NCBI GenBank assembly: GCA_003246575.1
Contig: QJZZ01000002.1
Span: 1-64,000 of the forward strand
Direction of reading: 5' to 3'
Length of the DNA: 64,000 nucleotides
Source of the DNA: Candidatus Saccharimonadota bacterium
GTDB lineage: Bacteria > Patescibacteriota > Saccharimonadia > Saccharimonadales > Saccharimonadaceae
Positions 1 to 64,000 of this stretch are shown here, piece by piece. The notes below the pieces were generated by a model that saw only the letters and a list, made by a program, of their open reading frames with translations, did not search any database and was not told where the DNA came from. Position 1 is the first letter of the stretch, and each line of letters begins with the position of its first letter. The translations under genes were made by a program, and so were the position numbers.

Positions 1-180
1 CGAATATTGCTGAACCCGCGCCTCATAGAAGCTCCTCGCGAAGCGATTCACTACGTGTGTGTACATGAGCTTTGTCATAAGATAAGTCGAAAACATGATG
101 ATATCTTTTATCTTGAGCTGAAGAAAAGACTCACAGGATGGAGGTTGGTAAAAAATAGTCTTGAGCTTAGGTATGGCTAG
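1..180 (+). CDS. YgjP-like zinc metallopeptidase, C-terminal part
   Basis: The reading frame is open from base 1 to the TAG at 178-180 and gives the last 59 residues of a protein that starts before the window. It contains HELCH (an HExxH zinc site) followed about eight residues later by a further His in the sequence SRKHDD, and is preceded by an LNPRLIEAP stretch. This layout (LNxxL..AP, V.HELCH, ..H...F) is typical of the C-terminal end of YgjP/DUF45-type M48-like metallopeptidases. The final segment (LKKRLTGWRLVKNSL) also fits that family. The physiological substrate of these proteins is generally unknown. Only the catalytic end is visible, so completeness cannot be judged. Confidence 0.75.
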   Translation, partial: RILLNPRLIEAPREAIHYVCVHELCHKISRKHDDIFYLELKKRLTGWRLVKNSLELRYG

Positions 181-341
181 ATTGACAACGGCGCAATCGC
201 GATGTCTACGTCTACGTTACGTGATGATTATCGAAGGTTTATCGATTGATTTGTAATACTCGTAGATGAGAGATGGGACATGTAGTGCGTAGGCATACTT
301 ATATTTGACCGTTCCTACTCTTGCGTGATCTAATAAAGAAT

Positions 342-1238
342 ATGAATGAGCTACCAAACTATCAACAGCTGATGCGGCCAGTATTGGAATATTATGATGA
401 TGGTCAGGAGCATGATAGGTTTAGTGCCATTCAGCATATCGTAAAACTCTTGAATTTGAACCCGGAAAACTTTGTTCGTACGAGCAGTGGGCAGCCAATG
501 ATATATGGTCGCGTGGGCTGGGCACACTCGTACCTGAAGCAGGCAGGACTGTTGGACTCTTCGAAGCGTGGTAGGTACAAACTGACAAAGCGTGGAAAAG
601 CGGCATTAAGCAGTGGCGAAAAAATTGATAATGAGTATCTGTCGCAGTTTGTTGAGTTTCAAGATTTCAAGGTGCGAAAATCTGATAATTCTCCAGCGAG
701 TGATTCCGACCACCTAGAAGTATCTGATCAGACTCCTAGCGAGCGTATGGCAAATGCGTTGGCTGAGCATAATAGTATATTGCGCGAAGAAGTCCTAACG
801 GCCTTACGCAATGTCGATGCATTTTATTTCGAGAAGATCGTTGCTGACCTACTGCAGACCATGGGATATGGCGAAGCCCAAGTGACAAAACGCTCAAATG
901 ATGGTGGTATCGATGCTATTGTCAACGAAGATGCCCTCGGTATAAGTAAAATATATGCCCAAGCTAAACGCTATGCAGCAGATAATCGTGTGAATCGTAA
1001 AGAATTGCAGAATTTTGTTGGTGCACTATCGATTCACAATATTTCGAAAGGCGTCTTCATCACCACGTCGTCGTTCTATGTGCAGGCTGAAGAAGATATG
1101 AGTCGAACACAGAAGTCTATCGTGCTCATCGATGGCTATACGTTGGCTGGTTTGATGATTCAATACAATCTAGGTGTTACGATTGAAAAGACGTACGCGA
1201 TTAAACGACTTGATAGTGATTATTACGAGGTAGAGTAA
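342..1238 (+). CDS. mrr: Mrr-type restriction endonuclease
   Basis: 298 residues. The N-terminal ~85 residues start MNELPNYQQLMRPVL and match the winged-helix Mrr N-terminal domain (homologues often start M..PDYQTLMLPVL), which binds DNA. The C-terminal ~140 residues carry the Mrr catalytic core: FEKIVADLLQTMGY, then GGIDAIV (acidic residue of the PD-(D/E)XK fold) and YAQAKRY (the QxK half-site). Mrr enzymes are type IV restriction systems that cut modified foreign DNA. The ATG at 342 is chosen because it reproduces the family N-terminus; a TTG at 321 would add seven residues. No cognate methylase lies nearby, as expected for a type IV system. The following gene is 18 nt downstream and is probably co-transcribed. 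The family call is firm; the target modification is unknown. Confidence 0.88.
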   Translation: MNELPNYQQLMRPVLEYYDDGQEHDRFSAIQHIVKLLNLNPENFVRTSSGQPMIYGRVGWAHSYLKQAGLLDSSKRGRYKLTKRGKAALSSGEKIDNEYLSQFVEFQDFKVRKSDNSPASDSDHLEVSDQTPSERMANALAEHNSILREEVLTALRNVDAFYFEKIVADLLQTMGYGEAQVTKRSNDGGIDAIVNEDALGISKIYAQAKRYAADNRVNRKELQNFVGALSIHNISKGVFITTSSFYVQAEEDMSRTQKSIVLIDGYTLAGLMIQYNLGVTIEKTYAIKRLDSDYYEVE

Positions 1239-1256
1239 AGAAAAATAGGTGGGCAT

Positions 1257-1739
1257 ATGAATACGCTGAAGTTTACGCAAAACTTAGTCAAAGGTCGGAT
1301 AGCAGAAACAGTCTTCTCGCAGATGCTGCGAGATGCCGGAGTGTTTACGGTACTAGAGTTCGGATACGAGAAGATCGTGCCGGATTTGTTGCAATACAAC
1401 CATGGACATGATGACCCAGTGATCGAAACACTCCGAACGGCGCCTGATTTTGCCATCATCAATCAACAGACAAAAGAAGTGCGTTTGGTAGAAGTGAAGT
1501 ATCGTTGGAGACTCGATTTTGACGAAATCAAAGCAACCGCGGAGCGTATGCACCAGTCGTGGAATCCATCCTATCTATTCGTGGCGACACTGGATGGCTT
1601 CTATTTTGATGAGGTAAGCAAGATCATCGCAAACAGTGGCAAAATCAGCCCGCTCGTACATCCGAACATTCCGCATGATATGCAGGATTCGTACCTAGAG
1701 ATTTTAAAGAGATTCGAAAGGGGATCGGGCAATGAATGA
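1257..1739 (+). CDS. Small PD-(D/E)XK nuclease-like protein
   Basis: 160 residues, unrecognised at family level. The segment TAPDFAII followed ten residues later by VRLVEVKYR has the spacing of a PD-(D/E)XK nuclease core (Asp, then E-x-K at the end of a beta strand), followed by an alpha-helical KATAERMHQSW stretch and a hydrophobic strand SYLFVAT. No helicase or methylase domain is attached. It begins 18 nt after the Mrr-like gene with an AGGTGGG ribosome-binding-like sequence 3 nt from the ATG, suggesting one transcript. Its stop overlaps the ATG (1732) of the broken msrB fragment. It could be a Holliday-junction-type or restriction-associated nuclease, or an inactive relative; no function is assigned. 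Confidence 0.6.
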   Translation: MNTLKFTQNLVKGRIAETVFSQMLRDAGVFTVLEFGYEKIVPDLLQYNHGHDDPVIETLRTAPDFAIINQQTKEVRLVEVKYRWRLDFDEIKATAERMHQSWNPSYLFVATLDGFYFDEVSKIIANSGKISPLVHPNIPHDMQDSYLEILKRFERGSGNE

Positions 1740-1836
1740 TCTAACCGACGAAGAAAAGCACGTAATCCTCGACAAGGGCACGGAACTGCCATGGACAGGA
1801 GAAATACTCGTCGAGTCGCAGTCGCCACTCACCTAG
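1732..1836 (+). pseudogene. msrB: msrB, N-terminal fragment
   Basis: An ATG overlapping the end of the preceding gene opens a 34-codon frame that reads MNDLTDEEKHVILDKGTEL, then PWTGEILV. This is the canonical start of peptide-methionine (R)-S-oxide reductase (family pattern LT.E....L..KGTE.PF.GE). The similarity is lost after about residue 26 and a TAG follows at 1834. The expected middle of MsrB (first zinc CxxC pair, GWPSF) is not found in any frame downstream. The C-terminal half of an MsrB, with its second CxxC and catalytic Cys, is found at 23296-23487, on the same strand, after two genes totalling about 21 kb. The two pieces are best read as one gene broken by a large insertion with loss of ~35 codons. 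Confidence 0.72.
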
Positions 1837-2087
1837 CCGAACGGAGTCGACGGACGCGAACCTGTTCTTTGCGGGGTCTACGATGCAAGGTGGGACGAAT
1901 GAAATACCGCTCAAACATCCTCGCGCTTAATCCTAGTCCACACTCCCATCTGGCAGTCGATTGCGCTAGGTCAAATCTTGCGCTGTAACAATTTGATATA
2001 GTCACATCCCACATTGACTGGTTGGTATGTTGCGCATATTACTTTATTTTATGTAGCGCCCACGTAGACACATGCTTATGTTTTTTG
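1837..2087. other. Non-coding gap between msrB fragment and TPR gene
   Basis: About 250 bases hold no convincing gene. Short frames exist on both strands, but none resembles MsrB or any family recognised here. If the TPR/giant-protein cassette was inserted into msrB, the left junction should lie in this stretch, probably soon after 1812. No flanking direct repeat or terminal inverted repeat was recognised by eye. Confidence 0.5.
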
Positions 2088-2093
2088 TACAAT
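2065..2093 (+). promoter_or_regulatory. Promoter of TPR gene and giant surface protein
   Basis: TAGACA (2065-2070) and TACAAT (2088-2093) are separated by 17 bp, five of six matches to each sigma-70 consensus. Transcription would start near 2100 and leave a leader of about 16 nt carrying the ribosome-binding site AAGGAGA used by the ATG at 2116. Confidence 0.65.
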
Positions 2094-2115
2094 AATGTTA
2101 ATGCAAAGGAGAAAT

Positions 2116-2880
2116 ATGCGAGAAAATCCTATTGCTACCGTTCACGGGGAGCAGAGCGCGAAACCAAGTGTGAAAAAGTATCTTTTTCGTAAAGGCGCCG
2201 CTAGGGCGTCGATGAAGTCGTCCAAGATCGGTAGTTTTATCAAAAAACATAAGATTATTAGCAGCATTGTTGCTGTCATTATTGTGCTTGGCGTAGCCGG
2301 TGGCGTCTGGTGGTATCTAGACAGCCAACAGGAGACCGAAGTATCAACGTCGAGTGAAGTGCAGAAGGCATACGAAGAAAAGCTGCCCGAACTCAAGAAG
2401 GCCGTTAGCGACAATCCTGACGACCCAAGCGCCCACAAGAACTATGCTGTGGCTCTGTATGCAACCGGTGATCTTGGCGGCGCACGCAAGCAATACGAAG
2501 AGACCGTCAAGCTCAACGACCAAGACGCCATCGCCTACAACAACCTTGGCAACGTCTACCGTGATCTCGGTAAGTATGACGACGCTATCGAAGCATACGA
2601 AACTTCAATCAAGCTGAACGACGAAAGTATTAATACCTACGTTAACTTGGCGAACGTCCAGCTTTACAACAAGGGCGATTCTGATGCGGCTATTGCGACC
2701 TACGAGAAGGCCCTGAAAGCACTTCCGGATAACGCACAACTTCGCCTGCTTCTCGGCATTGCTTACGAAGAGGCCGGCCAAAAGGATGCCGCTCGTCAAC
2801 AGTACGAAGCGATTCTTGAAGACGACAGTGAGAACGCAGCCGCACAGGCTAATCTCGACCGACTCAACAGCGACAAATAG
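2116..2880 (+). CDS. Membrane-anchored TPR protein
   Basis: 254 residues from the ATG at 2116, which has AAGGAGA six nt upstream; an earlier ATG at 2095 lies at the predicted transcript start and is less likely. Residues ~1-45 are basic (KKYLFRK, KIGSFIKKHK), then one membrane helix at ~46-69 (IISSIVAVIIVLGVAGG), so the N-terminus should be cytoplasmic and the rest outside. Residues ~85-250 form four tetratricopeptide repeats (for example DAIAYNNLGNVYRDLGKYDD), a protein-binding scaffold. The next gene, for the 6,773-residue surface protein, begins 69 nt downstream with no terminator between, so the TPR protein is a good candidate for a partner in its export, assembly or anchoring. That role is inference from position. 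Confidence 0.85.
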   Translation: MRENPIATVHGEQSAKPSVKKYLFRKGAARASMKSSKIGSFIKKHKIISSIVAVIIVLGVAGGVWWYLDSQQETEVSTSSEVQKAYEEKLPELKKAVSDNPDDPSAHKNYAVALYATGDLGGARKQYEETVKLNDQDAIAYNNLGNVYRDLGKYDDAIEAYETSIKLNDESINTYVNLANVQLYNKGDSDAAIATYEKALKALPDNAQLRLLLGIAYEEAGQKDAARQQYEAILEDDSENAAAQANLDRLNSDK

Positions 2881-2949
2881 CTGTGACGCTTTGCTCGCCA
2901 CGGGCACAACACACCAATTAATTGAAGAGAAATAGGGATAACGGGGCAC

Positions 2950-5900
2950 ATGAGAGAACAGACAGGAGGAATGCGACACTGGCCAATGCTGCGCCTTGTT
3001 GTTGCGGCGCTTATTGCAATGTTCCTGTCTGTTTTTGCCACCCAAATGCCGGCGCATGCGGCGGGTGAGGCGCCTATCGTTAACTCGGTTACCCCGTCAT
3101 CCGGGTATGTTTCAGGGGGAGATAGTGTAACCGTCTCAGGACAATTCTTTGCAGATGGGGCAGTTGTTTATTTTGGTAGTCAGGTCGTTAGTGCGACGTT
3201 TGTGAGCGATACGACACTTACGGTTACCATCCCTGCCGCTGGACACGCTGAATCTGTCGATATTATCGTTAAAAACCCAGATCTACAAACGGGCGTACTT
3301 GCTAGTGGTTTCGCCTACGAAAACTATGAGCCGACTATCACTGGTGTATCACCAGCTTTTGGGCCATCGAATGGGGGACAGCCTATAACAATAACTGGTT
3401 CTGGTTTCGTCGCGGGTGATGTGAAGTATAAAAAAGTTGTTGAGGTTGGAACTGCATTTGTGGCGATAGACAGTGAAGGGCAGACCTTTTCATGGGGTTA
3501 CGGCACGAACGGTGTACTCGGAAATGGTACAGCCACCGCCACTGTTGCGAAACCAACAAGCATTAGTGCCAGTGGCGCGCTGGCAGGGAAGAGCGTAGTG
3601 GATATTGTTTCAGGGGGGAGCCATGTTCTCGCGCTCACAAGTAATGGGCAGGTTATCGGCTGGGGCTATAACGGCAATGGTCAAGCCGATGGGGCAACCG
3701 CAGGAATCATCGCAACTCCAACTCTGATTAGTACCGGCGCGCTAACAGAGAGGCATATAACCCAGGTCGCCGCAACTGGCAATTCATCTGTTGCCCTGGA
3801 TGATAACGGCCGGGTATATACCTGGGGATATAATAATAATGGACAGCTCGGCGATGGTACGACACTCTCTAAGGCAACTCCCGTCTACATCGGCAGCATG
3901 GGGGCGTTAGTCGGCAAACATATCACGCAGATAGCCGGGGGGAGTGTTAACGTCTATGCCATTGACGATACTGGCACTGCATATGGCTGGGGTCATAATC
4001 AGTATGGCTCGGTGGGCAACAATGCAACCATCGCAACATCACCCTACGCACAATCAACGCCTGTTCCAATTCATACAGCCGGAGTTCTAGCCGGAAAGCA
4101 GATTCAAAAGATTTCTGGAGGTGGCAATTTCGCAGTCGCACTAGCTACTGATGGTCGTTTGTATTCATGGGGGTACAATAACTTTGGCCAGCTCGGCAAT
4201 AACAGCAGTGGCACCCAATCAGCGCCAGTCGCAGTTTACGATTCGGGGCAACTTGCGGGCAAAACTATTGTAGGTTTTGATACAAAAAGTTCCGCGGCTG
4301 CTGTGCTTGCAATCGCAAGTGATGGGCAGCTATATGGCTGGGGCTGGGGGTACTCAGGAGTGCTTGGCGGTGGTGCGGCAACTGGGGCAAATACAACACC
4401 ACTCCTTATCAACACAAGTATGATAACCGCAGATGGTTCAAGCCTCGCGGGGGCAGTACCTGGAGGGACGCACGCTACTGCAATAAACAGTGAGGGGCAC
4501 CTGTTTACATGGGGTAGTAATACCTACGGCGAACTTGCGAACGGAAACGCAGCTACGGCTCAATCAACACCAGCACAGGTACTGCCCGTCTATGCTGCTG
4601 CACCAAATGTTTACTTGGGTGGTGCTAAAATAGACTACACACGCTTGGTGTCGAGCACAGAAATTACTGGAGTGACACCCTCTCATATAGCAGGTGTCGT
4701 TGGCGCAAGTCTGGAACTATATGACACTCAGACTGCAACAATGGATAGCGCGTATGAGTACATCGGGCCTCCGACCATAAGCACCGTATTGCCATCAAGC
4801 GGCCATATTGGGGGCGGAGACTCGATTATAATCACCGGTGCCGGTTTCGCACCGGGCGCAGTTGTCTATATTGATGGTAATCAAGCATCGAATATCATAG
4901 TCGTCAATGAGACTACTATAACCGTAACCGTTCCTGCGGCCTTATATGCTGGCGCGGTTGATGTTGTGGTGAAAAACACAGATCTGCAGACTGGTACATC
5001 GGCTGGCGGGTTTACGTACAGCGAGGCCGAACCAACCGTAACGAGTATATCGCCAGCTATCGGTCCTGCCGCGGGTGGACAGCACGTCACCATTACCGGC
5101 ACCGGCTTTGTCGAGAACGATATAAAGTATAAAAAAGTTGCCATGACATCCACGGCTGTAATGGCTCTTGATTTTAAGGGTAAGATTTATGTATGGGGTT
5201 CGGGCCAGGGACTGGGCAATGGGGTGAGCGGCAATCAATCAATTTCAACACCAACAGACATCTCTGATATTGGCGCGCTAGCAGGTAAGACAGTTGTTGA
5301 TATCGTTGCGGGTTCCTCGACGATGTTCGCCTTGACGAGTGAGGGTCAAGTCATTGGATGGGGGTACAACGGTTCCTATGGAGCGGTTGGTGTTGGTAGT
5401 ACAGTCGCGTATATAGATACGCCGACATTCGTTTCGGGGGGTAGCCTTATTGGGTTGAAGATCGTCGATATTGATGCAGGGCAGTACTTTGCTGTTGCGC
5501 TTGATAGCGCAGGACATGTTCATACGTGGGGGTATGCTGCTTTTGGCCGACTTGGAAACAATAATGGCACGACAAATCAAACAAGCCCTATAAGCATTTC
5601 CACCTATGGAGTTTTGGCGACTAAAACCGTGAGTAAGGTAGAAGCCGGCTTTGACCGAGCCTATGCAATCGCAACAGATGGGACTGCTGCAACCTGGGGA
5701 TATAATGGAACGTACACGATGCTGGGGAGTAATAGCGGCTCAACTGACTCTCAAATTCCGGTTAATGTATATATGGGCGGTGTGCTTTCTGGAAAGAAAA
5801 TTATTGATATATCGCCAGGCATGTATAGCACACTTGCGCTTGCCGACGACGGGCGACTCTATTCTTGGGGTCGCGCTACGGATGGCGAGATAGGGAATGG

Positions 5901-8900
5901 CAGCACTACAATAAGCTACCAGGCGCCCGTCGCGGTCACTATGAGTGGGGTTCTTCTCGGAAAAACAATTACAAGTATCGATATGAGTGGGCGGACTGCG
6001 CACGTGATCGATTCCGATGGTGTTCTGTACGGTTGGGGGTATAACAGTAGCTCCTCGCTCATAGGCAACGAGCAAACAGCAAATGTCATAAGCCCAACGG
6101 TTGTATCGATACCGCAAGCGACCACCGATGGCGCAAGGATTATCGCGAGCGGGGGTGACGTTACCTCGAATAACAGCTTCATTATCAACAGTAAACATGA
6201 GTTGTATGCGTGGGGCTTTAATGGTGCAGGGACGCTCATTCGGGGTGTTGCCACTAACCCGCTGCGCACGCCAACTAGAGTTCCACCCGTAACCGATACG
6301 CCACTCTCATTTACGTTGGGCGGAGTCAATCTTACTAATGTAACGATGCTTTCGAGTACGCAGGCGACAGCGACAACAGTAGCTCATTCGGCAGGATCTG
6401 TTGATCTTGGCGTCGCACTATACGACGGACAGAATGATGTGCTTACGAGTGCCTATGAATACATGACGCAGCCGGCAGTAGTGGGCATTGCTCCGTCTAC
6501 CGCCTATGTATCGGGTGGTGACACGGTCGTTATCGGCGGTGCTGATTTTAGGGCAGGTGCAACCGTCACGGTTGGCGGTGTTTCGGCGACAGTAACAAAC
6601 ATTACCTCAAGTGAAATTACAATCCAGACTCCCGCCCAGCCTGCGGGTACGTATACTATTGTTGTTACTGATGAATTTGGTCAGACGAGTGTGCTGACGA
6701 GTGCGCTGACATACGTTGAGCTGCCGCCAATGCTTAGTGGCATTGCGCCGGCAATTGGGCCAGAAGATGGTGGGCAGCGAGTGTCCATCACCGGAACGGG
6801 GCTTGTGCCGGGGAGTACTAAGTACAGCAAAGTCAGTATAGGTAGTTTTGGCGCGGGCATCGATGAGCGTGGACACGTATATTCTTGGGGGTACGGACAG
6901 GGGCTTGGTAACGGTGTGGCTGGTGTACAGCAATTATCAACCCCGGTCGATATATCAAACATGGGGGCTCTCGCAAACAAGAGGGTTGTTGATGTTTCAA
7001 TACTGGATCGACACGCCCTGGCCCTTACAAGCGACGGTGAAGTTATCGGGTGGGGCTACAATCAGTACGGCGGCGTCGGAAATGGCAGTACGGACACCTA
7101 TATTTACAGCCCAGTTCTTGTGAACAGCGGTGATATGGCGGGTAAGAAAATCATAGCCATAAGCGCCGGTTATGATTTCTCCATAGCGCTAGATGCGGAT
7201 GGACATGTCTATACCTGGGGCTATAACAACTACGGACAGCTTGGAGATGGCACTATCGCTTACTCTCGAACACCAATAGATATCACTCAGTCAGGCGATC
7301 TTAGCGGTGCTTCGATTGTAAAAATTGCAGCTGGTAACTACAATTCATTTGCAGTAGATTCTGCTGGATTGGTCTATGGATGGGGTAACAACCAGAATGG
7401 ACAAGTCGGAAACGGACTGACCGCATCAGTGGCGCCTTATGGACAGACAACGCCATCGGCAGTGCACGCATCGGGCGGTCTTGCGGGCAAGCGAGTGGTA
7501 GATATAGCGGCCGGCTCTAATTCGGCGCTTGTGATCACCGACGAAGGTAGTTTGTATACCTGGGGTGTTAATAGTTATGGGCAGCTTGGGAACGGTACTA
7601 CAACGAGCTCTTCCATCCCGGTGTCTGTGAGTGCCAGCGGTGCATTGGCGGGCAAAACGGTATCCTCTATTTCTTTACGAGGTTACACGGCCCTAGTGCT
7701 GGACTCGGAGGGGGGCGTTTACGGCTGGGGGTATAACGGTTATGGACAGCTGACTATGGGTGCATCAACGGCTTCGGTCTCGAGCCCTATTGAACTAGAC
7801 ACTTCAATGGCCAGCATTGGTGGCGCGAAAATTATCGAGGTTGGCGGCAATAGCTCGGCAATTTTTGTGATAAATAGTAAACATGACCCCTATCTATGGG
7901 GGCAAAATAATCTTTCATATCTAGGAATTGGCAACAACGATAGCCCTATCATAACCCCAACAAAAATACTTCAGCAGATTACCATGCCGCCTTCCATTAC
8001 GCTTGATGGGGTAGAGCTTACTGACATCGAGATTATCTCAGACACGAAAGCCCTTGCGACGACGACGAGCCACTCTATGGGCACGGTGGATCTTGGTATC
8101 CAACTTTATGATGGTCAGACGGACAGCCTTATTGGCGCCTATGAATATGCTGCTCGTCCAGACCCTTTGATAGTTACTCCGTCAATAGGCTACGTGACTG
8201 GTGGTGACACAACTGTTATTGGCGGTAATAACTTCCGTGCTGGTGCATCGGTCAAAGTCGGCGATACCGATGCAACAGTTACCAACGTTACCAATACGGC
8301 TATCACTATTCAAACTCCGGCAAATCATGCGGGTAATTATGACGTCACCGTGACCGATGAATACGGTCAGTCTACGACACTTTCAGGCGCATTCACCTAC
8401 ATAGAGTGGCCTCCTGTGATTAGTTCAGTTAGCCCTTCGCAAGGACCAGAAGACGGCGGACAAGCAGTTACCGTAACAGGCCAAAACTTTGCGGGAAGCG
8501 AAGCGCGGTATAAAAAGGTTATTCCCGGACTTGGTACGACATTTGCGCTCGACGAGGGCGGCCGCGTATATGCATGGGGTGCCAACAATTACGGACAGCT
8601 CGGCAATGGGACAGCCACCGGTACAGCGACCGAGCCAACGTATCTTTCGGATAAGGGAGCGCTCGCGGACAAGACTATTGTGGATATTGCATCAAATGGC
8701 TATACTGCACTAGCTCTTACAAGCGATGGTCAAATAGTCGGCTGGGGCTATAACAATTATGGCCAGGCTGACGGGGCGACTACAGGGACAATTTTGACGC
8801 CAAAGCTCGTCAATACCTCTATGGCAAGTGGTAAAATTATAGCGGTAGCTATGACAAGTGGTAGCGGATCTTCGCTCATGCTGGATGATACTGGAAGGCT

Positions 8901-11900
8901 GTATTCTTGGGGGAATAATACTTATGGGCAGCTCGGAAACGGAACAACCGCCAACTCAACCACGCCTTCGTATATAGGCACTAGCGGTGTGCTTAATGGC
9001 GTAAAAGTCGCATCTATTAGTGGCGGATACTTCGACTTTTACGCTATAGATGTTAACGGCAAGGCATACGCATGGGGTCATAACCAATACGGTACTGTCG
9101 GAAACGGAAGTTACACCACAGGGAGTCCGTATTCAATGGCGACGCCAGTGGCAATTAGCCTGCCTGCAGCCAAAAAGGCAGTACAGCTAGAGGGCGGCTA
9201 TCTTTATGCTATTGCACTCATGGATGACGGCAGCCTATACAGCTGGGGCTATAACGGATACTACACACTTGGTAACAACACGACAACGACATCGTATAGT
9301 CCGACGCTCGTCTACACAGCCGGTGTACTATCTGGTAAGACGATTACGTCGATAAGCGCGGGTCAATATACTGTGCACGCGATGGACGACGACGGTAACC
9401 TCTACGCCTGGGGCTCTAACCAAAACAACGCGTTTGGTGGATCTATTATCGCAGGATCATCGTATGTTCCATATTCTATCGATCCTTCGCGGAGCATGGA
9501 TCAAGGCGCGAGCCTGCGGAGCGTCTTTGACGGCGGGCAGCAAGTGAATACTGCCTTCGTTGACGCCACAGGTAAGCTCTATATGCGAGGCTACAATACG
9601 AACGGGCAGCTCGGGCGAGGGGTGACAGACGCTACGGTTCAGGCCAATATGATGCCAGTTAACGATATCTTCACAACCCCTCCGGTCGTTACACTCGGCG
9701 GGTCTACGCTCATAAACACGAAACTTGTATCGGGAACAACAATCACCGGCACGACAACACCCCACGCACCTGGACTTGTCGATGCAGATGTAACGCTATA
9801 TGATAATCAAACCGATGTCGTTGCCGATGCATATGAATATATAGCGCGGCCAACCACATCTGGCGTCGCGCCATCAACGGGCTATGTTACGGGTGGCGAT
9901 ACGGTAACCATCAGCGGATCTGACTTTCAGGCTGGAGCAACAGTCACGGTTGGAGGTGTCGCTGCAACGGTCACGAATATTACACCTACTACTATTACCG
10001 TTCAAACCCCCGCTAATCACGCAGGAGTATATGACGTCGCTGTTACCGATACTTACGGTCAGACGTCTAACTTAGCTAAAGTCTTCACTTACGTAGAGCT
10101 GCCTCCAGTCTTGAGTAGTGTTACTCCAAATGCCGGGCCTATTGAGGGCGGCCAGCTGGTAACAGTTACCGGCGAGAACTTTGTTGCTTCTGATATTGTC
10201 TATAGCAAAGTAGAAATGGGCGACTCGGCCGCCGTTGCACTCGACACAAACGGTCACGTATACGTATGGGGATACGGCTCGGCGCTAGGTGATGGTACGG
10301 CAGGAACGCAGACCATCACGGAGCCACGAGACATATCCGAAGTAGGGGCGCTGGCTGGAAAGACCATCGTTGATGTCGTAGCTGGTTATAATCACTTCCT
10401 TGCCCTTGCAAGTGACGGGACACTTATTGGATGGGGCCAAAACACTTATGGTGCAGCAAACGGTCTCAACGCGACGGCCGTATATAGTCCGACTACTATA
10501 AACACCGGTGCTTTGGTGGGCAAAACGATTACCGCAATCGACGCAAACTATCTGTACTCAATGGCCCTTGATAGCAACGGAAACGTATATACCTGGGGCT
10601 ATAATGGTGCGGGTAATCTAGGAAACGGAACGACGACAAACTCTGTAAGCCCTATCAACATCTCGACGATGGGAAGTTTGAGCGGAAAAACTATCACTCA
10701 GATTTCAGCGGGATATCAAACCGCATTCGCCATTGATTCTAATGGTTTTGCGTACGGCTGGGGTCTTAACCACTATGGATCGGTGGGCAACAATGCGGTT
10801 GTTCCAACTTCGCCATATGCGCAGTCTACCCCTGTTGCCGTTTATGCCGGTGGTGCTCTATCTGGAAAGAAAATTCTGAAGATACGAGGCGGTATACAGG
10901 CGGCATTGGTCTTAGCCGACGACGGTAAACTCTATGCATGGGGGTATGGTGCTTCAGGGGCGATGGGGAACGGAACATATACAACGGCACAGGCGCCTGT
11001 CGCAGTCACAATGACGGGCGCACTATCGGGTGTAGTGATTAGCGATATATATGCGGGCGGCTACACGATGCGAGTTCTCGATGAGAGCGGAAACGTCTAC
11101 AGCTGGGGCAATAACTATTACGGAAACCTTGGCGACGGAACAACGTCGAATAATCCGACGCCACTCCTTACCGACATGTCGGTTGCAGAATCGGATGGCG
11201 CATACATCACAGGAGTTGGTGGCGGTAACAACAACGGCTATGTCACAAATAGCAGGGGCGAGCTCTTTACCTGGGGCTACAACAACTACGGACAGCTTAT
11301 TAACGGCACCCCATCCGGGACACATGGCGTGATACCAGCACGAGTCGTTGAGTCACTCCAGACACCGCCTCGAGTGACAATTGGCGGCACTCCGTTGATT
11401 AAGACGAAGCTCGTATCTAGTACGCAAATATCTGGTATCACTCCGGCTCATGCGGAGGGTACTGTCAATGTCGATGCTGAACTCTACGATGGTCAAATTG
11501 CAACACTGGCGAATAGTTATCAGTACATTCTTCCGCCAGAGGCGGGCAGCATATCTCCGTCTACCGGATTTGTCTCCGGCGGCGACTCAGTTGTCATTTC
11601 TGGAACCGACTTCAGCTCGGGTACGATCGTCACAATTGGTAGTGAATCTGCTGTGATCACAAACATTACGAGCACCGCCATCACCATACAAACTCCAGCG
11701 AACGCAGCTGGCGTGTATGATGTGGTGATCACAGATACACTCGGCCAGTCAAGCACGCTTAGCGGAGCTTTTACCTACGTTGAACTGCCGCCAACCCTCA
11801 CGAGCATTAATCCAACCCGTGGTCCGACCGCTGGCGGCCAAGCTGTCACAGTAACCGGCACCGGTTTCGTTAAAGGCAAGACAAAGTTTACAAAAGTCAT

Positions 11901-14900
11901 AACCGGTGATCTTTACAGTGCCGCAATAGATGAGTCAGGGTCAGTGTATACATGGGGGCGTGGTTCATATGGTGTTCTTGGAGACAATAACACGGCAACG
12001 CATACTGTCACCATGCCAACCAATATATCTTCGCGCGGAGATTTGGCGAGCAAAACGATTGTAGATATATCTACATCCACGTACGGTAGCTTTATATTAG
12101 CTCTCACCGACGAAGGTCAAGTCATCGGCTGGGGCTATAACAGCAACGGCAGACTATTGGGGGTCGCAACGCCAGCTAATGTAGCCACGCCAACCCTTAT
12201 CAATACTGGAGACATGGCAAACAAGAACATTACAGCCATTTCCGCCGGCGAGGCTTTCTCTGTGGCGCTTGATAGTGACGGTACCGTCTATACTTGGGGC
12301 TACAACGGTTCTGGTCAGCTTGGAGACGGCACGGTTGTGTCACCAAAGCTACCGGTAAACATATCAAGTAGTGGAGCTTTGGCGGGAAAAACAATCACAG
12401 GTATTGCAGCAGGCGGCGCTAACGGCTACGCGATCGACAGCGATGGTAAGGCCTATGGCTGGGGGCACAATGCTCAAGGCAGTGTAGGTAATGGCACGCT
12501 AATTGCTTCCGCGCCATACGCGCAGTCAACCCCGGCGGCTATATCGATGAACGGTGCATTATTAGGCAAGCGAATCTCGGACATATCTGGGGGATACTTA
12601 TTTGCTATCGCGCTAACAACAGACGGCGATGTCTACTCCTGGGGGTATAATGCTCAAGGACAGCTTGGCGATAACACAACGTCGAATAGGTATTCGCCCG
12701 TTGCGGTGTATTCTGGCGGTGCAATATCCGGAAAGACTATCGTGGCAATTAGTAGCGGAGCATCGACTTCGGGGGTAATAGATGACAGTGGCGCAGTATA
12801 TGGCTGGGGAAATAATCAGTACGGGCAGCTCGGGAACGGCGCAACTGCAACCACCCAAGCGGCGCCTGTCTTCACGGATGTAACGCCTATCACGAGCGGA
12901 GGATCCTCTGTTGGCTCGATATCCGCAGGCGGAACAAGCTCAAGTATCATCGACAATCAAGGAAACATATTTAGTTATGGCCGTAATGATTACGGTCAGC
13001 TCGGAGACGGAACGACGACTTCACCTGTGACTTCACCTGTACTGGTGCTGCCTATTTATGACACACCTCCAACGCTTACAATCGACGGAAAAGCGCTGGC
13101 TAGTGTTCAACTCGTGTCAAATACGGAAGTCACAGGCGTGACGCCTACTGGGAGCGGCGCGGGCCTAGTTCACGTGGCGATTACAAACTATGACGGTCAG
13201 ACCGACACACTCTTAAACGGCTACGAATACGTTGATGGTCCAACCATTTCAGCTATTACGCCCGCGAGCGGCTCAATTGCAGGTGGTGAATCGGCGTACG
13301 TTACCGGCACAAACTTCACAGCAGACACACACGTCACCATTGGCGGCGCTACCGCATCGGTTAGCTACATTTCAAGCACTTCATTGCTGATTTTGACACC
13401 AGCAAGCGCAAACCCTGGCGACTACGATGTTGTCGTATTCGATGATTACGGTCAATCTAATACCCTTGTGGCGGGCTACACCTACATGCTGCCATCACCA
13501 ACACTGAGCGGCATTACCCCACAGTACGCTAAGATGACAGGCGGAGACATCATTACTATTAACGGTACGGGATTCGTCGCAAAGGCGGGTGGCGGTAGCT
13601 GGTACGACGTCATCGTTGACGGCAACCTCGCTTCAAACGTTACCTATATCAGTTCGACGCAACTTCAGGCTACCGTACCGGGGCACACTCCAGGTGCTGT
13701 ATCGGTGACTGTTGGCGGTAGCTACAGTGGTGAGGTTACGCTCGCGAACGCGCTAACCTACCTTCCAGAGTCATACACCTTCACGAATGACGCGCGAACC
13801 CTCATGGCAAATGAGCCGGGTGAGTTCACGATTGAAATGCGCGACGAGAACGGCGATCCAATTACCTCGACGAGCGACGTTACATTGAACCTCACAACCG
13901 ACTCGGCATCCGGCTACTTTGCTCGCGCTCTGAGCGGCACCGGATCTGGCTGGACCTACGACTCAGTGGTTGTTCCGGCGGGCCAGAGCAGCGCAACCTT
14001 CTTCTACCGTGATCTTGCGACAGGAACGCCGACTATCACAGCGACCGACGCCCTGAGTGAATTCGCATCACAATCAATGACTATCAATTCTCAGTACAAG
14101 ATTCTCGTGACTGGTATTAGTAACCCGACAAACGTCGGCGTACCAAGCTCGGTCACCGTTCAAGCTGTTGACTATACGAATGTACCGCAATCAGATTACA
14201 CGGGCACCGTGAGCTTCACGAGTGACGATGGCGCTGCAATTCTTCCAGCGAACTACGTCTTCACCGCAGCGGACCACGGCCGCAAGACCTTTACGAATGG
14301 CATCACCTTCGGCACGCAGGGCACATGGTCAGTCACGGCAACTGACATGAACGAGTCGACCGTCACCGGTACACAAGAGGGCATTGTTGTTGGTGCACCA
14401 GCCGCAGGCACGATCGCGAAGCTTCAGTTCATCACCCCAGAACAGAGCTTCTCACTCGACGACCACTCCGGCATTATCACTATTCAGACCCGCGACAGTA
14501 TCGGTACGATTATCCCAGTAACGTCAGACACCACCATCTACGTACGAAGCGACTCGGCAACCGGCCAGTATTCACTCGACGGCGAGACTAACTGGACGGA
14601 CGCACCACTGGCTGTCACTATTCCTGCAAACACCAGCTCGATCAATGTTTATTACCGCGATACTGCCGCCGGAACACACACCCTAACTGCAGCCCAGAAC
14701 GCCGGCGATGACTTCGGCTGGCAAGTAGCTTCACAGGAATTTATCGTCGGTGTCGGCGCACCGTCACAGCTTGGAATTAGCACTGTCACGAATGCTGCAG
14801 CCGGACAATGGATCCCTGTTACTGTCGAGCTTCAGGACGCAAGCGGCAACAAGGTCTCGGCGCCTGCTGACGTCACGATTGAGATGACGGCGTCCCAGTA

Positions 14901-17900
14901 TGGCCACTACAGTTTGACCGCTGACGGCTCAAGCCCAAGCGCAATACTCACCGTTAACCTTATTGAAGGCCAGCGCGAACTTACTGTCTACGTCCAGGCA
15001 AGTGCCGGTGACAGTCTCACGCTTAACGCCAGCGACGTTCGAACAGGCGAAACCTACGACAGTGCCCAAGCAACAATCCAGCTTGCGGCAGGCGAGGCAA
15101 CAGGACTCGTGTTCTCGTCAACACCGGCTCAAGCAGTCGTCCACAAGGCGTCGTCGATCAGCGTATCCCTCAAGGACCAATTTGGTAACATTGCAACCGC
15201 GCCAGCCGACACCGATGTCACGATCTCTTCACTCGACGCACCAGAGGGTGGTGTTGCGCAGACGACTGCCGGTCCATGGGTCGGCAGTCAATCAAAGACC
15301 ATCGCAGAAGGTACGACGACCGTTGCCGTCTACTTCTTCCATACCACCGTATCGGCAGGCGCGCCAGTGCAGGCAACCGCCACTGGTTACGAAGACGGCA
15401 CAGCCTCAATTCCTGTTATCGCAGATGTCTACTCTGGTAAGATTCGCTTTGCGCCGTCAAACGAAACCTCAATTACCGCAGGTGCTGATACCGACTACAC
15501 GGTACAACTCCTCGACAAGTGGGGCAACCCAGCACTTGCATCAAGCAACATCAACATTGGCATCGGCGGACTCCGCACCGAGACCTCAACCTGGGACGGC
15601 AACGCAACCGAAACGCTAAACGGCGTAGGCAGCAGCTTCACGACAAACACCGGAACTGGCCACACGGTCACTGTTCCAGCTGGACAGAGTCAAGTAACTG
15701 CCACCTACAACGACACGCTTGCGGGCGTTGCGCAGCTTAACGCCGTCGACCAAGCGCAGTGGACTCGTAGCTGTAAAGACATCGTCGTTATAGATTACAC
15801 GTGTCACAGCGGCTGGAACGCGTGGCAAAACAGTAGCCTTACCAGCCTTTCTGTGACCGTCACTCCGGACGCTGCGGACCACCTTTCATTCGCAACTGAC
15901 CAACAGGTGGTTACGAAGAACACGCCAAGCGAGGTTATTACTATTGAGTCACGCGACCAATACGAAAACCCTGCACCAGTAGCGGGCAACACGACCATCG
16001 ATTTCAGCTCATCGAGCGCAACTGCCGAGTGGAGCACATCATCGAACGGCACATACGGTACTGACGCTCTCGTCATTCCTGCGGGCCAGAGCTCAGTTGA
16101 CCTGTACTACCAAGACGGTACCGTCAGTCTTCCGGCTGGCGACACAATGACCGCCAGCGACGGCGGGACACTAGCTGACGGAACGCAGACTATCCGTATT
16201 ATTGAAGGCTTCGCATCGCAGGTGATCATTGACACCCAAGGGGTCACGACGGCGACTGCTGGCACCGTTGTGCCTGCAACACTCGAAACGCAAACCGATG
16301 ACGCAACAGAGGTTGTTGTCCTTGAGGACACGACATTCGCTCTCGACACCGAAGACGGCGAGTTCTCCCTGACCGAAACGCCATTCACGCCAGTCTCTAC
16401 CGCAACTGTTGACGCCGAGACAAGCAGCACGCCGCTATTCTATCGATCGACCGTCAGCGGCGAGAAGACCCTTTCGGCAACCGCCGAATCATTCTCGAGC
16501 GAAACAACGACACTCTCAATTCTCGCGGCAGACTTCTACAAGCTTGGCTTCTCTCAAACACCAACCGACGACCTTGTACAAGCAGCAACACCAAGCGAAG
16601 CCTTCGTGGTGAGCGCCTACGACGAGTTCGGTAACGTGGCTATCGCTAGTGAGCTCGGTGACGTCAGCGTAGACCTAACCAACACAGAACCGACCGGAAC
16701 GTTTGCGACGAGTCAGACCGGCACCTGGGACGTCACGACCGTGACCATTCCTCTTGGCGCCTCGACAACCCAGCAATTCTACTACCTGGTTGGTGAGATG
16801 GATGGGGTAACCGGCAACCTTGTTGACGCAGGTGTGCTTGGCAACCAGACACTCACTGCATCAACACCAGACACTCTTGATGGCGAGACCGTTCAAACCG
16901 TCGTCGGTGACATCGCAGAAAGTGTCGACTTCACAAGCGGACCAGCGAGTGTTGTTGCGGGCATTCCATCAGACGAAATTACCGTCCAACTCCAGAAGAG
17001 TGATGGTAGCCTAGCGATCGCAACTACCGACCAAACGGTACAACTTTCGAGCGTCAACTTGTCGAACCTTACTGCCTTTAGTGGCAAGAACGGCAACGAT
17101 GTCTATAGTCTCACGCCAGGTGGAGCGGCGATTACTTCCGTCGTCATTCCTGCGGGTAGCTCGACTGCGACCATCTACGTGACCGCCTATACCGCAGAGA
17201 ACCACCGCATGCAAGCAGCAATGACGTCGTACGACTACAGTGGTGTCAGCCGTGGCCTTCGCAAGGGTTACGAGCAGCTCTCGGTTGTTGCGGGCGATGC
17301 TTCAGGTCTTGCCTTCACGAGCGCCGAACAAACTATTCACCCAGACAAGGCGTCGGCAGCGATTGCAATTACTGTCATTGATGATTACGAAAACACGGCG
17401 CAGAACCTCGAGGACCGCACGATTAACCTGTCGTCATCGTGCGTCACCGGATCATTCTTAAGTGCGCCAACCGGCTCAACAATCACCTCGGTACCACTCG
17501 CAACAGGCAACAGTACCACATATGCGTACTACATCGACACAGCAGCATCTGTTGACTCATGCGTCTTGACCGCACAAGCACCAGGCTTGGCTGATGGCAC
17601 CCAAAACCTCGTGGTGCGCGAGCCTGTCTATCGTCTTGGTGTTTCAAGCGCGCCACAGACTATCGAGGCAGGGCAGACATCAGCGAATATCGTCGTGAAT
17701 ACCTATGATCGCTTCGGCAACATCGTTACCGCCGAGAACCCAACATCTGTCGGATTTACGGCAACCGGCTCAGATAATGTCCTGACGCCATCTTCGCGAA
17801 CCATTGCAGCAGGCGGCTCGAGCGCGACCTTCAGCTTCAAGCACGACCGATCCCTCACCGAGGATACTGTCTACACTGTTACGGCGACCGACAGGACAGG

Positions 17901-20900
17901 TGAAGCACTTGCGGCAACACAAGACGTGACCGTTGTTCCTGGTGTCGTTGCCTCATTCGGCCTCGATAAGGCATCATACACCTTTGACGCAGGTGAATAC
18001 GGCGCGCTATTTGTCCGCCCGCTCAATGCGTACGGAAAGGTGACCTATGTCACCGGTTCTGATGCAACCGCCAACCTTTCAACAAACGATGCAAGTGGCG
18101 CATTTTACAGCTACAACGACTCGACGTACAGCCAGATCAACTCGACCGTCGTTCCTGTGAACGAAACGCAGAGCGACACCCTGTACTATCGCCAGACAAC
18201 AACCACCAAGCCAAGTAGTACGAGTAGCCTTAACTATCCAGATACGCTTACCGCATCGTCAGCGGGCGTCGACGACGGCACGGCGAGCGTCACGATCATT
18301 GCACGCGCACTTGCGTTCAGTACCGGTAACTTTAGTGCACAATCATCAAGTGTCACGCCAATGCACATCACGATTTCCGGCGCAATTGAAAGCGACATAA
18401 CCGTAGCACTTGGCGACAGCAACTCGGCAACGGGCGACTTCTATAGTGACGAAGAGGCGACAAATGTCATCTCAAGCGTCGACATCCTCGCTGGCGAGAC
18501 AAGTTCGGCAACCTTCTACTACAAGCAGACTGCCGAAGTCCGTTCTCCGTCATACCTCTACCTGACCGCTGACGCAACGACGCAACCAGTGAGCATATAC
18601 AATACTCGCGTTAAGTCATGGTACTACACCAGTAACTTCTCGGAGATCCTGATCACCTCTGGACCATCGACACTTGAGCAGGGCCAGACGGGCACTTACA
18701 CCATTCAGGCTCGAGACGACCTTGGCAACTCGGTACCATTTACGAAGTCAAAGACGACGGGCATCTGCCTTTACATTGATGCAAACATTGGCACCGGAAC
18801 ACTCACGGGGCAGTCAGTTGTATCGGAGTCGATCAGCTGTACTGACGCAAATGGTGCGACCGCGCTCTACGTTGGTCCACAAGCAATGACCGCAACCTTC
18901 ACGTACAAGGAAGTAACGACCGGAACACGGCAGCTGAGCGTTGCGACAAACTCTGGTGCAACCGGTGGTATCCGCGCCACCAAGGATGTCGAGATAACTA
19001 ACGCGATCACGACAAAGACCTTGTTCGACAAGACGAAGTACACGACCATTCGCGGCGACATCGTTACCTTCGATCTGTCGCTAGCAAACAGCTACGACTT
19101 CAAGGTGAATAGTGTTGGTAGCAAGACGGCGACACTGACGTCATCATCAGCTTCAGGGCGCTTCTACGATAGTGCGAGCGGCACTTGGGTCAGTTCACTC
19201 GACGTCACCTTCGCCGACGGCCAGACGACAGTCAGCGGACTTCAATACAAAGACGCAACCGGCGCCTTTGGCTTGCAGACACTCTCTGCTTCAGCAAGCG
19301 GTCTCGCGACCGGTACGGCAACCGTCAACCTCACAACTGGCCTCTTCGGCAGCCTTGGCTTCGGCGCAAGCCCTACAATGCTTGAACGCCAGCAAGAAGG
19401 GGAGATGACCGTCTCGATTCTTGACGAGTTTGGCAACCCAACCGCAACACGCGACAGCCTTTGCCTTTACATTCAAAGTGACAGTGACACGGGCGTGATC
19501 ACGACCGACGAAACCGAAGCGTGTCCTAATGTAACAGTCCCAGGCGGTGCAACGGCCTACGCAATCTACGTTCCAGCAAACAGTACCGGTGCAACCTTCA
19601 CCTATACCGACACTGTCGCTCATACCGTCACATTAACGGCGAGTACGGTTGCTGGCGGCAGCGGACTCGTCGCGGAACATGCAGTCGACATTATCGATGG
19701 AGAGATCGTCGGCGTCAGCATCGCATCGGACCAGACACAAGTTGATCGAGGTGGTATCTATGCTGGTGTTCTGACAGCCCAAAACGCCTACGGCGCAGCC
19801 GTTGTGACTGACGCGGATATTGACGTCACCTTGACGAGTGACCTCGTCACCGGTGAGTTCACACCAGGCCTTGTTGACTCATGGACAAGCAGTCTTGTAG
19901 TTACGATCCCAGCAGGATCATCTGGCGTTGACGTCCTCTTCCATGATGCCGATAGCGAATACCTGGGTACCGTGGCACTCACCTCGACAACCGCTGAATA
20001 TCCAGAAACGTCACAAAACATCGAAATTGTGGCCGGTGACCCAGTGCAACTTAACTTCAGCACACCAACGCAGACGACGACCGCATACCACCCATCCGAC
20101 GTCATGACTGTTGAGGTGCAAAACCAGTACGGCTACGCGACAACAGTCAGCGAAGACACCCGCATTAGTGTCCGCACCGACAGCGCAACAGGGCTCTTCG
20201 CGACAAGCCAGCTCGGCCCATGGTTGGTCGCAAGCGTGACGATCCCTGCCGACCAAAGTGAAGCGTCGTTCTACTACCGCGACACTGAGCCGGGTGAGTA
20301 CACCCTTTCTGCGGCGAACATCTTGAACCCTCAGCCTGGCGACCTCGTCCTCTCGGCAGCACAGGCGCACACTGTTGAACTCCAGGTCCTCGACCACTTT
20401 GTCGTCACAAACATCTCGACGCCGCAGCAAGCGGGTACGGCAAGCTCGGTCGTGGTCTTTGCGATGGACAGTGGCAACTACGTAATCCCATGGTATGACG
20501 GCACGATCACCTTTAGCTCAAGTGACACCGGCGCATTCATCCCTGGCTCGAGCTACACCTTTGTTCCAGAAACCGACCAAGGCATCCATACCTTCACAAA
20601 CTCTATCGCGTTCAAGACGACAGGACTCAAGTCAGTCAGCGTCACAAGTCGTGACGGATTTGCGGGCACGCAGTTTAATATTGAAGTGCTCGCCGGCAAC
20701 ACTAACCCGGTTGCGTCAGTAGCGTTCATTACACCAGTCAGCGGCTCGACGTCGACGCGCGTCAATGAAGTATCGGAAGCCTTTACCGCACAGCTTCGCG
20801 ATGCAGCAGGCGTTCCAACCAACGCGCCGGCTGGCGGCATGCCGGTTCGTCTGACCTCAAGCTCGCCAACTGGTCAATTCTCGACCGACGGCCTGAGCTG

Positions 20901-23271
20901 GAGCTCGAGCATCGTGACGACCGTCGAAGAAGGACTTAGCTTCACGACCGAACCACTATACTACCGCGATGCAACGTCGGGTGAATATACGATTACTGCG
21001 AGCGACTGGCTCGAAGGTTCAGACAACGAGCTGATCGAAAACGATACAGCAGCTATCACCGTCAACGACATGGACCTGCAGATTCAACAAGAGATCTACT
21101 CGCAGCAGTACGATGGCAACTACATAAAGAACGACCGCCTCTTCTCGCGAAACAACAACGGCGACATCCTTGGCTACCAGAGATTGACTGCACAAAGCCT
21201 GAAGAGTGTAAGCCGTGACTCACTGCCGAGTGCCTGGACGATCATGACCGGCACTAACATCGACACTAGCTACCAAGGTGTCTCGAACCTGACGCACACC
21301 GGAGCACACCTTTCACCACGAGTAGGCGATAGTGCAATTACCACGAGTATTTCTGCGGTTAGTGGCTCGCTGGTCGGTGCGTGGAATGGCCTCATTCCTG
21401 TCTCGGCATGGGTTGCATCGCTTGACGGTAATGCAACAGAAGAAGCGACAGCGTTCACGATCGTCGCAACGAATGGCGGCAGTCGCGCAGACGCACCACA
21501 GACCTACCTCTCTGCTATTCAGGAAGATCTTTCTTCCGCAACCGGCTCATATTCAGCGCTCGACACTACGGCGCAAAGCACAACAACTGTTGCAAGTTGG
21601 TCACTTTCAACGCTGCAATCTCTCGGATATGCGACACAGACGAGTGCAGGTCTCTACGCGATTCAGCTTCCGGCTTCCGTTCTTGAAACTGGTGCGTACA
21701 CCTTCGTTGCAGAACTTCGATCAGGAGATTCAATCTTAGCGCAAGCTAGCCTTCCGCTCGACGTCATTGCTGTTGCAGACGAAGAGAATAGTACCGAAAC
21801 ACCAGGCGTTGTCACTGTTGAAACACCATCAACCGCAACCCCTGGCACAAACACCGAACAGCCGGCAGGTGAAGACGAAAATGATGGCGGCAACGGGCAG
21901 CCAATCGTGATTCCTGTTGGCGGAAATACCGACAACAACAATGGCGGTGGAAGCGTTAGTAGCAACTGGTTCAAGACACTTGTCAGCTCACCAGAAATGC
22001 CAATCGTCGTGACGACCAGCACCTTTGCGGTTATTATGGCTATTGCCGCAGTACTCCTGTTCCAGTTCCTCCAGGAATGGCGCCAGGCCCGCTGGCTCAT
22101 GGCGGCAATCGCAAAGCGCCGCGCTGCCGTGGTCAATAAGGATCAATTCCTCGCACTCGCATCACACCACCTTCGTACGCCACTCTCGCTGCTGTCATCG
22201 AGTTTGTCGCTCATCACGACGGCGCAAAGTGAAGCTGTACGGCGACTCGGTGGACTCCTGCAACCAAACATCGCCAGCCTGAGCGCAAGCGCCGAAGCAA
22301 TCCTAGCCCAGCTATCTTCGGACAAGGAACTTGCCGAGATATCGGCACCGTCAAAAGAAAAAACAAAGGTTCGCGTGTACACCCGTCCGATCGTCTGGCT
22401 GCCGATTGTTGCGTCAATTGTTATTACCGTTGCGGCAAACTGGCTCGCACAGTCCTTCGGGCAGCAAACGATCGAGAGCCAGATCATCGCGCAGCAAGTC
22501 GTGCTCACCCTTCTTGCGTCGATCATTCTGTACTCTATCACTCGTGCTGTCGCGGCCAGCATCCGACGTTCACAGGAACTGAAAGAAGCAGAACACCGCA
22601 TGCAAGTGTTGAATAACGCGAAGACCGCATTCGCGTCGGAAGTCGGCGACAAGCTCACCACTGGCGTAAGAGTGCTGAAGGCAAATGTCGCATACGCCTC
22701 AACTGTCGAAGGGAATGTTTCGCAGAAGTTCCTTGATGAAGGAACGGAGCGCCTCGAACGGCTTACTGAACGCTTCGCAACCATCAAATCCGTTTATGAT
22801 GCAGTGCCACACGAACAGGCAATTGGCGTAGCGGCAGCCATCGATCTCGCGCTTGTCCGTGTCGCAAGGGCGCAAGATGTATCCGAACTTCATGTCGAGA
22901 AAAAGGCGATTGAGAGCCTCACGCTCAACGAAGACCCGCTCCTTCTTTCTGAGCTTCTTGAGAATGCGCTCGCAAGCATGGTTCGTGAAGACCCAGATGG
23001 CACCGTTACTATTACGGCTAAGCAAGATAAGGATTGGACGACACTCCGTATCGTTGGCCCAGCCCTCGACGATACGCCGGCCAAGGATATCTTTAGTGTC
23101 TACTCAAGGGAAAGCGAAGAAGATTCGGGGCGACTCGCGACGGATGACGACCCATCGTTCACCCGACTCGATCTCTACCTGGAGCGCATCATTGTAGACA
23201 CTATGATGGGGGCTGTTTCGGCTTCGCAGAAAGATGGTAAGCTCACCATCTCGCTCGCTTTGCCTCGCTAA
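2950..23271 (+). CDS. Giant surface protein: TIG/RCC1 + Ig-like stalk + kinase-like cytoplasmic end
   Basis: 6,773 residues in one uninterrupted frame. Order: signal peptide ~1-38 (basic start, hydrophobic core, AHA cleavage site); six tandem ~565-residue units (~42-3430), each a TIG/IPT domain followed by a second TIG domain whose loop carries a seven-bladed RCC1 propeller; two intact TIG domains (~3431-3605); about 21 Ig-like repeats of ~110-130 residues (~3606-6037); an unrecognised membrane-proximal domain (~6038-6270); a Thr/Pro/Asp/Gly-rich linker; membrane helix ~6350-6374; an H-box-like helix with SHHLRTP at 6405-6411; two more membrane helices (~6479-6503, ~6513-6538); and a second helical segment plus a degenerate HATPase-like domain with Asn6672. 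The start at 2950 is preceded by GGGG; an ATG at 2971 is possible and leaves the signal peptide intact. It is presumably exported by Sec and exposed on the cell surface. A role in host adhesion or contact sensing is inference. Confidence 0.9.
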   Translation: MREQTGGMRHWPMLRLVVAALIAMFLSVFATQMPAHAAGEAPIVNSVTPSSGYVSGGDSVTVSGQFFADGAVVYFGSQVVSATFVSDTTLTVTIPAAGHAESVDIIVKNPDLQTGVLASGFAYENYEPTITGVSPAFGPSNGGQPITITGSGFVAGDVKYKKVVEVGTAFVAIDSEGQTFSWGYGTNGVLGNGTATATVAKPTSISASGALAGKSVVDIVSGGSHVLALTSNGQVIGWGYNGNGQADGATAGIIATPTLISTGALTERHITQVAATGNSSVALDDNGRVYTWGYNNNGQLGDGTTLSKATPVYIGSMGALVGKHITQIAGGSVNVYAIDDTGTAYGWGHNQYGSVGNNATIATSPYAQSTPVPIHTAGVLAGKQIQKISGGGNFAVALATDGRLYSWGYNNFGQLGNNSSGTQSAPVAVYDSGQLAGKTIVGFDTKSSAAAVLAIASDGQLYGWGWGYSGVLGGGAATGANTTPLLINTSMITADGSSLAGAVPGGTHATAINSEGHLFTWGSNTYGELANGNAATAQSTPAQVLPVYAAAPNVYLGGAKIDYTRLVSSTEITGVTPSHIAGVVGASLELYDTQTATMDSAYEYIGPPTISTVLPSSGHIGGGDSIIITGAGFAPGAVVYIDGNQASNIIVVNETTITVTVPAALYAGAVDVVVKNTDLQTGTSAGGFTYSEAEPTVTSISPAIGPAAGGQHVTITGTGFVENDIKYKKVAMTSTAVMALDFKGKIYVWGSGQGLGNGVSGNQSISTPTDISDIGALAGKTVVDIVAGSSTMFALTSEGQVIGWGYNGSYGAVGVGSTVAYIDTPTFVSGGSLIGLKIVDIDAGQYFAVALDSAGHVHTWGYAAFGRLGNNNGTTNQTSPISISTYGVLATKTVSKVEAGFDRAYAIATDGTAATWGYNGTYTMLGSNSGSTDSQIPVNVYMGGVLSGKKIIDISPGMYSTLALADDGRLYSWGRATDGEIGNGSTTISYQAPVAVTMSGVLLGKTITSIDMSGRTAHVIDSDGVLYGWGYNSSSSLIGNEQTANVISPTVVSIPQATTDGARIIASGGDVTSNNSFIINSKHELYAWGFNGAGTLIRGVATNPLRTPTRVPPVTDTPLSFTLGGVNLTNVTMLSSTQATATTVAHSAGSVDLGVALYDGQNDVLTSAYEYMTQPAVVGIAPSTAYVSGGDTVVIGGADFRAGATVTVGGVSATVTNITSSEITIQTPAQPAGTYTIVVTDEFGQTSVLTSALTYVELPPMLSGIAPAIGPEDGGQRVSITGTGLVPGSTKYSKVSIGSFGAGIDERGHVYSWGYGQGLGNGVAGVQQLSTPVDISNMGALANKRVVDVSILDRHALALTSDGEVIGWGYNQYGGVGNGSTDTYIYSPVLVNSGDMAGKKIIAISAGYDFSIALDADGHVYTWGYNNYGQLGDGTIAYSRTPIDITQSGDLSGASIVKIAAGNYNSFAVDSAGLVYGWGNNQNGQVGNGLTASVAPYGQTTPSAVHASGGLAGKRVVDIAAGSNSALVITDEGSLYTWGVNSYGQLGNGTTTSSSIPVSVSASGALAGKTVSSISLRGYTALVLDSEGGVYGWGYNGYGQLTMGASTASVSSPIELDTSMASIGGAKIIEVGGNSSAIFVINSKHDPYLWGQNNLSYLGIGNNDSPIITPTKILQQITMPPSITLDGVELTDIEIISDTKALATTTSHSMGTVDLGIQLYDGQTDSLIGAYEYAARPDPLIVTPSIGYVTGGDTTVIGGNNFRAGASVKVGDTDATVTNVTNTAITIQTPANHAGNYDVTVTDEYGQSTTLSGAFTYIEWPPVISSVSPSQGPEDGGQAVTVTGQNFAGSEARYKKVIPGLGTTFALDEGGRVYAWGANNYGQLGNGTATGTATEPTYLSDKGALADKTIVDIASNGYTALALTSDGQIVGWGYNNYGQADGATTGTILTPKLVNTSMASGKIIAVAMTSGSGSSLMLDDTGRLYSWGNNTYGQLGNGTTANSTTPSYIGTSGVLNGVKVASISGGYFDFYAIDVNGKAYAWGHNQYGTVGNGSYTTGSPYSMATPVAISLPAAKKAVQLEGGYLYAIALMDDGSLYSWGYNGYYTLGNNTTTTSYSPTLVYTAGVLSGKTITSISAGQYTVHAMDDDGNLYAWGSNQNNAFGGSIIAGSSYVPYSIDPSRSMDQGASLRSVFDGGQQVNTAFVDATGKLYMRGYNTNGQLGRGVTDATVQANMMPVNDIFTTPPVVTLGGSTLINTKLVSGTTITGTTTPHAPGLVDADVTLYDNQTDVVADAYEYIARPTTSGVAPSTGYVTGGDTVTISGSDFQAGATVTVGGVAATVTNITPTTITVQTPANHAGVYDVAVTDTYGQTSNLAKVFTYVELPPVLSSVTPNAGPIEGGQLVTVTGENFVASDIVYSKVEMGDSAAVALDTNGHVYVWGYGSALGDGTAGTQTITEPRDISEVGALAGKTIVDVVAGYNHFLALASDGTLIGWGQNTYGAANGLNATAVYSPTTINTGALVGKTITAIDANYLYSMALDSNGNVYTWGYNGAGNLGNGTTTNSVSPINISTMGSLSGKTITQISAGYQTAFAIDSNGFAYGWGLNHYGSVGNNAVVPTSPYAQSTPVAVYAGGALSGKKILKIRGGIQAALVLADDGKLYAWGYGASGAMGNGTYTTAQAPVAVTMTGALSGVVISDIYAGGYTMRVLDESGNVYSWGNNYYGNLGDGTTSNNPTPLLTDMSVAESDGAYITGVGGGNNNGYVTNSRGELFTWGYNNYGQLINGTPSGTHGVIPARVVESLQTPPRVTIGGTPLIKTKLVSSTQISGITPAHAEGTVNVDAELYDGQIATLANSYQYILPPEAGSISPSTGFVSGGDSVVISGTDFSSGTIVTIGSESAVITNITSTAITIQTPANAAGVYDVVITDTLGQSSTLSGAFTYVELPPTLTSINPTRGPTAGGQAVTVTGTGFVKGKTKFTKVITGDLYSAAIDESGSVYTWGRGSYGVLGDNNTATHTVTMPTNISSRGDLASKTIVDISTSTYGSFILALTDEGQVIGWGYNSNGRLLGVATPANVATPTLINTGDMANKNITAISAGEAFSVALDSDGTVYTWGYNGSGQLGDGTVVSPKLPVNISSSGALAGKTITGIAAGGANGYAIDSDGKAYGWGHNAQGSVGNGTLIASAPYAQSTPAAISMNGALLGKRISDISGGYLFAIALTTDGDVYSWGYNAQGQLGDNTTSNRYSPVAVYSGGAISGKTIVAISSGASTSGVIDDSGAVYGWGNNQYGQLGNGATATTQAAPVFTDVTPITSGGSSVGSISAGGTSSSIIDNQGNIFSYGRNDYGQLGDGTTTSPVTSPVLVLPIYDTPPTLTIDGKALASVQLVSNTEVTGVTPTGSGAGLVHVAITNYDGQTDTLLNGYEYVDGPTISAITPASGSIAGGESAYVTGTNFTADTHVTIGGATASVSYISSTSLLILTPASANPGDYDVVVFDDYGQSNTLVAGYTYMLPSPTLSGITPQYAKMTGGDIITINGTGFVAKAGGGSWYDVIVDGNLASNVTYISSTQLQATVPGHTPGAVSVTVGGSYSGEVTLANALTYLPESYTFTNDARTLMANEPGEFTIEMRDENGDPITSTSDVTLNLTTDSASGYFARALSGTGSGWTYDSVVVPAGQSSATFFYRDLATGTPTITATDALSEFASQSMTINSQYKILVTGISNPTNVGVPSSVTVQAVDYTNVPQSDYTGTVSFTSDDGAAILPANYVFTAADHGRKTFTNGITFGTQGTWSVTATDMNESTVTGTQEGIVVGAPAAGTIAKLQFITPEQSFSLDDHSGIITIQTRDSIGTIIPVTSDTTIYVRSDSATGQYSLDGETNWTDAPLAVTIPANTSSINVYYRDTAAGTHTLTAAQNAGDDFGWQVASQEFIVGVGAPSQLGISTVTNAAAGQWIPVTVELQDASGNKVSAPADVTIEMTASQYGHYSLTADGSSPSAILTVNLIEGQRELTVYVQASAGDSLTLNASDVRTGETYDSAQATIQLAAGEATGLVFSSTPAQAVVHKASSISVSLKDQFGNIATAPADTDVTISSLDAPEGGVAQTTAGPWVGSQSKTIAEGTTTVAVYFFHTTVSAGAPVQATATGYEDGTASIPVIADVYSGKIRFAPSNETSITAGADTDYTVQLLDKWGNPALASSNINIGIGGLRTETSTWDGNATETLNGVGSSFTTNTGTGHTVTVPAGQSQVTATYNDTLAGVAQLNAVDQAQWTRSCKDIVVIDYTCHSGWNAWQNSSLTSLSVTVTPDAADHLSFATDQQVVTKNTPSEVITIESRDQYENPAPVAGNTTIDFSSSSATAEWSTSSNGTYGTDALVIPAGQSSVDLYYQDGTVSLPAGDTMTASDGGTLADGTQTIRIIEGFASQVIIDTQGVTTATAGTVVPATLETQTDDATEVVVLEDTTFALDTEDGEFSLTETPFTPVSTATVDAETSSTPLFYRSTVSGEKTLSATAESFSSETTTLSILAADFYKLGFSQTPTDDLVQAATPSEAFVVSAYDEFGNVAIASELGDVSVDLTNTEPTGTFATSQTGTWDVTTVTIPLGASTTQQFYYLVGEMDGVTGNLVDAGVLGNQTLTASTPDTLDGETVQTVVGDIAESVDFTSGPASVVAGIPSDEITVQLQKSDGSLAIATTDQTVQLSSVNLSNLTAFSGKNGNDVYSLTPGGAAITSVVIPAGSSTATIYVTAYTAENHRMQAAMTSYDYSGVSRGLRKGYEQLSVVAGDASGLAFTSAEQTIHPDKASAAIAITVIDDYENTAQNLEDRTINLSSSCVTGSFLSAPTGSTITSVPLATGNSTTYAYYIDTAASVDSCVLTAQAPGLADGTQNLVVREPVYRLGVSSAPQTIEAGQTSANIVVNTYDRFGNIVTAENPTSVGFTATGSDNVLTPSSRTIAAGGSSATFSFKHDRSLTEDTVYTVTATDRTGEALAATQDVTVVPGVVASFGLDKASYTFDAGEYGALFVRPLNAYGKVTYVTGSDATANLSTNDASGAFYSYNDSTYSQINSTVVPVNETQSDTLYYRQTTTTKPSSTSSLNYPDTLTASSAGVDDGTASVTIIARALAFSTGNFSAQSSSVTPMHITISGAIESDITVALGDSNSATGDFYSDEEATNVISSVDILAGETSSATFYYKQTAEVRSPSYLYLTADATTQPVSIYNTRVKSWYYTSNFSEILITSGPSTLEQGQTGTYTIQARDDLGNSVPFTKSKTTGICLYIDANIGTGTLTGQSVVSESISCTDANGATALYVGPQAMTATFTYKEVTTGTRQLSVATNSGATGGIRATKDVEITNAITTKTLFDKTKYTTIRGDIVTFDLSLANSYDFKVNSVGSKTATLTSSSASGRFYDSASGTWVSSLDVTFADGQTTVSGLQYKDATGAFGLQTLSASASGLATGTATVNLTTGLFGSLGFGASPTMLERQQEGEMTVSILDEFGNPTATRDSLCLYIQSDSDTGVITTDETEACPNVTVPGGATAYAIYVPANSTGATFTYTDTVAHTVTLTASTVAGGSGLVAEHAVDIIDGEIVGVSIASDQTQVDRGGIYAGVLTAQNAYGAAVVTDADIDVTLTSDLVTGEFTPGLVDSWTSSLVVTIPAGSSGVDVLFHDADSEYLGTVALTSTTAEYPETSQNIEIVAGDPVQLNFSTPTQTTTAYHPSDVMTVEVQNQYGYATTVSEDTRISVRTDSATGLFATSQLGPWLVASVTIPADQSEASFYYRDTEPGEYTLSAANILNPQPGDLVLSAAQAHTVELQVLDHFVVTNISTPQQAGTASSVVVFAMDSGNYVIPWYDGTITFSSSDTGAFIPGSSYTFVPETDQGIHTFTNSIAFKTTGLKSVSVTSRDGFAGTQFNIEVLAGNTNPVASVAFITPVSGSTSTRVNEVSEAFTAQLRDAAGVPTNAPAGGMPVRLTSSSPTGQFSTDGLSWSSSIVTTVEEGLSFTTEPLYYRDATSGEYTITASDWLEGSDNELIENDTAAITVNDMDLQIQQEIYSQQYDGNYIKNDRLFSRNNNGDILGYQRLTAQSLKSVSRDSLPSAWTIMTGTNIDTSYQGVSNLTHTGAHLSPRVGDSAITTSISAVSGSLVGAWNGLIPVSAWVASLDGNATEEATAFTIVATNGGSRADAPQTYLSAIQEDLSSATGSYSALDTTAQSTTTVASWSLSTLQSLGYATQTSAGLYAIQLPASVLETGAYTFVAELRSGDSILAQASLPLDVIAVADEENSTETPGVVTVETPSTATPGTNTEQPAGEDENDGGNGQPIVIPVGGNTDNNNGGGSVSSNWFKTLVSSPEMPIVVTTSTFAVIMAIAAVLLFQFLQEWRQARWLMAAIAKRRAAVVNKDQFLALASHHLRTPLSLLSSSLSLITTAQSEAVRRLGGLLQPNIASLSASAEAILAQLSSDKELAEISAPSKEKTKVRVYTRPIVWLPIVASIVITVAANWLAQSFGQQTIESQIIAQQVVLTLLASIILYSITRAVAASIRRSQELKEAEHRMQVLNNAKTAFASEVGDKLTTGVRVLKANVAYASTVEGNVSQKFLDEGTERLERLTERFATIKSVYDAVPHEQAIGVAAAIDLALVRVARAQDVSELHVEKKAIESLTLNEDPLLLSELLENALASMVREDPDGTVTITAKQDKDWTTLRIVGPALDDTPAKDIFSVYSRESEEDSGRLATDDDPSFTRLDLYLERIIVDTMMGAVSASQKDGKLTISLALPR
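3073..13239 (+). repeat. Six tandem ~1.69 kb coding repeats (TIG + TIG interrupted by RCC1 propeller)
   Basis: Units start at 3073, 4771, 6472, 8158, 9850 and 11536 and end at 13239; lengths are 1698, 1701, 1686, 1692, 1686 and 1704 bp. Each encodes a full TIG domain, then the first strands of a second TIG domain ending G.GF, a junction motif (K/R/V)(Y/F)xKV, seven RCC1 blades each with a WG or close variant, and finally the remaining TIG strands ending YEY. Blade-specific features recur in every unit: blade 2 has a V.GWGYN-type core, and blade 4 has (H/N)N..G.VGN followed by SPY in most copies. Whole-unit duplication followed by divergence is therefore more likely than blade-by-blade growth. 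The seventh TIG pair (13240-13764) lacks the propeller and shows the intact parent domain. Confidence 0.9.
13765..21060 (+). repeat. About 21 Ig-like repeats of the stalk region
   Basis: Protein residues ~3606-6037. Repeats of roughly 110-130 residues share the pattern: an opening strand (L.F....Q), a middle strand with D.(F/Y)GN, a segment (S/D)SATG.F, then VTIPAG.S...(F/Y)YY.DT..G..TLTA and a closing strand. They resemble bacterial Ig-like/invasin-type domains and would form a long rod. They are more diverged from each other than the six upstream units. Codon choice also looks stricter here (AAC, GAC, ACC preferred) than in the first propeller units. Boundaries were placed by eye, so the count is approximate. 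Confidence 0.7.
21991..23271 (+). other. Membrane and histidine-kinase-like module of the giant protein
   Basis: Residues ~6348-6773. After the first membrane helix a coiled cytoplasmic segment contains FLALASHHLRTPLS, matching the HisKA H-box (FLA.ASHELRTPL) with His6406 at the phospho-acceptor position and the usual Glu replaced by His6407. Two further membrane helices follow, then a second helical segment with FASEVGDKL at an H-box-like position but no His, then a HATPase-like region with an N-box-like ELLENALAS (Asn6672). The DxGxG and following G-boxes of a working kinase ATPase are not recognisable. It looks like a kinase-derived signalling or dimerisation module that has probably lost ATP-dependent phosphorylation. 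Confidence 0.65.
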
Positions 23272-23295
23272 TACTTCTATTGAGTAAACGGATGG

Positions 23296-23487
23296 ATGAC
23301 TAGATGGTTGTTAGATAAGATGTCTGGCGCAGTGATGCGGACGTTCGATGCCAATGGCGTATGCACTAAGATCATTTGTGCGTATTGCAGCGGGCACCTG
23401 GGCCATGTCTTTGAGGGCGAGCAACTCACGGACAAGAACGTCCGCTACTGTGTGAACTCTATCTCGATGAAATTCGTGCCAGAATAA
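23296..23487 (+). pseudogene. msrB: msrB, C-terminal fragment
   Basis: 63 codons from an ATG. From about SGAVMRTFDANGV onward the sequence follows the C-terminal half of MsrB: ICAYCSGHLGHVFEGE supplies the second zinc CxxC and the GHLGHVF signature, and RYCVNSISMKFVP holds the catalytic Cys (family RYCINS). The first zinc pair, the GWPSF region and the N-terminus are absent. The N-terminal piece lies at 1732-1836 on the same strand. Upstream, only 24 nt separate this frame from the end of the giant gene, so it could still be transcribed by read-through, but a 63-residue product lacking half its zinc site should not fold as an active reductase. Confidence 0.78.
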
Positions 23488-23492
23488 GTGAA

Positions 23493-23783
23493 CTAATTTA
23501 CTGTAACTTTTGTTTGCGATTGATGCGATATATCGATCGCATCGGCATGTTTTCCTATCGACGCTCGCAATACGGCTTGGCGATTTTCATGATTTCGGCG
23601 CACCATCTCGATGACGGTGGCGATAGCTTCAGGTGAGCGGGAGCGTCGTTCGTACTCGGCAACGTGCATATCGATACGCGCCTGAAGGGTCTGCTCGGCA
23701 CGAGCAAGTTAGTCTTCGGCGTTTGCTACGGCAGCTTCGTGCCACTCTTCGGTCGTCATAGATGAGAACGTACGTTCAGTCAT
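23493..23783 (-). pseudogene. Small gene interrupted by an in-frame TAA
   Basis: Read on the minus strand from the ATG at 23783, the frame gives MTERTFSSMTTEEWHEAAVANAED, then TAA (23709-23711), then continues for ~70 codons (LARAEQTLQARIDMHVAEYERRS onward) to a TAG at 23493. Residues on both sides look like one amphipathic helical protein of ~96 residues, so a single nonsense change is the simplest reading. TATAAT at 23796-23791 ends 7 nt before the ATG, matching the leaderless promoters elsewhere in the window. The family is not recognised. A sequencing error in one base is the main alternative. Confidence 0.5.
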
Positions 23784-23849
23784 GATATATATTATAGCAC
23801 AAAATATGATATAAATCAATATGCTGTACGACTTCGACGCTGTATGTAT

Positions 23850-23878
23850 TTGACTACAGACAGCTAAAATGTTAGAAT
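23850..23878 (+). promoter_or_regulatory. Promoter of the 23.9 kb cysteine-rich protein gene
   Basis: TTGACT (23850-23855) and TAGAAT (23873-23878) with a 17-bp spacer. The -10 ends 8 nt before the ATG at 23887, so the message should be nearly leaderless. Confidence 0.65.
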
Positions 23879-23886
23879 ATATCTTT

Positions 23887-24222
23887 ATGAGTATGGAAAA
23901 ACCAGTGCGAGCATGGGATGAAGACGATGATTGGATTCTGCCGAGGAATCCTCAGAAAGCGATACCTTTTGTTGGTCGTGCTGCGAATATGGAGCAGGCG
24001 GCTCGTGCTGCCTGGGCTGACGGACCTGAGCCGGGAGCTCCATGTATGAACGGCGATACGAGGCGTGAGACGATGCTGCTCGTTCAGACGAGTCGAAATC
24101 CGAACACTTTGCCGAGTCTTGTGGCATCAGAAAAGATGCGAGCAGCAGAGGTTATCAATCATTGTGGTACGTGTGCAGTCGCCATGTGCTTCTTGAAAAC
24201 TGAGATAAAAAAGCATCAGTAA
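23887..24222 (+). CDS. Small cysteine-rich protein, possible WhiB-like iron-sulfur protein
   Basis: 111 residues from the ATG at 23887. The N-terminal part is acidic and Trp-rich (WDEDDDWIL). The C-terminal part holds PGAPCMNGD and, ~45 residues later, HCGTCAVAMCFLK, giving a C...C-x2-C-x4-C arrangement. WhiB-family transcription factors ligate an iron-sulfur cluster with C...C-x2-C-x5-C in a comparable position just before a C-terminal helix, and AAEVINHCGTCAVAMCF resembles that helix start (A..IC..CPV...C). The spacing is one residue short and the WhiB G-V-W-G-G turn is not seen, so this is a suggestion only. It has its own promoter and a strong terminator, and so is a single-gene unit. Confidence 0.5.
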   Translation: MSMEKPVRAWDEDDDWILPRNPQKAIPFVGRAANMEQAARAAWADGPEPGAPCMNGDTRRETMLLVQTSRNPNTLPSLVASEKMRAAEVINHCGTCAVAMCFLKTEIKKHQ

Positions 24223-24228
24223 TAAAAT

Positions 24229-24250
24229 AACGCCCGGCTCTCCGGGCGTT
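24229..24250 (+). terminator. Intrinsic terminator, possibly bidirectional
   Basis: AACGCCCGG (24229-24237) pairs perfectly with CCGGGCGTT (24242-24250) around a CTCT loop, with A-rich sequence before and T-rich sequence after. It lies between convergent genes ending at 24222 and 24258. Confidence 0.8.
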
Positions 24251-24257
24251 ATTCGTG

Positions 24258-24419
24258 CTAGAACGTCTGGACGATAATCCAGAGGGCGGCGGCGATTTCT
24301 ATGAAGAAAAGGCCGAGACCGACAGGGGATCCCCAGCTGAACCAGCTGCCCCAGGCTCGCCAGTTTTTGTGCGAGCGGTCGTACCATTCTAGTTGTTCTT
24401 GTGCTGACATCTTTGACAT
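24258..24419 (-). CDS. 53-residue single-pass membrane protein
   Basis: Start ATG at 24419 with AGGAG seven nt upstream; stop TAG at 24260-24258. The product begins MSKMSAQEQLEWYDRSH, has a Trp-rich amphipathic stretch (NWRAWGSWFSWG), then one hydrophobic segment (VGLGLFFIEIAAALWIIV) and ends QTF. Small proteins of this type often bind larger membrane complexes, but no family is recognised. It faces the cysteine-rich protein gene across a shared terminator. A second ATG at 24410 lacks comparable ribosome-binding spacing. Confidence 0.6.
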   Translation of the reverse strand: MSKMSAQEQLEWYDRSHKNWRAWGSWFSWGSPVGLGLFFIEIAAALWIIVQTF

Positions 24420-24625
24420 CGCAGAACTCCTATTTTGTTAATAAAAGTCCCCCGAAATCGTAGCGTTGCCGGGCGCGAGGTGGTCCCTCAGGGGCGGGAC
24501 TCGCGGGACGTGCGGACTTGTACGCTATATATACTATATACTCTCGGTGTAGTGATGTCGAGCTATGAGAAACCCTCGAAGGGGCTCTCGGGTGAGATTC
24601 TCCTTTCGGGGGTAGGGGGTAGACA

Positions 24626-25198
24626 TCAGTCTTCCTTGGGCAGCGGGTCGAGCTGCTCGGAGGTGTCCTTGAGCTGCCTGTCCGATCCCTTGATGTAAGA
24701 CTGGGGGCGAACGCGTAGTACCTCGGTGACGTCGCCACCTGGGTCGACAAATTCATCAAACGCGTTGATGTACTCGCCGTGCTGCCGGAGAAACTCCTCC
24801 AGCTTCTTCGGTTCGATTGTCCAGCTGACCTTGAGCTTGGCGATCTTGCGTACGACGCCCAGCTTACGGGCGGCCGCGAGCGCACCAGCGGCGTCGGTCA
24901 CCTTGAAGCGAGTGGTCGAGTTGCGAAACTCGAACACACCCAGCTCGGTGGTGAACGACTTGAGCTTAGCCGTCATCAAGTGCTCGCGGTAGGTCTTGAC
25001 CAACCACGCGAGCCGCTTGCGCAGCTTCACGATGCGCGTGTTGATGCGCGTGCGTCGTCGTCCGTACTTCGCGTTGAGCCTCTCGAGCTCAGTATCGTAA
25101 TCGGACTTGATCTGTTCACGCGTGCGGAGATCGGCCCACAGCTCCTGCAGCAGGCTGTCGAGCCGTCGCTTGATCTCAAAGACATCAATCTTGGACAT
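24626..25198 (-). CDS. gam: Phage Mu Gam-like DNA-end-binding protein
   Basis: 190 residues from the ATG at 25198, which has AAAGGGA five nt upstream; an in-frame GTG at 25213 would overlap that site. Residues ~15-75 form a charged coiled coil (LERLNAKYGRRRTRI), followed by ELGVFEFRNSTTRFKV, AAARKLGVVRKIAKLK and WTIEPKKLEEF. This follows the Mu Gam family order (coiled coil, short strand pair, (R/K)xLG..R.I...., then (E/K)P..L). Mu Gam is a Ku-like protein that binds linear DNA ends and blocks exonucleases. The C-terminal ~30 residues (SDRQLKDTSEQLDPL) are an acidic tail. Arg/Lys codon choice looks different from neighbouring housekeeping genes. It is probably a remnant or cargo of a mobile element, though no transposase or phage structural gene is nearby. 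Confidence 0.7.
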   Translation of the reverse strand: MSKIDVFEIKRRLDSLLQELWADLRTREQIKSDYDTELERLNAKYGRRRTRINTRIVKLRKRLAWLVKTYREHLMTAKLKSFTTELGVFEFRNSTTRFKVTDAAGALAAARKLGVVRKIAKLKVSWTIEPKKLEEFLRQHGEYINAFDEFVDPGGDVTEVLRVRPQSYIKGSDRQLKDTSEQLDPLPKED

Positions 25199-25282
25199 GT
25201 GCGTCCCTTTCACTAGGGGATGAACTCTACCGTATGGTATAATACAACGAAATAGACTGTTTGTCCATATTCTCGACTAGTG

Positions 25283-25288
25283 TAGAAT
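25283..25288 (+). promoter_or_regulatory. -10 element of TylF-like gene (leaderless)
   Basis: TAGAAT ends exactly 7 nt before the ATG at 25296; TTGTCC (25261-25266) lies 16 bp upstream as a -35 candidate. Confidence 0.55.
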
Positions 25289-25295
25289 AGTACTA

Positions 25296-25922
25296 ATGAC
25301 ATCACTGAGTGACATCGACCACCTCATTCACCAACACGGCATCGTATCCGACCAGGTGGACACTGCTGAGTTGCGCGTGGTGCTACACGAATTGGCGCAG
25401 CGACTCGCTCGGCAAGAGGGCGCTATCGTAGAATTTGGCTGCTATGTCGGCACGACGAGTCTGTTTATCCGGCGCATCATGAATAGTCTTGGTGCGGCAG
25501 GAGAATTCCATGTCTATGATTCGTTCGAAGGTCTCCCCGAAAAAACAGAGCGAGACGAGTCGCCGCTCGGTGTGCAATTCAAGGCAGGTGAATTGAGCGC
25601 GAGCAAGAAGGTGTTCATGCGTGAATTTCAAAAAGCTGGATTGGCACTGCCGGTGATACACAAAGGCTGGTTCAGCGATACGAAACCAAGTGACGTACCA
25701 GACGGTATTACCTTCGCGTTCTTAGATGGGGATTACTACGAGTCGGTTCGCGATCCGCTGCGTTTGATCACGCCGAAGTTACTGCCTGGTGCTGTCATCG
25801 TCGTTGACGACTATGGCAACCAAGCGCTGCCAGGAGCGCGACAGGCGACTGATGAATGGGCCCGAGCGCATGGTGTCAAAGTCCGCGAAGTCCAGTCGCT
25901 CGCAGTTCTGTGCGTTCGATAA
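25296..25922 (+). CDS. TylF/MycF-family SAM-dependent O-methyltransferase
   Basis: 208 residues. Motifs: VEFGCYVGTTS (SAM-binding motif I, residues ~47-57), YDSFEGLP (~77-84, family signature), a GWFSDT turn, and FAFLDGDYYESVRDPL (~145-160, metal/substrate Asp residues in the family), ending VIVVDDYG. This matches the TylF/macrocin O-methyltransferase-like family, which acts on sugars or other small molecules; many bacterial members sit in glycan clusters. No glycosyltransferase is next to it here, so the substrate is open. The length is near the family core with no extra domain. Confidence 0.8.
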   Translation: MTSLSDIDHLIHQHGIVSDQVDTAELRVVLHELAQRLARQEGAIVEFGCYVGTTSLFIRRIMNSLGAAGEFHVYDSFEGLPEKTERDESPLGVQFKAGELSASKKVFMREFQKAGLALPVIHKGWFSDTKPSDVPDGITFAFLDGDYYESVRDPLRLITPKLLPGAVIVVDDYGNQALPGARQATDEWARAHGVKVREVQSLAVLCVR

Positions 25923-25941
25923 GATTCAAATAAAGCAAACT

Positions 25942-25990
25942 GCCCTCGGTCCCCCGGAGGCAGCATGCCGTCTACGGGTAGACTGAGGGC
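25942..25990. terminator. Structured element between convergent genes
   Basis: GCCCTCGGTC (25942-25951) pairs with GACTGAGGGC (25981-25990) with one G-T wobble, and the ~29-nt loop contains a nested GGCA/TGCC hairpin (25959-25969). It follows the TylF-like gene and precedes, on the other strand, the end of the 26.0-26.4 kb gene; the minus-strand side runs into TTTGCTTTATTT. A bidirectional terminator is the simplest reading; another structured RNA role is possible. Confidence 0.45.
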
Positions 25991-25996
25991 GTAGGG

Positions 25997-26383
25997 CTAG
26001 GGAAGCAGCAGGGTGCCGGTTCCGTCGCCGCGGAGGGTGACCTGAACAGGAGCGAGCTCCTGCAGGTCGGGGTCGTGGGCAGCCACGATGTCGATCGTGA
26101 CAAGCCATGCGGTGTCGTCGATCTGGTTGACGGCGGTGATGCCGGCCACAAGTATGACGTTCATCTCTGACTGCCACACCTCGTTGATGAGCACACGGTC
26201 ATCAACGAAGATGACCATGGTCTCACCACTATCGAACTTGGTGAGGTAGTCATCGATGTCACACGCGCGAAACTCCAGTTTGCGCGTTGCTCGAAGAGCT
26301 TGCGCTCCGGTGCCTGTCAAAGTTTCCCCTTCTCTTGCTGCGTATAATGCAGCGATTGTTCTGCGATGACACAGAGGCTCCAT
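25997..26383 (-). CDS. Unrecognised 128-residue protein
   Basis: No family is recognised. The product is soluble, rich in beta-branched and acidic residues (MVIFVDDRVLINEVW, VTIDIVAAHDPDL) and ends in Thr/Gly/Leu. A promoter-like pair lies upstream, with the -10 ending 20 nt before the ATG at 26383. An alternative TTG start about 60 nt further in has AAGGGG just upstream and would remove an N-terminus (MEPLCHRRTIAAL) that looks less protein-like. It lies in the accessory stretch with the Gam-like gene and ends at a large hairpin; this suggests transferred cargo, but nothing in the sequence gives a function. Confidence 0.5.
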   Translation of the reverse strand: MEPLCHRRTIAALYAAREGETLTGTGAQALRATRKLEFRACDIDDYLTKFDSGETMVIFVDDRVLINEVWQSEMNVILVAGITAVNQIDDTAWLVTIDIVAAHDPDLQELAPVQVTLRGDGTGTLLLP

Positions 26384-26403
26384 CGGGCGATGAAGATTTT
26401 AGT

Positions 26404-26433
26404 ATTTTAACAATACTGTTGCTTATCCGTCAA
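26404..26433 (-). promoter_or_regulatory. Promoter of the 26.0-26.4 kb gene
   Basis: On the minus strand TTGACG (26433-26428) and TAAAAT (26409-26404) are 18 bp apart; the -35 overlaps the end of the mscS-like gene. A 6-bp inverted repeat (AGTATT/AATACT, 26401-26417) overlaps the -10 and could be an operator. Confidence 0.5.
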
Positions 26434-27311
26434 GACTTCTTGGTAGGCTTTTTCTCGGCGGGTACGTGCATGACGCGCTGAGGGAATGGAATTTCGATGC
26501 CGTTTTTGTCGAAGGCGAGCTTGAGGCGCTTACGAAGTTCGCCAGAGACTGCCCATTGTCGAGCAGGACGAGTGTCGCCAACTATCTTGACGACGATAGC
26601 CGAATCAGCGAAATCATTGACACGAAGGAAGTGGGGCGCCTTCAGGATATCTTCTCGCCACTCTTCATCTTCGGCGAGGTCTGCACCCACTTTGTCGATA
26701 ACAGCTATGACCTTTTCGAGCTCGGCGTCGTAGCCGATGCTGATGTCGAGGTTGACGCGCGAAAGGTCTTTGGTGAGGTTTGAGATGACAGCTGGAGTAC
26801 CGTTCGGGATATTGTGAACAATGCCGTCCATGTCGCGGAGCGTTGTCTTGCGAAGGGTAATTTCTTCGACGAGGCCAGAGGTGCTATCCATGCGCACGAC
26901 GTCGCCAACGCTGAACTGGTTTTCGATGATGATAAAGAATCCGGCGATGACGTCTTTGATGAGGTACTGGCTACCGAAACCAAGCGCAACACCAGCGATA
27001 CCGGCTGCGGCGAGGACGGGGCCGACTTCGATGCCGAACTCAGCAATGATCATGATGACTGCAGTTGCCCAAAGGAGTACTTCGGTGACGCCGCTAAGGA
27101 CACCGACGAGCGTGTCTTCGCGTTTGATCTCGGCGTCGAGGTCAGTGGCGAGGTAACTGGATTTGATCGAACCATGTACGATCGATCGGATGACTTTTTG
27201 TGCAATATACTTCAGGGCAATGACGCCGATGAGGATGAGCGCAATTTTGAGACCATGGACGGAAAGCCAATCCATCGCAGCCGTGCTGATTTCGTCAAAT
27301 AATTCTTTCAT
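26430..27311 (-). CDS. mscS: Small-conductance mechanosensitive channel, MscS family
   Basis: 293 residues, the usual length for MscS. Membrane helices at ~18-38 (IALILIGVIALKYIA), ~74-94 (VLLWATAVIMIIAEF) and the pore-lining TM3 at ~100-125 (VLAAAGIAGVALGFGSQYLIKDVIAG), with its Ala/Gly pattern and the family motif GFGSQ..I.D..AG. It is followed by the beta domain (FSVGDVV, residues ~135-141; NIPNG at ~166-170) and the mixed alpha/beta C-terminal cage. It opens under membrane tension to release solutes during hypo-osmotic shock. A Lys-rich tail (AEKKPTKKS) ends it. TTGACT-N16-TAGAAT upstream ends 6 nt before the ATG, so the message should be leaderless. Confidence 0.92.
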   Translation of the reverse strand: MKELFDEISTAAMDWLSVHGLKIALILIGVIALKYIAQKVIRSIVHGSIKSSYLATDLDAEIKREDTLVGVLSGVTEVLLWATAVIMIIAEFGIEVGPVLAAAGIAGVALGFGSQYLIKDVIAGFFIIIENQFSVGDVVRMDSTSGLVEEITLRKTTLRDMDGIVHNIPNGTPAVISNLTKDLSRVNLDISIGYDAELEKVIAVIDKVGADLAEDEEWREDILKAPHFLRVNDFADSAIVVKIVGDTRPARQWAVSGELRKRLKLAFDKNGIEIPFPQRVMHVPAEKKPTKKS

Positions 27312-27317
27312 ATCTCC

Positions 27318-27345
27318 ATTCTAGCGAAGTCTCGCGAGGAGTCAA
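27318..27345 (-). promoter_or_regulatory. Leaderless promoter of mscS
   Basis: Minus strand: TTGACT (27345-27340), 16-bp spacer, TAGAAT (27323-27318), then 6 nt to the ATG at 27311. Confidence 0.65.
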
Positions 27346-27455
27346 AGCAGACCTGTTCGTCATTAGGGCGTATCTGCTCGATGTGATACGGAGAAATTTT
27401 TATTTTGCTAATGCTATACTGAAAGGAATTACAAATCATAAGCGAAAAAGATATT

Positions 27456-28670
27456 ATGAATATTACCATCGTCGGATCAGGATTTGCCGGAGTGAAGGCC
27501 GCACTCGAACTCGCGCGCGACTCGCACATGCACGTACATGTCATCACAGATAAGCCAGATTTTCAGTATTACCCATCACTCTACAGCTCGGCAACGGGAC
27601 ATAGTCATCTCGAATCATGGGTGCCGCTCGGTGAGATTTTTGCTTCGTACGACAATATCCATGTCACGCTTGATACGATAGTTGGTATTGATGCCGAGAA
27701 GAAGCAGCTCCTCGGTGTAACCGAAACGCGCTATGACTACGAGACACTCATCATCGGCGTCGGTACAGTGACGACCTACTTCGGCATCCCTGGTATCGAC
27801 CAATACTCGTACGGTATCAAGTCGGCTGATCAAATCTATCAGCTCAAGCATCGCATTTACAAGGACATTGCCGAAGAAGGCAAGCTCGATCGCAACTATG
27901 TCGTCATCGGCGGTGGCCCGACTGGCGTCGAGCTGGCGGGTGCGCTCGGTACTTATCTCAATGATTTGGCCAAATTTCACAATCTCCGTTCGCATCGCAC
28001 TAGGGTTCGGCTCATCGAGGCTGCGCCGCGAGTGCTGCCTCGCTCACATGAAACAACCAGTCGAAAGGTCCAGAAGCGCCTCGAGAATCTCGGTGTTGAA
28101 GTCCAGGTCGGGTGTATGGTGCAAGAGGAGACGGCTGATAGTATCATCGCTGGCGGACGTCCGATTGCTTCGCACACCGTCATTTGGACGTCAGGCGTGA
28201 TGAATAACCCGCTGTTTGCGGCGCACCCAGGTATCTTCGAGCTGGCAAAGAATGGACGCGTCATCGTCGATAAGCACATGAAGGCGCATAAAGATATCTA
28301 TGTTATTGGCGACAATGCAGCAACGCCATTTACGGGACTTGCGCAAACGGCTCTGCACGATGCCAAGTTCGTCGCAGGCAACCTTCGTCGTAAGCGTCGT
28401 GGACAATCAATGAAAGCCTATACGGCAGTGGCGCCAGCAAGCGCGATTCCTGTCGGTGATCGCTGGGCGGCATTTGAGTACAAGAAACTCCGTTTTTATA
28501 GTTGGCCTGCGGCAATCATCCGACGCGTGGCCGACTTCGTAGGCTATAGCGATATCCTGCCGATCGGACAGGCGATTCGCCCATGGGTTGCGGCGACTAT
28601 CAAGGAGGAGGATTACTTCACGCCTAGTGGTGTGACACCGGCTCGATACGCTAGGAAACGCCGGCGCTAA
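27456..28670 (+). CDS. NDH-2-like FAD-dependent pyridine nucleotide oxidoreductase
   Basis: 404 residues. FAD-binding Rossmann motif at the N-terminus (NITIVGSGFAGVKAALEL), a second nucleotide-binding motif for NAD(P)H at ~147-165 (YVVIGGGPTGVELAGALG), and the FAD-contacting VIGDNAA at ~285-292 followed by TA..A...A.N. The order and length match type II NADH dehydrogenase-like proteins, membrane-associated enzymes that pass electrons from NADH to quinone without pumping protons. No other respiratory gene is in the window, so the electron acceptor is unclear and it may serve mainly to regenerate NAD+ or remove oxygen. TATACT lies ~38 nt upstream. FKBP and thioredoxin reductase genes follow on the same strand, each with its own ribosome-binding site. 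Confidence 0.85.
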   Translation: MNITIVGSGFAGVKAALELARDSHMHVHVITDKPDFQYYPSLYSSATGHSHLESWVPLGEIFASYDNIHVTLDTIVGIDAEKKQLLGVTETRYDYETLIIGVGTVTTYFGIPGIDQYSYGIKSADQIYQLKHRIYKDIAEEGKLDRNYVVIGGGPTGVELAGALGTYLNDLAKFHNLRSHRTRVRLIEAAPRVLPRSHETTSRKVQKRLENLGVEVQVGCMVQEETADSIIAGGRPIASHTVIWTSGVMNNPLFAAHPGIFELAKNGRVIVDKHMKAHKDIYVIGDNAATPFTGLAQTALHDAKFVAGNLRRKRRGQSMKAYTAVAPASAIPVGDRWAAFEYKKLRFYSWPAAIIRRVADFVGYSDILPIGQAIRPWVAATIKEEDYFTPSGVTPARYARKRRR

Positions 28671-28708
28671 CTGCTATACTAAGACAAGCATTAGAAAAAA
28701 GGAGAGGT

Positions 28709-29362
28709 ATGGCAACATCAAAGGGCCGACGTATTGGCATCTTGATTATTACTGGGGTGATGATTGTAGGAACACTCGGATCATTTTTGGTCATGGTCTT
28801 GAGTTCACAGAACGATGCGGTAACCGCACAGCAACAACAGGACGCGTATGCGCAGTATCAGGCAGATAGCGCTGCGTATCAGACAAAGCTTGACGAGCAG
28901 GCAGTGACGCTATCGGCACAGTACTATCCGACATTCAGTCAATATGCAGGCGAGGTGGCAGCATTTGACATGAACGCTGTTGGCGACGGTGTCGAGACGA
29001 AGGATCTACTCGTTGGCACGGGCGCAACGATCGATGATGCGACGGTATTTTCGGCATACTACATCGGATGGAATCCTGAGGGAACTATCTTTGACCAGTC
29101 GATCGAGAATGACGCACTCAAAAGTCCCTTGGCTATCAGTGGATTGGCGAACGCCGGTCTCATTCAGGGTTGGAAAGACGGTATTATCGGCATGAATATC
29201 GGCGGTGTACGTGAAATCACGATTCCGTCAGATCTTGCCTATGGTGAATCTGGTTCGGGTGATGATATTCCACCGAACACGCCAATCAAATTCGTCGTCA
29301 TGGCGATTGAACAGCCTGAAACGATTCCTGCGCCACAGGTCCCATCAATACTATTGCAATAG
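28709..29362 (+). CDS. Membrane-anchored FKBP-type peptidyl-prolyl isomerase
   Basis: 217 residues. An N-terminal signal anchor at ~9-31 (ILIITGVMIVGTLGSFLVMVL) is followed by a Gln/Ala-rich helical linker and a C-terminal FKBP domain (~95-205) with the family landmarks FDQSIE, LIQGWKDGIIGMNIGG and IPSDLAYGESG...IPPNTP. The domain should lie outside the membrane and catalyse cis-trans isomerisation of prolyl bonds in exported proteins. AAAGGAGAGG precedes the ATG and TATACT lies upstream. It ends 14 nt before trxB, suggesting one transcript devoted to folding and thiol state of exported proteins. The C-terminus is Pro-rich (PETIPAPQVPS). Confidence 0.9.
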   Translation: MATSKGRRIGILIITGVMIVGTLGSFLVMVLSSQNDAVTAQQQQDAYAQYQADSAAYQTKLDEQAVTLSAQYYPTFSQYAGEVAAFDMNAVGDGVETKDLLVGTGATIDDATVFSAYYIGWNPEGTIFDQSIENDALKSPLAISGLANAGLIQGWKDGIIGMNIGGVREITIPSDLAYGESGSGDDIPPNTPIKFVVMAIEQPETIPAPQVPSILLQ

Positions 29363-29376
29363 AAAGGAGTAGTGAA

Positions 29377-30324
29377 ATGGTAGAAGAAACAAAAATTAGA
29401 GACGTTGTCATGATCGGCGCTGGTCCGAGCGCAATGACTGCAGCAATCTACACTACCCGCGAAGATATAGATACGGTCATGTATGAAAAAGCGGTAGTCG
29501 GCGGTATGGCAGCGATCACCGACATGGTAGATAACTATCCTGGGTTCCCTGATGGGGTAGAGGGTATGACACTGGCGGCGCAGCTTGAGGCGCAGGCTCG
29601 TCGTTTCGGTGCGGAATTTGCCTATGGTGAAGTGACCGAAATCCGTGATAATGGCGACACCAAGACGATTGTTGTCGATGGTAAGGATATCGAAGCCAAA
29701 GCCGTCTTGATTGCAACCGGAAGCGACTACAACAAGATCGGTGTTCCTGGTGAAGCCGAATACTATGGCCGTGGCGTGCACTACTGTGCAACCTGTGACG
29801 GCGCATTTTATCGCGACAAGCACATTGCAGTTGTCGGTGGCGGCAACTCTGCTGTACAAGAAGCTATTTTCTTGACTCGATTCACGAACAAAATTGACCT
29901 CTTGGTCCGTTCGACCGTCAAGGCGAGTGAAGTTTTGCAGCGTGACCTACAGGAACTCGTTGACGCCGGCAAGATTGAAATTCATCTTGGTACAACTACT
30001 GATGAAATTCTGGCAACCGACGGCAAAGTTTATGGTGTGAAAATCACACACGACGGTGAACAGCGAACGCTCGATGTTGACGGGGTCTTTGTCTTTGTCG
30101 GGCTTAGCCCGAACACTGGCTTCCTCGAAACAAGCGCGATCGAGCTCGATGAGCAGAAGTTGATCAAAACCGATAAACACTTGATGACCTCAATGCCGGG
30201 TGTCTTCGCAAGCGGCGACGTTCGTAGTGGTGCAACCATGCAAATCGCAAGTGCGGTTGGCGAAGGTGCATCAGCGGCACTGGGTATTCGTGAGTACCTC
30301 GAAGAACTCAAACGCAAAGCCTAA
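29377..30324 (+). CDS. trxB: Thioredoxin-disulfide reductase
   Basis: 315 residues, the normal length. FAD motif near the N-terminus (MIGAGPSAMTAAIY), NADPH motif at ~151-160 (VVGGGNSAVQEA), redox centre CATCDGAFY (Cys pair CxxC at ~136-139) and the C-terminal FAD contact GVFASGDVR (~279-287). It transfers electrons from NADPH to thioredoxin, supplying ribonucleotide reductase and methionine sulfoxide reductases. AAAGGAG lies before the ATG. The nearby msrB gene, a thioredoxin-dependent enzyme, is broken in this genome, so one client of this pathway may be lost. Confidence 0.93.
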   Translation: MVEETKIRDVVMIGAGPSAMTAAIYTTREDIDTVMYEKAVVGGMAAITDMVDNYPGFPDGVEGMTLAAQLEAQARRFGAEFAYGEVTEIRDNGDTKTIVVDGKDIEAKAVLIATGSDYNKIGVPGEAEYYGRGVHYCATCDGAFYRDKHIAVVGGGNSAVQEAIFLTRFTNKIDLLVRSTVKASEVLQRDLQELVDAGKIEIHLGTTTDEILATDGKVYGVKITHDGEQRTLDVDGVFVFVGLSPNTGFLETSAIELDEQKLIKTDKHLMTSMPGVFASGDVRSGATMQIASAVGEGASAALGIREYLEELKRKA

Positions 30325-30339
30325 GAAAACGAAAGCAAC

Positions 30340-31335
30340 TTAGTCGCTCTTGACGTGACGAGATAGGAATTTCTCGAGTTGAGTAATAATTCCGGAGTCA
30401 CGAGTTTCAAGGGCGACTTCGCGTGTGCCCATGGTGCCGTTGCTCGCAATGAAATTATGCGAGCCAGTGATTGCGATACGCGATCCATCGACCATGTAGA
30501 ATAGCATGAATTTTGCGTGGAGATAGTGGTCGCGCTCATACAATGTCTCGACGCCATGAAACCAGGAACTGATGCGGATGAGCATGGCGCTGAATTTGTC
30601 GTTGGCGTTTTGCCAGCGATTGAAGTAGATCTCGGACTGACTCCGTTTGAGGATGTGCGCGAGCCGTCCCGTCGGGCAATATTGCGATACATATACAACG
30701 CGTTCGGCTTGCTCAGCGAGGCTACAGGCGCGACGATAAATGAGCGAATCAAACATGCGGCCGCCATCGACGAGAACTGCGCCCCCCTTAGCTCCAAATG
30801 AGTGGCTTGGATACGGCCTCCCGGCCCGGTCGGTGCTAATGACGAGTTCGTGTTCGGCACGCATGCGTTCGGCGAGTCGCTCGTCTGTCGTTTTGAACAT
30901 GTAATCGATATTGGTTATTCCAGCGTCGTAGAGATTCACCCCTCCGAATGAATAGACGGTGTCGTCGACGATGGACCATTTGGTGTGGGTACGGCGGGAG
31001 AAAAGTGTGGCGCCGAATTGGCCGAGCCAGTGCACAGAGGCTCCGGCATTACGCAGGCGTTTGCGAGTGGCGCGCATGCGGCGAAGTTGGTCGCGAAGGT
31101 ACCCTCGGCGTGACGAGCGAAGTCCGAGCTCTTTGTAGGTGAAATATATATCAACACCGATAGTAACGGTAACCCCGCGTTTGCTGGCTCGGACAAGCGC
31201 ATCGATGATTGGAGCAGTCTCTTCGTCCTCTCTTATGACAAGCGCAATCATGTCGATACGATTGTCTGCATGGTCGATAGACTTGACGAGCTCGTTGGCG
31301 TACTCGGAAGAGGTGAGAAGCTTGTACGATGTCAT
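30340..31335 (-). CDS. Phospholipase D-fold protein (cardiolipin synthase-like)
   Basis: 331 residues from the ATG at 31335; the open frame extends further but TATACT ends 9 nt before this ATG. Two HKD-type motifs: HTKWSIVD at ~117-124 followed by GG.N, and HAKFMLFYMVDGS at ~278-290 followed by GSHNF. The spacing Lys-to-Asp in the second motif is longer than the canonical HxKx4D, but GS and N are kept. The family includes cardiolipin synthases, phospholipases and some nucleases. No membrane helix is evident, so a peripheral lipid enzyme or a PLD-type nuclease are both possible. It is divergent from ppa and convergent with trxB, 15 nt away. Confidence 0.78.
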   Translation of the reverse strand: MTSYKLLTSSEYANELVKSIDHADNRIDMIALVIREDEETAPIIDALVRASKRGVTVTIGVDIYFTYKELGLRSSRRGYLRDQLRRMRATRKRLRNAGASVHWLGQFGATLFSRRTHTKWSIVDDTVYSFGGVNLYDAGITNIDYMFKTTDERLAERMRAEHELVISTDRAGRPYPSHSFGAKGGAVLVDGGRMFDSLIYRRACSLAEQAERVVYVSQYCPTGRLAHILKRSQSEIYFNRWQNANDKFSAMLIRISSWFHGVETLYERDHYLHAKFMLFYMVDGSRIAITGSHNFIASNGTMGTREVALETRDSGIITQLEKFLSRHVKSD

Positions 31336-31344
31336 GATGTTACT

Positions 31345-31366
31345 AGTATACCTCGGGTGGTATACT
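31345..31366. promoter_or_regulatory. Back-to-back -10 elements, PLD-like gene and ppa
   Basis: AGTATA (31345-31350, TATACT on the minus strand) and TATACT (31361-31366) face away from each other with 10 bp between. The minus-strand -10 ends 9 nt before the PLD-like ATG; the plus-strand -10 leads to ppa with a ~30-nt leader. Confidence 0.55.
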
Positions 31367-31402
31367 AAAGATAATAGAAAACAACCAAACGAGGAGGCCG
31401 AT

Positions 31403-31924
31403 ATGCCTGATTTTAATAAAGTACTGACACCTGGTGACGTTGATGGCGGCGTCGTAAACACCGTCGTAGAGATTCCTGAAGGAAGCCGATTGAAGGTTGA
31501 ATGGGATCGTGAGCACGCGGCATTTATGCTCGATCGTGTCGAACCACAAATCTTCGCAAAGCCATGCAACTATGGATTTATCCCACGAACTCTCGATGAA
31601 GACGGTGATGAACTCGACACGCTGATTCTTTGCCCGGAACCACTGGCGACAGGCGTATGGCTCAAGGCGCGCGTCATCGGTGTCATGAAATTTGAAGACG
31701 ACGGTGAAGTTGACGACAAGATCGTCGTTGTTCCAGACGACAACCGTGACGACGACCGCATCACATCTCTCGAAGATATTCCACAGAAGGTCAAGCAACT
31801 CGAGCACCACTTCACGCACTACAAAGACCTCAAAAAGCCTGGCAGTACCAAGGTTGTTGGCTGGGGCGACGCCGAAGAGGCCAAGGCGATCATCCGACAG
31901 TGCATGGAGCGATTCGAGGCCTAG
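31403..31924 (+). CDS. ppa: Inorganic pyrophosphatase, family I
   Basis: 173 residues. Family I landmarks: VVEIPEGSRLKVEWD near the N-terminus, YGFIPRTLDEDGDELDTLIL (~54-73; the D..GD.LD signature carrying metal-binding Asp), and KIVVVPDDNRDDD (~110-122). It hydrolyses pyrophosphate from nucleic-acid and tRNA charging reactions. GAGGAGG lies seven nt before the ATG. The Nudix gene starts immediately after its stop codon (no intergenic base), so the two are surely co-transcribed. Confidence 0.93.
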   Translation: MPDFNKVLTPGDVDGGVVNTVVEIPEGSRLKVEWDREHAAFMLDRVEPQIFAKPCNYGFIPRTLDEDGDELDTLILCPEPLATGVWLKARVIGVMKFEDDGEVDDKIVVVPDDNRDDDRITSLEDIPQKVKQLEHHFTHYKDLKKPGSTKVVGWGDAEEAKAIIRQCMERFEA

Positions 31925-32359
31925 ATGGCATTCGAAGCCTATTACGTAGGTAAGGTGCTCGCACGTCGCTCTGATGGCAAGTACCTTACCCTGCGCGGAG
32001 GCGTGTGGCCAGAGCGTCCTGATCGTTCGCAAAAACCGGATATACCTGGCGGCATGGTTGAAGCGGGCGAGACACTCTACGAAGGTGCGGCGAGGGAGCT
32101 GCAAGAAGAGGCGGGCATCGTGATTGATCCGTCGCGGCTGCAAGTAGTGCATGCGCGTTCTTTCTTCCACGAGACGCACAATCATTACGTCGTATGGTCA
32201 CTTTTCTTGGCCGAGGTCGGTGATGACCCAGAAGTGACGATCAGCTGGGAACACGAAGCCTATGAATGGGTAAGTGTCGAAGAGCTGCTTGCGCTCGATA
32301 TACGTGACCCGTATCCTGAAGTATTTTCTACGTTACAGAAGGCCGGACTGCTCGTTTAG
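31925..32359 (+). CDS. Nudix hydrolase
   Basis: 144 residues. A complete Nudix box at ~41-63 (GGMVEAGETLYEGAA then RELQEEAGI) fits Gx5Ex7REUxEExGU, the metal-binding helix that cleaves nucleoside diphosphates linked to another group. The N-terminal VGKVLARRSDGKYLTLRGG is a typical opening strand pair. Substrate cannot be read from the sequence; proximity to pyrophosphatase suggests nucleotide housekeeping. Its ATG abuts the ppa stop. Its TAG overlaps the stop of the convergent RSH gene (the bases TTAG serve both). Confidence 0.85.
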   Translation: MAFEAYYVGKVLARRSDGKYLTLRGGVWPERPDRSQKPDIPGGMVEAGETLYEGAARELQEEAGIVIDPSRLQVVHARSFFHETHNHYVVWSLFLAEVGDDPEVTISWEHEAYEWVSVEELLALDIRDPYPEVFSTLQKAGLLV

Positions 32360-33888
32360 CGCTTACGCAAGCGTTTGCCGATCATTTGGGTCGCGGCCTT
32401 TGTGATGTGGCCGAGAACTCCGCCATCACGCGCAAGCTGCTGGCGGAGTTTTTCGCGTGCGTGGCTGGTCGCGATGAACTCTTTCCACTCAGGTTTTGGG
32501 TGGGCGCCTTTGGCGGTGAGGATTTCAACCGTGTCGCCATGTTCGAGATGATAGCTAAATGGCTTCATGACGCCATTGACCTTGAAGCCGCTGGCTTGGC
32601 TGGCGAGGTCGGAGTGAACGCGGTACGCGTAGTCGAGCGGGAAGGCGCCGCGAGGAAGGTCCCAGATGTCGCCCTTCGGCGAGTAGACAAAGATACGGTC
32701 GCTGAATAGTTTCATGCGGAACTTGTCGGCATCAAATGACTTGCCTTCACTGGCCTTGGCAGCCGCTTCTTGAAGCTCGAAGATCCAGGAGAGATCGGCT
32801 GGTAGCGTGGCAATTGCGCCCTTGCGGTAGGCGTCAGTCAGCTTCGACTCGTTGTAGTGGAAGCTCGCCGCGAATCCACGCTCGGCGTAGTCGTGCATTT
32901 CATGGGTGCGAATTTGGAATTCTACAACCTGGCCGTCTGCCGCCTCAACAGTCGTGTGAAGACTCTGGTAACCGTTTGATTTTGGCTTGGCGATGTAGTC
33001 CTTGATGCGATCATAGAGCGGTGTATACATAGTATGGAGCTCAGAAAGCACGAGGTAGCAGGTCGAAACGTCTTCGACGATGATGCGTAGTGCAATCAGG
33101 TCGTGGATGCGATCGATATCGCCTTGGTAGCGGTCAAGCTTTTTGTAGAGGCTGTAGACGCTTTTGACACGACCATCCATCTCAAATTCGATTTTTTCTT
33201 TCGTGAGGTGGTCGGCAACTTCTTTGCGTACCTTGCCGAGCTTGCGCTGACTTTTTTTGATGCGGCTGTCCATGAGTGTCTTGGTGCGGTTGAAATCCTT
33301 CGGCGCAAGATAGCGGAAACTCAGCTCCTCGAGCTGGACGCGGACACGACCCATGTTGAGACGGTCGGCGAGTGGCGCGAAGACTTCCATGGTTTCGCGC
33401 GCGATTTTCTTTTGTTTGTCACGAGGCATATGTTCGAGGGTGCGCATATTGTGCAGGCGGTCAGCGAGCTTGATGATGATGACGCGAACATCTTTGCCGA
33501 CCGAGATCATGAGCTTTGAGAGATTGTCTTTGGTCCCCGGTAAATAGGTGTCGAGGCTGCGCATACCAGCACGTGCTTGGCTCACTTTGGTGACGCCGTC
33601 GACGAGAAATGCCACATCGTGGCCGAAGTACGTTTCAATCTGCTCGAGGGTGACGGGCGTATCTTCGACGGTGTCGTGCAAGACGCCAGCGATGACCGTG
33701 TCGATGTCCATACCCCATTCGCAGAGAATGCCGGCAACAGCGAGCGGGTGAATGATGTAGGGCTCGCCGCTTTTACGCTTTTGGCCGGTGTGGGCGTCTT
33801 CGGCGAATTCGATTGCGTGGAGGAGCTCAAGTATCAGCACCTCGTCATATTGGGGTGCGGCGCAATCGATGAGTTTCGCCTTATCCAT
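32356..33888 (-). CDS. RelA/SpoT homologue, (p)ppGpp synthetase/hydrolase
   Basis: 510 residues from the ATG at 33888. HD hydrolase domain (~20-185) with IIHPLAVAGIL, LHDTVEDT and LADRLHNMRTL; synthetase domain (~235-350) with GRVKSVYSLYKKL, IHDLIALRIIV and KPKSNGYQSLHTTV; TGS domain (~395-455). The usual C-terminal helical, zinc-finger and ACT domains of long RSH proteins (~700+ residues) are absent; the protein ends in a basic tail (MIGKRLRKR). Both catalytic domains look complete, so it may make and degrade (p)ppGpp, with ribosome sensing probably reduced. TAGAAT ends exactly 7 nt before this ATG, arguing against upstream in-frame starts. It diverges from gap. Confidence 0.9.
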   Translation of the reverse strand: MDKAKLIDCAAPQYDEVLILELLHAIEFAEDAHTGQKRKSGEPYIIHPLAVAGILCEWGMDIDTVIAGVLHDTVEDTPVTLEQIETYFGHDVAFLVDGVTKVSQARAGMRSLDTYLPGTKDNLSKLMISVGKDVRVIIIKLADRLHNMRTLEHMPRDKQKKIARETMEVFAPLADRLNMGRVRVQLEELSFRYLAPKDFNRTKTLMDSRIKKSQRKLGKVRKEVADHLTKEKIEFEMDGRVKSVYSLYKKLDRYQGDIDRIHDLIALRIIVEDVSTCYLVLSELHTMYTPLYDRIKDYIAKPKSNGYQSLHTTVEAADGQVVEFQIRTHEMHDYAERGFAASFHYNESKLTDAYRKGAIATLPADLSWIFELQEAAAKASEGKSFDADKFRMKLFSDRIFVYSPKGDIWDLPRGAFPLDYAYRVHSDLASQASGFKVNGVMKPFSYHLEHGDTVEILTAKGAHPKPEWKEFIATSHAREKLRQQLARDGGVLGHITKAATQMIGKRLRKR

Positions 33889-33895
33889 ACCCCCC

Positions 33896-33901
33896 ATTCT
33901 A
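33896..33901 (-). promoter_or_regulatory. -10 element of RSH gene (leaderless)
   Basis: TAGAAT on the minus strand, then seven bases (six G and a T) and the ATG at 33888. No good -35 was seen. Confidence 0.5.
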
Positions 33902-33906
33902 TCAGC

Positions 33907-33936
33907 TTTACAAAACAAACGCTCCAGCGGTATACT
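33907..33936 (+). promoter_or_regulatory. Promoter of gap
   Basis: TTTACA (33907-33912), 18-bp spacer, TATACT (33931-33936). The leader is ~35 nt and ends with a GAGGGAGAGGGA ribosome-binding stretch before the ATG at 33978. Confidence 0.6.
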
Positions 33937-33977
33937 AGCCCTAAAGCGCTAACGCTAAATCATAAGAGGGAGAGGGA

Positions 33978-34988
33978 ATGACAAAAGCACGAGTAGCTAT
34001 CAATGGGTTCGGTCGTATTGGCCGCGCAGCATTCAAAATTGCATGGGAGCGCGAGGATCTCGAAGTCGTTGCGATCAACGACCTGACTGACAACAAAACG
34101 CTCGCCTACTTGCTCAAGAATGACAGTAACTACGGCACGTACCAGTATGATGTCACGTCAGACGAAAACGGTATTATCGTCGACGGCAGGCCAGTCAAAG
34201 TACTCGCAGAACGCGATCCAGCCGCACTGCCATGGGCGGATCTCGAAGTTGATATCGTCATCGAATCAACTGGCTTCTTCACTGATATCGATGGTGCATC
34301 GAAGCACGTTCAGGCTGGCGCGAAGCGCGTTGTCATCAGTGGTCCAACCAAGTCTGAGGGCGTCGATACTATCGTGCTCGGTGCCAATGACGAAGCCGTC
34401 GAAGGTTCGACAACCGTCCTTTCGAACGCAAGCTGTACGACCAACAGCCTTGGTGCCGTCATGGCAATTCTCGATAGCAAGTTTGGCGTCGAAAAGTCAC
34501 TGCTGACAACTGTTCACAGCTATACTGCGAGCCAGGCGCTGCAGGACGCACCAAAGAAAGATCCACGCGAAGGCCGTAACGCCGCAGAAAACATCGTGCC
34601 AACCAGCACCGGTGCCGCTGTCGCCGTCACCAAGGCCCTCCCAGGTCTTGCAGGTAAATTCGATGGTATCTCGATGCGTGTACCAACACCAGTAGTCTCT
34701 ATCAGTGACGTCACTGCACTGTTGTCACGCGACGTAACTGTCGAAGAAATCAACGACACCTTCAAGGAAGCTGCAGCTGATCCGTTCTACCAAGGTATTT
34801 TGGCTGCAACCGATGAGCCACTCGTCAGTCGTGACTACATCGGCAACAGTCACTCTGGTACCGTCGACCTTCCATTGACACGCGTTGTTGGTGGTAACCT
34901 AGTCAAGGTTTGCGTCTGGTACGACAACGAATGGGGCTACTCAAACCGCCTCGTCGAGCTCGTCGCTGACGTTGCCAAGAAACTGTAG
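33978..34988 (+). CDS. gap: Glyceraldehyde-3-phosphate dehydrogenase
   Basis: 336 residues, full length. NAD-binding GFGRIGRAAFKI at ~7-18, catalytic site SNASCTTN with the nucleophilic Cys at ~154, and the C-terminal WYDNEWGYSNR at ~312-322. It oxidises glyceraldehyde 3-phosphate to 1,3-bisphosphoglycerate in lower glycolysis. It precedes the pentose phosphate cluster but has its own promoter and terminator. With aldolase and transketolase nearby it would feed triose phosphate from the pentose phosphate reactions into ATP-yielding glycolysis. Confidence 0.95.
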   Translation: MTKARVAINGFGRIGRAAFKIAWEREDLEVVAINDLTDNKTLAYLLKNDSNYGTYQYDVTSDENGIIVDGRPVKVLAERDPAALPWADLEVDIVIESTGFFTDIDGASKHVQAGAKRVVISGPTKSEGVDTIVLGANDEAVEGSTTVLSNASCTTNSLGAVMAILDSKFGVEKSLLTTVHSYTASQALQDAPKKDPREGRNAAENIVPTSTGAAVAVTKALPGLAGKFDGISMRVPTPVVSISDVTALLSRDVTVEEINDTFKEAAADPFYQGILAATDEPLVSRDYIGNSHSGTVDLPLTRVVGGNLVKVCVWYDNEWGYSNRLVELVADVAKKL

Positions 34989-35000
34989 GCTGTAGTATCA

Positions 35001-35045
35001 GATAAGAATGGCGGGTAACCTTCGGGGTACTCGCCCTATCTTATC
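35001..35045 (+). terminator. Terminator hairpin after gap
   Basis: Outer arms GATAAGA (35001-35007) and TCTTATC (35039-35045) are perfect complements; inner arms GCGGGTA and TACTCGC pair with one wobble around a short loop. T-rich sequence is modest after it. Confidence 0.6.
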
Positions 35046-35085
35046 ATTATACCACTTATGCATAAAATAGTCAAATGACGGGTGG

Positions 35086-35114
35086 TTTACATCTATCCGC
35101 AAAGTGCTTATACT
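35086..35114 (+). promoter_or_regulatory. Leaderless promoter of rpiB
   Basis: TTTACA (35086-35091), 17-bp spacer, TATACT (35109-35114), then 7 nt to the ATG at 35122. This is the clearest leaderless promoter in the window with both hexamers. Confidence 0.7.
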
Positions 35115-35121
35115 TATAGAT

Positions 35122-35574
35122 ATGAAATTATTCTTGGGCGCAGACCATCAGGGGTATCACCTCAAAGAGAAAATTGAAGCATATCTCGCGAAGCGGGGTT
35201 ATGATGTCGCTGACGTTGGTGCGCGTGAAATTGATCCAGATGATGATTTTCCGCAGTTTGCTCAAATGGCAGCAACGAAAGTCCTTGGCGAAGATGACAA
35301 AGATGACCCTCGTGCGATTTTGATTTGTGGTGGCGGTCAGGGTATGGCGATGGCAGCAAATCGTTTCCGTGGTATCCGGGCTAGCCTCATCTGGGACAGC
35401 TACGAAGCCAAAATGACACGTAACGACAACGACAGTAATGTGCTGTGCTTGCCTGCGCGAGTGCTCGATGATAACGACCGGGTATGGCAGGATATTCTCG
35501 ACACTTGGCTAACAACGCCGTACGCAAACGCTGCGCGCTATCGTCGACGTAATGCAGAATTGGATGAGTTTTAG
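35122..35574 (+). CDS. rpiB: Ribose-5-phosphate isomerase B family protein
   Basis: 150 residues from the ATG at 35122, chosen because it gives the family N-terminus (MKLFLGADHQGYHLKE). Landmarks: GADHQGYHLK (His of the phosphate site), ICGGGQGMAMAANRF (~75-90; the family has CGTGIGMSIAANK, with Cys as the catalytic base) and RNDNDSNVLCLPARV. It interconverts ribose 5-phosphate and ribulose 5-phosphate. The GTGIG loop is changed to GGGQG, so a related sugar-phosphate substrate is possible. It is the first gene of a run (rpiB, rpe-like, transketolase halves, aldolase, PfkB kinases) and Rpe begins 4 nt later. Confidence 0.88.
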   Translation: MKLFLGADHQGYHLKEKIEAYLAKRGYDVADVGAREIDPDDDFPQFAQMAATKVLGEDDKDDPRAILICGGGQGMAMAANRFRGIRASLIWDSYEAKMTRNDNDSNVLCLPARVLDDNDRVWQDILDTWLTTPYANAARYRRRNAELDEF

Positions 35575-35578
35575 ATAA

Positions 35579-36223
35579 ATGAGCGTCGTCGCACCAACGA
35601 TATTGACGGATAATCTCGATGAGTACCGCTCGATCATGGAGCGGATTCATCCGTTTGCTCAACGGGTTCATATCGATCTGTCTGATGGCGAATTTGCGCC
35701 AAGCTTGACGGTTGCCGTAGGCCAGCTCTATTGGCCAGACAACTGGGTTGTTGATATTCACGCCATGGTAGCGCGACCGAGCGAATACGTTCAGGCGCTC
35801 ATACGACTTCACCCAAACATGGTGATTTTTCACGCTGAAGTCGAAGAGGACCTGACGCCAACGATTCAGCAACTCAAGCAAGCTGGAATTCAAGTAGGGA
35901 TTGCCTTGCAGCGAGCGACGGTGCCGAAGACGGTGCAGCCACTGATCGAGGCAGCCGACCATGTGATGATCTTTTCTGGCGAACTCGGCAAGTATGGTGG
36001 CAAAGCGAGCCTGATGCAGCTCGAAAAGGTGCGCCTCATCCGCATGATCCGACCGAGTGTCGAGATCGGCTGGGATGGTGGTGCGAATGTCGATAACGTC
36101 TTCAGCCTGGCGCAGGGCGGCATCGATGTCGTCAATGCCGGAAGTGCGATTAATTCAGCGGACGATCCAGCCGCTGTCTACAAACGAATGATGGATGAAA
36201 TTGCCCGTCAGCGGGTCATTTAG
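35579..36223 (+). CDS. rpe: Ribulose-phosphate 3-epimerase-like protein
   Basis: 214 residues, normal length for a TIM-barrel Rpe. VHIDLSDGEFAPSLT (~30-44) replaces the usual HVDIMDG.FVPN; VDIHAMV (~59-65) carries the metal His of DVHLM; WDGGAN (~163-168) carries the Asp of the EVDGGI loop; NAGSAI gives the phosphate loop. The loop normally reading MSVNPGFGGQ is here MIFSGELGKYGG, which lacks the Asn-Pro. The fold and metal residues look intact, so epimerisation of ribulose to xylulose 5-phosphate is likely, but the changed loop could mean altered specificity. It starts 4 nt after rpiB, indicating a shared transcript. Confidence 0.8.
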   Translation: MSVVAPTILTDNLDEYRSIMERIHPFAQRVHIDLSDGEFAPSLTVAVGQLYWPDNWVVDIHAMVARPSEYVQALIRLHPNMVIFHAEVEEDLTPTIQQLKQAGIQVGIALQRATVPKTVQPLIEAADHVMIFSGELGKYGGKASLMQLEKVRLIRMIRPSVEIGWDGGANVDNVFSLAQGGIDVVNAGSAINSADDPAAVYKRMMDEIARQRVI

Positions 36224-36265
36224 CAAAACGCTTGTGGTAAGATAGAACTATATATGGGTGGGCAC

Positions 36266-37120
36266 ATGACGATTACACAGCTAGAACAAAAAGCGAATAC
36301 GGTTCGCAAAGATATTATCACCATGCTTGAGGCCGCCGGAAGTGGACACTCTGCTGGACCGCTCGGTCTTGCCGATGTCGTGACGGCATTGTACTTCACT
36401 ATCATGAATATTCGTCCGGAAGAGCCGGAGTGGAGTGAGCGTGACTTCTTTTTCCTGAGCAACGGACACACGGTGCCGGTGCAATATGCGGTGATGGCAG
36501 AGCGGGGCTACTTCGATGTGTCCGAGTTGACAACACTTCGCAAACTCGGCTCGCGCTTGCAGGGTCACCCTGAGCGCACCAAGCTTCCTGGCCTCGAAAA
36601 CACGTCAGGGCCTCTCGGCAGTGGATTGAGTCAGGCGGCTGGCGTTGCGTATACGCTGCAATACATGGACAAGAATCCAAAGCGCTGGGTGTACTGTATC
36701 ACCGGTGATGGTGAGCTCGATGAGGGCAATGTCTGGGAAGCAGCGATGTTTGCTGGCAAGTATAAGCTCAGCCAACTGACGGTATTCGTCGATCGTAATA
36801 ATATCCAAATCGACGGTCGCACTGAAGATGTGATGCCGCTCGAAGACTTGGCGGGCAAGTGGCGTAGCTTCGGCTGGCATGTGCAGGAAGTTGACGGCCA
36901 CAACATGGAAAGTCTGATCGACGCTGCCGATATGGCAAAGGCGATCACCAACCGCCCGAGTGTCGTTATCATGCACACGGTTCCGGGCAAGGGTGTTGAT
37001 TTTATGGAATATGACTATCGTTGGCATGGCATGCCGCCGAATCACGATCAGGCAAAGGTAGCGCTGCACGAACTGCGCACGCTCAAGGGCAAGATTCGAC
37101 ACGAAGGAGAGGGTGTATGA
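36266..37120 (+). CDS. tktA: Transketolase, N-terminal (TPP-binding) subunit
   Basis: 284 residues from the ATG at 36266 (GGTGGG just upstream); an ATG at 36254, 10 nt after TAAGAT, is equally open. Motifs: GSGHSAGPLGLAD (~23-35, substrate and TPP contacts), GSRLQGHPE, the TPP/Mg motif GDGELDEGNVWEAAM (~148-162; GDG...N with ~25-residue spacing) and a C-terminal KVALHELRTLKG. This is the first half of transketolase; the second half is the next gene, so the enzyme is a two-subunit type as in many archaea and Patescibacteria. It moves two-carbon units between sugar phosphates. Its TGA overlaps the ATG of the partner (ATGA at 37117-37120), coupling their translation. Confidence 0.92.
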   Translation: MTITQLEQKANTVRKDIITMLEAAGSGHSAGPLGLADVVTALYFTIMNIRPEEPEWSERDFFFLSNGHTVPVQYAVMAERGYFDVSELTTLRKLGSRLQGHPERTKLPGLENTSGPLGSGLSQAAGVAYTLQYMDKNPKRWVYCITGDGELDEGNVWEAAMFAGKYKLSQLTVFVDRNNIQIDGRTEDVMPLEDLAGKWRSFGWHVQEVDGHNMESLIDAADMAKAITNRPSVVIMHTVPGKGVDFMEYDYRWHGMPPNHDQAKVALHELRTLKGKIRHEGEGV

Positions 37121-38118
37121 GCGACTACACACTGAACCCACATTATGCGAGTGATGACGTCGCCAAGGAACCGACGCGTGCGGGGTTTGGCCGTGGCCTC
37201 AAGAAGGCCGGTGAACTCGATGAACGTATCGTTGCACTGTGTGCTGACTTGACCGACTCGACCCAGATGAGCCACTTTGCTGGCGCATTTCCAGAGCGTT
37301 TTGTCGAAATTGGTGTCGCTGAGCAAAACCTCGTAACGGTTGCGAGCGGTATGGCGCGCATGGGTAAAGTTCCGTTCACTGCAAGCTACGCGGCATTTAG
37401 CCCGGGCCGCAACTGGGAGCAGATCCGTACGACCGCCTGCCTCAATGAGCAGCCGGTCAAGATCGTCGGCGCACACGCAGGCGTATCTGTTGGTCCTGAT
37501 GGTGCAACACACCAGATGCTCGAAGATATCGCTTTGATGCGTGTATTGCCGCATATGGTTGTACTCAATCCTGGTGATGCAATCGAAGCCGAGAAGGCAA
37601 CGATGGCACTGGCGCGTGACGACAAAAACCCTGGATATATTCGACTCGCGCGCGAAAAGACGCCAATTTTCTCGACTGAACATACGCCGTTTGAAATTGG
37701 CAAAGCATACGTACTCCACGAAGGCGACGACGTCTCGATCATCAGTACTGGCACGATGACAGCTCAGGCCTTGATTGCTGCTAAGCAACTTCGCGAGCTA
37801 GGCATTAGCGCTGAGGTGGTGCACGTGCCAACCATCAAGCCACTCGATGTCGATACGATTGTCGCGAGCGTTGCCAAGACGGGCCGCGCGGTCTCTGTCG
37901 AAGAAGCGCAGGCTGCAGCCGGCTTTGGTGGTCTCATCGCAGAAACCCTCGGCGATCATATGCCAGCACCGCTGCTTCGTATCGGTATGAATGACCGCTT
38001 TGGCGAGTCAGGCTCGCCTGATGAATTGCTTGCACACTTCGGCTTTGACGCCGGATCTATCGCGACACGCGTCCAGGAATTCGTTGCAAACCGCCCACAG
38101 TACAAAAAAGGCTTCTAA
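37117..38118 (+). CDS. tktB: Transketolase, C-terminal subunit
   Basis: 333 residues. Start ATG at 37117 overlaps the stop of the preceding subunit and has AAGGAGA nine nt upstream; longer in-frame starts are inside the partner gene. It contains the pyrimidine-binding domain (ERFVEIGVAEQNLVTVASG, with the catalytic Glu, ~58-76), HAGVSVGPDGATHQ (~120-133) and the C-terminal transketolase domain (GKAYVLHEGDDVSIISTG; VSVEEAQAAAGFGG). Together with the N-terminal subunit it forms a full transketolase. No transaldolase is seen in the window, so carbon rearrangement may rely on aldolase acting on sedoheptulose intermediates (inference). Confidence 0.92.
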   Translation: MSDYTLNPHYASDDVAKEPTRAGFGRGLKKAGELDERIVALCADLTDSTQMSHFAGAFPERFVEIGVAEQNLVTVASGMARMGKVPFTASYAAFSPGRNWEQIRTTACLNEQPVKIVGAHAGVSVGPDGATHQMLEDIALMRVLPHMVVLNPGDAIEAEKATMALARDDKNPGYIRLAREKTPIFSTEHTPFEIGKAYVLHEGDDVSIISTGTMTAQALIAAKQLRELGISAEVVHVPTIKPLDVDTIVASVAKTGRAVSVEEAQAAAGFGGLIAETLGDHMPAPLLRIGMNDRFGESGSPDELLAHFGFDAGSIATRVQEFVANRPQYKKGF

Positions 38119-38190
38119 ACTACCTTCTCCCTAGCAAACCGAGATGCTATACTGGAAATAAGTATAAGGACTATTAGGGGGCATACAGAT

Positions 38191-39108
38191 ATGGCACTTT
38201 CTATCAATGAAATACGCGACCGTACGACTCACGCTCGCCACCTCATGCAGCGTGCGCGACAACAGCACTTTGCGGTTGGCGCGTTCAATATCGACAACCA
38301 AGAAACGCTGATTGCGATTTGTCGTGCAGCGCAGAAGCTGAAGGCGCCAGTGCTCGTCGAGGTGAGCCATGGCGAAGTTGAGGCGATTGGCCTCGAGAAT
38401 ATCCGTGATATGGTCGACAACTATATTGAAGAGTATGGCATTGAGATGTACCTCAACCTTGATCACAGTCCAACCGTCGAAGCGTGCAAACGTGCCATCG
38501 ACGCCGGGTTTGAATTTATTCATATTGATATCAGCCAGGCGAATCACGATGCAAGTGACGAGGAAATCGTACGCGACACCAAAGAGGTTGTTGAGTATGC
38601 CAAGTTCACCGGTGCGCTTGTCGAGAGCGAACCGCACTATTTCGGCGGCAGCTCAAATGTCCACGAAGAAGCAATTGATTACGAAACGATCAAAAAGACC
38701 TTTTCAACTCCAGAGGGTGCGACGCGTTTCATCGAAGCAACCGGCATCGATACCTTTGCTGCTGCGATCGGCAATCTCCATGGTAAATATCCCGTACCGA
38801 AAGAACTTGATATCGAGCTGTTGACGCGTATTCACGAAGTGCTGCCTGACGGTCACAACATCAGCTTGCATGGCGGTTCGGGCACGCCGCTCCACTACTT
38901 CGAAGAAGCATCGAAGCAAGGTGTTAGCAAGATCAATATCAACAGCGATATGCGCTATGTCTTCCGTAAGACACTCGAACAGGTGCTTGCCGACAACCCG
39001 ACTGAGTACGCTGTCGTCAAATTGATGCCGACTGTCTACGAAGCAGTGCAGGCTGTCGTCGAAGAGAAAATCCACGCGTTCGGCAGTGCCGGAAAGGCAA
39101 TTCGGTAG
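38191..39108 (+). CDS. fba: Fructose-bisphosphate aldolase, class II
   Basis: 305 residues. Class II landmarks: VGAFNIDNQE at the N-terminus, NLDHSPTVE (~88-96; zinc His and catalytic Asp), FIHIDIS, NLHGKYPV (zinc His, ~192-199), SLHGGSGTP (zinc His and phosphate loop, ~228-236) and KININSDMR. It splits fructose 1,6-bisphosphate, or joins dihydroxyacetone phosphate to erythrose 4-phosphate to give sedoheptulose 1,7-bisphosphate. A TATACT at 38148 and a GGGGG stretch 9 nt before the ATG give it a leadered message. The PfkB-type kinase begins one base after its stop. Confidence 0.93.
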   Translation: MALSINEIRDRTTHARHLMQRARQQHFAVGAFNIDNQETLIAICRAAQKLKAPVLVEVSHGEVEAIGLENIRDMVDNYIEEYGIEMYLNLDHSPTVEACKRAIDAGFEFIHIDISQANHDASDEEIVRDTKEVVEYAKFTGALVESEPHYFGGSSNVHEEAIDYETIKKTFSTPEGATRFIEATGIDTFAAAIGNLHGKYPVPKELDIELLTRIHEVLPDGHNISLHGGSGTPLHYFEEASKQGVSKININSDMRYVFRKTLEQVLADNPTEYAVVKLMPTVYEAVQAVVEEKIHAFGSAGKAIR

Positions 39109-39109
39109 C

Positions 39110-40072
39110 ATGACGAAAATCCTCTCAATCGGTGCTGCTGTACAAGATGTCTTCTTGAGCCACAGCGAAGAATTCAAAGCAGTGACCAAAAATCCTCACG
39201 AAAGCTTCATGGAATTGACACTTGGCTCTAAGGCCGACGTCAACAAAATCGATTTTGCGACCGGTGGTGGTGCGACCAATGCTGCGGTGACGTTTGCGCG
39301 CCAGGGCTTGTCTGCAGAATTCATGGGGTCGGTAGGTGATGATCCTGCTGCAAGCGCAGTGCTCGCTGATCTCGACAAAGAAGGAGTGGACACTTCTCGC
39401 GTTCACACATCCAAGAAGTACAATACTGGCTACTCCGTTTTGCTCCTTGCGCCTAATGGTGAGCGTACAATTTTGACCTATCGTGGTGCGAGTACGCACT
39501 ACTCCTTCGACGACTATGACTTTGAGAATGTTGACGCAGATTGGCTCTATATCTCGAGCATGTCTGGCAAGATGGATACGCTCGACCAAATTTTTTCTGA
39601 AGCAAAACAGCAGGGAATGAAGATTATGTTCAACCCCGGTAAGGATGAGCTCAAGCAGCCAGAAAAACTCCGTACGCTGCTCGAAGATGTTGATGTACTG
39701 CTCGTAAACCGCGATGAGATGAAGCAAATCGTTGAGGGCGAAGACCTCGAAGAACTCGTTCGTCATGGTCTGAACCTGGTGTCGACAGCGATCGTTACCG
39801 ATGGTCCCGATGGCGTGATGGCGAGTGACGGCATAACGATTGTGCGCGCCGGTATGTACGAAGATGTCAAAGTCATCGACCGCACAGGTGCTGGTGACGC
39901 CTTTGGCTCGGGCTTTTTGAGTCAGTATGCCCAGGGCAAGAGTCTGAAGGATTCGATTATCTTTGCCAGTGCCAACTCTACGTCAGTCGTGACAAAGATC
40001 GGTGCCAAAACGGCTATCCTCCATAAGGGTGTCGTGCTCCATGATATGCCTATCTCGGAGAAGGAGCTCTAA
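39110..40072 (+). CDS. PfkB-family carbohydrate kinase
   Basis: 320 residues. The ATG at 39110 follows the aldolase stop by one base and gives a typical ribokinase-fold start (KILSIGAAVQDVFL). The first PfkB signature region is FATGGGATNAAVTFARQG (~52-69), and the second, DRTGAGDAFGSGFL (~256-269), holds the catalytic Asp and anion hole. Substrate is not readable. Position after aldolase and the apparent absence of PfkA from the cluster make fructose 6-phosphate or sedoheptulose 7-phosphate attractive candidates (inference). A second, larger PfkB protein starts 3 nt downstream, so the two are translated together. Confidence 0.87.
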   Translation: MTKILSIGAAVQDVFLSHSEEFKAVTKNPHESFMELTLGSKADVNKIDFATGGGATNAAVTFARQGLSAEFMGSVGDDPAASAVLADLDKEGVDTSRVHTSKKYNTGYSVLLLAPNGERTILTYRGASTHYSFDDYDFENVDADWLYISSMSGKMDTLDQIFSEAKQQGMKIMFNPGKDELKQPEKLRTLLEDVDVLLVNRDEMKQIVEGEDLEELVRHGLNLVSTAIVTDGPDGVMASDGITIVRAGMYEDVKVIDRTGAGDAFGSGFLSQYAQGKSLKDSIIFASANSTSVVTKIGAKTAILHKGVVLHDMPISEKEL

Positions 40073-40075
40073 CGA

Positions 40076-41578
40076 ATGGCACACTTAGCTGATTTGCTCG
40101 GACATAATCATCCATTGTTCGTGTACAATCTCGCGAAACTTGAGCACAGCGTTGGCGATGAAGGCATCGACATGCGTCTCTTGGCTGACACGACGGAACA
40201 GGCACACACAGCCATGCGTGAGCTGGGTCTCGACCCGCGTGACACATTGCCGACCGAGCTGTATCAGGCACTCAATGCGGCGGTTCGTCGCGGTGATGCT
40301 GAGCGTGTACTTGCGAAGACATCGTATGTTTTGTTGATTGTTGATGGCGAACCGATCTCATTCAATTTGCAAGATGTGATCGAAAACGCTCATCATGAAC
40401 TGCATTTTGCTGACCGCGAACTCGAGCATGCTCGTCGTCACCTCAGACAGGAAATCATTCGCCGCTACGCCGAGCATGAAAAGACTGACAATGAAATAGT
40501 GCATCGACTCGTCGAAGAGGCGGGGTTGCAGCCAGAAAGGGACGAAGGTCACGTACCAATGGAAGTTGATAGCGAAGAACGAAAGCCAACGATGTATGCG
40601 ATTGGCGATATATTTTCCGATGTATTTATTCAGCTGAGTGAGGAGTATTCGTCGGTTGAAAAGGACGATGATGGCAATGCCTGGCTCAAGATGCCATTTG
40701 GTAGTAAGCCGCCATATGAAAGTGCAACGACCGTCAGCGCCGTTGGTCCATCGCCGAATGCCGGCGTATCTGCGGCGCGACTTGGCGTGCGAGTTAGTCT
40801 TCTCGCGTGGATGGGCGATGACAAGGTTGCACACCAGACGCGGGAGTATCTCGATGGAGAGGGAATTGATCACAGTTCTATCGTGAGCGCAGACGGCGTC
40901 GCATCGAATATGTACTATGTACTCCGTCGTGGTGCTGAGCGCACAATCCTCGTCAAGAATGAATCGTACGACTATGCGTGGCAAGCGCCAGCGTCTCGTC
41001 CGGACTGGGTCTATCTGTCGCTAATTAGTGACGCATCATGGCAGTTGCACGAGGATATGCTGGCCTATCTCGAGGCTCAGCCAGAGGTGAAGTTTGCTTT
41101 CCAGCCTGGTACCTTCCATTTCGAATGGGGAGTCGAGAAGTGCGCGCCACTCTACAAGCGCGCCACGATTGTTATCGTCAACCGTGAAGAAGCGGCCGAC
41201 ATCACTGGTGGTGACCACGAAAACTTGCGTGAATTGATGGCGAAACTACATGAACTTGGCCCAGAAATTGTCGTCGTCACGGACGGCCCTAACGGTTCGT
41301 ATGCGAGCTTCGACGGTCGCGTGGTTACGATTCCGAACTATCCTGATATCGCTGCGCCAGTTGACCGTACGGGTGCCGGTGACGCATTTGCTTCAACGAT
41401 TGTTGCTGCTCTCGCACTCGGTGAAACAATGGAAGCGGCACTGACGTGGGCGCCAATCAACAGCATGAATGTGGTTCAGCAACTTGGTGCACAGGCTGGA
41501 CTCCAGACTCGTGCACAGATCGAAGACTGGCTCAAGAAAGCTCCGGGTGACTATAAAGTAACCGATCTGCCAGAATAG
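40076..41578 (+). CDS. PfkB-family kinase with extra N-terminal domain
   Basis: 500 residues. The C-terminal ~330 residues (from ~178, TMYAIGDIFSDVFIQ) form a PfkB kinase paralogous to the preceding protein: GPSPNAGVSAARLG, WMGDDK, then DRTGAGDAFASTIVAALALG with the catalytic Asp. The first ~170 residues are not part of the PfkB fold: a compact helical start (ADLLGHNHPLFVYNLAKLE), a central strand (YVLLIVDGEPISFNLQ), then a charged helix (ELEHARRHLRQEIIRRYAEH). This extra domain is unrecognised and could regulate, dimerise or recruit. Spacing of 3 nt to the previous kinase suggests a heteromeric or regulated pair. A long perfect terminator follows. Confidence 0.85.
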   Translation: MAHLADLLGHNHPLFVYNLAKLEHSVGDEGIDMRLLADTTEQAHTAMRELGLDPRDTLPTELYQALNAAVRRGDAERVLAKTSYVLLIVDGEPISFNLQDVIENAHHELHFADRELEHARRHLRQEIIRRYAEHEKTDNEIVHRLVEEAGLQPERDEGHVPMEVDSEERKPTMYAIGDIFSDVFIQLSEEYSSVEKDDDGNAWLKMPFGSKPPYESATTVSAVGPSPNAGVSAARLGVRVSLLAWMGDDKVAHQTREYLDGEGIDHSSIVSADGVASNMYYVLRRGAERTILVKNESYDYAWQAPASRPDWVYLSLISDASWQLHEDMLAYLEAQPEVKFAFQPGTFHFEWGVEKCAPLYKRATIVIVNREEAADITGGDHENLRELMAKLHELGPEIVVVTDGPNGSYASFDGRVVTIPNYPDIAAPVDRTGAGDAFASTIVAALALGETMEAALTWAPINSMNVVQQLGAQAGLQTRAQIEDWLKKAPGDYKVTDLPE

Positions 41579-41593
41579 TCTGACGTTTTCAGT

Positions 41594-41633
41594 AGTATAA
41601 AATAACGAGCTCTAGGGCTCGTTATTTTATACT
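41594..41633. terminator. Strong bidirectional terminator (17-bp perfect stem)
   Basis: AGTATAAAATAACGAGC (41594-41610) and its exact reverse complement (41617-41633) surround a 6-nt loop, TCTAGG. A- and T-rich arms supply U-tracts in both directions between the convergent PfkB and LOG-like genes. Confidence 0.9.
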
Positions 41634-41646
41634 GCGAGGCGTAGGT

Positions 41647-42357
41647 TTAGTGGCTACAGTAGGTTTTGTTTGCAGTAACGAGTTTTATGACTTCGTCGAC
41701 GCTATCGGTGATTGTGTAGAGGTTTTCGTCGCCAGCCGAAATAGTTCCTTCGCCGAGCATTGCTTCTTTGACGAATTCATCGAACTTGTTCCAGAACTTA
41801 CTGCCCACGAGAATGACAGGCGCCTTCTGAGTTTTGCCGGTTTGAATGAGGGTAAGAATCTCGGTTAGTTCGTCCATGGTGCCGAACCCGCCAGGGAAGT
41901 AGATGTAGGCATCGGCATAGAGTGTCATGACAATTTTGCGGGGTGCAAAATGCTGGAATTCATAGCTCTCAGTGGCGTACGGGTTGAGGTGCTGTTCATG
42001 AGGAAGCTTGATATTGAAGGCGATCGATTCACCGCCGACTTTGCCTGCGCCTTTTTGTACAGCTGTATGTGCGCCCTGGTTGGCGGCGCTCATGATGCCG
42101 TACCCGCCGCCCGAAACAACTGCGTAGCCGCGACCAGCGAGCTTTTCCGCCACTTCGACTGCGCGTGTGTAATATGGGTTATCTTCTGGCGTGCGTGCAG
42201 AGCCGAAGATAGTGACGGTTTTGTGATATTTGCGCAGAATGTTGTAGCCGGCTTGGATTTCTTCATCGATATCGCCGAGACGAATCATGGCGGCTTGTAG
42301 CATGATATCTCGTGGAGCGCAGACGTCGGGGAGGTTGCTTGTTGGTTTTGGTTCCAT
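41647..42357 (-). CDS. LOG-family (lysine decarboxylase-like) nucleotide phosphoribohydrolase
   Basis: 236 residues. VTIFGSARTPEDNPYY (~48-63), VVSGGGYGIMSAANQGA (~80-96) and PGGFGTMDELTE (~155-166) are the three signature regions of the LOG/YvdD family, the last being the PGGxGTxxE nucleotide-binding motif with the catalytic Glu. Members release the base from cytokinin-type or other nucleoside monophosphates. Residues 1-45 form a helical extension found in longer bacterial members. TATAAT ends 8 nt before the ATG. It is a single-gene unit. Confidence 0.88.
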   Translation of the reverse strand: MEPKPTSNLPDVCAPRDIMLQAAMIRLGDIDEEIQAGYNILRKYHKTVTIFGSARTPEDNPYYTRAVEVAEKLAGRGYAVVSGGGYGIMSAANQGAHTAVQKGAGKVGGESIAFNIKLPHEQHLNPYATESYEFQHFAPRKIVMTLYADAYIYFPGGFGTMDELTEILTLIQTGKTQKAPVILVGSKFWNKFDEFVKEAMLGEGTISAGDENLYTITDSVDEVIKLVTANKTYCSH

Positions 42358-42365
42358 TTGAATTC

Positions 42366-42371
42366 ATTATA
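42366..42371 (-). promoter_or_regulatory. -10 element of LOG-like gene
   Basis: TATAAT on the minus strand, 8 nt before the ATG at 42357, giving a nearly leaderless message. Confidence 0.5.
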
Positions 42372-42451
42372 GCAAATGCAGGTTGTATTTGCTTACGCTT
42401 TGGTAGATAATCACGGATGAAATAACCATGAATGCATAGAGGGGTTGGGGG

Positions 42452-43246
42452 ATGGCATCACGACTAGGTTTCTCGCACATTGTGCTTGTCATGAGCATAG
42501 TGCTAGTGCTTGCTGGGGCGCTGGGATTCGTTGCGTACAAAAATTTTTACTCGACGGGTGGCAGCGTCAAGGCGGTTGACGACAATGTCACTACAGATGA
42601 CGCTCCCGCAGTTGAGAGCGTGGCGGTCTGCTTAACTCAGGAGCGCCTTTGTTTCAACAATCCTGATGGGTGGGATACGGACATGCACACGGTTTCTATC
42701 CAGCAGCAAATTACCGATGATTCGGGCGATGTCGTAAGGACGGTAGAGCAAGTGTATGATGCCGGAACGATAACGAGCCCGAGCGGTGCTGTGGAATTGA
42801 ATATAGAGAGTGTTTATGAAGGAATAGGAGGGTGGTGCGAGCCTTCTGATTTTGGGCCAATATACGTGCTGAAAGCCGAAAAATTGACGCCTTCATGGGT
42901 TGGTCAGAGCGACATCGAGGTAAACAACCTCTATGCTGTAGGTTATGTAAATTCCGATGCGGCCGAGACCGAATATCGGTTGGTTGTGATGCTTACGAAG
43001 TATGAGCCACTAACGACCGTTGGGCAAAAGGCTAGTTGTACTGACAGCTATGCTAATTTTTACGAATCAAAAAATGCTGTTGTTCCGAGCCCGGATGTGA
43101 ATAGCGCTGACGAGAAAGTACTCATCAGCGTCTCTACTAACGCAGGCGCCGCTGTGACCAATAGTCTACAGTCCGCGGAAGACTTGTTTGTGAGCGATGA
43201 ATACCAGCAGGCTTTTGGATTGCTCGCATCAGCATATTTCGAGTAA
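42452..43246 (+). CDS. Secreted or membrane-anchored protein, paralogue A
   Basis: 264 residues with an N-terminal membrane segment at ~9-30 (IVLVMSIVLVLAGALGFVAY) and an extracytoplasmic body. It shares with the next gene an ordered set of features: a short C.....(R/K)LCF segment at ~61-68, a (Y/I).G(I/L)GG.C segment at ~127-133, another Cys near residue ~202, and a C-terminus SDEYQQAFGLLASAYFE. Four Cys at matching positions suggest two disulfides. The family is unrecognised. GGGG precedes the ATG, and a TAGATAAT lies upstream. Confidence 0.75.
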   Translation: MASRLGFSHIVLVMSIVLVLAGALGFVAYKNFYSTGGSVKAVDDNVTTDDAPAVESVAVCLTQERLCFNNPDGWDTDMHTVSIQQQITDDSGDVVRTVEQVYDAGTITSPSGAVELNIESVYEGIGGWCEPSDFGPIYVLKAEKLTPSWVGQSDIEVNNLYAVGYVNSDAAETEYRLVVMLTKYEPLTTVGQKASCTDSYANFYESKNAVVPSPDVNSADEKVLISVSTNAGAAVTNSLQSAEDLFVSDEYQQAFGLLASAYFE

Positions 43247-43301
43247 CCGACTCTGGGATAGGTTGGCTAACGTTAGGTGTAATGTAAATATAAGGAGGAA
43301 T

Positions 43302-44072
43302 ATGAAACTATCAAAAGGTTCTGCGGTCGCGGTCGTGTCTGTGGTTATTGTTGTGGCTATCATTGCCGCACTGGGCTGGGTGCTCTATAGCCGTTATATA
43401 GTGAGTGACGACACAGTACAAGTCACCGACGACTCAACCGTGACCGAGTCTACACAAAATAGCGGCACGATATGCGATGATCAGGAGAAGCTGTGCTTCG
43501 ACGTTGACGGTAGTTGGTCTGATAATGTTGCTACGTACGGTAATGTTCTGAGTGTGCGCACCCTATCTTCGACAAACGGTGCAGCCTCGCTCTACGTGAC
43601 TACTGGAATCGACGGGCTGGGCGGTATATGTAGTGCGACTGATACCGCGACAACGGTGGAAGTCGTCGAGACGGTCGAAACTAAGGCGATGGTGTCAACG
43701 AACGATGATTCGGGCGACGTCGCCCTTGCTGCGGTCAAAGTAATACTCATGAATAGCGATATGACATATACGCCGCTGCTGATGCTTAGCTCCGACGCTA
43801 AACTGTCGCAGATTGGTACGTACAACGGATGTGACGTTGGATATGGCGACGTGATCATACAGAACAATTCAGCCGACTCGGATAACACTGGCGCAACATA
43901 CGATATGACTGTCGGCAGCTTTGAGGGACTGATGGGGGTTTCATCGAGTCTTACGGCTATCAATGCTACGCCTGACGTACCAATGGTCACTGAGGATCAG
44001 GCTCGAGCACTGCTCGAATCGGATGAGTACAAAGCAACTTTTGACGTGCTCGCCACTGCCCACTACGAATAG
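43302..44072 (+). CDS. Secreted or membrane-anchored protein, paralogue B
   Basis: 256 residues from the ATG at 43302, which has AAGGAGG five nt upstream. Membrane segment at ~8-30 (VAVVSVVIVVAIIAALGWVLY), then a Thr/Ser/Asp-rich linker and the same pattern as the preceding gene: C...EKLCFDVDGSW, IDGLGGIC, a further Cys (YNGCDVG) and the C-terminus SDEYKATFDVLATAHYE. The two genes are tandem duplicates that have diverged widely between the conserved Cys blocks, as is common for surface proteins. No function is assigned. The uvrB promoter begins four bases after its stop. Confidence 0.75.
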   Translation: MKLSKGSAVAVVSVVIVVAIIAALGWVLYSRYIVSDDTVQVTDDSTVTESTQNSGTICDDQEKLCFDVDGSWSDNVATYGNVLSVRTLSSTNGAASLYVTTGIDGLGGICSATDTATTVEVVETVETKAMVSTNDDSGDVALAAVKVILMNSDMTYTPLLMLSSDAKLSQIGTYNGCDVGYGDVIIQNNSADSDNTGATYDMTVGSFEGLMGVSSSLTAINATPDVPMVTEDQARALLESDEYKATFDVLATAHYE

Positions 44073-44075
44073 TTG

Positions 44076-44081
44076 TATAAT
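44076..44081 (+). promoter_or_regulatory. -10 element of uvrB (leaderless)
   Basis: Consensus TATAAT, 6 nt before the ATG at 44088. No convincing -35. Confidence 0.55.
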
Positions 44082-44087
44082 AGTGAG

Positions 44088-46058
44088 ATGACTGAGTTTC
44101 GTCTCAATACCAAATACCAGCCAACCGGCGACCAGCCTCGTGCGATCGCCGGTTTGTTGGATGGTCTCGATAAGGGTGATCGCGAGCAGACGCTTCTCGG
44201 TGTGACGGGTAGCGGCAAGACGTTCACGATGGCAAACATCATCGCCAAGCGTGGCGCGCCGACGCTGGTCCTCGCGCACAACAAAACCCTTGCGGCGCAG
44301 CTCTATAGTGAATTCAAGGGCTTTTTTCCGGATAATGAAGTTCACTACTTTGTGAGTTATTTCGATTACTATCAGCCAGAAGCCTACATCGCCTCAAGCG
44401 ACACATATATTGAAAAAGACTCCAAGATCAACGAAGAGATTGATCGTCTGCGTCACGCGGCAACCGATGCCTTGCTGACGCGTCGAGATGTCATCATTAT
44501 TGCCAGTGTCAGCTGTATCTACGGCATCGGTTCGCCGGATAGCTATGAGATGATGTCGATCAAGGTGAAGGTGGGTGAACGTCGGCTGCAGGACAAGTTC
44601 TTGCGTCAACTGACGGATATCCAATATACGCGTAATGATATTGATTTTCATCGCGGTACATTCCGCGTGCGCGGTGATGTTGTTGACGTGTTTCCCGCTG
44701 GTCAGGACTCGGCGTTTCGCATCGAGTTCTTCGGGGATGACGTTGATCGTATCACACAGATCAATCCACTGACAGGTGAGATTATCAGTGAGCCATCGCT
44801 CGTACATATTTTCCCTTCAAGCCACTATGTGACGCCAAAAGAGAAGCTCGAGTACGCGCTCGAAGGCATCAAGCACGAATTCGATGAACGAATGGCCTGG
44901 TTCGAAAAGCATGACAAGCATCTCGAGGCGCAGCGCCTCGCCCAGCGAACGAAGTACGATATCGAAATGTTAGAGGAGACCGGGTTCGTGAAGGGTATCG
45001 AGAACTACTCGCGCTACCTCACCAACCGTGAACCGGGCGAACAACCAGCGACGTTACTCGACTACTTCCCTGATGACTTCCTGCTGTTCGTTGATGAAAG
45101 CCACGTCTCATTGCCCCAGGTCAGGGGAATGTATAACGGCGACCGTGCGCGCAAGGAAGTGCTCGTCGAGTACGGCTTCCGTCTGCCAAGCGCACTCGAC
45201 AACCGCCCCCTGACATTTGAAGAATTCAACCGCCATATCAATCAAGCGATTTACGTCTCGGCAACGCCGGGCGACTATGAGTTGGCGCATTCACCAAAGC
45301 CGATCGAGCAGGTAATTCGCCCAACAGGGCTCCTCGATCCACATATTGATATTCGACCGATTGACGGCCAAGTTGATGATCTTATCGAGGAAATCCGCAA
45401 ACGGACTGCGCTCGGTGAACGTGTGCTAGTGACGACACTGACGAAGCGAATGTCCGAGGACCTCAGTGCGCACCTCGTCGATATCGGTATCAAGACGGCC
45501 TACATTCACAGTGAAGTCGACACACTTGAGCGAGGAGATATTCTCCGTGATCTCCGAATGGGAGTCTATGACGTGTTGGTCGGCATCAACTTGCTCCGCG
45601 AAGGACTTGATTTGCCAGAAGTAAGTTTGGTGGCGATTATTGACGCCGACAAAGAAGGCTTCCTCCGCAGCGAGCAGGCACTGATTCAGACGATTGGCCG
45701 CGCTGCTCGTCACCTCAATGGATCGGTTATCATGTACGCCGATACGGTGACGCGCAGCATGAAAGCAGCGATTGATGAGACGAATCGTCGACGTGGTATA
45801 CAAGAAGCATATAATGTCGAGCACGGCATTACGCCGACAAGTATCGCTAAGGCGATTGACGAAGGGTTGCGTGCCATCATTCCACAAAAAGAAGCTGGTC
45901 CAAAACTTGATCTCAAGAAAATTCCACGCGATGAATACGACAGCCTAGCCGATGATCTGACGTCGCAAATGGAACTCGCGAGTGCGAACCTCGAGTTCGA
46001 AAAGGCGGCTGAACTACGCGACATGATTGCAGAGATTCGCGCCAAGCAAGAGGCCTAG
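44088..46058 (+). CDS. uvrB: Excinuclease ABC subunit B
   Basis: 656 residues. The ATG at 44088 gives the standard start ([17 protein letters not shown]) and directly follows a TATAAT; an ATG at 44073 would lie upstream of the transcript start. Walker [10 protein letters not shown] at ~38-46, the damage-inserting beta-hairpin region [11 protein letters not shown] (~92-102), DESHVS helicase motif II, later helicase motifs ([19 protein letters not shown]) and a C-terminal UVR domain ([13 protein letters not shown]) that contacts UvrC. It verifies DNA lesions with UvrA during nucleotide excision repair. The length is the usual one. Confidence 0.96.
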
Positions 46059-46069
46059 TTCCAGGCGGG

Positions 46070-46098
46070 TTCAAACTACTGACAAAAACTGCTATACT
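46070..46098 (+). promoter_or_regulatory. Promoter of the gatCAB operon (leaderless)
   Basis: TTCAAA (46070-46075), 17-bp spacer, TATACT (46093-46098), then 7 nt to the gatC ATG at 46106. Confidence 0.6.
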
Positions 46099-46105
46099 GA
46101 CTTCG

Positions 46106-46399
46106 ATGACACACCAAATTTCTAGCGATGATGTCGCACAGCTTGCGACCCTTAGCGCAATTAGCGTCTCTGATGCCGAGACGGAAGCATTGCGAGACGA
46201 TATCGCCAACATTCTCGGCTACATAGAACAGCTTAGCGAACTCGATACCACCGGTGTCGAACCGACCTACCAGGTAACTGGTTTGCAAAATGTCTTTCGC
46301 GATGATGAGATCATGGACCAGACGGTTTCGTCTGAGACGATTCTTGCTGGCGCACCGGAGAGCGACGAACATCAATTTAAGGTTCCGAAGGTACTCTAA
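46106..46399 (+). CDS. gatC: Glu-tRNA(Gln)/Asp-tRNA(Asn) amidotransferase subunit C
   Basis: 97 residues, standard for GatC. The N-terminal helix ISSDDVAQLATLSAISVSD and the central VEPTYQV (family: GVEPT.H) identify it. It is the small belt-like subunit that stabilises GatA on GatB so that misacylated Glu-tRNA(Gln) or Asp-tRNA(Asn) can be amidated. First gene of the operon; its TAA shares one base with the gatA ATG. Confidence 0.93.
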   Translation: MTHQISSDDVAQLATLSAISVSDAETEALRDDIANILGYIEQLSELDTTGVEPTYQVTGLQNVFRDDEIMDQTVSSETILAGAPESDEHQFKVPKVL

Positions 46400-47805
46400 T
46401 GGCAGGATATATAGATGGGCTGGTTCAGGATGTACGTAGTGGCAAAACAACAGCCCGTGCGCTTGTTGAACAGGCGCTAGAAAAGGCAAAAGAAACAGAA
46501 TCATACCACGCGTTGCTCAGTCTGACTGCTGAGCGCGCCCTCGAACGCGCCGATGCGATTGACCAAACGATTGCAGGCGGTAAAGCACCCGGACGACTTG
46601 CCGGTGTACCATTCGTCGTCAAAGATAACTTCTTGGCGTTCGGTGCACCAACGACTGCTGCCAGTAAGATGCTCGAACACTACGATGCACCACTCCAAGC
46701 AACGGCGGTTGAAAAGCTCGAAGCTGAAGGTGCAATCTGTATTGGCAAAGCCAACCTCGACGCCTTCGCACACGGTGGTAGTACGGAAAACTCAGCCTAC
46801 GGCGTGACGATGAACGCGCACGACACAACTAAGGTCGCTGGCGGCTCAAGCGGTGGCTCGGCGGTTGTGACGGCACTTGACGTCGTTCCATTCGCACTTG
46901 GTACCGACACTGGCGGCTCGATTCGTCAGCCAGCAAGCTTTAACGGCGTCTATGGTATGAAGCCAACCTACGGCATGATTAGCCGCTACGGCGTAGTTGC
47001 AATGGCGAGCGGTACGGACGTGATCGGCTGTTTTGCAAAAGACGCTGCAGATATTGCACTTGTCACTGATGTCATGGCTGGTCAGGATTGGCGTGACATG
47101 ACAACTTTACCTGACTTCTTCGCACCACAGGACACGGTGCCCGAAAAGCTTCGTATCGGCGTCGTCAAAGATATGATGACTGACGATGTTGACGCATCGG
47201 TGCGCCAAGCGACCGAAGCGTATGTCGGTCGGCTTGAGGCTGCGGGCCATGTCGTTGACTATGTCGATATGCCAATCGTTAAACACACGCTTGCGATGTA
47301 TTACATCATCGTGCCAGCGGAGGTCTCGAGTAACCTCGCGCGCTATGACGGCGTACGCTATGGTCTTCGTGCTGAGGGTGTGAAAACACTTGCGGAATTG
47401 TACGGCAAGAGTCGCTCAGAAGGATTCGTAACTGAGAACAAGCGCCGCATCATGATTGGTAGTTTTGTACTCTCGAGCGGCTACTATGATGCGTACTACA
47501 ACCAGGCGCAAAAGGCTCGCACACTTTTGATCGAAGCGTACAACAAGTTGTTTGAGTCACACGACGTTTTGATCAGCCCGACGGCACCTACAACCGCCTT
47601 CGGTATTGGAGAAAACACCGACGATCCTATCAAGATGTATCTCTCGGATGTCATGACCGTGCCTGCAAGCCTTGCTGGACTGCCTGCGCTGAACGTACCG
47701 GCGGGTGAGGACACAAGCGGACTTCCGATTGGTGTCCAGTTGACTGGTCCACAGAAGAGCGATGCGCTCCTGATTGCGCTGGCGCAGTCGATGGAGGAGA
47801 AATAA
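46399..47805 (+). CDS. gatA: Glu-tRNA(Gln)/Asp-tRNA(Asn) amidotransferase subunit A
   Basis: 468 residues. Amidase-signature catalytic triad: VKDNF (Lys at ~74), GGSSGGSAVV with cis-Ser and the nucleophilic Ser within DTGGSIRQPAS (~172-182). It releases ammonia from glutamine and channels it to GatB. The C-terminal GLPALNVPAG and LPIGVQLTGP are also family landmarks. One-base overlaps on both sides (46399 with gatC, 47805 with the next gene) indicate coupled translation. Confidence 0.95.
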   Translation: MAGYIDGLVQDVRSGKTTARALVEQALEKAKETESYHALLSLTAERALERADAIDQTIAGGKAPGRLAGVPFVVKDNFLAFGAPTTAASKMLEHYDAPLQATAVEKLEAEGAICIGKANLDAFAHGGSTENSAYGVTMNAHDTTKVAGGSSGGSAVVTALDVVPFALGTDTGGSIRQPASFNGVYGMKPTYGMISRYGVVAMASGTDVIGCFAKDAADIALVTDVMAGQDWRDMTTLPDFFAPQDTVPEKLRIGVVKDMMTDDVDASVRQATEAYVGRLEAAGHVVDYVDMPIVKHTLAMYYIIVPAEVSSNLARYDGVRYGLRAEGVKTLAELYGKSRSEGFVTENKRRIMIGSFVLSSGYYDAYYNQAQKARTLLIEAYNKLFESHDVLISPTAPTTAFGIGENTDDPIKMYLSDVMTVPASLAGLPALNVPAGEDTSGLPIGVQLTGPQKSDALLIALAQSMEEK

Positions 47806-48224
47806 TGAATATTCTCGTTGTTGTTTTTTTGATTATCATCTTGCTTGTCGCCGCTGCACTGTTTGTAACGATGGCGCTGACCAAGAAATCTGGCCGCACT
47901 ATGGATGTCGCGAAATACCAGAGTCGATGGATGTCCATCGAGAGTAGCCTCAAGAACGGTGAACCAGCAACCTACCCATTGAGTATCTTGAATGCCGATA
48001 AACTCGTCGATGCTGCGCTTCGTGATCGAGGCATGGCGGGCCAGACGATGAGTGAGCGTATGAAGGCGGCTCAAAACATCTGGTCTAATGCCGATCACGT
48101 CTGGGGCGCGCATAAGATTCGTAATCGTATTGCCCATGAGCCAGACGCAGAGGTAACCTACGAAATCGCCGCCCGTTCACTCGCGGCCTACAAGCAAGCA
48201 CTGAAAGATTTGGGAGCGGTATAA
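47805..48224 (+). CDS. Membrane-anchored HEPN-like protein inside the gat operon
   Basis: 139 residues. One membrane helix at ~2-25 (ILVVVFLIIILLVAAALFVTM), then a helical cytoplasmic domain. Near the end HKIRNRIAHEPD matches the Rx4H motif that defines HEPN domains (an all-helical RNase or nucleotide-binding fold), preceded by helices with WMSIESSL and ADKLVDAALRDRGM, the latter typical of HEPN/DUF4145-like pairs. It begins on the last base of gatA and its TAA overlaps the ATG of gatB, so its production is tied to the amidotransferase. HEPN proteins often cut RNA or dimerise in toxin and defence systems. A membrane-bound factor connected with tRNA amidation is an attractive but unproven idea. 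Confidence 0.65.
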   Translation: MNILVVVFLIIILLVAAALFVTMALTKKSGRTMDVAKYQSRWMSIESSLKNGEPATYPLSILNADKLVDAALRDRGMAGQTMSERMKAAQNIWSNADHVWGAHKIRNRIAHEPDAEVTYEIAARSLAAYKQALKDLGAV

Positions 48225-49669
48225 TGACAGATTTTCACGACAAATATGATATGACGATTGGTATCGAATGCCACGTTCAACTCGCGACCAAAACGAAGCT
48301 ATTCAGCCCTGCGGACAACGATGCACGCGACGCTGTGCCAAACACCAAGACACACCCAATCGACTTTGGACTTCCTGGTATGTTGCCAGTATTGAATCGT
48401 GAAGCGGTGACACTTGCGGTCAAGGCGGCCAAGGCACTGAACGCTGACGTCGCGGAAGTGAGTCGTTTTGACCGAAAACACTACTTTTACCCAGACTTAC
48501 CGAATGGCTACCAGATCACTCAGATGTATCACCCAACAATTCTCGAGGGTTGGATCGATGCACCACTCGAAGATGGTTCATCGGTACGCGTTCGTATCAA
48601 TCATGCGCATATCGAGTCAGACGCTGGCAAATTGACGCACTTCGGCGGCTATTCACTGGTTGACCTCAACCGTGCCGGTACGCCGCTCATCGAAATTGTT
48701 TCAGAAGCTGACATCCATTCTCCCGCTGAAGCTCGCGCCTACGCAACAGAGCTCTACCGTCTCATGACCTACGCAGGCGTGACGCACGGAGATCTTTATC
48801 ACGGCAATATGCGTTTCGACGTCAACTTGTCTGTAGCACCAAAGGGTTCATCGACGCTCGGCACGCGTACCGAAACCAAGAACCTCAACAGCTTCCGTTC
48901 AGTTGAACGTGCCGCTGAATATGAATTTTACCGCCAGTGCGAACTCCTCGAGCAGGGCGAACGCATCGTGCAGGAAACCCGTGGCTGGAGCGACGATACT
49001 GGCAAAACGACCAGCCAGCGTTCCAAAGAAGATGCACAGGACTACCGCTATATGCCGGATGCTGATATTCCACCTGTCATCCTTGAGCACGCGTTTATTG
49101 AAAAAGTTCAGGCAACTGTGCCGAAACTTCCTTCTGAATATCGCCAAGAATGGAGCGAGTTGGCTGTCGACAAATCTGTCATCAATAGTATTTTGGCCGA
49201 TCAGCAATACGCCAAGCTCGTCTCGGCTGTACTGGCTGACGGCGGATTGACGGCGGCAAAACGTGTCGCCAACTGGATCGCGAGTAGCTTGACGATCGAT
49301 GAGGCGGGTAGCGAAACGATGAACGCTGACGTCGCCGATCTCCTTGCTCTATGTGCGATGGTTGATGCCAACGAGGTGTCATCAAACGCTGCAACCGAGC
49401 TCTTCAATGACTTGATGGCGGGTGCTTGCGATCCTCGCGTCTTGGCCGAACAAAAAGGACTTCTGCAGAATAGTGACGAGGATGCTATTGGGGCTATCGT
49501 CGATGCGGTACTCGCGAATCCTGCCAGCCAAAAGGCGGTTGAGGATATTAAATCGGGCAACGACAAAGCAATTGGCTTCCTCGTTGGACAGGTAATGAAA
49601 GATTCGAAAGGCCAGGCGAATCCCGCGATGGCCCAGAAATTGATTCGAGATAAAATAGCCAGATCGTAA
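48224..49669 (+). CDS. gatB: Asp/Glu-tRNA amidotransferase subunit B
   Basis: 481 residues, normal for GatB. Starts with GIECHVQLATKTKLFSP (family: GLE.H.QL.T..K.F), has FYPDLPNGYQITQ, the kinase-site region LVDLNRAGTPLIEIVSE (~146-162), a helical middle, and a C-terminal YqeY-like tail domain (QKAVEDIKSGNDKAIGFLVGQVMKDSKGQANP). It activates the misacylated tRNA with ATP and receives ammonia from GatA. Last gene of the gatC-gatA-HEPN-gatB operon; galU starts 35 nt later with its own ribosome-binding site. Confidence 0.96.
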   Translation: MTDFHDKYDMTIGIECHVQLATKTKLFSPADNDARDAVPNTKTHPIDFGLPGMLPVLNREAVTLAVKAAKALNADVAEVSRFDRKHYFYPDLPNGYQITQMYHPTILEGWIDAPLEDGSSVRVRINHAHIESDAGKLTHFGGYSLVDLNRAGTPLIEIVSEADIHSPAEARAYATELYRLMTYAGVTHGDLYHGNMRFDVNLSVAPKGSSTLGTRTETKNLNSFRSVERAAEYEFYRQCELLEQGERIVQETRGWSDDTGKTTSQRSKEDAQDYRYMPDADIPPVILEHAFIEKVQATVPKLPSEYRQEWSELAVDKSVINSILADQQYAKLVSAVLADGGLTAAKRVANWIASSLTIDEAGSETMNADVADLLALCAMVDANEVSSNAATELFNDLMAGACDPRVLAEQKGLLQNSDEDAIGAIVDAVLANPASQKAVEDIKSGNDKAIGFLVGQVMKDSKGQANPAMAQKLIRDKIARS

Positions 49670-49704
49670 TATCCGTCAAGAAACAAGAAAGAGGGTAGAA
49701 GGAC

Positions 49705-50589
49705 ATGAAACAGCCAACAAAAGCAATCATTCCCGCAGCTGGGTTCGGAACACGATTCTTGCCACAAACCAAGGCGATGCCGAAAGAGATGTTGCCGCTT
49801 ATTGATAAGCCAATTATTCAATATGTGGTAGAGGAACTTGTCGAGGCGGGTATCAAAGATATCATCATCGTAGGCAGTAGCAATAAGCGTGCGATTGAAG
49901 ACCACTTCGACATGCCGAGCGCTGACCTTCTCGAGAACTTGCGCAGCGGTGGTGAAAAGAAACGACCATTTATCGATATGGTCGAGCATATTTCATCGAT
50001 GGCAAACTTTATTTACGTACGTCAAAAGGGGCCATACGGTAATGCCACGCCACTATTGAGCGCAGCACATTTGATTGGCGATGAGCCATTTATCTATACC
50101 TTTGCGGATGACTTTTTCACGCCAGAGGCAAATGCAACGAAGCAAATGATCGAGGTATACAACCGGCACGAAGGTGGGGTATTCGCATGTACTCGCGCAA
50201 AGGGCGACGAAGATTACGAACGATATGGTTTTGCTGCTGGTGAGTCCATCGCGGATAACTTGATTCACATGAATAATATCGTTGAGAAGCCGGGTAAGAA
50301 CAACGCACCGTCAGAGCTCGCGAGCGTCTCTTCGTATCTCTTGCCTGCCGAAGTTCTGCGATACATCGAACGAGGACTATCAACGTATGAGGGTGGCGAA
50401 TTTACCTTCCAGCCATTTGTTCAACAAATGATAGATGACGGTCACAAGTTCTTCGCTAAAGAAATAGACGATGCGACATTTTATGACACAGGTAATCCCC
50501 TTGAGTATCTCAAGACGGTGTTTGATTTTGCACTCCGCGACGAAAAGCTCGGCGATGAGTTTGCCAACTACCTGCGAAGTAAGCTATAG
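49705..50589 (+). CDS. galU: UTP-glucose-1-phosphate uridylyltransferase
   Basis: 294 residues. N-terminal nucleotide-binding motif AAGFGTRFLPQTKAMPKEML (~11-30), IIQYVVEE, then FADDFFTPEANA (metal Asp, ~133-144), VEKP (~191) and EFTFQ. It makes UDP-glucose for glycan or glycolipid synthesis on the cell surface. AGAGGGTAGAAGG lies just before the ATG. It may be read from the gat promoter as well. Confidence 0.94.
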   Translation: MKQPTKAIIPAAGFGTRFLPQTKAMPKEMLPLIDKPIIQYVVEELVEAGIKDIIIVGSSNKRAIEDHFDMPSADLLENLRSGGEKKRPFIDMVEHISSMANFIYVRQKGPYGNATPLLSAAHLIGDEPFIYTFADDFFTPEANATKQMIEVYNRHEGGVFACTRAKGDEDYERYGFAAGESIADNLIHMNNIVEKPGKNNAPSELASVSSYLLPAEVLRYIERGLSTYEGGEFTFQPFVQQMIDDGHKFFAKEIDDATFYDTGNPLEYLKTVFDFALRDEKLGDEFANYLRSKL

Positions 50590-50595
50590 TAGAAT
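50590..50595 (+). promoter_or_regulatory. -10 element upstream of the small membrane protein pair
   Basis: TAGAAT right after the galU stop; it would give a ~40-nt leader carrying AAGGAAGG before the ATG at 50640. Confidence 0.4.
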
Positions 50596-50639
50596 AGCAG
50601 TGGTACGCCACTCGTTTAACAATAAAGGAAGGATGACGG

Positions 50640-50879
50640 ATGGATTGGGCACAAGTACTAGTCATTATCCTGTCGGTATTTTTGGCAATCTTCCTCGTGC
50701 TCGCGATCATTCTGATTGCGATGCTGATCAAGGTGACACGCCAGATTAGGTCGGTGACTTCATCGGCTGAGCGTGCAGCCCAAAAAGCTGAAAGTGTTGT
50801 CGCAAACATTTCTGCGGCCACATCAACTGCAGTAATCGGTAAAGCCGTATCTGCATTCATGAAAAACTTTAAGAAATAG
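50640..50879 (+). CDS. Small membrane protein with cytoplasmic helix
   Basis: 79 residues. One long hydrophobic segment at ~5-32 (VLVIILSVFLAIFLVLAIILIAMLI), then a heptad-like helix (SVTSSAERAAQKAESVVANI) and a basic end. AAGGAAGG lies upstream of the ATG. The following YtxH-like gene begins 9 nt later; small pairs of this kind (a single-pass protein plus YtxH) occur in envelope-stress contexts, but this member is unrecognised. Confidence 0.7.
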   Translation: MDWAQVLVIILSVFLAIFLVLAIILIAMLIKVTRQIRSVTSSAERAAQKAESVVANISAATSTAVIGKAVSAFMKNFKK

Positions 50880-50888
50880 GAGACGAAT

Positions 50889-51170
50889 ATGTCAAAAGGT
50901 AAATTTGCTCTCGGTGCACTTATCGGCGCAGCAGCTGGTGTTGTTGCAGGTATCTTGACTGCACCAAAGTCAGGCAAGGAAACACGCGCTGACATCAAGA
51001 AAAAAGCCGGTGAGCTCAAGACTGAAGCTGCCGAAAAGGTAGACGAAGCACGCAAGCAAGCTGATAAGGTCGTTAAAGACGCACGCAACACCGCAGACGA
51101 CTACAGGGGCCGTGCACAACGTGCATTTGATAGCGCAAAGAAAGAATTCAAGGAAGAGTCTAAGAAATAG
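50889..51170 (+). CDS. YtxH-domain protein
   Basis: 93 residues. FALGALIGAAAGVVAGILTAPKSG (~6-29) is the YtxH signature (Gly/Ala-rich hydrophobic segment ending APKSG), followed by ETRADIKKKA and a long Lys/Ala/Glu/Asp helix. Members are small membrane-associated proteins linked to general stress in Firmicutes; the molecular role is unknown. AGGAG precedes the ATG. A strong terminator ends the unit. Confidence 0.85.
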   Translation: MSKGKFALGALIGAAAGVVAGILTAPKSGKETRADIKKKAGELKTEAAEKVDEARKQADKVVKDARNTADDYRGRAQRAFDSAKKEFKEESKK

Positions 51171-51188
51171 TTTCTGACTTTTTCGTCG

Positions 51189-51216
51189 AATACGCACCGG
51201 GTTTCCGGTGCGTATT
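51189..51216 (+). terminator. Intrinsic terminator after YtxH-like gene
   Basis: AATACGCACCGG (51189-51200) and CCGGTGCGTATT (51205-51216) pair perfectly around GTTT, followed by TT. Confidence 0.9.
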
Positions 51217-51227
51217 TTCATAAGTGG

Positions 51228-51233
51228 TATACT
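51228..51233 (+). promoter_or_regulatory. -10 element of the 51.2 kb gene (leaderless)
   Basis: TATACT, exactly 7 nt before the ATG at 51241 and 11 nt after the terminator stem. Confidence 0.5.
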
Positions 51234-51240
51234 AGAAGCT

Positions 51241-51528
51241 ATGAAACCTATCGCAAAAAAAATAGCTCGAAAATTCGCTTCTGACCAAGAGCGTGGTGCT
51301 CGAAAAAGTATCATGGAAGAATTATTTCAAGATCTTAACCGTAGTCGATTCCAGGTTTATAAGATGAACTTTTTTCGCGGAGTGTTCTTTGGTCTAGGAA
51401 GCGTTCTCGGCGGTACGGTGGTGATTGCTGTCTTGATTTGGCTGATGACATTCATGGCTCACTACGTACCTGCGCTCAGTGATTTTTTTGAGGCGATCGG
51501 TCGCCTACTGGAATCTGCCAAGAAATAA
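51241..51528 (+). CDS. Small membrane protein, DUF5665-like
   Basis: 95 residues from the ATG at 51241; the leaderless -10 rules out the GTG/ATG starts further upstream, which would lie in the terminator. A basic N-terminal part (PIAKKIARKFASDQ, ARKSIMEELFQDLNRS) is followed by FFRGVFFGLGSVLGGTVVIAVLIWLM (~45-70), resembling the one-helix DUF5665 proteins (F..G...GLG..LG.T.V.A.L.W.L). No function is known for that family. It has its own promoter and sits before dnaE. Confidence 0.65.
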   Translation: MKPIAKKIARKFASDQERGARKSIMEELFQDLNRSRFQVYKMNFFRGVFFGLGSVLGGTVVIAVLIWLMTFMAHYVPALSDFFEAIGRLLESAKK

Positions 51529-51560
51529 TTTTTACTACGCCATATATACCCCGACTTGGG

Positions 51561-51566
51561 TATAAT
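51561..51566 (+). promoter_or_regulatory. -10 element of dnaE (leaderless)
   Basis: Consensus TATAAT, exactly 7 nt before the ATG at 51574. No good -35. Confidence 0.6.
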
Positions 51567-51573
51567 TGTAGTA

Positions 51574-54500
51574 ATGGGGCAGAGTGTTACAGATTCAACC
51601 GATGCAACGGCATTTGAGCCGTCTGATTTCGTACACCTGCACAATCACACGCACCACAGTTTGCTTGATGGTTTGACCAAGATTCCTGATCTCGTCGCCC
51701 TCTCAAAAGAAATGGGCATGACGGCCGCTGCAGTGACAGACCATGGCACGATGAGTGGCATTCTCGAATTTTACAAAGAAGCGACGGCAAATGATTTCAA
51801 GCCAATTCTCGGTATTGAAGCATATATTGCGGCACGCTCGCGCCTTGATCGTGATCCGGCGAAGGATAAGGTGCGGTACCACCTGACTATTCTTGCTATG
51901 AACAACAAGGGCTATCAGAACCTGATGCGCCTGACGAGTATTGCTGAGCTTGAGGGTAAATACTATAAGCCACGTATGGACCGAGAAATACTCGAGAAGT
52001 ATAACGAAGGGCTTATTATCTTGAGCGGATGTGCGAGTGGTGAGCTTTCGACGGCGCTCCAGAATGATGATTACGATGGGGCCAAAGAGATTGCGCTGTG
52101 GTTTAAGGGAGTTTTTGGTGACCGTTACTACCTCGAACTCCAAGACCACGGACACCCCGAAGCGCCTGCGCGTTGGGATGTTCAGGCGAAGGTAAACGAT
52201 TATCTCATGCAGCTTTCGAAGGATCTGGATATTCCTCTCGTCGTCACCTGTGACGGGCACTATCTGAAACACGAGCACCTTGAGGCTCACGAGATTCTTC
52301 TCTGCGTCGGCACGGGGTCATATCTAAGCGACGACAAGCGTATGAGCTTACGCGACTTTGAGTTACACTTGACCGATCCGCGTGACATTATCAAACGCTG
52401 GAGCAAAACCTGCCCAGAAGCAATCCTTAATACGCGTAAGATTGCCGATCGCTGTGACGTTACGATTGAGCTCGGCAAAATTTTGATTCCGAAATTCCCG
52501 GTACCGGAAGGTGAAACCGACAAGTCATATCTCGACAAGCTTGTTTATCGTGGTCTAGCCGTACGCTATGCGGGCAAGCAGCCAAGTGATGTCGCAGATC
52601 TCGTACCCGAAGATATTCGTCCGATGCTCAGTGAAGAGGTAGTGAGTCGGCTCGATATGGAGTTTGAAGTGCTCGACCGCATGGGGTATAACGGGTACTT
52701 CTTGATCGTCCAGGATTTCATCAACTGGGGCAAGTCGCAGGGAATCATTTTTGGGCCAGGTCGTGGTAGTGCCGCCGGAAGTGTGATTGCGTATGCGCTC
52801 AATATCACCGAGCTCGATCCGCTCAAGTATGATTTGCTTTTTGAACGATTCCTGAACCCGGACCGCATCAGCATGCCCGACATCGATATCGACATCCAAG
52901 ATACACGTCGTGACGAAGTGATTCAGTATTGTGCACGCAAGTACGGGCAAGAGCACGTCGCCAATATCGTGACCTTCGGCAAGATGGCTGCGCGAGCGGC
53001 GGTGCGTGACGTAGCGCGCGTGCTTCAAGTGCCGTACGCGGAGGCTGATCGCTTGGCGAAGCTGATTCCGCCTCCCGTGCAGGGGCGCCATATTCCGCTG
53101 AAGAAGTCTGTCGTCGAAGATCCCGATCTAAAGGCTGAATACGAAAGCAATCCAACTGCCAAGGAGGTATTTGATTTTGCGATGACCCTCGAGGGGACGA
53201 ACCGTTCTCATGGTATTCACGCCGCCGGTGTTGTGATCGCGCCAGACGATATTGTCAACTTCGTGCCGGTTGAAATGGCGCAAAAAGGCGTGGTGGCGAC
53301 GCAATATCCAATGGGGCCAGTCGAAGAACTCGGGCTGCTCAAGATGGACTTTTTGGGGCTTTCTAACCTCACGATCATCAACAACGCTTTGCGTATCATC
53401 AGGAAGGTGTACGGGGTTGAGATCGACTTGTCGGCAATTACTCTCGATGACACGCCAACATTCGAGCTACTCCAGCGCGGCGATACGACTGGTGTATTTC
53501 AGCTTGAATCTGCGGGTATGAAACGCTACCTGCGAGCGCTTAAGCCGACCGTGTTTGACGACATCATCGCTATGGTCGCCTTGTATCGACCAGGGCCAAT
53601 GCAGTTCATCGATAGCTTCATCAAGCGAAAACATGGCGAAGAAGAGATTACGTACCTGCACCCAGGCCTTGAAGGCTCGCTATCGAGTACCTATGGGATC
53701 ATGATCTACCAAGAGCAGTTCATGCAGATCTCCAAAGACTGGAGCGGGTTCACGGGTGGCCAGGCCGACACGCTGCGTAAGGCGGTTGGTAAGAAGAAGA
53801 TTGATTTGATGAAAAAGGTGAAGCCCGAATTCATCGAAGGCGCCATGAGTGTCAGTGGCGCACCGAGGGAGGTCGCAGAGTTGTTCTGGGATCAGCTAGA
53901 GGAATTCGCAAACTATAGCTTCAACAAGTCTCACGCTGCGTGTTATGGATTGATCTCGTATTGGACTGCCTATCTCAAGGCGCATTATCCTGATGCGTTC
54001 ATGGCAGCGTTGATGACGAGCGACCAGGACGATACTGATCGTCTCGCAATTGAGATGACGGAGTGCCGCCACATGGGTATCGACGTGCTCAACCCAGACG
54101 TTAACGAATCATTCGTTGAATTTGCTGTTGTGCCCGACAAGAAGCAAATTCGTTTCGGCATGGCAGCAGTCAAGGGCGTTGGTGTCGGTGCTGTTGAGGA
54201 AATTTTGCGTGCACGCAGTGAAGAAAAATTCGAATCGATTGAGGATTTTGCCTCACGTGTTTCGAGCTCGAAGGTAAATAAGAAATCATGGGAGTCACTG
54301 GTGAAGGCGGGTGCCTTCGATCAATTTGGTGATCGTTCGGATCTGCTATTTAATCTCGAAGATATCTTGGCATTTGCCTCAAAACTCCAAAAGGAGCGAC
54401 TGTCTGGGCAGGCGGACTTGTTCGGTGGACTCGACGATGATTCGGCTGTGCGCAGTCACCTCGAACTACGCACGTCACCGACGAAATATACCGACAAAGA

Positions 54501-55278
54501 GAAACTGACCTGGGAGCGTGAGCTGATGGGGCTGTATATTTCGGCCCATCCACTCGATAACTACTCATCATTCTTCGAAGAGCAGGCGATTGGCCTCCAT
54601 CATCTTTCACCGTCTATCGATGGCCAGTCAGTGACGATCGGCGGTCTCGTTACAAGCGTACGAAGTATCGTGACCAAGAGTGGCAAGAAGATGGCATTTG
54701 TGGGGCTCGAGGACAAGACGGGTGAAAGTGAGGTGATCGTCTTCCCGGGATTGTATGAACAAATGGGCGCCGTGCTCGAACAAGACGCTATCATCAAGGC
54801 GACAGGTCGCGTGAGCGCACGAGATCGCGACGGTAACCTTGGCGATGAAGCCAAGCTTATCGCCGATGAAATAAGTCTGGTTTCGGACAAAGAACTTCGT
54901 GACTATGAGTCAACTGGCCGAAAGATGGGTGCGCCGACAAGTCGTGCGCCGTATCGAAAGCGCGTTTCAAAAGATGCCTCGGCAAGTAAGGTAGCGCCAG
55001 CAGCAACGACTTACAGGGCGACTAATACAACTCCCCCTGCTTTCATAGAGCGCGAGTTGCCAAAGACGCTCTATCTCAGGGTTGAGGATGCAGCGAACAC
55101 CGATGCACTCCTTGCGCTCAAATCGGCATGTGGCGAGTTTCCTGGTGAATCATCTGTCGTATTGGTACTTGGTCCAGAGAAGAAAGCCCTCCGCATGCCG
55201 TTTAAGGTCAATACTATGCCAGAGCTAACCAAAAAACTCGCAGATACCATCGGTGCCGATGCGGTTATTTTGAAATAG
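51574..55278 (+). CDS. dnaE: DNA polymerase III subunit alpha (DnaE)
   Basis: 1,234 residues from the ATG at 51574; an in-frame TTG at 51556 would start inside the promoter. N-terminal PHP domain (VHLHNHTHHSLLDG at ~16-29), polymerase core with GPGRGSAAGS (~393-402) and PDIDIDIQDTRRDEV (~435-449; catalytic Asp residues), LMKKVKPEF, a helix-hairpin-helix region (MAAVKGVGVGAVEEIL), and an OB fold (VTIGGLVTSVRSIVTKSGKKM). The ~150 residues after the OB fold form a variable C-terminal region ending in ADAVILK. It is the replicative polymerase. The 3' end overlaps the convergent SpoU methyltransferase gene by 14 nt. Confidence 0.96.
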   Translation: MGQSVTDSTDATAFEPSDFVHLHNHTHHSLLDGLTKIPDLVALSKEMGMTAAAVTDHGTMSGILEFYKEATANDFKPILGIEAYIAARSRLDRDPAKDKVRYHLTILAMNNKGYQNLMRLTSIAELEGKYYKPRMDREILEKYNEGLIILSGCASGELSTALQNDDYDGAKEIALWFKGVFGDRYYLELQDHGHPEAPARWDVQAKVNDYLMQLSKDLDIPLVVTCDGHYLKHEHLEAHEILLCVGTGSYLSDDKRMSLRDFELHLTDPRDIIKRWSKTCPEAILNTRKIADRCDVTIELGKILIPKFPVPEGETDKSYLDKLVYRGLAVRYAGKQPSDVADLVPEDIRPMLSEEVVSRLDMEFEVLDRMGYNGYFLIVQDFINWGKSQGIIFGPGRGSAAGSVIAYALNITELDPLKYDLLFERFLNPDRISMPDIDIDIQDTRRDEVIQYCARKYGQEHVANIVTFGKMAARAAVRDVARVLQVPYAEADRLAKLIPPPVQGRHIPLKKSVVEDPDLKAEYESNPTAKEVFDFAMTLEGTNRSHGIHAAGVVIAPDDIVNFVPVEMAQKGVVATQYPMGPVEELGLLKMDFLGLSNLTIINNALRIIRKVYGVEIDLSAITLDDTPTFELLQRGDTTGVFQLESAGMKRYLRALKPTVFDDIIAMVALYRPGPMQFIDSFIKRKHGEEEITYLHPGLEGSLSSTYGIMIYQEQFMQISKDWSGFTGGQADTLRKAVGKKKIDLMKKVKPEFIEGAMSVSGAPREVAELFWDQLEEFANYSFNKSHAACYGLISYWTAYLKAHYPDAFMAALMTSDQDDTDRLAIEMTECRHMGIDVLNPDVNESFVEFAVVPDKKQIRFGMAAVKGVGVGAVEEILRARSEEKFESIEDFASRVSSSKVNKKSWESLVKAGAFDQFGDRSDLLFNLEDILAFASKLQKERLSGQADLFGGLDDDSAVRSHLELRTSPTKYTDKEKLTWERELMGLYISAHPLDNYSSFFEEQAIGLHHLSPSIDGQSVTIGGLVTSVRSIVTKSGKKMAFVGLEDKTGESEVIVFPGLYEQMGAVLEQDAIIKATGRVSARDRDGNLGDEAKLIADEISLVSDKELRDYESTGRKMGAPTSRAPYRKRVSKDASASKVAPAATTYRATNTTPPAFIERELPKTLYLRVEDAANTDALLALKSACGEFPGESSVVLVLGPEKKALRMPFKVNTMPELTKKLADTIGADAVILK

Positions 55279-55753
55279 TCAGTGCGTAGAGTGCGATACC
55301 AGTTGCGACTGATACGTTGAAGGACTCTTTGCGGCCGAACATCGGAATCTCTACGATAGAATCGCAGGATTCGAGAAGTTCTGCTTCGATGCCATGGACT
55401 TCTTCGCCGAGCAACAGTGCAAATTCTGCGGGTGGCGTAAACTCATCGAGGTGAACAGATGTCGCAGCTTGCTCGAGGGCAACGACCGGAAGCGTAGTTG
55501 CCGATAGCCATGAACGGACATCTTCGATATATTCAAACGGTACAAGAGCCTCGGCGTCGAGTGCCGTCTTGTGGATTTGGCTCGTAATTTTTGCAGCCTC
55601 GTGGGGTAGTCGGCGATCGCCGGGAAATGCTGGATAGGGGGTATAGCCGCTCAGGATAATTTTGTCGACGCCAAAGCCTTCGGCTGTCCGAAAAATAGCT
55701 CCTACATTATGCGTTGAGCGGATGTTGTGAGCGATCACGGTAATTTTCGGCAT
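55265..55753 (-). CDS. SpoU/TrmH-family RNA ribose methyltransferase
   Basis: 162 residues, only the SPOUT catalytic domain. Motif 1 NIRSTHNVGAIFRTAEGFG (~9-27; catalytic Arg/Asn), motif 2 LLLGEEVHGIE (~114-124) and motif 3 IPMFGRKESFNVSVATGIA (~136-154) are all intact. These enzymes 2'-O-methylate ribose in tRNA or rRNA; the target cannot be told without an RNA-binding domain. TATACT ends exactly 7 nt before the ATG. Its stop lies inside the end of dnaE. Confidence 0.88.
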   Translation of the reverse strand: MPKITVIAHNIRSTHNVGAIFRTAEGFGVDKIILSGYTPYPAFPGDRRLPHEAAKITSQIHKTALDAEALVPFEYIEDVRSWLSATTLPVVALEQAATSVHLDEFTPPAEFALLLGEEVHGIEAELLESCDSIVEIPMFGRKESFNVSVATGIALYALTISK

Positions 55754-55760
55754 TGACGCT

Positions 55761-55799
55761 AGTATACCACTGTTTTTTGCATAAGCAGTTTGCTATAGT
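55761..55799. promoter_or_regulatory. Divergent -10 elements, SpoU gene and secretion ATPase
   Basis: TATACT on the minus strand (55766-55761) ends 7 nt before the ATG at 55753; TATAGT on the plus strand (55794-55799) ends 7 nt before the GTG at 55807. Both messages would be leaderless. Confidence 0.55.
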
Positions 55800-55806
55800 G
55801 TGGGGA

Positions 55807-57432
55807 GTGGACGAAGACAAAGTTCAGCAGCAGCGTCGACAGCATGACGAAGAAACGACTCAACAACGAGCCGCTATTATTGGATTGCAGTATATTGATG
55901 CGCGAGAATTCGAAAAAACGATGCCACTTGCAAACGACGTACTGTCTATTAAGGAAATGTACGCCAATCACATGGTGCCACTGCGTGCTGGCGACAAAAG
56001 CTCCCCGACACAATTCGGCGTAACGACACAGACGCCACAAACAACGATCCGTAAGATGACGGATGAGTACAACACGGACGGCAACCAGGTCCATTTCTAT
56101 ATCATTAGCAACAGTGGATACAAGGCGCTCATGCGTCGGTACGATCCACCGAAGCAGGTTATTTATGATGATATCGAGATTGGTCATGAGGGTGATAGTG
56201 ATACAATCAACAAGGTCTCACAGACACTTGAGGGTGTTGGTACGGACAAAGTATTCGACTTTTTGATCACTCAAGCAGACAAGCTTGGCGCGAGTGACAT
56301 TCACATTGAAAATGAACGTCAAGATATACGCATACGTATGCGTGTCGATGGCGCACTTCACCCTGTCGCTCGTTTGAGTAAAGAAAAATACCGCGTACTC
56401 ATGGGTGAACTCTCGAGTCGCGCCAATGTCTCACTGGCGAGCGATGAGTCGCAGTCGGGGCACATGCAGCAGGACATCACGACTGACGAAGGCACACACC
56501 TTCTCAACATCCGTGTTGAAACCGTGCCGACTATGTATGGCCAGGATGCTGTACTCCGCCTCTTTAACTTCGACGAATCGTTATTGCAACTTGATTTGCT
56601 CGGTATATCTGAGCATCAGCGTCAAGAGATTGACTCGGTCATTTCGCATCCACGCGGTCTCGTGCTGATGGTCGGCCCAACCGGAAGCGGTAAGTCGACG
56701 ACGCTCTACAGTATGCTTAACGCGCTCAATACTCCCGACAAAAAGATTATCACACTCGAAGATCCTATCGAATATGGATTGAGCGGTATTTCACAGATTC
56801 CTATCAGCACCACTGACGGCAAGAGTTTTGCTGACAGCCTTCGTAGCGTGCTGCGTCTTGACCCGGATGTCGTCATGGTGGGTGAGATTCGCGATGAAGA
56901 TACGGCTCGTACGGCAATTCAGGCGTCGATTACAGGGCACTTGGTGCTATCGAGCTTTCACGCCAACAGTACGAGCGCTGCGTTTAGTCGCATGATTGAC
57001 CTGATTGGCCAGAACCCGATCTTTAGTTCTGCTGTTCGCCTCGTGATTGCGCAGCGACTTGTCCGTAAACTTTGGGACGAGAGCAAAGAAACGTATGATC
57101 CCGACGATGCAACCCGCACGTACGTCAAGAAAGCGCTATCGACGCTACCGAGTGACCATCCTGAGCTGCCCGATTTTGACACATTCAAGCTCTACAAGCC
57201 CGTTCCTACCGATGATGTGCCATTTGGATATAAAGGACGCATGGTGATTATGGAGCAATTAATCGTTTCCGAGGAAATCCAAAAATTCCTCAGGGGCGAT
57301 GTCAAAGATGTGAATACCGAGTCTATCGAACGTGTGGCGCAGCAGCAGGGCATGCTGACCCTTGAACAAGTTGGTGTCTTGGCGGCACTTCGTGGCGAAA
57401 CCACACTCGAAGAAGTCGCGCGGGTTATCTAG
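55807..57432 (+). CDS. GspE/PilB-type secretion or pilus-assembly ATPase
   Basis: 541 residues from a GTG start at 55807, chosen because the only -10 (TATAGT) ends 7 nt before it; an ATG at 55753 lies upstream of that promoter. N-terminal domain N2-like region (~130-215: ADKLGASDIHIENERQDIRIRMRVDG), Walker A GPTGSGKSTT (~296-305), Asp box LEDPIEYG, Walker B region DPDVVMVGEIRD (~356-367) and the His box GHLVLSSFHANS. The tetracysteine zinc site of classical PilB/GspE is absent: AQRLVRKLWDESKE and FGYKGR stand where the Cys pairs should be. It powers pilin polymerisation or type II-like export. No pilin genes are adjacent, so partners lie elsewhere. Confidence 0.9.
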   Translation: MDEDKVQQQRRQHDEETTQQRAAIIGLQYIDAREFEKTMPLANDVLSIKEMYANHMVPLRAGDKSSPTQFGVTTQTPQTTIRKMTDEYNTDGNQVHFYIISNSGYKALMRRYDPPKQVIYDDIEIGHEGDSDTINKVSQTLEGVGTDKVFDFLITQADKLGASDIHIENERQDIRIRMRVDGALHPVARLSKEKYRVLMGELSSRANVSLASDESQSGHMQQDITTDEGTHLLNIRVETVPTMYGQDAVLRLFNFDESLLQLDLLGISEHQRQEIDSVISHPRGLVLMVGPTGSGKSTTLYSMLNALNTPDKKIITLEDPIEYGLSGISQIPISTTDGKSFADSLRSVLRLDPDVVMVGEIRDEDTARTAIQASITGHLVLSSFHANSTSAAFSRMIDLIGQNPIFSSAVRLVIAQRLVRKLWDESKETYDPDDATRTYVKKALSTLPSDHPELPDFDTFKLYKPVPTDDVPFGYKGRMVIMEQLIVSEEIQKFLRGDVKDVNTESIERVAQQQGMLTLEQVGVLAALRGETTLEEVARVI

Positions 57433-58562
57433 CAAATTACATTCGCGACGGCCGGTACAACGCGCTCGTCGAATGGCGAAGGAATGATATGCTCGGCGGT
57501 CGGTGTCTCGACGAGTGCTGCGAGCGCTTCGGCTGCAGCAAGCTTGTGCTCGTCAGTGATTGCCGGTACGCCGTTTGTTAATGCGCCCTTGAATATACCC
57601 GGGAAGGCAAGGGCGTTGTTGACCTGATTCGGGAAGTCACTGCGTCCAGTTGCGATCACGGCGACACCGGCGTCATGGGCAAGGTCTGGCATGATTTCGG
57701 GAACTGGATTCGCCAAGGCAAAAATGATTGGATTCGTGGCCATACGTGCGATGTGCGCTGGCGTTAGTAACCCAGCCTTTGACACGCCGATGAATACATC
57801 TGCGCCTTCGAGCGCCATCTCAAACGAACCGGACACTGATGAATCGACATACTCGAGCAGCGCGCGCTTTTCGTCATTTAGGTCCGTACGATCATCGCTG
57901 AGAATCCCTTTGCTATCGACAGCGACAATGTTATGAATGCCGTATGTGTGTAATAACTTGATAATTGCGGTGCCGGCAGCGCCAGCACCGACGGTAACGA
58001 CTTTGACGGTTTCTAGGTCGCGTCTAGTGACTTTGGCGGCGTTGATGAGCCCGGCGAGTGTCACAACTGCGGTACCGTGTTGGTCATCGTGAAAGACTGG
58101 AATATCGAGCTCCCGCTTGAGTCGTTCCTCGACTTCAAAACATTTTGGAGCGGAAATGTCCTCAAGGTTAATTGCGCCAAAGCTTGGTGCGATTGCCTTG
58201 ACTGCCGCGACGATTTCGTCAGGAGTATGTACGTCCAGCACAATTGGCACGCTATCAATACCGGCGAAATGCTTGAATAGGAGTGCTTTGCCCTCCATGA
58301 CAGGCATTGCTGCCTTTGGACCAAGGTCCCCAAGACCAAGAATAGCCGATCCATCGGAGATGACGGCGACGAGGTTATTTGTCCAGGTGTAGCGCGGTAA
58401 AGCGGACGGATCATCCGCGATTGCGCGACTTACAGCACCAACACCAGGACTGTAGTAGGCGCTGAGTTTGTCACGGTCGAGCTGCGCTTCTTCGCGTAGT
58501 TTTATAGTGATTTTGCCACCGTATTGTTCGTGTAATTTGAGGGCCAGTTCGTCGTAATTCAT
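57429..58562 (-). CDS. NAD(P)-dependent malic enzyme
   Basis: 377 residues, the short bacterial type without a phosphotransacetylase domain. Landmarks: SAYYSPGVGAVSRAI (~34-48; Tyr and Pro-Gly loop), VISDGSAILGLGDLGP.AAMPVMEGKA (~68-94; includes catalytic Lys), DDQHGTAVVTLAGLINA (~157-173; metal-binding region), and the Rossmann VVTVGAGAAGTAII. It decarboxylates malate to pyruvate. TATAAT ends 8 nt before the ATG. Its stop and that of the convergent ATPase gene share the palindrome CTAG at 57429-57432. Confidence 0.93.
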   Translation of the reverse strand: MNYDELALKLHEQYGGKITIKLREEAQLDRDKLSAYYSPGVGAVSRAIADDPSALPRYTWTNNLVAVISDGSAILGLGDLGPKAAMPVMEGKALLFKHFAGIDSVPIVLDVHTPDEIVAAVKAIAPSFGAINLEDISAPKCFEVEERLKRELDIPVFHDDQHGTAVVTLAGLINAAKVTRRDLETVKVVTVGAGAAGTAIIKLLHTYGIHNIVAVDSKGILSDDRTDLNDEKRALLEYVDSSVSGSFEMALEGADVFIGVSKAGLLTPAHIARMATNPIIFALANPVPEIMPDLAHDAGVAVIATGRSDFPNQVNNALAFPGIFKGALTNGVPAITDEHKLAAAEALAALVETPTAEHIIPSPFDERVVPAVANVIC

Positions 58563-58570
58563 ATCATTCC

Positions 58571-58576
58571 ATTATA
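58571..58576 (-). promoter_or_regulatory. -10 element of malic enzyme gene
   Basis: TATAAT on the minus strand, 8 nt before the ATG at 58562. Confidence 0.5.
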
Positions 58577-58648
58577 CCCCTTTTACTTTTCGAGGAATAT
58601 CTGCTATAATCGACGATTGATTGTCATACTAACTCTAAGAGGTACAAA

Positions 58649-59176
58649 ATGAGTTTCGCATTAATTCAGAAGGTTAATGACCAGCAAAAGAAAAAACAAG
58701 TTGTCGACGCACGTAGCGGCGACACGGTTCGCGTATACCAAAAGATTCGCGAAGGTAACAAAGAGCGTATCCAGATGTTCGAAGGTGTTGTTATTCGCAC
58801 CGACAACAAAGGTCAGCACACAAGCCGCATCACTGTCCGTAAGGTCGCAAGTGGTGTTGGTGTTGAGAAGTCATTCCTTCTCCACAGCCCATTGATCGAG
58901 CGTGTAGAAGTTGTACGACGCAGCAAGGTCCGCCGTAACTTCCTCAGCTTCCTTCGCCAGCGCAGTGGTAAGTCAGCACGTTTGACTGCCATTGACTTCG
59001 ACCGTAAGGCCGTCAACGACATTCACGATGCTAAGGCTGAAGCTGAAGCAGAGCGCATCAAGGAAGAAGCAAAAGCTGAAGCAGAAGCAAAGCAAGCCGA
59101 AAAAGCTGCTGCAGAAGCAGAGCTCGAAGCGAAGGCTGCAGCTGTCGAAGCTGCCCACAAGGCGAACGAAGCCTAG
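58649..59176 (+). CDS. rplS: Ribosomal protein L19 with long C-terminal extension
   Basis: 175 residues; L19 is normally ~115. Residues ~1-118 are a complete L19: DTVRVYQKIREGNKERIQ, FEGVVI, GVGVEKSFLLHSPLIERVEV, RSKVRRNFL and LRQRSGKSARL. Residues ~120-175 are an added, almost purely Ala/Glu/Lys helix (EAEAERIKEEAKAEAEAKQ and on), expected to form a long charged helix or coiled coil projecting from the 50S subunit. TATAAT at ~58603 and AAGAGGTA before the ATG give a normal leadered message; a terminator follows. Confidence 0.95.
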   Translation: MSFALIQKVNDQQKKKQVVDARSGDTVRVYQKIREGNKERIQMFEGVVIRTDNKGQHTSRITVRKVASGVGVEKSFLLHSPLIERVEVVRRSKVRRNFLSFLRQRSGKSARLTAIDFDRKAVNDIHDAKAEAEAERIKEEAKAEAEAKQAEKAAAEAELEAKAAAVEAAHKANEA

Positions 59177-59198
59177 GCTTCTCGGTACCGAAACTCAT

Positions 59199-59223
59199 AA
59201 ACTCCCGGAAATTCCGGGAGTTT
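59199..59223 (+). terminator. Intrinsic terminator after rplS
   Basis: AAACTCCCGGAA (59199-59210) and TTCCGGGAGTTT (59212-59223) pair; T-run TTTTT follows the stem core. Confidence 0.9.
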
Positions 59224-59228
59224 TTCGT

Positions 59229-59234
59229 TATGAT
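59229..59234 (+). promoter_or_regulatory. -10 element of rnhB-yraN (leaderless)
   Basis: TATGAT, 6 nt before the ATG at 59241, immediately after the rplS terminator. Confidence 0.5.
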
Positions 59235-59240
59235 AGATAT

Positions 59241-60182
59241 ATGATTCTGGGAATTGATGAAGTTGGCCGTGGCGCATGGGCGGGTCCGTTAGTGATGGGC
59301 GCGGTTGTTCTGGGTGGCGTACAGCTTGAGGGGCTGACCGACAGTAAGTTGCTTACGAAGAAACGACGAGAGAAGCTAGACGAAGAGATTCGTTCGTCTG
59401 GTGCCGGTGTTGGTCTCGGGTGGGTATGGCCTGATGAAATTGACGAGATGGGCCTCGGACCAGCACTGCATGTAGCCGCACGTCGTGCCGTCGAAGATGC
59501 GCAGTCCAAAGGCGTTGCGTTTCATGAAATTATTATTGATGGGACAATCAACTTTTTGTCTGATACTCCGCTGGAAACGTATGTCTCAACGATGAAAAAA
59601 GCTGATTTGCTTGTGCCGAGTGTGTCGGCAGCATCGATCGTCGCAAAAGTTGCTCGCGATCAGTACATGTCAGGGCAGGATGAGCGATACGGATTTGCAT
59701 CGCATGTTGGCTATGGCACGGCTGCGCATCGTGCGGCAATCGAGGAATATGGTGTCAGTCCGCAGCATCGATTGAGTATTGCGCCGCTCGTGCGCTATCG
59801 ATCGACGGCAGAGCGGCGGACAGTCTCCGAAGGCAGGCCCACAACGCGTGCAATTGGCAACGACAGTGAATCAGTCGCAGCACTTGAGCTGCAGCGTCGT
59901 GGGCATGAGATACTCGAACGCAATTGGCGAACGAAATGGTGTGAGATCGATATCGTCAGCCGAAAGAACGACACGGTATATTTCGTTGAGGTGAAGCATC
60001 GCAAGACCGATGCGTCAGGATCTGGCATGGAGGCAATCACGACCAAAAAGCTGCAACAAATGAAATTCGCTGCTGAGCTGTACGGCCAACGGCACGCATT
60101 GAAGCAAACAAATCTTCAGCTGATGGCGATTGCGACGGCCGGAGTGCCGCCGCAGATTGTCGATGTCCTAGAGATTGTGTAG
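59241..60182 (+). CDS. rnhB: Ribonuclease HII fused to a YraN (UPF0102) domain
   Basis: 313 residues. The first ~190 form RNase HII: ILGIDEVGRGAWAGP (catalytic Asp and Glu), LTDSKLL, IIIDG (third acidic residue) and VPSVSAASIVAKVARD (fourth), then YG. The last ~105 form a YraN domain: ESVAALELQRRGHEIL, NWRTKWCEIDIVSRK (EID) and VYFVEVKHRK (ExK), a PD-(D/E)XK-type nuclease fold. RNase HII removes ribonucleotides from DNA; YraN is a putative nuclease of unclear role. In many bacteria rnhB and yraN are separate neighbours downstream of rplS; here they are one protein. The end overlaps the convergent pepN by 15 nt. Confidence 0.93.
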   Translation: MILGIDEVGRGAWAGPLVMGAVVLGGVQLEGLTDSKLLTKKRREKLDEEIRSSGAGVGLGWVWPDEIDEMGLGPALHVAARRAVEDAQSKGVAFHEIIIDGTINFLSDTPLETYVSTMKKADLLVPSVSAASIVAKVARDQYMSGQDERYGFASHVGYGTAAHRAAIEEYGVSPQHRLSIAPLVRYRSTAERRTVSEGRPTTRAIGNDSESVAALELQRRGHEILERNWRTKWCEIDIVSRKNDTVYFVEVKHRKTDASGSGMEAITTKKLQQMKFAAELYGQRHALKQTNLQLMAIATAGVPPQIVDVLEIV

Positions 60183-62666
60183 TCGTTCGCGGACTGCGTC
60201 GCCGTCACGCTCGAGCAGATCGACTCGGCCGTCAATTTCTACGAGGCCGAGCTCAATTGTTCGGGTAAGTGCCGTCTGGGTGAGTAGTGGCGTAAAGAAA
60301 TTACTGTAGTCTGCGCGCTGTTTGCGCGTAGCAAGACCACTTGCGGCGTAGCGAGGGAAATCACTGTAGCTTTTGTCGCCACCGAAGGTTTCTTCGATCC
60401 ATACCCAGTTACTCTTCATCCATTCCCACGTCGGGGTTCGCGCGTAGCGATTGCGGATCATGTAAACGAACCAGCGGAAGAGGTCTTGGTGACGAATGGT
60501 TCCATCTTCGGTGAAATTAGCGAGTAGTGCGGAAACTTGATTGTCGGCACGTGCGCTGGTGATACCTGACGCGATATCTTGCTGAAGATCGGCTGACGAA
60601 GTAGTTCGATACGTTGTGAGCAGTGAGTCGATGATTTTATCTGAGCTGTCACGGTACACGACACTGCTGATGACGAGTGAGCGTAGTTCTGGATCAATCT
60701 GCGCAACTCCCGCTCCGTAGAGCTCATCGACTTTGGCGAGCACATCCGGGTCTTGGCTATAGATCATGAGCGACAGGATGGTTGAGCGCAGTTTTGTATC
60801 GTCTTCGCTTTCATCTGCTCCAGCATCCCAGCCGAGGCGGGTATATTGCTCGCGCGCGAGACTACCAGCAAAGACACGAAGCTTGCGATCTGCCTGCTCG
60901 TCAGTTTCGACGAACTTTTTGAGCTCTCCAACGGCAAGTGCCATGATGCTCCATACGTGTTCGCTGGTTTCCTCGCGGTAATGCTCGAGAAGGTCGATGA
61001 GGCCGACGCTCGCTTTGCGTCCGCCGCGCACGAGAAGTGTTTGCTCGTGGAGGAGCTGAAGGCGGTCGAGCTCGGTAAGTGATGTTGATGCGAATATCCG
61101 CTCAAGGTGCTCGTCTGAATAGAGGCTGATGAAGTGCGCGGTATCACCGACATTGAGTCGTTCGTCGTCGGCAATCGGCATCGGTAGGTCTCGTGTTTCG
61201 AGGAGCGCAGGCATATCTTCTGGAGACTCGGCGCCGAGCGGGATTGGCCACAATTGTGAGGATGCTTCGTGAGGGCCGATGAAGAATCGCTCTTGTGTGA
61301 TACCCGACTCATCGATCGAGACGACAGGATAGCCGCTCTGAGAAATCCAGGTATTCATGAGACCGGAAATATCTTTGCCGCTGGCAGCGGATAGGTGTGA
61401 CCAGAGATCGTTCGCTTCGGTGTTGCCATACGCAAACTCTGCGAAGTATGATTGCAAGCCGCGCTGGAATGCTTCGTGTCCGATGTAGGCCTGACACATG
61501 CGCATTAGCCGAGCACCTTTGGCGTAGACGATCGCACCATCGAAGAGTGATGAGATCTCGTCGGGGTGGTTGACGTCAACTTGGACAGACTGTACGCCGT
61601 CCATGGCATCGCGCCTGAGGGCCAGAATGCTTTCATTGGCGGCAAAATCAAGCCATGCGTTCCACTCAGGGTGAATGGCGTCGACGGCGACGTATTCCAT
61701 GAGGGTGGCGAAGCTCTCGTTGAGCCAGAGGTTGTTCCACCAGCGCATAGTGACAAGGTTGCCGAACCATTGGTGTGATAACTCGTGGCTGATAACGGTT
61801 GCGATGTATTGCTTTGACGCGACAGTCGTTGTTGCAGGATCGGCGAGCAGGGCAACTTCGCGGTAGGTGATAAGTCCCCAGTTTTCCATCGCGCCTGAGC
61901 TGAAGTCTGGGAGGGCAACGTGATCAGATTTTGGCAGCGGATATGGCGTGCCAAAGTAGTCATCGAAGAATTCGATTGATTTGACGGCGTGATCAAGCGC
62001 AAAATCAAGGCTGGCGGCTGGTTGCGCAGGTGTGGCCCAGACATTCACCTCGACACCGCTTTTGGTGCGTGCGGTTTTGCTGTGTATCTCGCCGTACACC
62101 CAGGCGACAAGGTAGCTGCTCATTCGTGGTGAAGTACCAAACGTAGTGACGAGCTTCTCATTTTCGACGCGTTGGCTGGCTACTGGCATGTTACCGAGAA
62201 CAGTGATGTCTGTTTCGGTGGTGAGCGTGACGTCGAACGTCGCTTTTGCTTCAGGTTCGTCGATACAAGGGAATACTTCGCGTGCATGGTGGCTTTCGAA
62301 CTGTGTAGCGATCAGCTCTTTCTTGACACCGTCGTGGTCAAAGTAGCAAGGATACATGCCGTGCATTGCGTCGGTGATGATGCCGGTGTAGGTGATGACA
62401 AGCGTTGCGCCGCCGATGGCGATATCGTTGTGGCTAATGACAAGCGCGTCAAAGTCACCGTATGAAAAAGCTACTTGCGTACCGTTGTATGTCACGGTCT
62501 CGACGACGAGTCCATTGCTGTGCAAGGTAATTGTGTTTGCCTCTGGCTGGACTTCGCCATGAATCGTCACGGTGCCGCTGAAGCGACGCTCGATGCGGTC
62601 GATAACGAGTGAAAGTTGGTATGTATCGGGCACAAATTGTTGGATAAGACGAGGAACTGTTTGCAT
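60168..62666 (-). CDS. pepN: M1-family aminopeptidase
   Basis: 832 residues from the ATG at 62666. N-terminal beta domain (TYQLSLVIDRIERRFSGTV), the exopeptidase motif GAMEN within FSSGAMENWGLITY (~253-266), and the zinc motif HELSHQ with the third ligand Glu 18 residues on (NLWLNESFA). The C-terminal helical ERAP-like domain (~500-830) is complete. It removes N-terminal residues from peptides, in line with an organism that must scavenge amino acids. There is no signal peptide, so it should be cytoplasmic. TACAAT ends 9 nt before the ATG and is shared with the divergent nuclease gene. Confidence 0.94.
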   Translation of the reverse strand: MQTVPRLIQQFVPDTYQLSLVIDRIERRFSGTVTIHGEVQPEANTITLHSNGLVVETVTYNGTQVAFSYGDFDALVISHNDIAIGGATLVITYTGIITDAMHGMYPCYFDHDGVKKELIATQFESHHAREVFPCIDEPEAKATFDVTLTTETDITVLGNMPVASQRVENEKLVTTFGTSPRMSSYLVAWVYGEIHSKTARTKSGVEVNVWATPAQPAASLDFALDHAVKSIEFFDDYFGTPYPLPKSDHVALPDFSSGAMENWGLITYREVALLADPATTTVASKQYIATVISHELSHQWFGNLVTMRWWNNLWLNESFATLMEYVAVDAIHPEWNAWLDFAANESILALRRDAMDGVQSVQVDVNHPDEISSLFDGAIVYAKGARLMRMCQAYIGHEAFQRGLQSYFAEFAYGNTEANDLWSHLSAASGKDISGLMNTWISQSGYPVVSIDESGITQERFFIGPHEASSQLWPIPLGAESPEDMPALLETRDLPMPIADDERLNVGDTAHFISLYSDEHLERIFASTSLTELDRLQLLHEQTLLVRGGRKASVGLIDLLEHYREETSEHVWSIMALAVGELKKFVETDEQADRKLRVFAGSLAREQYTRLGWDAGADESEDDTKLRSTILSLMIYSQDPDVLAKVDELYGAGVAQIDPELRSLVISSVVYRDSSDKIIDSLLTTYRTTSSADLQQDIASGITSARADNQVSALLANFTEDGTIRHQDLFRWFVYMIRNRYARTPTWEWMKSNWVWIEETFGGDKSYSDFPRYAASGLATRKQRADYSNFFTPLLTQTALTRTIELGLVEIDGRVDLLERDGDAVRERLHNL

Positions 62667-62674
62667 ATGGATAC

Positions 62675-62686
62675 TATTGTACAATA
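62675..62686. promoter_or_regulatory. Palindromic bidirectional -10 element
   Basis: TATTGTACAATA is a perfect 12-bp palindrome. It contains TACAAT on the plus strand (62680-62685, 6 nt before the ATG at 62692) and TACAAT on the minus strand (62681-62676, 9 nt before the ATG at 62666). One site therefore serves as the -10 for both divergent genes. Confidence 0.65.
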
Positions 62687-62691
62687 CGTCC

Positions 62692-63390
62692 ATGAAGCAG
62701 CGCCAACGACGACTGATTGCCGGCGCCATCGCTCTCGTCGTGTGGGCGGTGGTAATGCTTGTGCATCCAGATAATTACATCGAGGCGCCAAAACTTGAGC
62801 AAACTAAGACCGGTAGCACGACATCTCAAGCTCGTAGCGCACTCGATGAACTTGAAATCAAAGGCAGGGCTGCCAAGACCGGGTATTCGCGTGATCAGTT
62901 TGGCGATGGCTGGGCGGAGTTGAACGGCTGTGACACGCGCAATATCATCTTGGCTCGAGACCTGCAGGATGTGTCGGTTGGTACGAGCTGCACGGTCACG
63001 AGCGGCATTCTCGACGATCCGTACACGGGTAAGCAAATTGCATTCCAGCGCGGAGCATCGACAAGCGCTGCGGTTCAAATCGATCACGTGGTGGCGCTTT
63101 CGAATGCCTGGCAAACAGGTGCGGCCTACTGGACAGACGCGGAGCGCGTTGAGCTTGCCAACGATCCCCTGGAGCTTCTCGCGGTTGACGGACCGGCAAA
63201 TCAGCAAAAATCCGATGGCGACGCCGCGACGTGGTTGCCGTCAAACAAGGCCTTTCGTTGTCAGTACGTAGCGCGGCAGATTGCCGTCAAGCAGAAGTAT
63301 TCTCTGTGGGTGACACAGGCCGAATATGATGCAATTGACCGTATTCTCGCCCAATGTCCGTTCCAAGCGCTACCGGAAAGTGTTTTATGA
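62692..63390 (+). CDS. Membrane-anchored HNH nuclease (DUF1524/GmrSD C-terminal type)
   Basis: 232 residues from the ATG at 62692; longer in-frame starts would lie inside pepN. A signal anchor at ~7-23 (RLIAGAIALVVWAVVMLV) puts the body outside the membrane. FGDGWAELNGCDTRNIILARDL opens the nuclease domain, VQIDHVVALSNAW (~127-139) holds the His of the HNH/DUF1524 motif, and NDPLELLAVDGPANQQKSDGD with TWLP supplies the Asn and Lys that complete the site. Three Cys (GCDTR, SCTV, RCQY) plus a fourth near the end could form disulfides. Similar secreted nucleases degrade environmental DNA. In a nucleotide-auxotrophic organism this would feed scavenging (inference). Confidence 0.85.
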   Translation: MKQRQRRLIAGAIALVVWAVVMLVHPDNYIEAPKLEQTKTGSTTSQARSALDELEIKGRAAKTGYSRDQFGDGWAELNGCDTRNIILARDLQDVSVGTSCTVTSGILDDPYTGKQIAFQRGASTSAAVQIDHVVALSNAWQTGAAYWTDAERVELANDPLELLAVDGPANQQKSDGDAATWLPSNKAFRCQYVARQIAVKQKYSLWVTQAEYDAIDRILAQCPFQALPESVL

Positions 63391-63398
63391 TCAACTAC

Positions 63399-63427
63399 TT
63401 GCGCTGTTTGATGACAAAGCGTATACT
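63399..63427 (+). promoter_or_regulatory. Promoter of nusA
   Basis: TTGCGC (63399-63404), 17-bp spacer, TATACT (63422-63427). Transcription should begin near 63434, just before the hairpin at 63441. Confidence 0.6.
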
Positions 63428-63440
63428 GTAAGAGTACTTA

Positions 63441-63464
63441 TCCGGCCGGCAGGTCGGGTTTTTT
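63441..63464 (+). terminator. Terminator-like hairpin in the nusA leader
   Basis: CCGGCC (63442-63447) pairs with GGTCGG (63452-63457) around GGCA, with an outer T-G pair, followed by six T (63459-63464). It lies after the nusA promoter and before the nusA ribosome-binding site, so it can act as an attenuator; it may also end transcripts of the upstream nuclease gene. Confidence 0.6.
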
Positions 63465-63495
63465 CGTAGAAAGAGTAAGAAAAGGAGAAAACATA

Positions 63496-64000
63496 ATGGA
63501 AGATCTCAACATCAAGCAGTTGACTCTCGGTATGAAGACAATCGCCGAAGAGAAAAACTTGCCAGAAGAAACGGTCATGAGCGTCATTGAGCAGGCGATT
63601 GCTGCTGCATGGCGCCGTGATAACGGTGAACGCGAGCAGGAAGTCCGCGCAGAACTCAATATTAATGATGGAAGCGCTAAGGTTTTTGTAGCGCGCGAAG
63701 TTGTCGAGGAAGTTGGTAGCCCAGCGCACGAAATCAGCCTCGAGGACGCTCGCAAAGAGAAGGCTGACGCTGAACTCGGTGACATGATCGAAGAAGAACA
63801 CACAGTCACGAGCTTTGGTCGCGTGGCGGCTCAGACGGCAAAGCAAGTTGTTTTGCAGCGTCTGCGCGAAGCAGAGCGCGAAGTCGTACTGGCCGAATTC
63901 GAAGACAAAATTGGTACCGTCGTCAATGGCGTCGTCCAGCGCGTCGAACCACGTGTTGTGCGTGTTGAACTCGGTAAAGCAGTCGGTATCCTTCCTGCGA
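63496..64000 (+). CDS. nusA: Transcription factor NusA, N-terminal part
   Basis: 168 residues visible, frame open to the window end. The start ATG has AAAGGAGA eight nt upstream. The N-terminal RNA-polymerase-binding domain is recognised by VMSVIEQAIAAAWRR, EVVEEVGSPAHEISLEDAR, FGRVAAQTAKQVVLQRLREAERE and the start of the S1 domain (GTVVNGVVQRVEPRVVRVELG). NusA controls pausing, intrinsic termination and antitermination. The S1 and KH domains continue beyond the window. A terminator-like hairpin in its leader suggests autoregulation. Confidence 0.93.
   Translation, partial: MEDLNIKQLTLGMKTIAEEKNLPEETVMSVIEQAIAAAWRRDNGEREQEVRAELNINDGSAKVFVAREVVEEVGSPAHEISLEDARKEKADAELGDMIEEEHTVTSFGRVAAQTAKQVVLQRLREAEREVVLAEFEDKIGTVVNGVVQRVEPRVVRVELGKAVGILPA

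Follow-up and report, generated by a model that had tools for sequence, protein, structure and literature searches.

Bidirectional promoters were reportedly defined in terms of -10 symmetry by Warman et al. in 2021 in Nat Microbiol. In Escherichia coli, bidirectional promoters with symmetric -10 elements are established (Warman et al. 2026 in NAR, PMC12825309), and the common distances between their transcription start sites (TSSs) are 18, 10, and 23 bp, with 18 bp being dominant (PMC12825309; PMC10268837, the latter on Salmonella plasmids). For all five of the E. coli bidirectional promoters tested, the basal level was too weak for polymerase competition, which arose only upon strong activation of one side (PMC12825309). 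Another point of comparison is provided by the leaderless genes of Actinobacteria, in which, according to a Mycobacterium tuberculosis study (PMC3898074) and a survey (PMC3160421), a -10 element (TANNNT) is located directly upstream of the ATG. For Saccharibacteria, a literature search found no paper treating leaderless genes.

In the window (i.e., the whole stretch of 64,000 nucleotides analyzed here), the pepN and nuclease genes are divergent and their ATGs are separated by a gap of 25 bp (62667–62691). As in the E. coli bidirectional promoters, the -10 elements on opposite strands overlap, the TSSs (here predicted) diverge, a -35 element appears to be dispensable, and the location is between divergent genes, as is often the case. 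Moreover, the TSS-to-TSS distance predicted from the -10 positions is about 23 bp, which fits the 23-bp class of E. coli. However, the locus differs from the E. coli kind in that both transcripts are predicted to be leaderless and in that the start codons, the start sites, and both -10 elements fall within about 20–28 bp. The commonest offset between the two -10 hexamers at this locus among relatives, +2, corresponds to about 21 bp between predicted TSSs and is outside the 18, 10, and 23 bp classes. Whereas the E. coli promoters are known from TSS mapping, those of Saccharibacteria are predicted from sequence. The spacing of 6–7 nt between -10 and ATG is similar to that directly upstream placement in Actinobacteria, but, compared with the cases cited above, the genes here belong to Saccharibacteria and are arranged head-to-head upon a shared -10.

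The two genes and the gap between them

The minus-strand gene (60168–62666) encodes a pepN-like M1 aminopeptidase of 832 aa (Pfam Peptidase_M1, Peptidase_M1_N, and ERAP1_C) and is predicted to be leaderless or nearly so; its ATG is read as CAT at 62664–62666. The plus-strand gene (62692–63390; ATG at 62692–62694), predicted to be leaderless, encodes a GmrSD_C (PF07510)/HNH-type nuclease of 232 aa (Pfam E = 6e-17), a relative of which is present in 107 of the 121 family genomes. The pepN start (MQTV..) is conserved in relatives. An alternative pepN ATG at 62693 (MDVLYNSIHMQTV) was rejected, as the relatives begin at the MQTV-equivalent position and many of them have in-frame stops upstream. The description of both products as scavenging enzymes in the first-pass annotation is a guess; by eye, no obvious signal peptide was seen in pepN, and the nuclease starts with a hydrophobic segment that resembles a signal or anchor. 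Elsewhere in the window, a single open frame of about 6,770 aa spans positions 2950–23271 (plus strand). Its first two thirds hold numerous RCC1 repeats and IPT/TIG domains, and the product would be a giant repeat protein, probably surface-exposed, in a genome of 0.93 Mb. In addition, an RNase HII-like frame at 58992–60182 (plus strand) appears by eye to be fused to a YraN/UPF0102-like nuclease domain, with no stop codon between the two.

As previously noted, the gap contains TATTGTACAATA (62675–62686), a perfect 12-bp palindrome by sequence inspection, which gives TACAAT on both strands and forms the shared core of two overlapping predicted -10 elements. The predicted nuclease -10 (TACAAT, 62680–62685, plus strand) is 6 nt from the ATG, and the predicted pepN -10 (TACAAT, 62676–62681, minus strand) is 9 nt from the ATG. 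The T-A step at the palindrome center (62680–62681) is common to both hexamers, giving a 2-bp overlap and an offset of +4, such that the locus has the overlapping or coinciding opposite-strand -10s of a bidirectional promoter. Based on the -10 to +1 distance (7 bp for the nuclease), the nuclease mRNA is predicted to begin at the A of its ATG (62692, plus strand) and would be strictly leaderless, while the pepN mRNA is predicted to begin 2–3 nt before its ATG (62668–62669, minus strand) and would be leaderless or carry a 2–3-nt leader. Neither -10 leaves space for a Shine-Dalgarno sequence, as expected of a leaderless pair with -10s about 6–7 nt from the start codons, although the pepN spacer of 9 nt exceeds this usual range and counts against a leaderless reading. 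Only 0.01 copies of TATTGTACAATA are expected per window.

Such spacing is common in the clade. Among partial samples of four Saccharibacteria genomes (for this genome, about 600 kb outside C1:24001–96000, a segment of 72 kb reading as N), TANNNT peaks sharply 6–7 nt before candidate ATGs in all four. The counts at spacers 6 and 7 in this genome are 83 and 63, respectively, compared with a background of 23, and the other three genomes are similar. This pattern indicates that leaderless genes are normal in Saccharibacteria, and interpreting the palindrome as two -10 elements is thus not special pleading. A leaderless-type -10 was found on both sides in 54 of 194 divergent pairs (permuted-motif control: mean 6, with one permutation reaching 36). 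When the four genomes were pooled, five of these 54 pairs had a shared -10, a number that is not significant alone (control mean 1.0, maximum 6). In an initial sample of 37 divergent pairs from this genome, permuted motifs gave 0.06 shared pairs on average (maximum 1) and the real motif gave one; pepN/nuclease is the sole shared pair found in the roughly 600 kb sampled.

The locus was also compared among relatives. Using tblastn, 54 pepN loci together with nuclease loci from family genomes yielded 80 distinct divergent-pair loci, which are related by descent and for which the start codons in MAG relatives are inferred. The head-to-head order of pepN and the nuclease is conserved across Saccharibacteria. 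A pepN -10 at spacer 6–9 is present in all 80 loci, and a good nuclease -10 in 64; the remaining 16 have a weak nuclease -10 or none that was assigned. A matrix-free count of TANNNT in 40 loci gave 45 for pepN and 36 for the nuclease at spacers 6–9, compared with about one per spacer elsewhere. Judging from these sequences, the paired -10s at this locus are not a product of chance, and the earlier proposal of one symmetric -10 for two divergent, predicted leaderless genes is supported by the comparison. For -35 elements, none was found above control spacing for either gene at the relatives' loci. Overlapping or abutting -10s occur in 26 of the 80 loci, and about two thirds of the relatives have separate -10s for the two genes.

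Permitted overlaps and possible fusion or splitting

When the best joint -10 score was computed for every hexamer offset, the only overlapping positive offsets without score loss were +2 (AnTATAnT) and +4 (AnnnTAnnnT). Correspondingly, only +2 (17 loci, AGTATA[AC]T) and +4 (five loci, including the window) were seen among offsets 0–10, in counts that lean toward good -10s because -10 and start choice were scored with an E. coli-like sigma-70-type matrix, a bias limited by the permuted-motif controls. For negative offsets, -1 was seen in three loci and -6 in one. In the tree of pepN (42 rows), a minimum of seven changes between shared and split is required, compared with 15 when the class labels are shuffled, and the window's genus contributes its three +4 loci as a single group. 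Given this linkage by descent, the number of independent events behind the offset rule at this locus is several rather than dozens. The +4 offset is kept in the window's genus with three different cores (TATTGTACAATA, CTATTGTACAATG, and TAGTATACAATG), and TAGTATACAATG is not palindromic and still provides TACAAT one way and TATACT the other way. Thus, with regard to the conservation that the first-pass annotation had proposed to check, the two predicted -10s are kept among relatives and the palindrome itself is not.

Other arrangements were also found. One locus (L198, from G056) has 14 bp between the ATGs (CATGTATACTAGTATATATG), with two TATACT hexamers that abut in crossed order, such that each transcript would begin over the -10 of the other gene. 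An offset of +13 is the second favored arrangement, occurring in 10 loci (e.g., L163, L191, L154, and L157) with the -10s 7 bp apart (TATACCTYTGNTACAAT); in these loci pepN has an extended -10, and the polymerases would still clash sterically.

Some shared and split forms differ by a single segment. Removal of 9 bp between ATAC repeats from L068 (split, +13; AGTATACCTCTGATACAATGGAAT) gives exactly the shared core of L056 (AGTATACAATGGAAT, +4), and removal of 16 bp between TATA repeats from L022 (offset 18) gives AGTATAAT, an L021-type core. The opposite direction, in which duplication splits a shared core, is equally possible because the tree is unrooted. The extended -10 (TGn) of pepN is present in 29 of 31 split loci (offsets 10–30) but in only one of 27 shared loci. 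At +2, this element is lost because the overlap demands an A where the extended -10 needs a G. An offset of +4 is compatible with it only if the nuclease -10 is TAnCAT, and L172 (TGATACAAT, with TATCAT opposite) is exactly so. Given the loss of the extended -10 in sharing and no -35 being seen, weaker promoters are expected, and the shared forms are probably weak.

We consider it very likely that the gap of 25 bp functions as a minimal bidirectional promoter and drives two leaderless or near-leaderless mRNAs. Two housekeeping-sigma -10s (TACAAT) on opposite strands, overlapping at the central T-A step, would allow polymerase to bind in either orientation without a recognizable -35, and transcription would begin at, or 2–3 nt before, each ATG. 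As for its origin, genome compaction is the most likely process, in which short deletions between -10s containing TATA or ATAC would fuse two divergent promoters and only offsets leaving both -10s intact would survive. Such a promoter would be expected to provide weak and roughly independent basal expression in both directions.

Alternative roles of the shared element

The first-pass annotation had proposed that the shared -10 makes expression of the aminopeptidase and the nuclease mutually exclusive or balanced, which would amount to a regulatory switch under selection. The steric part of this argument is sound, as one -10 cannot hold two polymerases (PMC12825309) and transient exclusion during initiation is physically unavoidable. 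The conserved head-to-head pairing, as well as the finding that strong activation one way represses the other way in E. coli (PMC12825309), may also be cited in its favor. However, within small clades the locus alternates between the shared and the split form, as seen from the changes on the pepN tree, and the ATG-to-ATG gap exceeds 80 bp in 15 of the 80 loci. Split promoters 30–60 bp apart would presumably clash too, such that the palindrome adds nothing special. Furthermore, the shared forms, with neither a -35 nor, in nearly all cases, the pepN extended -10, are probably in the weak regime, for which little competition is seen in E. coli. This negligible basal competition and the easy interchange speak against the arrangement existing for the sake of mutual exclusion, and a selected role of this kind seems unlikely.

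It is less probable still that the palindrome is used one way only, with the other gene transcribed with a leader from a promoter inside the neighboring gene; the 16 loci with a weak or unassigned nuclease -10 are consistent with such use, but good -10s at leaderless spacing are present on both strands in the window and in most relatives, and the gap is too short to place, after a gene's own -10, a leader of the usual kind including a Shine-Dalgarno site. Finally, although a perfect inverted repeat within a divergent intergenic region could suggest that a dimeric regulator of both genes (also) binds the palindrome as its operator (e.g., a TTGTACAA-type site), this very improbable reading was rejected, since the symmetric sequence is not conserved across the orthologous loci or in a regulon, the relatives carry AGTATACT, AGTATAAT, AGTATACAAT, or separate -10s (always two -10s and no single motif), little is conserved at these loci outside the -10s, the discriminator, and nearby Ts, and the only other TATTGTACAATA copy in the 931-kb genome is within a coding sequence.

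The same architecture at other gene pairs

The minimal bidirectional promoter proposed for the pepN/nuclease gap has counterparts at other genes. The pattern CATN6AGTATAMTN6ATG, which represents the +2 overlap with both start codons, was found at 48 sites, distributed over 45 of the 295 family genomes, compared with about six strand-hits for a backwards-pattern control in the same 295 genomes and zero sites for a 12-nt-spacer control. Of the 30 +2 sites examined, 23 have an ORF of 60 aa or more starting in each direction. No long ORFs begin at the matches L252, L267, L268, and L270, which are probably due to chance. The gene pairs flanking +2 sites include those for orotidine-5'-phosphate decarboxylase and a dihydroorotate dehydrogenase-family protein, a CDP-archaeol-synthase-like protein and diacylglycerol kinase, D-Ala-D-Ala ligase and an MgsA-type AAA ATPase, and a pterin-binding enzyme and uracil-DNA glycosylase. 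In L251, a single AGTATACT core lies between the head-to-head genes for the OMP decarboxylase and the dihydroorotate dehydrogenase-family protein, which both belong to pyrimidine synthesis. A search for the +4 pattern found 28 sites, compared with one control match, and provides weaker support than the +2 search because most of these sites are AT-rich (ATTATATAAT) and only 10 were checked for ORFs, of which seven passed.

These patterns suggest, with somewhat better than even probability, that a compact type of promoter recurs in Saccharibacteria, in which a single symmetric -10 (mostly AGTATA[AC]T, placing the TSSs about 21 bp apart) is used by two leaderless genes. Repeated promoter fusion in the course of genome reduction, with loss of the extended -10 (TGn), would have traded strength for compactness. 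If so, about 25 bp would accommodate the start codons, transcription starts, and promoters of both genes, which is near the smallest space that geometry allows for the expression of a divergent pair. The split, abutting, and shared forms would then provide a natural series for examining promoter fusion in relation to strength, polymerase competition, and noise, and the rule of tolerated overlaps could be checked in reduced genomes, where promoter biology is almost blank.
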